A stretch of 33,069 bases of DNA from a virus: positions 1 to 33,069 of the IMG/VR virus record IMGVR_UViG_3300042896_000319; one strand, given 5' to 3'. The notes beneath the pieces were generated by a model, which saw nothing but the letters and a program-made list of their open reading frames with translations, did not search any database and was not told where the DNA came from. The number at the start of each line of letters is the position of its first letter. Position 1 is the first letter of the stretch. The position numbers and the translations under genes were made by a program. Below, piece after piece: positions 1 through 33,069 of the stretch.

Positions 1-127
1 AAACAAGTAGACCAAACATTATTAGTCATAGCGTTGTTGGATATAATATTATCGTTGGTAATGCTTGTCAATTTAATGTGTTCTGTCCTAATATGCCTGT
101 ATATAAATTATCACCGGGTGGGCAACT
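1..127. repeat. Terminal direct repeat (copy 1), circularisation overlap
   Basis: Bases 1-127 are identical to 32943-33069. A reading frame crosses the join without interruption. The exact length of 127 suggests the assembler's k-mer overlap of a circular or circularly permuted molecule rather than a biological terminal repeat. The non-redundant genome would be 32,942 bp. Confidence 0.95.
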
Positions 128-212
128 TATGACCGGCAACACTGTCATTAACAATGCCCTGATAGAATGGTCTGACTCATTCAAACTCTATGAATGGGTG
201 GGAGCGGCATAA
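3..212 (+). CDS. Distal tail protein, C-terminal part (continues from 32468)
   Basis: This is the last 69 codons plus TAA of the gene that starts at 32468; codons stay in frame across the join, giving a 228-residue protein. The C-terminus reads ...DSFKLYEWVGAA. It lies between the tape measure gene and the DUF2163-like tail gene, the place usually held by the distal tail protein that caps the tube (gpM/gpL position in lambda-like tails). The family is inferred from position only. The stop TAA overlaps an ATAAATA motif. Confidence 0.8.
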   Translation, partial: TSRPNIISHSVVGYNIIVGNACQFNVFCPNMPVYKLSPGGQLMTGNTVINNALIEWSDSFKLYEWVGAA

Positions 213-215
213 ATA
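209..215 (+). promoter_or_regulatory. ATAAATA motif upstream of tail gene 234
   Basis: CATAAATAGA overlaps the TAA stop of the preceding gene and lies 18 nt before the ATG at 234. An AAGGA Shine-Dalgarno (221-225) sits between. One of 13 intergenic copies oriented with the downstream gene. The sequence matches the core of the T4 late promoter (TATAAATA). Function is inferred. Confidence 0.45.
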
Positions 216-233
216 GATTAAAGGAATAACTTA

Positions 234-905
234 ATGCAAACAATACCAGCAGTAGCAGGTAATAAATTACTCGTAACAAGTGCAGAATTTATTAAGCTAA
301 CAATTTACAACGACCAACTTAACCCATCTGATGTATCAATTTATACATTCAGTTCAGCATATAAAGAAGAGACCATTGACGGACAAGTATATACTCCATT
401 GGGTGGTTTACTTGCAGTGGGAACGCAGCAACGAGATTTACGAGTAACATCGGCTGATACTTCAGTTTCTTTAAGCGGGTTACAAAGCGATAATATTTAT
501 ATTGTTCTAGAGAAAAAAGTAAAAGGTAGTAAGTTAGAAATCATAAGAGGTTTCTATGATGAGAATTATGTAATGACCAGCACTGCTAAACGCTTTACTG
601 GTATAGTTACAAGTTATAGCATTACTGAAATACGCGAAAATAAAGACGATAATTTCGTGGTTACTATCAATGCAAGTAGCTATAAATTAGTTTTACAAAA
701 TCGTATTGCAGGCCGTAAAACTAATCAACAAAGTTGGAATGAGTTTAATCCAACTGATACGAGTATGGATCAAATCTATTCATTGGCTGATCAGACCTTT
801 GACTTTGGTCGACCAGTTGTATCAGGTGGAACTACTCAAAGCACTGCGTCAACTACAGCACAACAATCAAGTAGCACGAATAATTACGATTATCAAGGAA
901 TGTAA
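234..905 (+). CDS. Tail hub/assembly protein, DUF2163-like
   Basis: A 223-residue protein. The N-terminal half contains LLVTSAEFIKLTIYND and the motif ITEIRENKDDNFVVTI. Residues about 155-195 (NRIAGRKTNQQSWNEFNP followed by DTSMDQIYSLADQTFDFG) match the typical end of DUF2163/gpL-like tail proteins, in which a xRRTNxxSxxxFxPxDxS segment precedes the F(N/D)FG end. The tail after residue 195 is Ser/Thr/Gln-rich. Such proteins sit between the tape measure and the gpJ-type tip, which is the order here. Start: ATG at 234 with AAGGA 8 nt upstream. It ends 2 nt before the next ATG, so the two are translationally coupled. Family assignment is from motif memory and synteny. Confidence 0.7.
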   Translation: MQTIPAVAGNKLLVTSAEFIKLTIYNDQLNPSDVSIYTFSSAYKEETIDGQVYTPLGGLLAVGTQQRDLRVTSADTSVSLSGLQSDNIYIVLEKKVKGSKLEIIRGFYDENYVMTSTAKRFTGIVTSYSITEIRENKDDNFVVTINASSYKLVLQNRIAGRKTNQQSWNEFNPTDTSMDQIYSLADQTFDFGRPVVSGGTTQSTASTTAQQSSSTNNYDYQGM

Positions 906-907
906 TT

Positions 908-1354
908 ATGGCAATCCGTTCAGCAACTAAATTTGATATCCCACAGATATTTGATATGCTTAGGCATTACCGCGATGCAAATAATATCATTAAACTTGAT
1001 GCATTAGTAGATGAAGCTACCCCACTTGCTATTATGACTTACATATTAGCCGGTGCCGGTATTGCTCTTGTAAGCGAAACTGCTGGTAAATGCACCGGCA
1101 TGTTATTAGCTCTTAAAACTCCCTATCTTTGGGATAATACTAAATACATAATGAATGAGATTGTATATTGGGTTGAGCCTGAATACAGAGGCACATCAGC
1201 AGGATATCGTCTTATTAAACAATATACTGAGCAATGTGATGACCTCAAAGACTCATCAGCAATCATCAACTATACAATAAGTCAAATGGAAGGACAAACA
1301 TTGAATTACTCACGCTTTGGCTTTAAGCCCATAGAACATACCTGGGCCCAATAA
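908..1354 (+). CDS. GNAT-fold acetyltransferase-like protein in tail module
   Basis: A 148-residue protein with the layout of a Gcn5-related N-acetyltransferase: IRSATKFDIPQIFDMLRHY at the N-terminus (alpha1 region), a central beta strand NEIVYWVEPEYRG, then RGTSAGYRLIKQY in the position of the acetyl-CoA pyrophosphate-binding loop, and a C-terminal NYSRFGFKPIEHTW like the GNAT FYxxxGF element. It sits between the DUF2163-like and gpJ-like genes, where many siphoviruses carry an NlpC/P60 peptidase (gpK). Whether it modifies a host or phage substrate, or is a structural or assembly factor using the fold, is unknown. It is separated by 1 nt from the gpJ-like gene. Confidence 0.75.
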   Translation: MAIRSATKFDIPQIFDMLRHYRDANNIIKLDALVDEATPLAIMTYILAGAGIALVSETAGKCTGMLLALKTPYLWDNTKYIMNEIVYWVEPEYRGTSAGYRLIKQYTEQCDDLKDSSAIINYTISQMEGQTLNYSRFGFKPIEHTWAQ

Positions 1355-1355
1355 A

Positions 1356-4300
1356 ATGCCAATTTTTACAGCTATCGCAGTTGCCGTTTCTACCTATGTA
1401 GCCGGTATAACATGGGCATCAGTCGCTGCCTTTGCAGTTCGCACCGTTTTAATGATCGGTATATCTAAACTATTAACAAATAGAGCAGATGGTAATACTC
1501 AAACAGGTGCATCCGCTACTGATTCAGGTCGTTCACAAAAGGTACCTGCTACTAATAATAAATTGCCCGTGGTATATGGAACTGCATTTATGGCGCCAGT
1601 TATAACTGATGCCAAGATTAGCACCGATCAAAAGACAATGTGGTATGTTTGTGCTATTGCAGAACAAACTGATACAGGCACAACTTCAATCAATGATATC
1701 TATTGGGCAGGTAACTTACTTAATTTTGATGGCACTGATCAGACTAAGGTTGTAAGTTGGACTACTAACGCAGAAGTTCCGCAAACCGATACACGAGTAT
1801 CCGGCAATATGTATGTTTATAAGTATTCAAACGGAAGCTTTTCCGGCACTAATACAACTCGTTCTGCCATTGATATTATGCAAGATGCAGCTATACCTGC
1901 TACGCAAAGATGGACTTCTACCAACTTGATGAGCAATTGTTCATTCATCATTGTTAAGATTACCTATAATCAAGATATCAACTTGCAAGGTCTCGCTGCT
2001 ATAACAATGCAAGTTAATAATACTTTGTATAAGCCAGGCAGTGTTATGAAGGATTATTTAACCAATTCTCGTTATGGATGTGCTGTTCACCTTTCAAGTG
2101 TAGATGTTGCTTCATTGGATGCGTTGGATGCTTATAGTGATGCACCAATTACATATTACAATTATCCATATAATGGATCTACTTCTACTCAAAAACGCTA
2201 TACAATTAATGGCCCTATCAATACAGGTAATGATTGCTTAACCAATCTTAATTTGTTAGTGGATTCTTGTGATAGTTGGTTACAATATAGTGAATTGACC
2301 GGCCAATGGAAAGTAGTTATGAATCGTAGCTACTTAGACTATTCTACCACTGAAGCACTATACCATGTTACGGATGATCAGTTGATTGGTGGCATTGATG
2401 TTACCCCCATTGACTTGAACTCTGGTTATAACTCAATTGAAATTCAATATCCTAATACTCATATTAAGGATCAAATGGATTACCAATTGATTAATATGTA
2501 TGAAACTGCACCTGAATTGTTAAGCCCCAATGAGCCTAATAATCGTTTGACTGTGCAGTATCAACAAGTTAATAATGCAGTTCAAGCGTTGTATTTAGGT
2601 GCTCGTCGCTTATATCAAGGACGTGAAGATTTAGTTGTTAATTTTATGTTAGATTATTCTGGCATACAAATTGAAGCCGGTGATGTTATCAGAGTATCAT
2701 TCTCAGTATATGGATGGGATGGTATTGCGTTCCCTAATGGAAAATTATTCCGTGTTAGTCAGGTTCAAGAAGCTAAGTTAGAAGATGGTTCACTTGGTGC
2801 TAAGATATCTGCATTTGAATATAATGAATTGATTTATAACAATGATGTGGTGCAGAATTTTGTGCCTAGTCCAAACTCTGGATTAGCCGATCCAACAATC
2901 ATTTCAACTCCCGCAGCACCTGCGATTAGCAATATTATTACAAGTAGTGCGATTCCATCATTTGTTATAACTGCAACTACACCAGCGATAGGTAGTATTA
3001 CACAGCTTGAATATTGGTATGCAATTGCACCAACGATAAGTCCACCTACTAATACAAGCACATTTAAATTATGGGAAACACAATTTTATAATGATGGACC
3101 TGTGTTCCCAAGTGCTACTCCAGAAAGCACTACAATAACAGGCTTACCTGAATCAGAAGTAGGTTATTCTTATTTCTGGAGAGTAAGAGCAGCGGGCGCT
3201 CAAAGCAAATCATTATTCAGTGATAATAGTGCTCCATTCAATTGGGTTCCTACTCCTACAGCTACAATTGTTGGACAGAACTTCCAAACAAGCTTTCAAC
3301 CAAGTCCCATTACTGTTGCATTATATGGCAATGGAGCTCCTGACTTAGCAAATGTTTCAATAAGTTTATATGGATTAGTTGGTGCTACACAAGCAGATTA
3401 TAATCCAACTCAAAGCAATGTTACTATGAATAATAGTGAATGGCGCATTGATAATGCTAATATTATTCAAAATGGTATTGTGATTGGTAATCCATATGAA
3501 TCTACTTCCGGTTTATATGCTGTATGGCCCACTCCAACATCATTGACTGCTAATGTTGCAAGTATAACTGTTCCAATATATTATAAAGATAATACTGGAG
3601 TTGTTCACGCAAGTCCTCCCGCAGTAGTTAATATCAACAAGATTATAACCGGGGCAAATGGAAGTCGTGGTGTTGTTACACTTGCATATGTACCTGTAAA
3701 TTATAATCCAGCAGTTGCTGCTGATTCAACATTATCAAATAGCTTTTTTGCTACTACTGGATTCTCACCCCCAATTGATAATGATGGAGCAGTGTTCTTT
3801 AATGTGGGAACCAGCGCAAGCAGTTCACGCAAATATTTAAGTAATACTTGGACATTATCTACTTTATTAGTGCCTGGTGAAGTTATCACAGACAATAGTA
3901 TTAAAGATAATCAAATTACATACGGAACTATCCGCGGTGATAAAATCTATGGTAACACTATTACTGGTAATAAGATAGCCGGTCAAACTATTACTGGATA
4001 CAATTTAAATGGTAATACAATTACCGGTGATAAGATTGTTGGTAATACAATTACTGGTAATTTAATATATGGTAATACGATTACTGGTGATAAAATCACT
4101 GCCAATACGATTACTGGTAATTTAATTCAAGCCAATACTATCAGTGCTATAAACATAGTAACCGGAACGATTACTACTAATTTAATGACAGCTAATACAA
4201 TTAATGCTGATCGTATTACTGCTAACACTATATCTGCGGACAAATTAGTTGCTCATTCTATTACATCGGACCAAATATTAGCTAATAGTATTACTACCAA

Positions 4301-6101
4301 CAGTTTAGCTGCAAATTCAATTACCAGTTATCAATTAGAAGCGTTCTCTGTTACATTAGGTAAAGTAGCAGCCGGCGCCATTACTGCATCAAGTATTGCT
4401 GCCAATACAATTACATATGAGAATTTAGTAATTGGTGCAGTTACTCAAGCGCGTAGTAAAACAGCAGACGCTGCAACTGCAATTATTCCTAAATACAATT
4501 GGCCCACTCCCCCATCTGGTTATACTAAACCTTGGCCCGATAATACACGTGGTATGGTTCCATTGGGTGGCGTAACTATTATTCCTACTACTGATCCTAC
4601 AAGCTCAGCTAATCTTGAATACACAGAAGGTAGTCGTATTGAAATTGGATTTAGTGCAAAACTATATTCAAATACATTCACAACTCAAAACTGTATTGAA
4701 GTATGGAAATCCGGTGCTACAAGTTATTATGATCGTGGATTTAATACAATGCGTCATAGCTATAATTTGACTGCTAATGGATCATTCACTACTCAAACTA
4801 TTCACGCACAAGGATTCGGCGGTTTAGATTATGTAAGTGCTGACGGTGGTAATACATGGTCTTCATTCAATAACAGTAGCACAAGCAAAACTATTACTGG
4901 AGCTATTAATCAATATATTCAATCGCCCGCTAATACATTACAAACAACAGTAGTTGGAACATTACAGATACCTGATAGTGGTGGCCCGTCAAGCACTCCA
5001 ACAAGTAACTGGGGTCAACGATATCCCATGGTTTCATTGGCTAATAATCCATTAAAATATTATTACACAATTAATGTTGGTGGTTCATACATATATACCA
5101 CATTATATGATATGTCAGTTACTCCTGCTTCAGGTGGTAATGGTATAAGCGGGGGAACTGTATCTACTTCAACAGGCGCATTAGCGTGTGGTGCACAAGG
5201 TCAAATTTATTATCAATCAAATAACGGCCAGTTAACTGGAACCGGTCAATATAATAATTGGGTAATTGAAGATACCGGTGGAACATTACAAACGTTGTAT
5301 AATGTGTATTCGAATGCACCCGCAGTTAGTCCAAAGAATTATACAGCAGTTGCAGTTGGACAAGCCGGCACTTTACTATTATCAAATAGAGTATGGGGTG
5401 TTACTGACACATGGACAAGTAAATCATTGTTATTGACTAATGGTAGCCCTATATTAACTGATTTGTATGGTGTTGCTGGAAATGATGCTGTGCCTGGATC
5501 AGGTATATGGGTGGCTGTGGGTCAATATGGAGTATTAGTATCAAGTTTAAATGATGGTGCTACATGGACTCAACGCTCGACCCCAATTGGAACTAATCTT
5601 CGTTCAGTAAGATATGGTAATGGTAAATGGTTAGTAGTCGGTGATAATGGTGTTGTTCTAACAAGCACTGATGCAATAAATTGGACTCAAGTAATGTTAA
5701 CTGATGCATCTATCACAACTGATATGTTAACAGTTAATATGATATCAATCGATTACAGTCCTGTATGGAATAGATTCAATATCGGTGCTCAAGGATATAT
5801 CTTTACAACAAGTGCAACGACTATTTTAATCAAATGCCCAACAGGTGGTAATATCGGACCTACTTCGAAATATGATTTACAACGATTAGCATTTTGGGGC
5901 AGTCATCCTAACATAACTGATGTTTCTATTCCTCCGGTAGAACAACAAGTTGTTAACGGTACAATAATGAGTGGAACAATTGTGGATACGCAATATGTTA
6001 TGGGGCAGGAAACTACATATTATCTTGTGTTAGGTAATATGGGGCAATCAGTGATTTGGACAGGACAAGCCTATTTACAAGTAACTGAGATAAAGAGATA
6101 A
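1356..6101 (+). CDS. gpJ-like tail tip / host-specificity protein (1581 aa)
   Basis: The largest gene. Residues about 5-40 form a hydrophobic N-terminus (GITWASVAAFAVRTVLMIGI), then NKLPVVYGTAFMAPVITDAK, the start of the gpJ/tip attachment core, which runs to about residue 510 (QIEAGDVIRVSF...). Fibronectin-like segments follow at about 515-800. Residues about 848-1030 hold a run of short repeats of the type GNTITGDKI / ANTITGNLI / ANSITT, as in gpJ C-terminal extensions and fibre shafts. Residues about 1260-1500 contain W..V...G.(V/I)..S.DG..W repeats (VAVGQYGVLVSS, WLVVGDNGVVLTSTDAINW) like YCF48/sialidase beta-propellers. This suggests a tip core, a stalk and a receptor-binding head in one chain. 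Start ATG 1356 lies 1 nt after the upstream stop. Confidence 0.85.
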   Translation: MPIFTAIAVAVSTYVAGITWASVAAFAVRTVLMIGISKLLTNRADGNTQTGASATDSGRSQKVPATNNKLPVVYGTAFMAPVITDAKISTDQKTMWYVCAIAEQTDTGTTSINDIYWAGNLLNFDGTDQTKVVSWTTNAEVPQTDTRVSGNMYVYKYSNGSFSGTNTTRSAIDIMQDAAIPATQRWTSTNLMSNCSFIIVKITYNQDINLQGLAAITMQVNNTLYKPGSVMKDYLTNSRYGCAVHLSSVDVASLDALDAYSDAPITYYNYPYNGSTSTQKRYTINGPINTGNDCLTNLNLLVDSCDSWLQYSELTGQWKVVMNRSYLDYSTTEALYHVTDDQLIGGIDVTPIDLNSGYNSIEIQYPNTHIKDQMDYQLINMYETAPELLSPNEPNNRLTVQYQQVNNAVQALYLGARRLYQGREDLVVNFMLDYSGIQIEAGDVIRVSFSVYGWDGIAFPNGKLFRVSQVQEAKLEDGSLGAKISAFEYNELIYNNDVVQNFVPSPNSGLADPTIISTPAAPAISNIITSSAIPSFVITATTPAIGSITQLEYWYAIAPTISPPTNTSTFKLWETQFYNDGPVFPSATPESTTITGLPESEVGYSYFWRVRAAGAQSKSLFSDNSAPFNWVPTPTATIVGQNFQTSFQPSPITVALYGNGAPDLANVSISLYGLVGATQADYNPTQSNVTMNNSEWRIDNANIIQNGIVIGNPYESTSGLYAVWPTPTSLTANVASITVPIYYKDNTGVVHASPPAVVNINKIITGANGSRGVVTLAYVPVNYNPAVAADSTLSNSFFATTGFSPPIDNDGAVFFNVGTSASSSRKYLSNTWTLSTLLVPGEVITDNSIKDNQITYGTIRGDKIYGNTITGNKIAGQTITGYNLNGNTITGDKIVGNTITGNLIYGNTITGDKITANTITGNLIQANTISAINIVTGTITTNLMTANTINADRITANTISADKLVAHSITSDQILANSITTNSLAANSITSYQLEAFSVTLGKVAAGAITASSIAANTITYENLVIGAVTQARSKTADAATAIIPKYNWPTPPSGYTKPWPDNTRGMVPLGGVTIIPTTDPTSSANLEYTEGSRIEIGFSAKLYSNTFTTQNCIEVWKSGATSYYDRGFNTMRHSYNLTANGSFTTQTIHAQGFGGLDYVSADGGNTWSSFNNSSTSKTITGAINQYIQSPANTLQTTVVGTLQIPDSGGPSSTPTSNWGQRYPMVSLANNPLKYYYTINVGGSYIYTTLYDMSVTPASGGNGISGGTVSTSTGALACGAQGQIYYQSNNGQLTGTGQYNNWVIEDTGGTLQTLYNVYSNAPAVSPKNYTAVAVGQAGTLLLSNRVWGVTDTWTSKSLLLTNGSPILTDLYGVAGNDAVPGSGIWVAVGQYGVLVSSLNDGATWTQRSTPIGTNLRSVRYGNGKWLVVGDNGVVLTSTDAINWTQVMLTDASITTDMLTVNMISIDYSPVWNRFNIGAQGYIFTTSATTILIKCPTGGNIGPTSKYDLQRLAFWGSHPNITDVSIPPVEQQVVNGTIMSGTIVDTQYVMGQETTYYLVLGNMGQSVIWTGQAYLQVTEIKR
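3930..4440 (+). repeat. Short in-frame repeats encoding the GNTITGDKI shaft of the tip protein
   Basis: Degenerate units close to 'ggtaatacaattactggt' recur about every 27-57 nt and encode (G/A)NTITG(N/D)(K/L)I. The repetition is in frame and reflects a beta-helical or triple-stranded shaft, not a mobile element. Confidence 0.75.
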
Positions 6102-6103
6102 TC

Positions 6104-6110
6104 ATAAATA
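6104..6110 (+). promoter_or_regulatory. ATAAATA motif upstream of fibre-adaptor gene 6128
   Basis: CATAAATAGA lies 17 nt before ATG 6128 with AAGGA (6116-6120) between. The arrangement is nearly identical to the 209-234 site. A second ATAAATA (6122-6128) overlaps the start codon and may be chance. Confidence 0.45.
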
Positions 6111-6127
6111 GATATAAGGAAATAAAT

Positions 6128-6610
6128 ATGTCATTACTATTAAATGGTGCTAAGACAGCTACAATCGCTGGCACACAAATGCAATGTATAGAGATTTACG
6201 CAGGTGAATCATATACATTACCCTTCAGTTTTACTGATACATTGGGTGCTTCAGTTGATTGCACTGGTTGGACATTGGATACTACTGCAAAATGGTATAA
6301 ATGCGGCGTGAGTTATCCAGCTGGTAATGCTATTGTTGAAGAAATTATATTGAGTAATATAACAGTAGTAGCTCCACAGCCCACAGTGCCCCCGGCATTG
6401 ACTTCAGCATTTGTTACTCCAGCTACTGGAATTGGTTATATCTATTTGCCAACTACATTAAGCGGAACAACTGCTGAAACTACTCCTGATTTGACTGATA
6501 CAACTACATTACTTTGTATTGTTTCAATGAGTGTTACAAGGGTTGATACAACTTCAGGATTCAATGATACAAACCGTGAGCCGATCGGAATATTAATTAG
6601 GTACCAGTAA
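6128..6610 (+). CDS. Fibre adaptor / baseplate-type small protein, copy A
   Basis: A 160-residue protein with an N-terminal beta-rich segment including IEIYAGESYTLPFSFTD and CTGWTLDTTAKWYK. This is the pattern of BppU/phage-fibre N-terminal domains in which a 'dxxWxxxfxxxxGxxxDltG' strand is followed by a parameter list. It is paired with the fibre gene starting 2 nt later; gene 10408 precedes a second fibre gene in the same way. Likely a structural adaptor joining fibre to tail tip. Function is inferred from gene pairing and a weak motif. Confidence 0.5.
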   Translation: MSLLLNGAKTATIAGTQMQCIEIYAGESYTLPFSFTDTLGASVDCTGWTLDTTAKWYKCGVSYPAGNAIVEEIILSNITVVAPQPTVPPALTSAFVTPATGIGYIYLPTTLSGTTAETTPDLTDTTTLLCIVSMSVTRVDTTSGFNDTNREPIGILIRYQ

Positions 6611-6611
6611 T

Positions 6612-8981
6612 ATGAGCGATATCAACAACACATTCGTTGTTCAACCAATTAATCAGAATATCGTTGTTGAATCAAGTAATATTAATATTACTCCGGTTGC
6701 AACTGATATCGCAATTACTCCGGTTGCTCTCAATGCTAGCATATCCCTTACGCCCATTTCAGCTTCTTTTGTTGTAGATAATACTTCAATAGCATTTACT
6801 CCAACTACAACTAATCTTAATGTGATTGTTGGCACCGGTAGTGTTGGAGGAAATCCAGCTGGGCCAGATCATTCTCTTCAATTTAATGATAATGGAATAT
6901 TCGGTGGTTCACCAAGTTTCACTGTATCAAATCAAACTATGTATGCCGAGAATATTACAGGCAATGGATATGGATTATATTCATTAAACGCTGCTAATAT
7001 TCAAGGAGTTATTCCTTATGCTACACACAGTGATGGTGCAAATTATGCTAATGTTGCAAACACTGCAAATTATGCAACAACAGCCGGCTTAGCTAACTTA
7101 GCTCATCAAGTAATAGATGGCTATCAACCTAATATCGTTAATGTTGGAACATTAGAAAATCTATCAGTATATACCTATATAGAAACAGGATCAATTCTAA
7201 CTGATAATCTTCTACACGCAAATGGAGTAGCGTGGACCTTTGGTGGTGGTAATGCGGTCGATGCAAACTTTGCAAACTATGCAGGTAATGTAACTATATC
7301 GGCACAGCCCAATATAACTTCAGTTGGCAATCTTGTAGCATTGACCATTCAAAATAGCAATGTAGTTAAACCAACTATCAAATTTACTCCCAATGGAACT
7401 GCTATAGGTAATACAGTGGGTAACATAAGTTCAACTGTTATAACTGATTATGGTAATGTGAATGGTAACTTAGCAGTTGGACAGAATTTGGCTTTTGTAA
7501 GAGCAAGAGGTAATTCAGCAGCCCCAACTACTGTGGTTGCTAATGACCAAGTAGCAAGAATAGTCGGACAAGTATATAATGGTTCGGGATATCCTACAGC
7601 GGGTGCTATCACTATTACTGCTAATAGCATAATCAATACAGCAGCCAACGCCAATTGGACTCCTGGCAATATTACATTCACAGTGGGTAATCCATCTGGT
7701 AACATGGCAAGTTCTGCTACTGGTGCTATTAGTAGCGGTATTCATAGAATGACATTTGACCAATATGGTCGTTTTGTTCTTACACCAGGAACAGCAGCCA
7801 CTGGTAATACAAGTGCATCAGTGCTTATCAATAGTTGGGGTGGTTCAACAGGTGGAGCCGCGGCAGCAACAGGTCGTATGGTATTTCAACGATATCGTGG
7901 TAATGTTGAGGCTAATGTCTCTGTGCAACCAGGTGATCAATTGAGTTTTATTGGTGTAGGTGCATATAATGGTAATGCAGTTTATACTCCAGCAGCAGCA
8001 TTAGTTAGTTCTGTTGATTCTACCTATACAGCAGGCAATACAATTGTTCCAGTGAGAACATCAATTATTACAAATGATAGTAATGGTACATCATATTCAA
8101 CTACATTTGGTGCTACTGGATCCTTGAGTGTGCAGGGTGGATATTCATCGATATTGAATAATCAAAATGTTGCAGTAGCCGCATTTGGATTTAATGTCTA
8201 TCAAAATGCCGGTTCACCTACTAATCCTGCAACTTATTTCCGTGCTCGAGGAACTAGTTCTGTTCCATTACCTGTTCAGGTTAATGATAGTATTAAAAGT
8301 GAATCCTGGTGGGTATATGGTGATAGTGGACATCAGTATGTGCAAGCGGGTTCTACATATGTCGTTGTTACGGCCAATGATAATGCCGGTAATATTGCAT
8401 CAGCAGTTTCATTTAGTTCTGCCGGTAACACTTCTAATGATGCGATACAATTCTCTACGGGGACAACTACTTTTAATTCAAATGTAGTTATTAACGGGAT
8501 AACTACATTAGGATCAGCTGGTAATGTTAAAATAACAGGTGGTTCAGTAGGACAAGTTTTATCAACTGATGGTTCTGGTAACTTATCTTGGACAGCAGAT
8601 ATAAGTTTGCAAGAAGCAGTTAATATTATTGCAAGCAGCCCAACTCCAGCACAAAATATTGATATCAAAACAGATTCAATTTGGTATTTTACATCTCCTA
8701 TTACAGCAAATACAGTTTTGAATTTCAGGGGAGATGGAACAACTACATTAGCAAGTTGGTTAGCAGTGGGGAAAAGTATAACTGTTTCCACTATTATCAC
8801 TAATGCAATAGCCACTGGATATGGCGTAGCTTCTATTAAAATAGATGGAGTCAGTCAATCATTAATGTGGTTAGATAGTCCACCCGCAATAGTAACATAC
8901 GGGGTAGCTTCATATATCTTCACAATCATTAGAACCTCATCTGGATTTACAGTCATTGGTAATGTAGGAAATGCTTCATAA
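6612..8981 (+). CDS. Tail fibre protein A (789 aa)
   Basis: A repetitive Asn/Thr/Ser/Ala/Val-rich protein typical of trimeric fibres. Residues 1-75 hold strand repeats (NITPVATDIAITPVALNASI). At about 85-100 it has PDHSLQFNDNGIFGGS, the 'LQFNxxGxFGG' module common in phage fibres, and then LNAANIQGVIPYATHSDGAN. Near residue 640 it has KITGGSVGQVLSTDGSGNL, shared with fibre B (10908). The central part is made of repeated RARGxxxxPxxVxxND segments. The stop TAA shares its last A with the next ATG (TAATG), so translation is coupled. Probable receptor-binding or fibre-shaft subunit. Confidence 0.75.
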   Translation: MSDINNTFVVQPINQNIVVESSNINITPVATDIAITPVALNASISLTPISASFVVDNTSIAFTPTTTNLNVIVGTGSVGGNPAGPDHSLQFNDNGIFGGSPSFTVSNQTMYAENITGNGYGLYSLNAANIQGVIPYATHSDGANYANVANTANYATTAGLANLAHQVIDGYQPNIVNVGTLENLSVYTYIETGSILTDNLLHANGVAWTFGGGNAVDANFANYAGNVTISAQPNITSVGNLVALTIQNSNVVKPTIKFTPNGTAIGNTVGNISSTVITDYGNVNGNLAVGQNLAFVRARGNSAAPTTVVANDQVARIVGQVYNGSGYPTAGAITITANSIINTAANANWTPGNITFTVGNPSGNMASSATGAISSGIHRMTFDQYGRFVLTPGTAATGNTSASVLINSWGGSTGGAAAATGRMVFQRYRGNVEANVSVQPGDQLSFIGVGAYNGNAVYTPAAALVSSVDSTYTAGNTIVPVRTSIITNDSNGTSYSTTFGATGSLSVQGGYSSILNNQNVAVAAFGFNVYQNAGSPTNPATYFRARGTSSVPLPVQVNDSIKSESWWVYGDSGHQYVQAGSTYVVVTANDNAGNIASAVSFSSAGNTSNDAIQFSTGTTTFNSNVVINGITTLGSAGNVKITGGSVGQVLSTDGSGNLSWTADISLQEAVNIIASSPTPAQNIDIKTDSIWYFTSPITANTVLNFRGDGTTTLASWLAVGKSITVSTIITNAIATGYGVASIKIDGVSQSLMWLDSPPAIVTYGVASYIFTIIRTSSGFTVIGNVGNAS

Positions 8982-10318
8982 TGTTATTAGGTAGAACATC
9001 AAGTAAAAGTCCATATGGACTTTATAGCAATAAAAATCCAACTGCTGCAACTTATTGGTTAGCAACTACTGGATATCCTACGACTAATATCCCAATTGGA
9101 CCTGCTATTATAGATGCAAGTGGTAGTATGTATTTTGCTGGTATTAATGGTTCAGCAATGTTATTATTTTATGTGCTTCCCAGTGGAAATGTTATATGGG
9201 AAAAATCAATTACATTTACAGGACAAACAATAACTGATATTGGTGTTCCTGTAGTTGATGCATATAATAATGTTTATATTCCTGTATATACGCTCACGCA
9301 TAGTATTCTTTGTAAATTTAATAGTTCTGGTTCTCTTATTTGGAATACACAAACTGATATTGGTAATCTTTTATATGATGCTAGTAGACAATTAATAACA
9401 GTGGTCGCAGATACAAGCCAAACAACTACATTGACTATGTATACTTTAGATGGGGCCTTTGTTCATAGAATATTGATTTATACGCCTATTGCTTATCAAG
9501 GAACCGGCCGATGGGATATATTTTCTTATAATATGACAATTGGCAGTGGTAATATCCATATGGTTGGGACACGAACCAATGATATTACTGTAACTGCTGA
9601 TAATCTTTATTATAATTTAGTATTGGACAGCGCGGGAGTATTGCAAAGTTCAAGCACCTATAAATATTATCCATCGTCTGGCACTACAATTACTCAAGAA
9701 ATTTGGGGTTCAGTGGCAAGTAAAATTAATACAGATATTTTTTATGTATGCGGTGTTCATAAAATTGCTGATATAAATTATGCCTATATAGGTAAATTCA
9801 ATATTAATGGTACCGTTATATGGGAAAAATATATTAATAATACAAGTATCTCTGCGTATTTTTCTATGGATATCGATAGCGCAGACAATTTATATATAGT
9901 GGGATATGTTAATGCAAGTGGAATTGCCAATCATCAAATATTGATTTCAAGTTATAATAGTTCAGGCACTCACTTGTGGAGTAATGAAATGGATATAGTG
10001 CCTACTTCAATGGAGACAGGTACCTTTATTAAAATAAGTGGTACCACTGCTGTAATACACGGGGCAACTTCAATAACCGGTGATGGCCCCATTATAGCAG
10101 TAGTGCCAATGGATGGATCCATTCCTTCAACTGGTGATTATCAGTTGCAACAAATGCCCATTACTTATAGACAAAAATCTGGATTAGCTTTTACTTCATT
10201 ATCAACTACAGCAGTGTCATTAACTCCTGATATAGTGCAAGTTACTTCAATAACACCAGTTACAGCAGCTTATACTATTGAACAAGGATCAACTGCTTTC
10301 TATGTAGTTCGGATATAA
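8981..10318 (+). CDS. Beta-propeller-like tail-associated protein (445 aa)
   Basis: Contains recurring units of about 45-60 residues with the pattern (D/N)xxxNxYxxGxxxxxxxxxxxxNSSGxxxW, such as VDAYNNVYIPVYT...NSSGSLIW, DSADNLYIVGYVNASG and YNSSGTHLWSNEM. This is the hallmark of SBBP/PQQ-like beta-propeller repeats. It starts inside the fibre A stop codon and is the last gene of that transcription block, followed by a 90-nt gap. It could be a receptor-binding head or a fibre-tip chaperone. Substrate and role are unknown. Confidence 0.6.
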   Translation: MLLGRTSSKSPYGLYSNKNPTAATYWLATTGYPTTNIPIGPAIIDASGSMYFAGINGSAMLLFYVLPSGNVIWEKSITFTGQTITDIGVPVVDAYNNVYIPVYTLTHSILCKFNSSGSLIWNTQTDIGNLLYDASRQLITVVADTSQTTTLTMYTLDGAFVHRILIYTPIAYQGTGRWDIFSYNMTIGSGNIHMVGTRTNDITVTADNLYYNLVLDSAGVLQSSSTYKYYPSSGTTITQEIWGSVASKINTDIFYVCGVHKIADINYAYIGKFNINGTVIWEKYINNTSISAYFSMDIDSADNLYIVGYVNASGIANHQILISSYNSSGTHLWSNEMDIVPTSMETGTFIKISGTTAVIHGATSITGDGPIIAVVPMDGSIPSTGDYQLQQMPITYRQKSGLAFTSLSTTAVSLTPDIVQVTSITPVTAAYTIEQGSTAFYVVRI

Positions 10319-10327
10319 TTCATAAAG

Positions 10328-10335
10328 TATAAATA
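10328..10335 (+). promoter_or_regulatory. TATAAATA motif upstream of gene 10408
   Basis: TATAAATA is an exact match to the T4 late promoter core. It lies in the 89-nt gap between 10318 and 10408, 72 nt before the ATG. No -35 element is visible upstream. The intervening leader has short repeats of GCGAG and ends with a strong GAGGAG Shine-Dalgarno at 10397-10402. Confidence 0.5.
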
Positions 10336-10407
10336 CAATATCAGTCACTCAACTTAGTTTGCGAGGTAGCGAGTTAAGTATATGCGAGACAGCACCGAGG
10401 AGCATCA

Positions 10408-10908
10408 ATGGCCAAATTTAGCCAAAAAACATTAGTCCAAGTAGCCGGATTTGACGGACAAATTCTAGCACAAGAACTTGTATACGACCAAAAAGATTTC
10501 TGGAACTTTGCGTGGACTACCACTCAAAATGACGGATCAGTCGTCCCCGTCAATTTCACCGGAGCAACTATTGACTCATTGATCGTTAGACGATTAATTG
10601 TTGGTCTAGCTGATTCCCGCGCCGGACTTGATTTTACTATTTTAGATTACCCAAGCGATCCGCCTCCAACTCCAATATCTTTACCAATCGTAAATCGTAT
10701 TGATGCAGCAGGCACATTCACAATGGTTATTGATGATGATGTTTGGGGTGTGTTAGCAGATGATCCTGAACTTAATATTGCTGCCAATAATCCTGTCTGT
10801 TTTACAGGTAGAATTAAGATTGGATTTCCAGCAGTTGGAACTCAACCAGCATATGATGAATCTGTATTCTTATTATTTCTGATCACAAGTGATGGAGTTG
10901 TAAACTAA
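10408..10908 (+). CDS. Fibre adaptor / baseplate-type small protein, copy B
   Basis: A 166-residue protein containing YDQKDFWNFAWTTTQNDGS and VNFTGATIDSLIVRR, then FTMVIDDDVWGVL and IKIGFPA. The beta-rich order 'W.f.w......G..v..tGa.i...(i/v)' parallels gene 6128 and BppU-type adaptors. It is followed by a repetitive fibre gene whose ATG shares the A of its TAA stop. Start chosen at ATG 10408 because GAGGAG is spaced 5 nt upstream. Codon use is slightly more GC-rich than the neighbouring fibre genes. Confidence 0.5.
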   Translation: MAKFSQKTLVQVAGFDGQILAQELVYDQKDFWNFAWTTTQNDGSVVPVNFTGATIDSLIVRRLIVGLADSRAGLDFTILDYPSDPPPTPISLPIVNRIDAAGTFTMVIDDDVWGVLADDPELNIAANNPVCFTGRIKIGFPAVGTQPAYDESVFLLFLITSDGVVN

Positions 10909-12722
10909 TGACTACACAAATCTCAGTAAATAATGCTACCAATATTGCATCAGTTACTATTGAACCAAGCGCCACAACAACTGTTTCTATTAGTAGAACA
11001 GCTATTGGCACTGTTGCAAATGTTGAAAGTGCTAATACTGCAAATTATGCAACTACAGCCGGTTCTGCAACTATTGCAGCAACTGCTAATGCAGTAGCAG
11101 GTGCTAATGTAAGTGGAACTGTTGCAAGTGCAAGTTATGCTGTGAATGCCGGAACTGCATCGACAGCAGGTTCAGCCACAACCGCAGGCTCAGCTACTTA
11201 TGCAGCAACAGCAAATGCAGTAGCAGGTGCTAATGTAAGTGGAACTGTAGCTAATGCAACATATGCAACGACTGCTGGAGTAGCTACAAATGCTGGTACC
11301 GCAGGCACAGTTACTTCTGCAATTCAATCAGCAATTACTTCAGTTGGAACTTTAACCGGATTAACAGTTAATGGTCTAAGTAATTTAGGAGCTATTTCTA
11401 ATTTAACTATCGCAGGTGGTTCTCCTAGTTATGTAATGAGCACAGATGGTGCAGGTTCATTAACTTGGGTAGCTCAAACAGGTGGCGGCGGCGGCGGAAC
11501 ACCAGGTGGTGCTAATACACAAGTTCAATTTAATAATAATGGTGCATTTGGTGCCAGTGCTAATTTAACATTTAACGGTAGCAATCTTAATGTAATAGGT
11601 AATGTTGCTGCAACAAGATTAAGTGGTAATGGTGCAGCTATAAGCGCATTAACAGCAGCTAATATTGTAGGCACAGTGGCTAATGCAACATATGCAACAT
11701 CTGCTGGTTCTGCCACAGTATCTAATTCAGCCAATGCAGTAGCAGGTGCTAATGTAAGTGGTGCAGTTGGTCTTGCTACTTATGCAGCTACCGCTAATGC
11801 AGTAGCAGGTGCTAATGTAAGTGGAACTGTAGCTAATGCAACATATGCAACATCTGCTGGTTCTGCCACAGTATCTAATTCAGCCAATGCAGTAGCAGGT
11901 GCTAATGTTTCAGGAGTAGTGGCTAATGCAACATATTCAATTACTTCAGGTACTGCTTATAGTATATCTGGTGCTAACGTCAGTGGCACTGTGGCGAATG
12001 CAACATATGCAGCAACATCTGGGACGAGCAATAGTGTTGCTGGCGCTAATGTTTCGGGCAGTGTTAGTCTTGCTGCTCTTTCAACTTATGCTACAACAGC
12101 AAACTCCGTCGCTGGCGCAAATGTTTCTGGAATAGTTGCTAATGCAGCTTATGCAACATCTGCCGGTTCAGCCACTGTAGCTGATTCAGCTAATGCAGTA
12201 GCAGGCGCTAATGTAAGTGGTGCAGTTGGTCTTGCAACTTATGCTACAACAGCTAATGCAGTAGCAGGTGCTAATGTAAGTGGAACTGTGGCTAATGCAG
12301 CATATGCGGCTACAGCAGGTTTAGCTACTTATGCTACAACAGCTAATGCAGTAGCCGGTGCTAATGTAAGTGGTGCAGTTGGACTTGCAACTTATGCTAC
12401 AACAGCAAATGCAGTAGCGGGTGCTAATGTAAGTGGAACTGTAGCTAATGCAACATATGCTATAAGTGCTGATTCAGCAACTACAGCAGGAACTGTAACA
12501 ACAGCAGCGCAATCAAATATTACTTCAACCGGAACTTTAACTGGGCTTACTGTAGAGGGAATAAGTATACTTGGAGCTGTAGCTAATGTTAGAATTACAG
12601 GCGGAGCATCTTCATATGTGTTGTCAACAGATGGCACAGGCAATTTAACTTGGGTCGCACAATCAGGTGGTGGTGGCGGAGCAGGTGAGACATTCAATCC
12701 CTTCTTATTAATGGGAGCTTAA
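10908..12722 (+). CDS. Tail fibre protein B with NAVAGANVSG repeats (604 aa)
   Basis: Ala/Val/Thr/Ser/Gly-rich throughout. Over a dozen units of (A/S)NAVAGANVSG(T/A)V(A/G)xATYA make up residues about 55-130 and 245-520. The LQFN module appears as TQVQFNNNGAFGASANLTFN at about 205-225. Two copies of the block '(I)TGGxSxYVxSTDGxGxLTWVAQ' (about 165-190 and 565-590) are each followed by a Gly run, suggesting internal duplication. The chain ends with FNPFLLMGA. The low-complexity repeats fit an extended fibrous shaft. The protein has no recognisable enzyme domain. Confidence 0.75.
   Translation: MTTQISVNNATNIASVTIEPSATTTVSISRTAIGTVANVESANTANYATTAGSATIAATANAVAGANVSGTVASASYAVNAGTASTAGSATTAGSATYAATANAVAGANVSGTVANATYATTAGVATNAGTAGTVTSAIQSAITSVGTLTGLTVNGLSNLGAISNLTIAGGSPSYVMSTDGAGSLTWVAQTGGGGGGTPGGANTQVQFNNNGAFGASANLTFNGSNLNVIGNVAATRLSGNGAAISALTAANIVGTVANATYATSAGSATVSNSANAVAGANVSGAVGLATYAATANAVAGANVSGTVANATYATSAGSATVSNSANAVAGANVSGVVANATYSITSGTAYSISGANVSGTVANATYAATSGTSNSVAGANVSGSVSLAALSTYATTANSVAGANVSGIVANAAYATSAGSATVADSANAVAGANVSGAVGLATYATTANAVAGANVSGTVANAAYAATAGLATYATTANAVAGANVSGAVGLATYATTANAVAGANVSGTVANATYAISADSATTAGTVTTAAQSNITSTGTLTGLTVEGISILGAVANVRITGGASSYVLSTDGTGNLTWVAQSGGGGGAGETFNPFLLMGA
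11679..11908 (+). repeat. 77-bp perfect direct repeat pair within fibre B
   Basis: 11679-11755 and 11832-11908 are identical over 77 bp and offset by 153 bp (51 codons). Shorter near-identical copies of the same unit occur near 11205, 12136, 12232, 12330 and 12400. Recombination between the perfect copies would add or remove exactly 51 residues without breaking the frame. Confidence 0.85.
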
Positions 12723-12732
12723 AGGAAATATT

Positions 12733-13062
12733 ATGGCATCAACTTATAAAGTATTGGGGCAATTAGCCCCGGCAGCAACAACTCTTTCAACTCTGTATAC
12801 GGTTCCTTCAGCTACCCAAGCTGTTTCATCCACATTATCAATTTGTAATACAAGTTCAATTTCAACTACTGCTCGTATTGCAATCAGACCTGCAGGAGCA
12901 GCCATTGATATTAAACATTATATTATGTATGATGTAACAGTCAGTGGTAATGATACATTGTTTTTAACATTGGGCGCTTCAATGGCAACTACTGATGTGG
13001 TATCAGTATATGCTACTCTTGCAACTCTTTCATTCACATTGTTTGGATCGGAGATCGCATAA
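12733..13062 (+). CDS. Small tail/fibre-associated protein (109 aa)
   Basis: Sequence pattern: KVLGQLAPAATTLSTLYTVP, then SSTLSICNTSSISTTARIAIRPAGAA and ending in a hydrophobic strand-rich segment. The 'VLGQxxPxAxTLTxLYTVPAxxxxVxSTxxVCN' layout is common in small phage structural proteins encoded near fibres. AAGGA precedes ATG 12733 by about 7 nt. Its TAA overlaps the ATG of the next gene (TAATG). Exact role is unknown; probably a structural fibre accessory. Confidence 0.6.
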   Translation: MASTYKVLGQLAPAATTLSTLYTVPSATQAVSSTLSICNTSSISTTARIAIRPAGAAIDIKHYIMYDVTVSGNDTLFLTLGASMATTDVVSVYATLATLSFTLFGSEIA

Positions 13063-14954
13063 TGACGGTCGCATATGCTTCAGCTAGAAATTTAACTAGC
13101 GTAGATACACCTGCTCCTACTTTACCATTGTCGGGAGTAGTTACTACTCCGTGGACAAGACCAAGTGGCTGGTTAGCATTACCTACATTAACTGCTGCTG
13201 ATGAGAAAATTGTTGGATTAGTTGCTGTAAGTTCAGATGCTAATTTTATTGCCATTCTTGTCACTGGTGCTGTAGGTTACACTGTTAATTGGGGTGATGG
13301 AACAATTGAGAATTTTGCTCCCAATGTGCAAGCTAATCATCAATATGTATATTCAAATGTCAATATTGGTGGTAATTACATAGCAAGAAATTATAAACAA
13401 GCAATAGTTACCATTACTCCACAAGCAGGAGGAAGCATAACAGCGGTAAATTTAGGTGTTAAGAATTCAACTACTGGTTTAGGTAAATATGTTACTCCAT
13501 GGTTGGATATGAATATCAGTTTACCTAATTGCACTTTGGCTAATTTGGTAATATGTGGTGCCGCAGCTCCTACTTTCATATCAATGTTAGAACGTGTTAA
13601 TATTGTTAAATTAAATAATTATAATAATAACGGCGGAAGCCAATTTTGGGCGGCATCTGCATTACAAAATGTAACTTGGCCTGCCGGAGCAGTATTTGCA
13701 GGTGGTCAGTCATATATGTATTATAATTGTAGTGCACTACAATCAGTGCCAGATATTGATTTATCTCAAGCATCATCAACTACTTCAATGTTCAGTGGTT
13801 GTTATTCATTGGTTGTGCCTCCCGTTATTAATACAACAACTGCTTTAATAAGCTGTGATGGTATGTTTAATGGATGTTCTAGTTTACAAACTGCGCCATT
13901 TTTTAATACAATTAATATATCTACTACTAATACTTTATTCGCAGGATGTAATTCATTAATTAATGTACCATTATATGATACACGCAATGTAACTATATTT
14001 TCATCTATGTTTAGTGGATGTTCTAAATTACAAATAGTTCCTTTTCTCAATACAATTAAAGGAACTACCTTTACTGGGATGTTTACTGGATGCTCAAAAA
14101 TAACTTCAGTTCCATTATTCAATACAGTAGCAGCTACTGCCATGGGAAGTATGTTTTCTAGTTGCGTATCATTAACTTCAGTTCCATTATTCAATACTGC
14201 ATTAGTTACTACCATGGATAGTATGTTTTCTGGTTGCACATCATTAACTTCTGTCCCATCATTCAATACAGTATCAGTAACATTAATGGGAAGTATGTTT
14301 TCTGGTTGCACATCATTAACTGCTGTTCCATTATTCAATACAGCATTAGTTATTTCAATGGCATCTATGTTTTTAAATAATAAATCATTAGTTGCAATAC
14401 CATCATTTAATACTGCTAATAATACATCAACCGTATCAATGTTTCAAGGTTGTCTTAAATTACAATCAGTACCGGCCTTAAATTGTATTAAAGTTACTTC
14501 CACTGTTAATATGTATTATGGATGTGTCTCGTTGGAATTTGGGCCATATTTAGGATTTGGAGCTGCATTAACAACCACGGCTACAATGTATTCAGGATGT
14601 ATTAATTTACAACAAGATCCTGGATTTGCAGGCCCCACTATAAATTGGCTCGTATGCACAAGTATGTTTACTGGATGCACATCATTAATAGCAAGTGATA
14701 ATACTGATTTTTCATCCTGCACCACTAATACCACAGTGTTTAATGGTTGCACTAATCTATCTAAAGCATCATCCACTACTTTTAAAAGGACAGTAAGTTT
14801 TGCTTCATGTAAGTTAAGTGCTACCGCATTGGATGATATTTTTACATTGCTACCAACTGTTACTGCTCAAACAATTACTATCACTGGTAATTATGGTACC
14901 ACTGGATGCACTAGAACAATTGCCACAGCCAAAGGCTGGACTGTAACGGGATAA
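13062..14954 (+). CDS. BspA/DUF285-type repeat adhesin (630 aa)
   Basis: Residues about 215-580 are tandem units of about 24 residues with the pattern MFSGCTSLTSVPxFNTxxVTxM, the signature of the BspA-type (DUF285, PF03382) leucine-rich-repeat surface proteins. Before them, residues about 60-110 contain VTGAVGYTVNWGDGTIENF, a PKD-like strand with a WGDG turn. The C-terminus (TITGNYGTTGCTRTIATAKGW) matches the usual end of such proteins. BspA repeats bind glycans or proteins on surfaces. In this fibre locus it is most likely a receptor-binding protein. Last gene of the fibre block; its stop overlaps an ATAAATA motif. Confidence 0.8.
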   Translation: MTVAYASARNLTSVDTPAPTLPLSGVVTTPWTRPSGWLALPTLTAADEKIVGLVAVSSDANFIAILVTGAVGYTVNWGDGTIENFAPNVQANHQYVYSNVNIGGNYIARNYKQAIVTITPQAGGSITAVNLGVKNSTTGLGKYVTPWLDMNISLPNCTLANLVICGAAAPTFISMLERVNIVKLNNYNNNGGSQFWAASALQNVTWPAGAVFAGGQSYMYYNCSALQSVPDIDLSQASSTTSMFSGCYSLVVPPVINTTTALISCDGMFNGCSSLQTAPFFNTINISTTNTLFAGCNSLINVPLYDTRNVTIFSSMFSGCSKLQIVPFLNTIKGTTFTGMFTGCSKITSVPLFNTVAATAMGSMFSSCVSLTSVPLFNTALVTTMDSMFSGCTSLTSVPSFNTVSVTLMGSMFSGCTSLTAVPLFNTALVISMASMFLNNKSLVAIPSFNTANNTSTVSMFQGCLKLQSVPALNCIKVTSTVNMYYGCVSLEFGPYLGFGAALTTTATMYSGCINLQQDPGFAGPTINWLVCTSMFTGCTSLIASDNTDFSSCTTNTTVFNGCTNLSKASSTTFKRTVSFASCKLSATALDDIFTLLPTVTAQTITITGNYGTTGCTRTIATAKGWTVTG

Positions 14955-14957
14955 ATA
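14951..14957 (+). promoter_or_regulatory. ATAAATA motif 4 nt before ATG 14962
   Basis: GATAAATACACTATG: the motif includes the TAA stop of the adhesin gene and ends 4 nt before the ATG. No Shine-Dalgarno is present. If the motif is a -10 type element, the transcript would start at or next to the ATG. Confidence 0.45.
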
Positions 14958-14961
14958 CACT

Positions 14962-15150
14962 ATGGATGATACAAATGGCTTTTACCGCATAGATAATGAT
15001 GGAGACTTCCAATATGCTCCAAACTTTGTTAGCGGCCCAAACTATGAATTACTCATAGCAAATAAGGATACCTACATTTTCCCCATTGAGGGATGGAGCT
15101 GGTATCCTAATGAAGCAACAGCAAGAATTGACCTCAATGTACCTGTTTAA
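14962..15150 (+). CDS. Small hypothetical protein (62 aa)
   Basis: An acidic, aromatic-rich peptide (NDGDFQYAPNFVSGPNYE; ...FPIEGWSWYPNEATARIDL). No transmembrane segment and no recognised family. It starts 4 nt after an ATAAATA motif without a Shine-Dalgarno. It overlaps the 5' end of the holin-like gene by 14 nt. Small proteins of this composition often lie between fibre and lysis genes, but no function can be claimed. Confidence 0.6.
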   Translation: MDDTNGFYRIDNDGDFQYAPNFVSGPNYELLIANKDTYIFPIEGWSWYPNEATARIDLNVPV

Positions 15151-15319
15151 ATCAAAAACAATTAACTTCTCATTAATCCTGGCGATTCTTTCAATCGTTC
15201 AGGGTTATGTAGTTCAGTTTCCCTTTAGTGCGATACAACAATCCGCTATCGGACTTGTCTTAGCATTAGCAATCGTAATATTGCGTGCGATGACAAATCA
15301 ACCTTTAGCAGACAAATAA
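15137..15319 (+). CDS. Small two-helix membrane protein, holin candidate (60 aa)
   Basis: Starting at ATG 15137 gives a 60-residue protein with two hydrophobic helices, NFSLILAILSIVQGYVV and SAIGLVLALAIVILRAM, separated by a short turn, and a polar C-terminus NQPLADK. Alternative in-frame ATGs at 15110 and 15086 lie deeper in the upstream gene and add only polar residues. Size, topology and position beside another small membrane protein fit a class II holin. It ends directly before the next ATG (TAAATG). Confidence 0.6.
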   Translation: MYLFKSKTINFSLILAILSIVQGYVVQFPFSAIQQSAIGLVLALAIVILRAMTNQPLADK

Positions 15320-15556
15320 ATGGAATACCAAAATATAATAAATATCGTGGCCACAGTGGGTTTAGCAAGTGGTGGATGGTTTGCAAGACAAGTATGGACT
15401 TCGGTTAAAGAACTTCAATCTGACCTCGCTAAGTTACGCGAAGAACTTCCCAAGACTTATGTTGCGCGTGATGATTATAAGGGCGATATCAAAGAGATTA
15501 AAGACTTGTTAATGAAGCTTATGGAAAAGCTTGGTGAAAAAGAAGATAGGAAATAA
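15320..15556 (+). CDS. Small membrane-anchored coiled-coil protein, lysis region (78 aa)
   Basis: An N-terminal hydrophobic stretch (NIVATVGLASGGWFARQV) is followed by a charged helix (SVKELQSDLAKLREELPKTY, ...KEIKDLLMKLMEKLGEKED). The 'L...LP..YV.r.dY..di.eIK..l..i.ekL' pattern is common in small phage proteins next to holins, where a role in lysis timing is often assumed but not shown. It ends 1 nt before the start of the Dps-like gene. Confidence 0.6.
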   Translation: MEYQNIINIVATVGLASGGWFARQVWTSVKELQSDLAKLREELPKTYVARDDYKGDIKEIKDLLMKLMEKLGEKEDRK

Positions 15557-15557
15557 A

Positions 15558-15992
15558 ATGAATAAACTTATAGAAGCAATGAAGGTAGCCTTTGCTACAC
15601 ATTTTCAGTATTATGTGAAGTCACACGGCTTTCATCTAAACTTAGTCGGCAGTGATTTCTCTGAATTTCACCAGTTATTTGAGACAATTTATGATGAGGC
15701 TCAAGATAACATCGATTCTTTTGCCGAGCATATTCGTGCATTAGATTCATTGGTTCCAATGGCTATCCCAAGAATCGCTGAACTTGGTAAAATCAAAGAT
15801 CAGTTATCAACTCAAGATGCTATGAAAATGACTAAAGAACTGTTAGCAGATACTGAGTTACTAAATACATTATTGGCTGATGTTTATGACTTAGCCGGAG
15901 CCGAAAGATGTTATGGTCTGCAAAACTATATTGCTGATCGTATTGATTTCAATGCTAAGATGATTTGGCAATTGCGTTCAACAACAAAATAA
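15558..15992 (+). CDS. Dps/ferritin-like protein (144 aa)
   Basis: A four-helix ferritin-like protein of the Dps type. The segment YVKSHGFHLNLVGSDFSEFH followed by QLFETIYDEAQDNIDSFAEHI aligns with the Dps ferroxidase region. H26, H38, E42, D53 and E57 occupy the spacing of Listeria Dps H31, H43, D47, D58 and E62 (12, 4, 11 and 4 residues apart), so the iron site appears intact with a Glu for Asp swap. Dps proteins oxidise and store iron with peroxide and may coat DNA; the basic N-terminal tail used for DNA binding is lacking here (starts MNKLIEAMK). Start at 15558 preferred (AGGAAATAAAATG) over 15531, which lies inside the upstream gene. Last gene before a strong terminator. Confidence 0.8.
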   Translation: MNKLIEAMKVAFATHFQYYVKSHGFHLNLVGSDFSEFHQLFETIYDEAQDNIDSFAEHIRALDSLVPMAIPRIAELGKIKDQLSTQDAMKMTKELLADTELLNTLLADVYDLAGAERCYGLQNYIADRIDFNAKMIWQLRSTTK

Positions 15993-16010
15993 TATTTTGC
16001 GTGAATAGTG

Positions 16011-16017
16011 ATAAATA
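16011..16017 (+). promoter_or_regulatory. ATAAATA motif before candidate small RNA
   Basis: GATAAATAGA lies 21 nt after the Dps-like stop. No rightward gene follows before the terminator at 16122, but a strongly paired RNA begins at 16021. No -35 element is seen. Confidence 0.4.
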
Positions 16018-16020
16018 GAT

Positions 16021-16148
16021 AGTGAATAGGGAGCAGTGCGCCACACTGTAAATTCTTGTAAGGTATCCTCACTAAATGCTTTCTCTATCTAACCTTATTT
16101 CTCTATTCACTTCAAATAACGAAAAAGCCCCTTAAATGGGGCTTTTTT
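16021..16148 (+). ncRNA. Candidate structured small RNA (three-way junction) ending in terminator
   Basis: 16021-16033 pairs with 16099-16111 (13 bp, two G-U) to close a domain. Inside are a CAGTG/CACTG hairpin (16034-16048) and a second stem TAAGGT/ACCTTA (16059-16064 with 16092-16097, extended by a G-U), which stacks directly on the closing stem. The apical loop is CU-rich (contains TATCCTCAC and CTTTCTC). A 10-bp rho-independent terminator follows 10 nt after the closing stem. It has no open reading frame and no tRNA anticodon arm. It could instead be a structured 3' UTR of the Dps-like mRNA. Confidence 0.45.
16122..16147. terminator. Bidirectional rho-independent terminator
   Basis: AAAAAGCCCC (16122-16131), loop TTAAAT, GGGGCTTTTT (16138-16147): a perfect 10-bp stem with U-runs on both strands. 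It ends the rightward fibre/lysis transcript and the leftward 16255-16682 operon, which converge here. Confidence 0.95.
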
Positions 16149-16227
16149 ACGGCTAGGATACATTAGTATGTCTAATGGTGTTTAAATGAGTTTTAATTAT
16201 GCCCCTCTTGAGAGCCAGTATCTATGC

Positions 16228-16249
16228 GGGTTTCACGAGGGTTTCACGG
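16228..16249. repeat. Tandem 11-bp repeat
   Basis: GGGTTTCACGA followed directly by GGGTTTCACGG (10 of 11 identical), just beyond the 3' end of the leftward 89-residue gene. One-turn spacing could suit a DNA-binding protein; no function is shown. The rest of 16149-16254 holds only a small CATTAG/CTAATG hairpin. Confidence 0.5.
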
Positions 16250-16254
16250 TGTTT

Positions 16255-16524
16255 TTACGATTTGTGATGGTCGTTCCTACTAAAGTAATATGAATTTACT
16301 CTTTTGTTTTCATTATCTAATTTCACGGCAAATTGTTTTTGCAGACCTTTGATTTCAAGTAGAGTAAGTTTATTAAGATAATCACGCCACGTGGCCTTGC
16401 TTTCACCAGTTAGTTTAATGAACTGAGTATCCGATAATTTAGCAGTAGCTTGAATAATATCATTATGTGCAGTAACTGCTGAAATATGATATGCGGCTGA
16501 GATTAGTTTAGTTGCTTGATTCAT
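16255..16524 (-). CDS. Hypothetical protein (89 aa), leftward operon
   Basis: A helical, basic protein (ISAAYHISAVTAHNDIIQAT; LTGESKATWRDYLNKLTLLE; ...RVNSYYFSRNDHHKS). The middle part could be a helix-turn-helix-like fold, but no family is recognised. Its ATG overlaps the TGA of the 53-residue membrane protein (ATGA), so the two form an operon behind the consensus promoter at 16743-16715. It ends before the tandem 11-bp repeat and the bidirectional terminator. Position behind an early-type promoter suggests an early regulatory or host-takeover role; this is inference only. Confidence 0.6.
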   Translation of the reverse strand: MNQATKLISAAYHISAVTAHNDIIQATAKLSDTQFIKLTGESKATWRDYLNKLTLLEIKGLQKQFAVKLDNENKRVNSYYFSRNDHHKS

Positions 16525-16682
16525 TTTGATTTATAAATTACATATGTGCCAGACAATATATTGATTCCACCAATGATCATTACAATTGCTTCAAATGTTC
16601 CGCCTTGGCCGGGAGTAATCCAGATAAGTGGTGACAGAAATAACATTGAACCAAGAACTACATTTTTTACAGAAGCTTGCAT
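16521..16682 (-). CDS. Small membrane protein (53 aa)
   Basis: Reads MQASVKNVVLGSMLFLSPLI... with two hydrophobic segments (VVLGSMLFLSPLIWI and AIVMIIGGINILSGTYVIY) and a basic tail YKSK. The 5' side carries ATAAATAGGA and the gene lies about 25 nt downstream of the predicted start site of a consensus sigma70 promoter. AGGA (spacing 8 nt) supports the ATG at 16682. Four-base overlap with the next gene. Could be an early membrane-acting protein (for example superinfection exclusion) or a second holin-like protein; neither can be decided. Confidence 0.7.
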   Translation of the reverse strand: MQASVKNVVLGSMLFLSPLIWITPGQGGTFEAIVMIIGGINILSGTYVIYKSK

Positions 16683-16691
16683 TTGAAATCC

Positions 16692-16698
16692 TATTTAT
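16692..16698 (-). promoter_or_regulatory. ATAAATA motif upstream of leftward gene 16682
   Basis: On the minus strand AATAAATAGGA lies 9 nt before the ATG and overlaps the Shine-Dalgarno AGGA. One of only two ATAAATA occurrences found on the minus strand; both lie directly upstream of leftward genes. Confidence 0.4.
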
Positions 16699-16714
16699 TG
16701 CTGTCTAAGAGTCT

Positions 16715-16743
16715 ATTATAGCGCATAACCTATTTAATGTCAA
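16715..16743 (-). promoter_or_regulatory. Consensus sigma70 promoter (leftward)
   Basis: Minus strand: TTGACA (16743-16738), 17-nt spacer, TATAAT (16720-16715). All twelve hexamer bases match the E. coli consensus with the ideal spacer. Predicted start near 16708. It overlaps the 3' end of the GIY-YIG-like gene and drives the membrane protein and the 89-residue gene. Typical of an early promoter read by host RNA polymerase. Confidence 0.9.
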
Positions 16744-17161
16744 GCTTTTTGATATGTGAACCGTGAACTCTGACACTTATCTGTCCATTGTAGTATTCCG
16801 ATGATTCTAGCACTTTTCTGCTGAATTGCTCTCGGGCCTCAATATATGAACATTCGCTTTTGCTCATACAGAAGAAAAGAATTTCACGGGAAAAACAATC
16901 TGTTCCAAGTCGGACAATATCGGCACTTAGTTCAACTGAGGACCCATAATAAGTTACCCAATCCGAATCCACTGATGATTTTATTTTTTTCTTTTTCTTG
17001 ATTCCATTCTTTTGGGTCACAGTTCGGTAAGTTGTCTTTGCGAACTTGGACAACTTTTTACCAATGTATTTTCTGTTATTTGTTAAATTCGTTATTAAAT
17101 AGACAAAGCCAACACATTCAGGCAGTTCTGTGATGAATGAATTTTTGTATGTCCAATTCAT
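16730..17161 (-). CDS. GIY-YIG-like (Seg-type) endonuclease (143 aa)
   Basis: The N-terminus has FVYLITNLTNNRKYIGKK (residues 19-36), the GIY...YIG element as YLI...YIG. A Lys-rich insert (IKKKKKIK) and DWVTYYGSS follow, then FSREILFFCMSKSECSYIEA, with the Arg and Glu expected of the GIY-YIG core. The C-terminal VRVHGSHIKK is typical of a phage-wide family often found free-standing. The family cuts DNA near homing sites or may act in phage DNA processing. The start overlaps the upstream stop (ATGA). Leftward, between two small unknown genes. Confidence 0.75.
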   Translation of the reverse strand: MNWTYKNSFITELPECVGFVYLITNLTNNRKYIGKKLSKFAKTTYRTVTQKNGIKKKKKIKSSVDSDWVTYYGSSVELSADIVRLGTDCFSREILFFCMSKSECSYIEAREQFSRKVLESSEYYNGQISVRVHGSHIKKLDIK

Positions 17162-17454
17162 TGAGTAAGATGTAAAAATGTTTGATAAGCAATGTAAAGT
17201 TCCATAAGACGCGGGTCAGCTTCTCTTCGTTGTTTTTCCACAACACTTGTCTTTAACCTTTTCTCCATATCCAAAAAGTCATCAAGTTTCATTGTTATTT
17301 TAATCGCAGCAGTATTTTGGCTACGGTGAATCACATCCTCTATTCGAGTATCATAATGTTCCAATTGATGCATATGTGCGTGATTTGTGGCAATTCGGAT
17401 AACAATGGGTGAAGTGGTGACATTATCATAAAGTTGGTGTAATATTTGATTCAT
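17158..17454 (-). CDS. Hypothetical protein (98 aa)
   Basis: First gene of the leftward pair. Contains SPIVIRIATNHAHMHQLEHY and a charged helical C-terminal half (AAIKITMKLDDFLDMEKRLK, ...RLMELYIAYQTFLHL). No family recognised. ATAAATAGACTTATG precedes it, with the motif 5 nt from the ATG and no Shine-Dalgarno. A weak leftward TTGTTT-N17-GATAAA promoter can be drawn that would place the transcript start at the ATG. It overlaps the following GIY-YIG-like gene by 4 nt. Confidence 0.6.
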   Translation of the reverse strand: MNQILHQLYDNVTTSPIVIRIATNHAHMHQLEHYDTRIEDVIHRSQNTAAIKITMKLDDFLDMEKRLKTSVVEKQRREADPRLMELYIAYQTFLHLTQ

Positions 17455-17459
17455 AAGTC

Positions 17460-17466
17460 TATTTAT
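17460..17466 (-). promoter_or_regulatory. ATAAATA motif 5 nt before leftward ATG 17454
   Basis: Minus strand GATAAATAGACTTATG. The gap between motif and ATG is 5 nt and no Shine-Dalgarno is present. Same geometry as at 18698 and 20405 on the plus strand. Confidence 0.45.
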
Positions 17467-17469
17467 CTA

Positions 17470-17498
17470 TTGACTTTTATTCAAAAACAAATTATAAT
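17470..17498 (+). promoter_or_regulatory. Near-consensus sigma70 promoter (rightward)
   Basis: TTGACT (17470-17475), 17-nt spacer, TATAAT (17493-17498). Eleven of twelve bases match consensus. Predicted start near 17505, exactly where the structured leader of gene 17640 begins. The -10 lies within the palindrome ATTATAAT. Confidence 0.9.
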
Positions 17499-17499
17499 G

Positions 17500-17506
17500 A
17501 TAAATA
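17500..17506 (+). promoter_or_regulatory. ATAAATA motif overlapping the 17505 start region
   Basis: GATAAATAGA directly follows the sigma70 -10 box. Here the motif coincides with the predicted start rather than replacing the -10, so dual use (early host promoter plus later motif-dependent start) is possible. Confidence 0.35.
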
Positions 17507-17639
17507 GAAATGTAAGAGTTTTTCTAATAGACTTTTACATTTTGACTCCTATGTTATAGAATCCCGTTATGTGGTAATAGCGGGATTCGCCTCATACCAC
17601 GAGAAACAGGGAGCGATTCATTAACATAGGAACAATTAA
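17507..17639 (+). ncRNA. Structured mRNA leader with pseudoknot and sequestered RBS (candidate cis-regulatory RNA)
   Basis: Three elements. (1) Hairpin 17508-17519 / 17531-17542 (12 bp, one G-U). (2) Outer stem TCCTATGTTA (17547-17556) pairs perfectly with TAACATAGGA (17622-17631), which contains the AGGA Shine-Dalgarno for ATG 17640. (3) Inside it, stem GAATCCCG (17559-17566) / CGGGATTC (17581-17588) has loop bases GTGGTA (17571-17576) complementary to TACCAC (17595-17600), an H-type pseudoknot. The leader begins at a near-consensus promoter. Opening the outer stem would free the ribosome site, as in a riboswitch, thermosensor or autoregulatory operator. No known riboswitch class was recognised. 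Confidence 0.6.
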
Positions 17640-18425
17640 ATGAACACCAAATTTGACTTAGCAGCCATTACAGGCATCCCAGCACGCGACACATCCATCT
17701 ATCAAGACTTAGGCACTCCTATTTCTGCTGAAGTGTATTCTATTTCCAATCGGAAACGGAATCAGAAAGAGAAAGAGAAACTGAATACACTTCAGCAGAG
17801 CATCACCCCTTTGGGGTCTAATGTAAGTGATTTGGCGCAAGCGCCAAGTTTTGCTGCGCAAGCTGCTTCGCAGCCGGGGGTGAAAGAAGACAGAGGAATA
17901 CCGGATACCGGATACGGAAGAAAGTTGTCCCGAAATGATTTAATTGTGGATATGAATTGTCAATTGGGCAAAATCAAATCAAGCACACGAACATCACGAA
18001 TGACAGCATATTTTTCTGTTAGAACTGATAATGATGTTAGATACAAAATCTTTCTTAGATCATCCCTTACGTCATCACTTGACGAAGTAATACGCGGAAT
18101 AAAAAAGGATAACAATTTGCCATTGCTAACTATCGCCGAAGATTACATCACTCAACAAAATCAAAATGGGGATTTGATGTTGGGTAGAATTAGATACAAA
18201 GCAACAAATGGATATAATACCGATCAACATAAAACAAATTTTAAAAATGGATTATTTGCTGCATGGCCCGGACAATCTGGATTTGAGGGCGAACTCTATC
18301 TTAATGGAGATTATTATCCATTTACTTTTGATGATGAAAATATGTCTGCCGGACAGCAACAACATTATCAACAACAATCACAATGGCTAATGGATATCAA
18401 AGAAGGTGACTGTTTTTCTGATTAA
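17640..18425 (+). CDS. Hypothetical early protein (261 aa) behind structured leader
   Basis: Residues 1-30 (MNTKFDLAAITGIPARD...) are followed by a polar linker (about 31-100) encoded by a row of inverted repeats. A globular domain occupies about 100-235 (LIVDMNCQLGKIKSSTRTSR; YKIFLRSSLTSSLDEVIRGI; GFEGELYLNGDYYPFTFDDE). A Gln-rich stretch and an acidic end (MDIKEGDCFSD) follow. No family recognised. Strong early promoter, control leader and the acidic C-terminus are compatible with a nucleic-acid-binding or regulatory protein whose level is feedback-controlled, but this is inference. ATG 17640 is supported by AGGA at 17628-17631. Confidence 0.7.
   Translation: MNTKFDLAAITGIPARDTSIYQDLGTPISAEVYSISNRKRNQKEKEKLNTLQQSITPLGSNVSDLAQAPSFAAQAASQPGVKEDRGIPDTGYGRKLSRNDLIVDMNCQLGKIKSSTRTSRMTAYFSVRTDNDVRYKIFLRSSLTSSLDEVIRGIKKDNNLPLLTIAEDYITQQNQNGDLMLGRIRYKATNGYNTDQHKTNFKNGLFAAWPGQSGFEGELYLNGDYYPFTFDDENMSAGQQQHYQQQSQWLMDIKEGDCFSD
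17724..17874. repeat. Cluster of four inverted repeats inside gene 17640
   Basis: In order: a perfect 17-bp inverted repeat (17724-17740 / 17783-17799, 42-bp spacer); ACCCC-TTT-GGGGT (17805-17817); TTGGCG-CAAG-CGCCAA (17832-17847); GCTGCG/CGCAGC (17853-17858 / 17869-17874). TTTCC-AATC-GGAAA lies inside the first loop. A near-tandem ATACCGG, ATACCGG, ATACGG follows at about 17900. The encoded linker is low-complexity, so selection may act on the nucleic acid. Could be an origin, a packaging site, a protein operator or an RNA element. Confidence 0.6.
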
Positions 18426-18437
18426 TTTAATTCACCC

Positions 18438-18474
18438 TCTTATCTTGTGTATAAATAACATACACGAGATAAGA
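18438..18474 (+). promoter_or_regulatory. 15-bp hairpin with ATAAATA in its loop, directly before ATG 18477
   Basis: 18438-18452 pairs with 18460-18474 (15 bp, one T-G), loop AAATAAC. It starts 12 nt after the 17640 gene's stop and ends 2 nt before the next ATG. No U-run follows, so it is not a normal terminator. As RNA it would occlude the weak Shine-Dalgarno region (GAGATAAG). Confidence 0.7.
18451..18457 (+). promoter_or_regulatory. TATAAATA motif (18450-18457) upstream of gene 18477
   Basis: Full T4-late-type TATAAATA spanning the top of the left arm and the loop of the 18438-18474 hairpin, 19 nt before the ATG. A transcript starting about 6 nt downstream would lack the hairpin's left arm, while a read-through transcript would contain the full hairpin. 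Confidence 0.45.
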
Positions 18475-18476
18475 AA

Positions 18477-18701
18477 ATGTCAAAACTTAATTACAACAGA
18501 CCTCAATTTAGAAAGAATCTAGACTTCACTGATTATACACCAGCCAAGCCTATCCCTCAACAGCACACAGATCATACTCTATGTGCTGTTGCCACAAGTG
18601 CGCCACATTATGGCAAGCTTGTATGTGTTACCTGCAATAAGTTCGTCAAATGGCTCACAGTAGATAACTTCAAACAATTTCCCTCTAACGAACAAAGATA
18701 A
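18477..18701 (+). CDS. Small putative zinc-binding protein (74 aa)
   Basis: HTDHTLCAVATSAPHYGKLV followed by CVTCNKFVKWL gives a possible zinc site (C in HTLC, H in PHYGK, and the CxxC pair). The 'GpHygKlvC..C.kf.kWl' pattern recurs in small phage proteins, often near replication or recombination genes, with no established function. Its stop overlaps the ATAAATA motif of the next gene. Confidence 0.65.
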   Translation: MSKLNYNRPQFRKNLDFTDYTPAKPIPQQHTDHTLCAVATSAPHYGKLVCVTCNKFVKWLTVDNFKQFPSNEQR

Positions 18702-18704
18702 ATA
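18698..18704 (+). promoter_or_regulatory. ATAAATA motif 5 nt before ATG 18710
   Basis: GATAAATACCCCTATG. The motif contains the TAA stop of gene 18477 and ends 5 nt before the ATG. No Shine-Dalgarno is present. Confidence 0.45.
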
Positions 18705-18709
18705 CCCCT

Positions 18710-19057
18710 ATGAAAACTAAAACAACTCAATCAACTCGTCATCACTGCTATGATGAAAATAATGTAAAGATTATCAAGCTTCAGTCGGGTGATATTCCAC
18801 TTGATCAATTGTCTGGACATACTCCTTGGATGAGAGGCACTGGCCCACATTCAGCACAATCACGGGAAAACATTAAAAATGCATTGAGAAACACACTTAA
18901 AGGTGTGCCCAAAACAGCAGAACAAAAAAGAAAAATGAGCATAGCTAAATTGGGCAAGCCAAAATCAGCGGAACATCGAGCAAATATGAGCGCCGCCCAT
19001 CAAAAAAGATTAGCAAGGATCCGAAATGAAAAAAGTAAAGCGTTACAGAACACCTAA
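18710..19057 (+). CDS. NUMOD3-type DNA-binding protein without nuclease domain (115 aa)
   Basis: The N-terminus (HHCYDENNVKIIKLQSGDIP...TPWMRGTGPHS) is a phage homing-nuclease-associated segment. Residues about 60-105 carry NUMOD3-like units (SRENIKNALRNTLKGVPKTA; EQKRKMSIAKLGKPKSAEHR; ANMSAAHQKRLARIR), the DNA-contacting module of GIY-YIG and HNH homing enzymes. No GIY-YIG or HNH catalytic motif is visible. It is either a remnant or a free-standing specificity or regulatory protein. The 3' end overlaps the next gene by 32 nt. The start is SD-less. Confidence 0.65.
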   Translation: MKTKTTQSTRHHCYDENNVKIIKLQSGDIPLDQLSGHTPWMRGTGPHSAQSRENIKNALRNTLKGVPKTAEQKRKMSIAKLGKPKSAEHRANMSAAHQKRLARIRNEKSKALQNT

Positions 19058-19448
19058 ACAATTTGTTGAAGATCAATACTATGTTGCGAGAATGAAGAGA
19101 AAAAGTGCTGATTGGGATGAATTCTCAAACGGCAAATATGCTATAGAGAAAACAATCACTCGTATGAATTCAAACGAAAAAAAACTAATTGCCGCTGTTA
19201 CAGAAATTCAAACTGACTTGCCTCCCCCGCAACTAAGCAAGATTTATATGTATAAGATAAAGAAATGGGAACACATTGGTTATAGATGTATGGAATGTGA
19301 TAAATCATTTTCCAATCAACTTGTAATTGAGAAACATATGACTGTATGTGAACGCATAAATAGAAGACAAGATGAAGAAAATGATTACCTTCAATATGTA
19401 ACCACGAGGATAGATGATGCCAATACAAGCAGTTATGAAAAATGGTGA
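19026..19448 (+). CDS. C2HC zinc-finger protein (140 aa)
   Basis: A basic N-terminus (MKKVKRYRTPKQFVEDQYYV) and a single finger at about residues 85-110, YRCMECDKSFSNQLVIEKHM then TVC, with spacing C-x2-C-x12-H-x3-C. The same spacing occurs at the C-termini of the GIY-YIG and HNH nucleases at 20757 and 22784. Probably DNA-binding. An ATAAATA (19356-19362) lies inside the reading frame and may be chance. The start overlaps the upstream gene by 32 nt. Confidence 0.6.
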   Translation: MKKVKRYRTPKQFVEDQYYVARMKRKSADWDEFSNGKYAIEKTITRMNSNEKKLIAAVTEIQTDLPPPQLSKIYMYKIKKWEHIGYRCMECDKSFSNQLVIEKHMTVCERINRRQDEENDYLQYVTTRIDDANTSSYEKW

Positions 19449-19569
19449 ACGATATTATAGATATGGAACATCAGGTAAACTATATAAGAACCGCGCTGAT
19501 GCAGAAAAACAAGCAGCAGCCATACACGCAGCCGGGTATAAAGAACCCAAACCACAACCAAAGAAATAA
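19414..19569 (+). CDS. Small basic protein (about 51 aa)
   Basis: A short gene reading MMPIQAVMKNGERYYRYGTS then GKLYKNRADAEKQAAAIHAA and ending GYKEPKPQPKK. The 'xxnGxryYrYG..GKlY..radAe.Qa.AI.aaGy' pattern is a common small phage protein, so the frame is real. Start at 19414 or the adjacent ATG 19417, supported by GAGGA at 19405-19409. It overlaps the zinc-finger gene by 35 nt. Function unknown. Confidence 0.7.
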   Translation: MMPIQAVMKNGERYYRYGTSGKLYKNRADAEKQAAAIHAAGYKEPKPQPKK

Positions 19570-19572
19570 ACA

Positions 19573-19833
19573 ATGCTAACAAAACAACTTAACAGCTATA
19601 AACTTGCAAAAGGATCGGATAACACAGTTTGGGTATCCATTCAACCCTTAATGTATGATATCAATCGTTCATTGGAATTGCTAATGGATATTCCCACTGA
19701 TACTCTTAAAGAAGAAGACTTGCAACACTTAGACTTTAAGATTCTTGGTATGCGTGCAATACATTCATTTCTTGGTGCATTGCTAACAGAACAACAATTA
19801 GAAGATTTAAGAGGTGAACATAATGTCCACTAA
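19573..19833 (+). CDS. Hypothetical protein (86 aa)
   Basis: A helical acidic protein (VSIQPLMYDINRSLELLMDI; EEDLQHLDFKILGMRAIHSF; LLTEQQLEDLRGEHN). No recognised family. It starts 3 nt after the preceding stop and overlaps the next gene's ATG (19823), whose Shine-Dalgarno GAGG lies inside it, so it belongs to the operon leading to the terminase genes. Confidence 0.6.
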   Translation: MLTKQLNSYKLAKGSDNTVWVSIQPLMYDINRSLELLMDIPTDTLKEEDLQHLDFKILGMRAIHSFLGALLTEQQLEDLRGEHNVH

Positions 19834-20194
19834 GAAACCAAGAGCACTTGTAGATAGACCCGATTCATCCAACATCAAGGTATTCGACAAAATGTGCGTA
19901 GAACTATCTCCTCATATGACAGAACTTGAGGTAGATCAAGTAGTGGAGTTTCAATGTCAGATTCAAGGCTCTAAATGGGATATTAATCCTTCTATTGAAG
20001 ACTCAAAGACTCAGTTACAACTTATTCTTGGTAAAGAACGCTATCAAAAAATTGTAATGCTGTGGACAATGAAAAATCAAAAACTACTCACAAGCTTTGG
20101 AACACGCAAATATCAACATAAAGTAGATAAGACAATTTGGGATGGATTAGATCCTGAAGATAATGCTGAAGATTACGAACAGATTTTTGTATAA
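19823..20194 (+). CDS. Hypothetical protein (123 aa), terminase-proximal
   Basis: Start at ATG 19823 (MSTKKPRALV) fits GAGG at 19811-19814 with 8-nt spacing; a GTG at 19814 is in frame but worse placed. Sequence: VFDKMCVELSPHMTELEVDQ, then FQCQIQGSKWDINPSIEDSK and IWDGLDPEDNAEDYEQIFV. Helical, acidic C-terminus. No family recognised. Confidence 0.6.
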   Translation: MSTKKPRALVDRPDSSNIKVFDKMCVELSPHMTELEVDQVVEFQCQIQGSKWDINPSIEDSKTQLQLILGKERYQKIVMLWTMKNQKLLTSFGTRKYQHKVDKTIWDGLDPEDNAEDYEQIFV

Positions 20195-20203
20195 GGAAAC
20201 ATT

Positions 20204-20401
20204 ATGACTATACTTGATACAGTGACAAAACAATTACGCAAGTGGTTCCCTCTAAGAACAAATGCTAATATTGATAAACAAACACAGGAAATTGCTGCTC
20301 TATATGCTGAAGCCGCAATTGAACTTGGACCCGAGCCTGTTAAAAAGCCTCGTAAACCAAGAACACCCAAAGTAAAAGAAATCAAGTTTACTTTGAAATA
20401 A
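20204..20401 (+). CDS. Small hypothetical protein with basic tail (65 aa)
   Basis: A helical N-terminus (MTILDTVTKQLRKWFPLRTN) and a Lys/Arg/Pro-rich tail (PVKKPRKPRTPKVKEIKFTLK) that could contact nucleic acid. AAGGA lies 7 nt before the ATG. It precedes the small terminase gene. No family recognised. Confidence 0.55.
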   Translation: MTILDTVTKQLRKWFPLRTNANIDKQTQEIAALYAEAAIELGPEPVKKPRKPRTPKVKEIKFTLK

Positions 20402-20404
20402 AAG

Positions 20405-20411
20405 ATAAATA
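20405..20411 (+). promoter_or_regulatory. ATAAATA motif 5 nt before ATG of small terminase
   Basis: GATAAATAGATATATG, SD-less, 5-nt gap to the ATG at 20417. It lies in the 15-nt gap between 20401 and 20417. Confidence 0.45.
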
Positions 20412-20416
20412 GATAT

Positions 20417-20764
20417 ATGACAGACGAATTGAATAACAATCAGATTAACCAACCGATCAAAAAGAAGCGAGGTGGTGTAAGAGCAAACTCCGGTCGCAAG
20501 AAAGGTTCAACTCAAAAGTTATCAGCAGCCACATTGCTCGACGCTATAGCAGCAATCGATGTACCATTTGAACAAGGCATCGCCGAAGATTATCACGCAG
20601 CAAGAATGTCAGGTGATTTAAATGTTATACAAAAATATCAGAATATGATTCTTAGTAAAGTAATTGCCGATAAACAAGCCATGGACGTTACTAGCAACGG
20701 TGAGACCATGGGTATTATTCTTAATCTATCTCCAAAGGAAACGGGCGACAATTACGATGAGTAA
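20417..20764 (+). CDS. terS: Terminase small subunit candidate
   Basis: A 115-residue protein. KKKRGGVRANSGRKKGSTQK (about 17-36) is the 'RGGxRxNSGRKxGS' basic motif at the front of many phage small terminases and related DNA-binding proteins. A helical region LSAATLLDAIAAIDVPFEQG and YHAARMSGDLNVIQKYQNMI follows. TerS recognises the packaging site and loads TerL. It sits immediately upstream of the packaging genes, with a GIY-YIG nuclease gene inserted between it and terL. The start is SD-less behind an ATAAATA motif. Confidence 0.65.
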   Translation: MTDELNNNQINQPIKKKRGGVRANSGRKKGSTQKLSAATLLDAIAAIDVPFEQGIAEDYHAARMSGDLNVIQKYQNMILSKVIADKQAMDVTSNGETMGIILNLSPKETGDNYDE

Positions 20765-21365
20765 TTCATATGTTTATAAATGGACCCATCTACCTACAAT
20801 GAAATGGTACGTTGGATCACGAACAGCCAAAGCCGCGCATATTAATGATGGATATATCTGTTCTAGTAAATTTGTTAAACCCTTGATAATCGCTAACCCA
20901 GAAGAATGGAAGAGAGAAATCATTGATACAGGTAGCAAAGAAGATATGCTGAACCTAGAAAGTGATATTCTTCAATTGTTTAATGCTGCTAAAGACCCTC
21001 GCTCATTCAATAAAAGTAATGCTGATGGTAAATTTTATGAACCCGCAACATATGGAATGCTTGGTAAAACACATTCAGATGAAACAAAGAAACGAATGAG
21101 CCTTAAGGCAATTGCTTATTGTAATGATCCTTTAGTAAAATCACATAGAAGTATCACTCGCTCAGGTGCCAATAACCCAAGTTATGGTAAACCAGGAACA
21201 ATGCTAGGTCAAAAGCATACACCTGAAGCATTACAAAAGATGATCGATTATCGAACCGGTAAGATATATGGGCCAAGAGTAAAGTCTGCTTGTATACACT
21301 GTGGTTTCTTATGCGCTCCAAATATAATGGCACGATATCACGGAGACAAGTGTGGCAAACGTTAA
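20757..21365 (+). CDS. GIY-YIG homing endonuclease (202 aa)
   Basis: Start ATG 20757 overlaps the terS stop. YVYKWTHLPTMKWYVGSRTA (residues 5-24) is the GIY...YIG core with Arg in GSRT, and NLESDIL supplies the Glu. NUMOD3-like segments follow (MLGKTHSDETKKRMSLKAIA; GQKHTPEALQKMIDYRTG). The C-terminus is a finger, CIHCGFLCAPNIMARYHGDK then C, spacing C-x2-C-x12-H-x3-C. The gene lies exactly between terS and terL and overlaps the terL start by 14 nt, as expected of a free-standing homing gene inserted next to a conserved target. Confidence 0.85.
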   Translation: MSNSYVYKWTHLPTMKWYVGSRTAKAAHINDGYICSSKFVKPLIIANPEEWKREIIDTGSKEDMLNLESDILQLFNAAKDPRSFNKSNADGKFYEPATYGMLGKTHSDETKKRMSLKAIAYCNDPLVKSHRSITRSGANNPSYGKPGTMLGQKHTPEALQKMIDYRTGKIYGPRVKSACIHCGFLCAPNIMARYHGDKCGKR

Positions 21366-22782
21366 TATCAGCCTATATGGTAGACAGCACGAAATTTTCA
21401 ATGATTGGGTTAATACTGATAAGCATTGTATTGATATCATTCACGCCGGATCAGGCAAGACTTTTCTTGCCTCTATAGCATTGCCCATCTTTTGCACTAA
21501 TGTTAAGTACCATAAAAATAAAGATGTCGTATATTTCGCTCCCACACGCGAGATGATTAAAACACTAGTGTGGCCCTCGTTAACAAAAGCCTGTAAAGAA
21601 TATTTTGATATTAAAGATGATTGTATTAATAACGGCGAATTAACAATTAAATTCCCCAATGGTGTTTATCTTAGATGTAAGTCAGCCGAAGCCCGAGAAA
21701 ATATCCGCGGCATGAATATTGGCATTGCTATCCTAGATGAAGCCTCTTTATACAATCAAGAAACATTACAAGAGATTACCAATCGATTACGTCCCAAGAT
21801 TGGTTCTAACGATACGCCAGGACGAATGATTATCATATCAACTCCATATGGATCCGGGCCGCTGTATGATATGTTTAAGGCTGCTCAACAAAATCCAGAT
21901 ACATTTATTGTAAGACATTATGACTATAGACAAATGCGCTCAGGTAATATGGCTTTCATTAACGAACAAAAGAAAATCCTTTCGCCTTTAAAGTTCGCTC
22001 AAGATTATTTGGTATCATGGGAACAAGTATCAGATATGTTTTATTATTCATTTAAGCCTGAATCGCATACTGGTATTGTTACTGATGTTGGAGCAGGCGA
22101 TCTATATCACTTTGCCGACTTTAACAAACGCATTGCCACTAGCATTATCGCCCGCGTTATCAAACCATATGAGAAGACAGGTCGAATCGAAGTGCTTAAG
22201 GCCTATACGATTGATAACTGTGGCACTGAACAGCTTGCGCAAGCTATTAGGTATGATTTTCCTAAGAGAAGAATCTACTCTATAATTGACCAATCTGGCT
22301 CACAGTTAAATAGAGATACCACATCAGCATTCGGTATAACTGATCGTGTCTTGCTTGAAAAATATGGCTTTCAGATTATGAATAATAATAAAGCCAATCC
22401 ACTTATCACTGACACAGATAACACCTCTAATGCCTTTATTGCGCGGGGTGGTCTAACAGTTGATATCAACGCTACAAAGCTTATCGAGGCAATGAAGAGT
22501 TACCATTACGAAGATGGTACGCGTAAAAAACTCGTCAAATACTCAGACAAGTATGCGTTTATTGATGGCCTGGGGGATTGCCTTAGATACGGCATACATC
22601 ACCTATTTCCCATTACACACGATAGCATTGGAATACCTGAATACATTGGTATGGATCAAAGATTCAATGTAATGCCCGGTGCTGAACATTTACCCGACTC
22701 ACCGTTGTTTGCCGGTGGCCCAACTTGGGAACAGATTATGTCTGGTGAGGATGATGGAAATGAAGACTATATGAAATATTAA
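21352..22782 (+). CDS. terL: Terminase large subunit
   Basis: A 476-residue packaging ATPase/nuclease. Walker A HAGSGKT (31-37), Walker B about 124-131 (IGIAILDEAS), and coupling region IIISTPYGSGP. RNase H-like nuclease with Asp in YHFADFNKRI (about 252), IIDQSGS (about 310) and DGLGDCLRYG (about 405). It cuts and pumps DNA into the prohead through the portal. GTG start at 21352 (MANVNISLYGRQHEIFND) is supported by GGAG at 21342-21345 and homologous N-terminal pattern; it lies within the 3' end of the GIY-YIG gene. An HNH gene follows after 1 nt. Confidence 0.93.
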   Translation: MANVNISLYGRQHEIFNDWVNTDKHCIDIIHAGSGKTFLASIALPIFCTNVKYHKNKDVVYFAPTREMIKTLVWPSLTKACKEYFDIKDDCINNGELTIKFPNGVYLRCKSAEARENIRGMNIGIAILDEASLYNQETLQEITNRLRPKIGSNDTPGRMIIISTPYGSGPLYDMFKAAQQNPDTFIVRHYDYRQMRSGNMAFINEQKKILSPLKFAQDYLVSWEQVSDMFYYSFKPESHTGIVTDVGAGDLYHFADFNKRIATSIIARVIKPYEKTGRIEVLKAYTIDNCGTEQLAQAIRYDFPKRRIYSIIDQSGSQLNRDTTSAFGITDRVLLEKYGFQIMNNNKANPLITDTDNTSNAFIARGGLTVDINATKLIEAMKSYHYEDGTRKKLVKYSDKYAFIDGLGDCLRYGIHHLFPITHDSIGIPEYIGMDQRFNVMPGAEHLPDSPLFAGGPTWEQIMSGEDDGNEDYMKY

Positions 22783-22783
22783 T

Positions 22784-23197
22784 ATGCCAAAATCAAATAA
22801 AACACTTGAAGAACGAATGCTGGATAAGATGCGCTTAGCAGATGATTGCTGGATATGGACCGGCGGAACTAACAACATAGGATACGGTCTTGTAAGAGAT
22901 GGTGCCAAGATGCGAACAGTTCATAGAGTAGCAGCAGAAATGGCCGGCAAGATTCCACAGCCAGGACAAATAGTATGTCATAGCTGTGATAATAAACTTT
23001 GTTTTAATCCTGCGCATTTATGGTTGGGCACTCATAAAGAAAACACACAGGATATGATGCATAAAGGTCGTCACTATACTCCAATGTTAGGATGCACTTA
23101 TCCCAAGGTTTATTGTGAACATTGCAAACAAATGATAGGCCCCACAATATATAAACGCAGACACGGGGATAATTGTTCTAAGAAAACAAAAGAATAA
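22784..23197 (+). CDS. HNH homing endonuclease (137 aa)
   Basis: DDCWIWTGGTNNIGYGLVRD then VHRVAAEMAGKIPQPGQIVC, HSCDNKLCFNPAHLWLGTHK, ENTQDM: the HNH_3-type core with H...N...CxNPxHL and the N-x3-DM end. The C-terminus is YCEHCKQMIGPTIYKRRHGD then NC, the same C-x2-C-x12-H-x3-C finger as in the GIY-YIG gene upstream. Inserted between terL and portal. Free-standing mobile gene; target probably terL or portal sequence. Confidence 0.88.
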   Translation: MPKSNKTLEERMLDKMRLADDCWIWTGGTNNIGYGLVRDGAKMRTVHRVAAEMAGKIPQPGQIVCHSCDNKLCFNPAHLWLGTHKENTQDMMHKGRHYTPMLGCTYPKVYCEHCKQMIGPTIYKRRHGDNCSKKTKE

Positions 23198-23200
23198 ATA
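23194..23200 (+). promoter_or_regulatory. ATAAATA motif upstream of portal gene
   Basis: AATAAATACA includes the TAA stop of the HNH gene and lies 18 nt before the portal ATG, with an AAGGA Shine-Dalgarno between. Same layout as the 209 and 6104 sites. Confidence 0.45.
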
Positions 23201-23218
23201 CATACTAAGGAATATTAA

Positions 23219-24835
23219 ATGAAGAACGCCGATCTATTAAAAAAGAATCACACTTATACATTGACATACGAAACAATGTTATCGTATCAATATGCATACC
23301 TGGGAGGCTATGTATTCAAGCATTATGTTAGACGCAAGCGTCCTTCAGAAGATTCATCATTGTATGTTGACTTAGTGGCTAACACTATTGCGCAACCAAT
23401 TTGCCGTTATATCGTTGACACAATTAATGATGTGCTATTTGAGCCTGGTGTCAAGCGCGATGTAAGATTCTGTGATCCAAGCGGTAGACCAATCGATCCT
23501 GACAATGCTGAGTGGAGTGATTTGTTTATGTTAGATGCTGATCTTCAAAATCGCACACTAACAAGCTTTATGGAAAACATTGGTGATCTTACTTCAATCT
23601 TTGGTCACGCTTGGGTATTTGTTGATATGCCCCAGCTGGGTGAAGGTAATCTTGGTCGTCCTTATACTGTTGCTGTATCACCATTAGATGTATGGGATTG
23701 GGAATTTGACTTTCAAGGTGGAAAGCCAATGCTCAAGTATGTCAAGGTTAAAGAAGCTGAGAACGAAGAATGCTATTCCATCAAATGCTATCATTTAGGT
23801 GATGCTACTCGTCCTTCATACTGGGCAAGCTATGAAGTGCCCAAGCGTGTTGGCACCGGCAATACTGATACAATGTCTAACGATGCTTATCCTACAGCTA
23901 CTGGTGAATTCCCACTTGGTATGGCAATCCCAGGCTTTATCGCATATGGTCGTCGTGATCCTCGTTCAATTGAGCTTGGCGTGTCTGACATTGATTCAGC
24001 CTGTGATGCTCAACGCGAACATTATAAATTAGAATGTGAAGCATATGGTTCAATTCAATTTGCCAAGACTATCATTCGTGCCGATAAAGGTATTGCTATT
24101 CCAGTTCACGCTGGTGCTATTGTGCGTGGTAGTCAAGGATCCGTTGAAGCTATTCCAGTGGATACAAACGATGTCGATAAAATCATTAGTAAACAACGTG
24201 CAATCTTCGAAGATATTGAAGCGTTAACCGGCATTGGTGGCTTGCGTAATTCCAAGAACCAAGTTCAATCAGGTGTTTCTATTATTGAAGAACGCAAGAC
24301 ATTACATAGAGTATGTAAGTCCAAGGCTCGTTTGATGGAAGTTACTGAAGCACAGATTATGACATTCGCAGCACGCTTTATGGACATGCGTTGGGCAGGT
24401 CAAATTAACTATAACACTGACTATGAGGCACACGACACTAACTATCGCATTGCTTTAATGACCACAGCCAAAGCTTTAGTGCCAGCCAATGCTATCATTG
24501 AATCGCTTATCACTAAAGAAATTATTAATATGTTGGCCCCATCTAATGAGCAGGCTGAATATGCTGATGCTTATGTTGGAACTATCGTCGATCCAGTTGC
24601 AAAACAACTAATGGTCTCTGAATTAGAAGAAGCAACTAGTAATGATTTAGGATCTATGATACCAGTAGATCCAGACGCTGAAGCAGAAGGTAAAGATGTT
24701 AATCCAGATGGAACAATGCCGGTTAATTCAGCAGCAGTGGGCGGAGCAGGCACTCCTATACAGAACATGGGACAATCATACTATACACAAGATGCTATTG
24801 CGGCACAGTTGAATAATTTGAATGTTGGAAGATAA
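23219..24835 (+). CDS. Portal protein (538 aa)
   Basis: Length, position after terL and motifs fit a portal of the SPP1/DUF4055 kind: VANTIAQPICRYIVDTINDV, FMENIGDLTSIFGHAWVFVD, SPLDVWDWEFDFQGGKP, TGIGGLRNSKNQVQSGVSII followed by EERKTLHRVCKSKARLME (the long helix lining the channel). Twelve copies form the head vertex for DNA entry and exit and tail joining. The C-terminal 60 residues are acidic/Gly-rich and flexible. Start ATG 23219 with AAGG upstream. It is followed 8 nt later by another nuclease-associated gene. Confidence 0.9.
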   Translation: MKNADLLKKNHTYTLTYETMLSYQYAYLGGYVFKHYVRRKRPSEDSSLYVDLVANTIAQPICRYIVDTINDVLFEPGVKRDVRFCDPSGRPIDPDNAEWSDLFMLDADLQNRTLTSFMENIGDLTSIFGHAWVFVDMPQLGEGNLGRPYTVAVSPLDVWDWEFDFQGGKPMLKYVKVKEAENEECYSIKCYHLGDATRPSYWASYEVPKRVGTGNTDTMSNDAYPTATGEFPLGMAIPGFIAYGRRDPRSIELGVSDIDSACDAQREHYKLECEAYGSIQFAKTIIRADKGIAIPVHAGAIVRGSQGSVEAIPVDTNDVDKIISKQRAIFEDIEALTGIGGLRNSKNQVQSGVSIIEERKTLHRVCKSKARLMEVTEAQIMTFAARFMDMRWAGQINYNTDYEAHDTNYRIALMTTAKALVPANAIIESLITKEIINMLAPSNEQAEYADAYVGTIVDPVAKQLMVSELEEATSNDLGSMIPVDPDAEAEGKDVNPDGTMPVNSAAVGGAGTPIQNMGQSYYTQDAIAAQLNNLNVGR

Positions 24836-24843
24836 TACCAAAC

Positions 24844-25182
24844 ATGACAATTATATACAATAAATTTAAACAGCATAGGAATCGTAGCATGTTAGTACCA
24901 GGATTTGAACTATCATTTAAAGAATGGTGGGACATATGGGAGAAATCGGGCCACTGGGATGAACGCGGAAAATGTAAAGGCCAATATGTAATGAGTCGCG
25001 TAGACGATATGGGCCCATACAAAGTAGGTAATGTATTCATTCAAACTAATACTCAAAATATAAAAGACTCGTGGACCACAGCTCAGCGTGGTAATAGGAA
25101 TAGTCCTGAGACTATTGCTAAAAGAGTAGCGACTTATAAAGCCACTATTCAAAAAAAGATCATCTCCTTAGGGCCCGTTTAA
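24844..25182 (+). CDS. HNH-associated/homing-type phage protein (112 aa)
   Basis: FELSFKEWWDIWEKSGHWDE, RGKCKGQYVMSRVDDMGPYK and VGNVFIQTNTQNIKDS follow a pattern (W..W..SG.w..RG....YvM.R..D.GpY...NV.i....N) found in many free-standing phage genes annotated as HNH endonucleases or their DNA-binding relatives. The last 30 residues (GNRNSPETIAKRVATYKATI) resemble a NUMOD unit. The catalytic His pair is not obvious. Inserted between portal and scaffold. Confidence 0.6.
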   Translation: MTIIYNKFKQHRNRSMLVPGFELSFKEWWDIWEKSGHWDERGKCKGQYVMSRVDDMGPYKVGNVFIQTNTQNIKDSWTTAQRGNRNSPETIAKRVATYKATIQKKIISLGPV

Positions 25183-25311
25183 TTACGGTGATGTGGGTTG
25201 GTTACTACCTCGAGACGGCTAACTCGCTATTAGAATCTTGAAAGTGTAACACTATCAATGGTAAAAAGAAGAACACTAAAGAAGTTATAAACTCAAATCT
25301 TTTTGCCTAGC

Positions 25312-25318
25312 ATAAATA
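25312..25318 (+). promoter_or_regulatory. ATAAATA motif upstream of scaffold gene
   Basis: CATAAATAAC lies in the 179-nt gap 25183-25361, 43 nt before the ATG at 25362. The rest of that gap shows no open frame and no clear terminator. A TTGAAA near 25239 has no matching -10. Confidence 0.45.
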
Positions 25319-25361
25319 ACTTTACAAACTCGTTTATTACGTTACAATAAGAAAATACTTA

Positions 25362-26132
25362 ATGGATCAATCAAATATCGGTGGCAACGTTGAAGCCCTT
25401 GACGCAGGACAAGAGAACGCAAGTTCTAATCAGGCAAATGAGCAATCAGTTAATCCTGGTGCTATTCGCAAATCGCAAACATCTGGTATCCTAAATGCAC
25501 TTAGTGCAGCTAGTGGACAACAGTTTGATAGCGTTGAAGCAGCAATAGCATATGTGGCTAGAACAAGTGCTCAACAATCCGGTGGCAACGCACAGCCAAT
25601 GGCAGCTCCAGCAACAAAAGCTAGTAGACCAACTAATGATCTTGCCGATCAATTTCAAGCATTGCAATCAAAACTTGCAAGACAAGAAAAAGTGATTCAA
25701 GAAAAAGAATTAGATGGTGATATCCGCTCAGTAATGGGTAGCAAGTTCGATACTGATCTTACTGATTACGCAATGAGTAAAGTAAAGTCCTCAATCCAAT
25801 GGAATGATGATGGCACATACGCAATTGTAAACTCTAAAGGTCAAGAACGCTACGCTCAAGATGGTCAGCCATTAAGCCTTCAAGGTTTAGTTGATGAAGT
25901 AGCACGTGGTAATCCCAAGCTATTAAAGCAATCAAATCAAGGTGGCTCTGGACTTCGTCCAGGTCAAGGTGGGAATTTTGCAGGAATAGAAAATGATTCA
26001 ATACCGGATTACTCTCGTGATCCAGCAGCATTCAATGCGTGGGCAACTAAAAACGGCCTAGGTAAGAATGTTGGATTGAAAGGTTTAACTGTCTCAGCAA
26101 CATCCTCAACTTCAACTAGAAAGTTATTGTAA
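25362..26132 (+). CDS. Capsid scaffolding protein
   Basis: A 256-residue hydrophilic, Gln/Ala/Asn-rich protein with a central coiled coil (LADQFQALQSKLARQEKVIQ then EKELDGDIRSVMG) and a Gly-rich C-terminal third. Position between portal and major capsid gene, composition and coiled coil are typical of scaffold proteins that guide prohead assembly and exit. No protease signature is present, so removal without proteolysis is likely. The start codon has only a weak AAGAAA upstream. Confidence 0.8.
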   Translation: MDQSNIGGNVEALDAGQENASSNQANEQSVNPGAIRKSQTSGILNALSAASGQQFDSVEAAIAYVARTSAQQSGGNAQPMAAPATKASRPTNDLADQFQALQSKLARQEKVIQEKELDGDIRSVMGSKFDTDLTDYAMSKVKSSIQWNDDGTYAIVNSKGQERYAQDGQPLSLQGLVDEVARGNPKLLKQSNQGGSGLRPGQGGNFAGIENDSIPDYSRDPAAFNAWATKNGLGKNVGLKGLTVSATSSTSTRKLL

Positions 26133-26141
26133 AATAACATT

Positions 26142-26170
26142 ATGCTAACAGGAATAGGTTCTGTTAGCAT
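26142..26170 (+). other. Perfect 10-bp hairpin between scaffold and capsid genes
   Basis: ATGCTAACAG (26142-26151), 9-nt loop, CTGTTAGCAT (26161-26170). No U-run follows, so not a classic terminator. It lies 31 nt before the capsid ATG. Likely an mRNA stability or processing element or a partial attenuator. Confidence 0.75.
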
Positions 26171-26201
26171 TCACGAAAATTAATATTAAGGAAAATATAT
26201 T

Positions 26202-27248
26202 ATGGCATACGTTCTCGGTGGTAGTTCTAATGAAGGAGACGGTTTCACGACTGCTATCTCCAATTTCGCTTTGCGTGCAATGCACGAATCAATGGGTCTA
26301 GTCAATTTGACTAACGTTGTGACCCCAACTCAAGGTAACGAATTCTTAATTCCTAACTTTGCTCCTATCACGTATCAGGATTACAATCCAGCTGGTACCG
26401 GTGGTTCTACTGGTTTCGGTAATGCTAATGAGCAGAATCCAGCACTTGCTCAAGGTTCTATCATCGCTACACCAGCAGTTGCTGCTACAGCGTTTGACGT
26501 GTTCTACGCATGGACTACATCGTTCCAATTGGCAGCTACTTTAGGTGCTGAGCTTGGCGAATCGTTCGCTGAAAAAGTTGACCAGCGCGTTTGTGCAGGT
26601 TTCTTGAGCTTTAAAGTATCTCCAGGTAACACTAACTACGCTACTTCTGCTGACGGATTCGTTCGTCCTACACAGTTAGGTGCTATGGAATTGTTGGCTG
26701 CTGGACAAACTGCTGGAACTCCTACTGTTGGATTTACTTCTAACTCAGTTCTTGAGACAGTTCGTAACGTCAAGCAAGCGTTCAAGGTAGCTCGTATGCC
26801 TGGTAACCCAATGATCGTTCTTGATTCTAACGGTTATATTGGCGAAGCAGTTGCTGGTTCAATCGGTGGATCTGGTTCTTCATTGACTCGTTTACTGGCT
26901 GAATTGACCGGTGGTGCAGTTTCTCAAACAGGTGGTTCTAATCTATCTGCTCTTGGTAATGAATTGCTTGCTAGCGGTAAGATTGAAAACATTTACGGTT
27001 GCCAAGTTATGTTCACTACCTTCTTGGCTAGTGCAACTCGCACTGTTGCTGCTGTTCCTTCAGTCTCTGTTATCGTTGGTGCTTACTTCGGTGACGCTGC
27101 GATCTTCACGGTTCTTAAAGAAGGTCTACAAATCAAAACTGGTGAGAAGCCAGGTGGTTTACAACAATGGTTAACTGGCTTGGCCTATATGGGTTCTGGC
27201 GTTGGTGACTTGCGTCGTGGTGGTGCTATCAATATTGTTCAAGACTAA
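26202..27248 (+). CDS. Major capsid protein
   Basis: A 348-residue protein directly after the scaffold. MAYVLGGSSNEGDGFTTAIS, VTPTQGNEFLIPNFAPITYQ, AFDVFYAWTTSFQLAATLGA, GCQVMFTTFLAS and SVIVGAYFGDAAIFTVLKEG show the HK97-fold strand/helix order as in T7/P22-like capsids that use a separate scaffold. The codon choice is visibly more GC-rich and regular (GGT, CGT, GCT) than the neighbours, as expected of the most highly expressed gene. Strong AAGGA precedes the ATG. Flanked by hairpins on both sides. Confidence 0.9.
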   Translation: MAYVLGGSSNEGDGFTTAISNFALRAMHESMGLVNLTNVVTPTQGNEFLIPNFAPITYQDYNPAGTGGSTGFGNANEQNPALAQGSIIATPAVAATAFDVFYAWTTSFQLAATLGAELGESFAEKVDQRVCAGFLSFKVSPGNTNYATSADGFVRPTQLGAMELLAAGQTAGTPTVGFTSNSVLETVRNVKQAFKVARMPGNPMIVLDSNGYIGEAVAGSIGGSGSSLTRLLAELTGGAVSQTGGSNLSALGNELLASGKIENIYGCQVMFTTFLASATRTVAAVPSVSVIVGAYFGDAAIFTVLKEGLQIKTGEKPGGLQQWLTGLAYMGSGVGDLRRGGAINIVQD

Positions 27249-27257
27249 TATGAATAC

Positions 27258-27279
27258 GAGTGAGAGGCAACTCTCACTC
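27258..27279 (+). other. 9-bp hairpin with GCAA tetraloop after capsid gene
   Basis: GAGTGAGAG (27258-27266), loop GCAA (a GNRA tetraloop), CTCTCACTC (27271-27279). No U-run. It starts 9 nt after the capsid stop and probably protects the capsid message from 3' decay or tunes downstream expression. Confidence 0.8.
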
Positions 27280-27293
27280 ATTCAGGAATAACT

Positions 27294-27821
27294 ATGTCAG
27301 TCCCATATCAAAGAATCTCAAACGCAACCGTGGATGATATCATCTTCTACGACCCTGCGGCAGAGCGCAGAGCTTCGGCTCTCAATGTTAATTGGGATAC
27401 ATACTTCAAAGTTTCAAGTCAAGAATGGTTATACAAACTTGAATTTGGATGGTGGAGAATGTATTGCGACACGGTGTTCGGAGCGACATATTATAAAAAC
27501 AATCCGCAAGGACAATTGATAAGCGCATTCAATCCTTCGCAACTAATGAAGAATGACCAGACATTAAAAAGATTAGATGTATTCGGTGCAGTATTGGTTC
27601 TATATCAATCACTTGTTACTGATGTATCCAATATGAATGATGTTGACATGGCGAACTATAAGTTTGCTCAAGAGCGTTGCACCACTGAATGGGATAAGGC
27701 AAGAGAATTGTCTAATTTCTATGACTTGGCTAACAATGCTCCTAATGGTCCAGCTACTAAGTTAGAAGAAAATTGGTTAGCAGATGTTGATTACTTTAAC
27801 GGTGATCGGAGATTCTTCTAA
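27294..27821 (+). CDS. Head-tail connector / head completion protein (175 aa)
   Basis: A helical protein (YKLEFGWWRMYCDTVFGATY; KRLDVFGAVLVLYQSLVTDV; CTTEWDKARELSNFYDLANN). The gene directly follows the capsid gene, where siphoviruses encode the adaptor binding under the portal (gp6/gp15-like). Ends DYFNGDRRFF. TAATG coupling to the next gene. AGGA lies 8 nt before the ATG. Family inferred from synteny. Confidence 0.65.
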   Translation: MSVPYQRISNATVDDIIFYDPAAERRASALNVNWDTYFKVSSQEWLYKLEFGWWRMYCDTVFGATYYKNNPQGQLISAFNPSQLMKNDQTLKRLDVFGAVLVLYQSLVTDVSNMNDVDMANYKFAQERCTTEWDKARELSNFYDLANNAPNGPATKLEENWLADVDYFNGDRRFF

Positions 27822-28246
27822 TGTCAGCACCTACAATTACACAAGATCAAATCATACAGGCTTTGAGAGTATCATTGCCCAATGCGTATAACATACCTTT
27901 GTATGGTGAGTTCCCAAGTGATTCGGATATAGTTAGATTTGGTATATACACTAGTGAAGTCTTCACTGTGAATCGTATACCCAATCAACTTGGTGTGACA
28001 ACGGGAGCAAGCGTCTACAATGCGATAGATCAGTTTCAAATTGTTTATATAAGCTTTCAAGATGATAATAACATTCAATCAGTCAATGGTATCATTAGTA
28101 ACTTGGTAACCCACGAGGTTCCTGGCACTAGTATTCCATTGTTTGACGGGTATTTCGAAAGAGATCACTCAACAGTAATGTATTATGGTGTGAATAGCGA
28201 GAAGTTTACCTGGACATTCAATTTAACAAGATTAGAATTTCAATAA
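27821..28246 (+). CDS. Tail terminator / tail completion protein (141 aa)
   Basis: An alpha/beta protein with TQDQIIQALRVSLPNAYNIP, QFQIVYISFQDDNNIQSVNG, FERDHSTVMYYGVNSEKFTW and TFNLTRLEFQ. The order and the 'F.R...m.Y....k.tW.f.l.r.e' end fit tail terminator (gpU-like) or neck proteins. Located just before the major tail gene. Translationally coupled to the connector. Confidence 0.6.
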   Translation: MSAPTITQDQIIQALRVSLPNAYNIPLYGEFPSDSDIVRFGIYTSEVFTVNRIPNQLGVTTGASVYNAIDQFQIVYISFQDDNNIQSVNGIISNLVTHEVPGTSIPLFDGYFERDHSTVMYYGVNSEKFTWTFNLTRLEFQ

Positions 28247-28267
28247 GCCACTACAAAGGAGAATATA

Positions 28268-28738
28268 ATGGCAAGAATTACAACAAATACAACTGGTACA
28301 CAACCAGTTATCATACTGGCTACTGCGGTAGCTGGCAATTTATCTATCCCGTTCATTCAGGATTTGACGATCACCAACTCTACTGGTGTGTATTCATACA
28401 CAACTTTCAGTGATATTGATCAACGTAAATTAAGCACACCTGCTAACAACGAAATCAGCACCAACATCGTTATTGATGATGTGACTTTCTTTGGTAATGC
28501 ATCAGCAACAGCCGGTTCAGCTACATACCTAGGTTTAGCTGGATTGAGTGAAGACAAGACTCCAGTTACATTCACTGTATATTGGGCTGGTCAAACTTCT
28601 GGTACCACTGATCGTGTTACTACCGGATCTGGCTTTGTTACTAACATTGCAAGCAAGACAAGCCCAACGGCTCCTGTCTGGGTTACTCCACTCAACATCG
28701 CTGTTGATGGATCAATGGTAACTGGCTTAACTGGTTAA
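28268..28738 (+). CDS. Major tail (tube) protein
   Basis: A 156-residue beta-rich protein (QPVIILATAVAGNLSIPFIQ; STNIVIDDVTFFGNASATA; TPVTFTVYWAGQTSGTTDRV; GFVTNIASKTSPTAPVW). Gene order (terminator, then this, then G/GT chaperones, then tape measure) and the 'G.V..i..k.sp..PV...v.i...G' end are typical of siphovirus tube subunits. Strong AAAGGAG Shine-Dalgarno. GC-richer codons like the capsid gene. A stable hairpin follows. Confidence 0.8.
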   Translation: MARITTNTTGTQPVIILATAVAGNLSIPFIQDLTITNSTGVYSYTTFSDIDQRKLSTPANNEISTNIVIDDVTFFGNASATAGSATYLGLAGLSEDKTPVTFTVYWAGQTSGTTDRVTTGSGFVTNIASKTSPTAPVWVTPLNIAVDGSMVTGLTG

Positions 28739-28758
28739 TTATTAAGTAGCATAAAAGA

Positions 28759-28783
28759 ATGGGGCACTCATAAGGTGCCCCGT
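28759..28783 (+). terminator. Stable hairpin after major tail gene (attenuator-like)
   Basis: GGGGCAC (28761-28767), loop TCATAAG, GTGCCCC (28775-28781), extended by a T-G and an A-T pair. Followed by CCTTTAAC, a weak U-rich run. Could act as a leaky terminator lowering expression of the downstream chaperone and tape measure genes, or as a 3' stabiliser. Confidence 0.6.
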
Positions 28784-28811
28784 CCTTTAACAATTTACGA
28801 AGGAAAAACAA

Positions 28812-29006
28812 ATGAGTAATGTATGGTTAAAGACCGACGAAGAAAAGCTCCGCTCACTAATCAGTGACGAGGCACGCAACAAGCCTATCCTAGAAGATAT
28901 GCTCAACTCCACTAGGCAACTACTTGCCAAACAAACATTTAGATTAGCATTACTCAATCAATTACTTGATGAGCTTATTGCAACTGAATCTAAGAAGACT
29001 AAATAG
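28812..29006 (+). CDS. Small helical protein (64 aa)
   Basis: Almost entirely helical and charged (VWLKTDEEKLRSLISDEARN; ILEDMLNSTRQLLAKQTFRL). GAAGGA lies upstream. Lies between tube and chaperone genes. No family recognised; a small assembly factor is plausible. Confidence 0.6.
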   Translation: MSNVWLKTDEEKLRSLISDEARNKPILEDMLNSTRQLLAKQTFRLALLNQLLDELIATESKKTK

Positions 29007-29040
29007 TCTATACAATCATTTAACAAAAGGAAATTAACAA

Positions 29041-29337
29041 ATGAAACTCTCACAATTAGCAGCAAAACCCGTATTAATCTCAGTGACTCTTGATGACGAA
29101 TCCATTATTGAAGAATTTAAAGAAGCAATTGAATTCTATACTTGGGATCGTCAACCAATGCATATTTTTATGGCCCTTGCCAAGGCAGACCATACTAATT
29201 TCACAAGCGTTATTGATATCGTTAAGACATTGATTCTTGACGAAGCAGGTAAAGAAATTCTTACTGATGAAAATATGTTGCCAACAGGTGTGCTTATGAA
29301 AGCTATAGCCAAGGTGACTGATCTGTTGGGAAAGTAA
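29041..29337 (+). CDS. Tail assembly chaperone, short form (gpG-like, 98 aa)
   Basis: Acidic helical protein (VTLDDESIIEEFKEAIEFYT; QPMHIFMALAKADHTNFTSV; ...TGVLMKAIAKVTDLLGK) in the gpG position before the tape measure. Its last codons are ..TTG GGA AAG TAA, so the slip heptamer G GGA AAG lies directly before the stop. Chaperones of this kind hold the tape measure protein soluble before the tube polymerises. AAAGGAAA precedes the ATG. Confidence 0.85.
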   Translation: MKLSQLAAKPVLISVTLDDESIIEEFKEAIEFYTWDRQPMHIFMALAKADHTNFTSVIDIVKTLILDEAGKEILTDENMLPTGVLMKAIAKVTDLLGK

Positions 29338-29594
29338 CACACGGTGATATTGATCCTGACTCAGCACATATGTCATTAGTGCTAACAATAGATGGACTTG
29401 GTAAGCGTTATGGAATGCTACCAAGTGCAATATTAGCACAAAGTAATACCTTTGATTTATATATTATGGATGCAGCAATGAGTTTTGAGAACTATCATCA
29501 TAAGAAATCAATGAACGATGGCACCGCCCCCGCTCCTGATTACTCGGAAGATGAAATGTTAGACATAATAAATAAAATAAAGGATAACAATTAA
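29041..29594 (+). CDS. Tail assembly chaperone, frameshifted long form (gpGT-like, 184 aa)
   Basis: A -1 shift at GGGAAAG joins the 98-residue short form to 86 residues read from 29334 (VTHGDIDPDSAHMSLVLTID, then GKRYGMLPSAILAQ, ending NKIKDNN). That frame is open from just before the slip site to TAA 29592-29594, although an internal ATG (29370) could also start it. The 'kRYGmlPsail' segment is characteristic of T domains that bind the tape measure. The stop overlaps the next ATG. Confidence 0.85.
29328..29334 (+). promoter_or_regulatory. Programmed -1 frameshift site GGGAAAG
   Basis: In the G frame the bases read G GGA AAG, the X XXY YYZ heptamer identical to the one known in lambda G/T. 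The -1 frame reads GGG AAA GTA onward into the T extension. The zero-frame stop TAA (29335-29337) directly follows. Confidence 0.9.
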
Positions 29595-29884
29595 TGTCAG
29601 TTGAACTACAAGTCCAGGATACAATAACATCAAGTATCAAAGCCATCATTACTAAGATGAAGGCATTGCCACAAGATGCATTTGTTGAATTCGTCAAGGA
29701 TACCCCAATTCGCAGTGGCAATGCCAGACGCAGCACCACATTAAGTGGCAATACTATTAAAGCTGAATATGCATATGCCAAGCGACTAGATCAGGGATAT
29801 AGTAAGCAAGCACCACAAGGTATGTCTGCCCCTACTGAAGCGTTTATAAAAAAGCGCATTACACAAATATTAGCAGGAAAATAA
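29594..29884 (+). CDS. HK97 gp10-like neck/tail completion protein (96 aa)
   Basis: Contains VEFVKDTPIRSGNARRSTTL, AEYAYAKRLDQGYSKQAPQG and MSAPTEAFIKKRI. The 'T.G.lr.....g......Y......G.s.qAP.Gm' pattern is typical of HK97-gp10_like proteins. Normally such genes lie near the head-tail joining genes, but here it lies between the chaperone extension and the tape measure gene. TAATG coupling with the GT frame. It ends 1 nt before the tape measure ATG. Confidence 0.7.
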   Translation: MSVELQVQDTITSSIKAIITKMKALPQDAFVEFVKDTPIRSGNARRSTTLSGNTIKAEYAYAKRLDQGYSKQAPQGMSAPTEAFIKKRITQILAGK

Positions 29885-29885
29885 C

Positions 29886-32459
29886 ATGGCAGATTTAACC
29901 TATACAGTTGATGTAAACACAACACCCGCGATTACCGGCCTAACTAAGCTTCAAGATAAGCTTGGTAAATTATCAGGACAATTTGGCTCAATGCAAACAG
30001 CATTAGCTGGATTGTTCCTGGGAGCTACCATTGGCAGTGCTATGAAATATGCCGATACAGTTTCTGATCTTTCAAAAGCTACCGGCATTGCTATAGAGAA
30101 TATTCTTGGATTGAATTCAGCAGTCGTTGCCAATGGCGGTGATAGTGATACTGCATCCAAGGGTCTATTAAAACTTGTTCAGAATATCGGTGATGCCAAT
30201 GCTGGTTCTGCTTCATTACAATATGCCTTTAGAGAAGTTGGAGTTAGTTTAAAAGATTTACGTTCATTATCCGAACAAGATATTCTTAAAAAGACGATAT
30301 CCGGCCTTGGACAGTTAGATGACGTAAGCAAACGAGTGGCATTGACCTCTACTTTACTCAGTAAAGGATTTAAAGGAGTAGACCTTAAGGGACTATCATC
30401 CGATTATGATGCTGCAACGATAGCAAGTTTGAAATATGCTGATAGTGTTAAAGCGGCCGGAGCTGTTCACGATAAATTAGATGCGGCATTGAATACATTT
30501 CAATTAAAATTATTGAGTTCAATGGCTCCATTGGCTGATTTTCTTGAGAAACTTAAACCCGAACAAATAGAACAGTTTATTGATGCTGTTATTAAAATTA
30601 GTGCTGCATTAGGTGGACTTATTGTTGTAACTAAAGTATTAAGCGCAGCAACGGCATTTGTTACTGGTCAATGGGCATTATTTGGATCAGGTGCAGCATT
30701 ACTTTCCTCAGGAATTACTCAAGTAGGGGCCAAACTAACAGCAATTGGTGGAGTTTTTAGATTTGTTGGTACAGCCGCGGCAGAAGCTTTTACTTTAATG
30801 AGAGGTGGATTCACTACAATATCCGGTGCTATATCTAGCTTACGATGGGGCTGGGCAGCATTCGCCGGCGCATTTTCAGAAACCGGTGGAATCATTGCTT
30901 CTATATTTGGGGGATTTGCTATAGGTGCTGGTGCTGTCATCGCTGGTCTAGCAAAAATAACTGCAGTTGTGATCGCAGTGGCCGCGGCCATGTATGCCTT
31001 AGCAACAGCTATTGATTTAGTATTTGATACTAAAATCATAGATAATTTTACCGGTGCTATAGGTAGAGCTTATCAGGCTACAAAAGAATTGATTGGATTA
31101 GGTGATAAGCCAATGGGGCCAATTGGTCACGGTGGTTATACTGAAGGTGATATCAAAAGAATGAAAGATTATTCTGCTGAGTTAGCCAAGCAGAAAGAGC
31201 ACGAAGCTGAACAAGTAGATGCATTCAAAAAGCGCCGTCAAGAATTAGAATTGATTTCAATATCATTTAAGAATTATACACGCGATTTAAATATTGCCAC
31301 TGCGCAAGAAGCAGCATTCGTTGGTATGAATGTTGATCAAGTAGAAATTATCAAGGCACAAACAGCAATCTTTGCTAAAGCGGCTGATGAAGTTAAAAAA
31401 CTTCAAGATGCTAAGAAAATGTTGACTAAAGAAGAGTCTGTATTATCAGCCACATATGATGCACAAATTGCCAAGATTAATGCTCTTGCCGATGCAGGAG
31501 CAGCAGAAGCCGGTGCAGCTATACAAAATCTACAAACCAGAAAGGCATTGGAAGCTGATCGTCTTCAAAATATTGAGAATATGACCAAGGCAATTGATGC
31601 ACAGATAGCTCGTCAACAAACATTAGGTGATGCAATTCGTTCTGCCAATGATAAAAAAGTTGATGTAGCATTTGAAGGTTCGCAAGCTACCAAGAATCCA
31701 TTGCAAAAACAAATGGCACAAATTCAAGAAGATGCTCGTAAGGGTGCGCTTGAAGCAGGTAGAACCTTTGCAGCCGGTTTCGAAGGTATGGATCTAAGTA
31801 TAGAGCAAGCAAAAGAATTAGCCGATGGATTAGATGCAATTGCCAAGAGTTACAAAGGTATTGCCGATGCACAAACAACTAATTTAGAAGCTTCAAGATC
31901 ATGGGAAGCCGGATGGAAGAATGCATCTGATGCTTATTTAGAAAATATGACTAATGCTGCTACTAAAGCAGGATCAATGTTTGGTGCTATAACAAATGGT
32001 ATGGATGCAGCAATTGATAAATTCGTCACTACTGGTAAATTCTCATTCAGCGATTTTGCCAGCTCAATCATTCAAGATATGATTAAAATTGAATTGAAGG
32101 CAGCAGCAAGTAAAATGTTGTCAGGAATTACATCGGGGATAGGTAGTTTTGTTGGTGGACTGCTTGGATTTGCTGATGGTGGTGATCCGCCCGTTGGTAA
32201 AGCAAGCATTGTCGGTGAACGTGGTCCTGAGTTATTCATTCCTAAAACTGCTGGAACTATCATTCCTAATAGTAAAATGGGTTCAGGCTCATCCACGGTG
32301 GCAGCATCAGCACCCGCTCCGGTAGTGAACAATACTTACATCACTAATAATATTTCAGCAGTTGATGCTAAATCAGTGGCACAGTTATTCGCTGAAAATA
32401 GAAAAACACTTCTTGGCACAGTTAGACTTGCCGAGAAAGAAATGCCGTACGGCAGATAA
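29886..32459 (+). CDS. Tape measure protein (857 aa)
   Basis: N-terminal helical segment (TPAITGLTKLQDKLGKLSGQ; SDLSKATGIAIENILGLNSA), hydrophobic stretches at about residues 240-375 (WGWAAFAGAFSETGGIIASI; AVVIAVAAAMYALATAIDLV), long coiled coils (about 420-640) and the C-terminal block SFSDFASSIIQDMIKIELKA then FADGGDPPVGKASIVGERGP followed by ELFIPKTAGTIIPN, the classic end of lambda-like tape measures. Sets tail length and helps DNA entry. By the usual 0.15 nm per residue the tail would be about 130 nm (estimate). Confidence 0.93.
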   Translation: MADLTYTVDVNTTPAITGLTKLQDKLGKLSGQFGSMQTALAGLFLGATIGSAMKYADTVSDLSKATGIAIENILGLNSAVVANGGDSDTASKGLLKLVQNIGDANAGSASLQYAFREVGVSLKDLRSLSEQDILKKTISGLGQLDDVSKRVALTSTLLSKGFKGVDLKGLSSDYDAATIASLKYADSVKAAGAVHDKLDAALNTFQLKLLSSMAPLADFLEKLKPEQIEQFIDAVIKISAALGGLIVVTKVLSAATAFVTGQWALFGSGAALLSSGITQVGAKLTAIGGVFRFVGTAAAEAFTLMRGGFTTISGAISSLRWGWAAFAGAFSETGGIIASIFGGFAIGAGAVIAGLAKITAVVIAVAAAMYALATAIDLVFDTKIIDNFTGAIGRAYQATKELIGLGDKPMGPIGHGGYTEGDIKRMKDYSAELAKQKEHEAEQVDAFKKRRQELELISISFKNYTRDLNIATAQEAAFVGMNVDQVEIIKAQTAIFAKAADEVKKLQDAKKMLTKEESVLSATYDAQIAKINALADAGAAEAGAAIQNLQTRKALEADRLQNIENMTKAIDAQIARQQTLGDAIRSANDKKVDVAFEGSQATKNPLQKQMAQIQEDARKGALEAGRTFAAGFEGMDLSIEQAKELADGLDAIAKSYKGIADAQTTNLEASRSWEAGWKNASDAYLENMTNAATKAGSMFGAITNGMDAAIDKFVTTGKFSFSDFASSIIQDMIKIELKAAASKMLSGITSGIGSFVGGLLGFADGGDPPVGKASIVGERGPELFIPKTAGTIIPNSKMGSGSSTVAASAPAPVVNNTYITNNISAVDAKSVAQLFAENRKTLLGTVRLAEKEMPYGR

Positions 32460-32467
32460 GGAATTAT

Positions 32468-33069
32468 ATGGCAGGTCTACAAACAATCATAGATAATTGC
32501 AACGGTCTTACTTTTGATCGTCGCAATGTAGTAGGTATACAATATACACGCAATGAAATACCGCGTGTATCGCAAACTCCAACTAAGAATCCCTGGAAGA
32601 TTAAGGTTGAAATGCCTAACTCATTTAGATATTCACAGGCAAGAGCAGTAATTGAAGCATTGGATCACTTGGATAGAACTACTCCCGAAGTAATTACATT
32701 CGCTAATAATCCTAACTTATCATGGATATATGCTTATCAAGGTTCAATGTCGCTTGCTCAACGTAATGCATTGACCATTGATTCATATGTAGGTAATATG
32801 CTTACGCTGACTAATTTGCCAGTGCTTAGTGCTACTCGTGTGCTATTCGAACCCAATGATTTGATACAGATCAGTGGTAGCCCATATCCCTTTACGGTTC
32901 GCAATCAAGTATTAAGAGGTAGTAATTCTACTATTACACTAGAAACAAGTAGACCAAACATTATTAGTCATAGCGTTGTTGGATATAATATTATCGTTGG
33001 TAATGCTTGTCAATTTAATGTGTTCTGTCCTAATATGCCTGTATATAAATTATCACCGGGTGGGCAACT
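32468..33069 (+). CDS. Distal tail protein, N-terminal part (continues at 3-212)
   Basis: Starts MAGLQTIIDNCNGLTFDRRN at ATG 32468 with AAGGA 7-8 nt upstream and runs off the window end; after circularisation it continues to TAA 210-212 (228 residues in all). Segments KNPWKIKVEMPNSFRYSQAR and YPFTVRNQVLRGSNSTITLE suggest a beta-rich structural protein. Position after the tape measure suggests a distal tail/gpM-like role; no motif proves it. Confidence 0.8.
   Translation, partial: MAGLQTIIDNCNGLTFDRRNVVGIQYTRNEIPRVSQTPTKNPWKIKVEMPNSFRYSQARAVIEALDHLDRTTPEVITFANNPNLSWIYAYQGSMSLAQRNALTIDSYVGNMLTLTNLPVLSATRVLFEPNDLIQISGSPYPFTVRNQVLRGSNSTITLETSRPNIISHSVVGYNIIVGNACQFNVFCPNMPVYKLSPGGQ
32943..33069. 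repeat. Terminal direct repeat (copy 2), circularisation overlap
   Basis: Identical to bases 1-127. It should be removed once to obtain the circular genome. Confidence 0.95.

Follow-up and report, generated by a model that had tools for sequence, protein, structure and literature searches.

A candidate bistable leader RNA with kissing loops at the head of an operon in an uncultivated phage clade

The leader of gene 17640, found in a 33,069-nt stretch of viral DNA (the window), is by its sequence and synteny a member of a family of folded RNAs that had not been catalogued before. It probably acts in cis as a bistable switch of translation, placed at the start of a phage operon. Its helices, a kiss between two of its loops and two mutually exclusive pairings of one arm (P1) are supported by sequence evidence. 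Twenty-eight distinct leaders from the same locus of one uncultivated phage clade were analysed, and they share a common architecture with divergent sequences.

The leader and its relatives

The RNA from 17505 to 17660 (156 nt) folds at -46.6 kcal/mol, compared with -24.8 +/- 3.6 kcal/mol for its dinucleotide shuffles (z -6.04; 0/200). Significance was expressed as a z score against 200 such shuffles. The features are listed in Table 1. The original prediction of a new cis-regulatory leader covering the ribosome site is upheld by this fold, by covariation in the family and by the lack of an Rfam match, and is refined here to a P1 arm with two partners, one of which (P1a) had been overlooked. 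The predicted 10-bp stem covering the Shine-Dalgarno sequence (SD), 17547-17556 with 17622-17631 and AGGA in its right arm, was found exactly as described. Two further helices exist but are longer than first stated: the 5′ hairpin (given as 12 bp) has 15 bp in the predicted fold, and the inner stem (given as 8 bp) has 12 bp. The complementarity of GTGGTA and TACCAC, read as an H-type pseudoknot, is present and covaries in the family. Because TACCAC sits in the loop of its own hairpin, P3, the L2-L3 contact is a loop-loop kiss of 6 bp and not a plain H-type pseudoknot.

Table 1. Features of the gene 17640 leader and its first gene (window coordinates)
Feature	Position	Strand	Basis or remark
sigma70-like promoter, TTGACT-17-bp spacer-TATAAT	17470..17498 (TTGACT 17470-17475, TATAAT 17493-17498)	+	sequence reading
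GATAAATA motif, just 5′ of the P0 hairpin	17499..17506	+	TAAATA in all family leaders
P0, 5′ terminal hairpin, 15 bp in predicted fold	17507..17543 (17507-17521/17529-17543)	+	predicted fold
P1 5′ arm (anti-SD), used by both P1a and P1b	17546..17556	+	predicted fold, partner tests
P2 hairpin, 12 bp, loop L2 GUGGUA 17571-17576	17559..17588 (17559-17570/17577-17588)	+	predicted fold, family covariation
P3 hairpin, 3 bp, loop L3 with UACCAC 17595-17600	17591..17603 (17591-17593/17601-17603)	+	covariation
P1a 3′ arm (AACAGGGAG), closes P1a-P2-P3 three-way junction, SD left free	17605..17613	+	partner-swap test
P1b 3′ arm (UAACAUAGGA), includes SD AGGA 17628-17631	17622..17631	+	predicted fold, partner-swap test
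First operon gene, 261 aa, unknown family	17640..18425	+	homologues 31-37% identical behind homologous leaders

The promoter and complementary segments of the original prediction are all present, TTGACT-17-TATAAT included, but the promoter-region motif common to all homologous leaders is GATAAATA (17499-17506) and not TATAAT. This motif looks like the T4 late promoter TATAAATA. The same likeness was seen for the broader pattern N(A/C)TAAATA, which lies upstream of every family leader. The pattern occurs 20 times on the window + strand against ~10 expected, often 25-27 nt 5′ of an ATG, at sites including 208, 6103, 10328, 14950, 16010, 17499, 18450, 18697, 23193, 28998 and 29567. A divergent pair of GATAAATA motifs occupies 17460-17506, the leftward gene 17158-17454 having its own copy ~5 nt before its ATG.

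Clade contigs were gathered by terminase searches (80 relatives taken per scan, of ~290 reported), and further leaders came from scanning by structure and by pattern. The family architecture comprises a 5′ hairpin, a P2 of 10-12 bp, a P3 of 3-6 bp and a 5′ arm able to pair with the SD region; the P2 and P3 loops are perfect complements of each other along 6 nt or more. Of 23 leaders, almost all fold a P0, which is weak in L070. The exact window P2 hairpin is found in three other viral contigs (L031-L033), where the leader is ~89% identical, the promoter is TTGACA-17-TATAAT and P3 has 4 bp vs 3 bp in the window. Leaders with the same element order and different sequence stand 5′ of gene 17640 homologues of 34-36% identity in L010, L013 and L016, and were also seen in L024 and L030. 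Homologues of gene 17640 with a leader at similar spacing were found in L010, L064, L078, L086, L016, L043, L118 and L127. The terminase lies ~2-6 kb downstream of the leader in these family loci. Eight loci with at least 5.5 kb present before the terminase (L038, L089, L157, L158, L160, L164, L178 and L189) gave no leader with the descriptor used, so the leader was not seen in all clade contigs.

A covariance model, R1, was built from P2-P3 of 17 relatives with the window excluded; its loops are mostly UUAGCG, and the kiss cannot be modelled in it. R1 recovered the held-out L044 (E 0.002) and one new leader, L083 (E 0.0027), which proved to have the kiss, P1a and P1b. The R1 search did not recover the window leader, which is assigned to the family because of synteny, 3′ homology to L010 (79% over 48 nt, E 8e-5) and a shared element order and architecture. 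The window leader has P2 and P3 with an exact loop complement of at least 6 nt, and both P1a and P1b formed by one arm.

The earlier statement that no known class was recognised agrees with Rfam, which gave no match over the whole window at gathering score. Matches with E<=10 near the window leader were weak and all unrelated. Rfam likewise gave no match for the relatives L054, L058, L064, L043 and L079 (E up to 1), nor for L024, L030, L098 and L131. Searches of bacterial genomes returned no terminase relatives and no UUAGCG-type core, and thus no host clue for the clade. No publication on this leader family was found in the open-licence literature searched.

Kissing loops and the two partners of P1

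Covariation in homologous leaders had been set beforehand as the check on the structure. Compensatory changes were found in P2, P3 and the kiss, and P1 was supported by partner swaps. In the alignment (A3; 29 columns, with the P2 base, L2, P3 and L3 blocks cut by hand and in register with the kiss), 14/14 tested pairs of P2, P3 and kiss have compensatory double changes. Pairing is present in 99.2% of alignment cells, and the covariation score is 0.84 vs 0.11-0.20 for slid-partner controls. Part of the leaders in A3 were discovered by requiring the kiss, so two non-circular checks were run. The first was a context-only scan (promoter motif, P2 hairpin and SD-ATG, with no kiss required), which gave a bimodal result: 26/39 candidates, some from loci supplied by the UUAGCG pattern, have a loop complement of 6-7 nt, and the rest have <=4. 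The second applied the same scan to 49 loci fetched later by terminase only, where all four leader-like candidates have a 6-nt kiss, one of them with a new loop pair, AUGAUA/UAUCAU.

Eleven loop sequences were seen in all. Besides that new pair they are GUGGUA/UACCAC, UGACAG/CUGUCA, UGACGG/CCGUCA, UUGCGG/CCGCAA, UAGACC/GGUCUA, UUAGCG/CGCUAA, UUGACG/CGUCAA, UUGAUG/CAUCAA, UUUGAG/CUCAAA and UUAGAG/CUCUAA. Few unpaired positions are conserved, mainly a single purine separating P2 from P3 (A, or in some leaders G) and, in most leaders, an A 5′ of P2. At 10-12 bp, or roughly one turn of helix, P2 is close in length to P3 and the kiss taken together (3-6 + 6 bp), as would fit two parallel helices joined on top.

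The arm 5′ of P2 is complementary to the segment directly after P3 (P1a) in nearly every leader, and the same arm is complementary to the SD region (P1b) with few exceptions. In the window, P1a pairs 17546-17555 with 17605-17613 (CUCCU-A-UGUU/AACA-GGGAG; -10.9 kcal/mol), and P1b, at -13.2 kcal/mol, shares 8 arm nucleotides with it. Neither pairing played a part in finding any leader. Both were compared with partner swaps among 23 leaders, using non-overlapping windows for P1a and P1b. Native P1a averaged -11.8 vs -7.4 kcal/mol when swapped (z -7.9, p < 1e-4), and native P1b -10.65 vs -7.06 kcal/mol (z -8.9, p < 1e-4); these permutations ignore relatedness, and shared descent would tend to strengthen swapped pairs, not weaken them. 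With five later leaders added (28), z was -9.5 for P1a and -10.7 for P1b.

P1a and P1b share on average 88% of the smaller helix's paired arm nucleotides, and they cannot coexist because the same arm nucleotides are used. Their mean energies are close, and single members differ by up to ~9 kcal/mol. L054 carries GAUUGAGAA twice, after P3 and at the SD, and two strong partners of the arm also occur in each of L079, L086, L016 and L030. L098, which lacks a clear start codon, and L070 have a weak or doubtful P1b. In nested folding models, which leave out the kiss, P1b predominates in the window and in some members and P1a in others; the resting state is not uniform.

Three further observations concern this region. 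A third conformer, P1c, with an extra small hairpin presenting the anti-SD, was considered and rejected, its trend being seen in a subset only (p 0.09). The L118 and L119 leaders have a third anti-arm copy (CAUUAGGAG, UUAGGAG) between P1a and the SD, and thus three possible P1 partners. At 4140-4320 of L030, P1b covers the SD of a very short frame (ATGATGTCACAAGTTCTAAAGTAG) that lies before the real gene and possibly encodes a leader peptide.

The proposed switch would work as follows. P2 and P3 would form side by side, locked by the kiss, which probably stabilises the P1a form. The P1 5′ arm, carrying a CUCC(U)-like anti-SD, would pair with the segment after P3 to close a three-way junction; the SD would then be free and the gene ON. 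Pairing of the same arm with the SD region instead would hide the SD and turn the gene OFF, an ON/OFF assignment that we infer from SD occlusion. P1a is expected to be transcribed before P1b, so that a fresh transcript would start ON and the later SD arm could displace it. P0 probably protects the mRNA end.

Downstream genes and possible triggers

The leader heads a rightward gene block ahead of the terminase. The 261-aa product of gene 17640 has a predicted beta-rich domain, with a low-confidence N-terminal third, and structure comparison matched only other uncharacterised phage proteins. No direct relatives of the gene or its DNA were found in GenBank phages or by a single-protein scan of viral contigs. 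In the three contigs with the exact P2, a 471-aa protein (Walker-A-like GCGLGKT) replaces the 261-aa gene from the ATG on, and flanking genes are conserved. First genes across the family comprise the 261-aa family, the 471-aa protein, a 56-aa protein, a 105-aa family, a 517-606-aa family, a DUF5710 protein (L131) and single cases in L024 and L070; PrimPol and DUF5906 genes come next in some loci. The leader thus persists although its first gene can come from any of about eight unrelated families, and this variation makes it a property of the operon and not of one gene. Genes resembling homing endonucleases (SegE GIY-YIG; phrog_314) lie nearby at 16730-17161 (-), 18710-19057 (+) and 20664-21365 (+), and such neighbours may explain the gene swaps. 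Within the 5′ part of gene 17640, 17725-17880 holds many perfect hairpins, ~17 bp (CUGCUGAAGUGUAUUC/GAAUACACUUCAGCAG) and then several mini-hairpins of 5-8 bp (fold z -4.5). Its orthologues have other mini-hairpins at similar places (UUC, AGA and UAC loops), and this is possibly a second RNA element.

For the trigger, kinetic control or an RNA-binding protein is more likely than a metabolite. The P1a/P1b balance would be set by kinetics or some factor and not by a classical metabolite pocket; an elaborate ligand pocket is disfavoured because few unpaired positions are conserved. Phages often regulate through RNA-binding proteins at leaders, and RNase III is reportedly involved in control of lambda cIII. 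Here, tentatively, the P1a/P1b balance could be shifted by RNase III or by an RNA-binding protein of host or phage origin, on recognition of P2/P3 or P0. The long helices P0 and P2 suit protein binding and conserved purines flank P2, but helix and loop sequences vary so widely that only shape recognition is plausible, and no candidate protein emerged.

A phage riboswitch class in which the kissing-locked junction senses a signal of the infected cell, and strand exchange decides translation of the first gene, whatever that gene is, seems rather doubtful. Sensing of a small molecule that stabilises P1a, with the junction serving as aptamer in the manner of the purine and lysine riboswitches, is unlikely. 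The junction, loop-loop lock and strand-exchange expression platform are riboswitch-like, and the six kissing pairs of the lysine riboswitch are also essential and poorly conserved in sequence (PMC3764141). Set against this are the near absence of conserved unpaired nucleotides, the lack of a common metabolic theme in downstream genes and the lack of an Rfam match.

Temperature, named as a trigger in the original prediction, is improbable. Lambda cIII does have two mutually exclusive temperature-dependent conformers (PMC4166951), and an RNA thermometer here would move the P1a/P1b balance in the same way. The predicted P1a form gives way to P1b on warming in L078, L016, L043 and L107, but the window, L044, L054, L066, L024 and L131 are modelled as mainly P1b from 10 to 45 °C and L058, L077 and L079 stay P1a; folding models thus show no consistent trend across members. 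We give as little credence to a view in which SD pairing is secondary and the element chiefly affects transcription, as a put-like antiterminator, or the stability of the operon RNA, as a stabiliser of its 5′ end. The element does lie at the operon's extreme 5′ end and persists when the first gene is exchanged, but the P1 arm covaries with each gene's SD region, which such a role would not need.

Control by the gene 17640 product or by a small RNA candidate at 16021, both suggested originally, is very improbable, since gene 17640 does lie directly 3′ of the leader but leaders of this kind stand before about eight first genes that are unrelated to one another, and the duplex of the small RNA with the leader is ordinary, ~32-37% of random window pieces doing as well. 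The 16018-16152 region is itself a structured RNA candidate (z -6.3) with an intrinsic terminator, right after a GATAAATA motif. In L032-L033 it is conserved at 94.5% identity, and a small hairpin in it is compensated; blastn found none in the other clade loci searched.

Significance and comparison with known systems

The family adds a well-supported structured RNA to phage mRNA leaders, where described regulatory RNAs are few. It unites a kissing lock of 6 bp with a compact three-way junction and an SD platform based on strand exchange, at a constant genomic position while the controlled gene is replaced. Its two-partner arm gives simple, separate predictions for P1a, P1b and the kiss. The kiss differs among members, which makes the family well suited to working out the rules of kissing loops. 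The question of what would be sensed by a phage at this stage of its programme becomes one that can be answered.

The core motifs known for twister, pistol, hammerhead, preQ1 and glutamine RNAs are absent by eye, and scoring was by Rfam alone. Translational riboswitch platforms with strand exchange are alike in that one arm is common to the junction helix and the SD-sequestering helix, but the leader here is without a conserved core. The purine (guanine/adenine) riboswitch shares a P1-P2-P3 three-way junction, parallel P2 and P3 held by loop-loop contact, and P1 strand exchange. The leader differs in its continuous, variable 6-bp kiss and its unequal arms (P2 10-12 bp, P3 3-6 bp), and has no conserved junction core. 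As a candidate identity this class was rejected: the conserved purine-binding nucleotides of junction and loops are missing, the loops are fully variable Watson-Crick kisses, and Rfam gave no match.

The lysine riboswitch has a 6-bp L2-L3 kissing interaction that is essential yet poorly conserved in sequence (PMC3764141), and the kiss of the leader is alike in both length and variability. Its five-way junction with a kink-turn and L4-P2 contact contrasts with the three-way junction here. This class was also rejected, the five-helix junction being missing, with only P1, P2 and P3 round the junction, and Rfam again giving no match. Lambda cIII mRNA adopts two mutually exclusive conformers, of which one exposes the ribosome-binding site and the other partly occludes it (PMC4166951). 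The leader is alike as a phage mRNA with two exclusive pairings, one occluding the SD, as found by the partner swaps. No sequence relation to lambda cIII was seen, and the leader here has a conserved, kissing-locked three-way junction that is modular to the gene.
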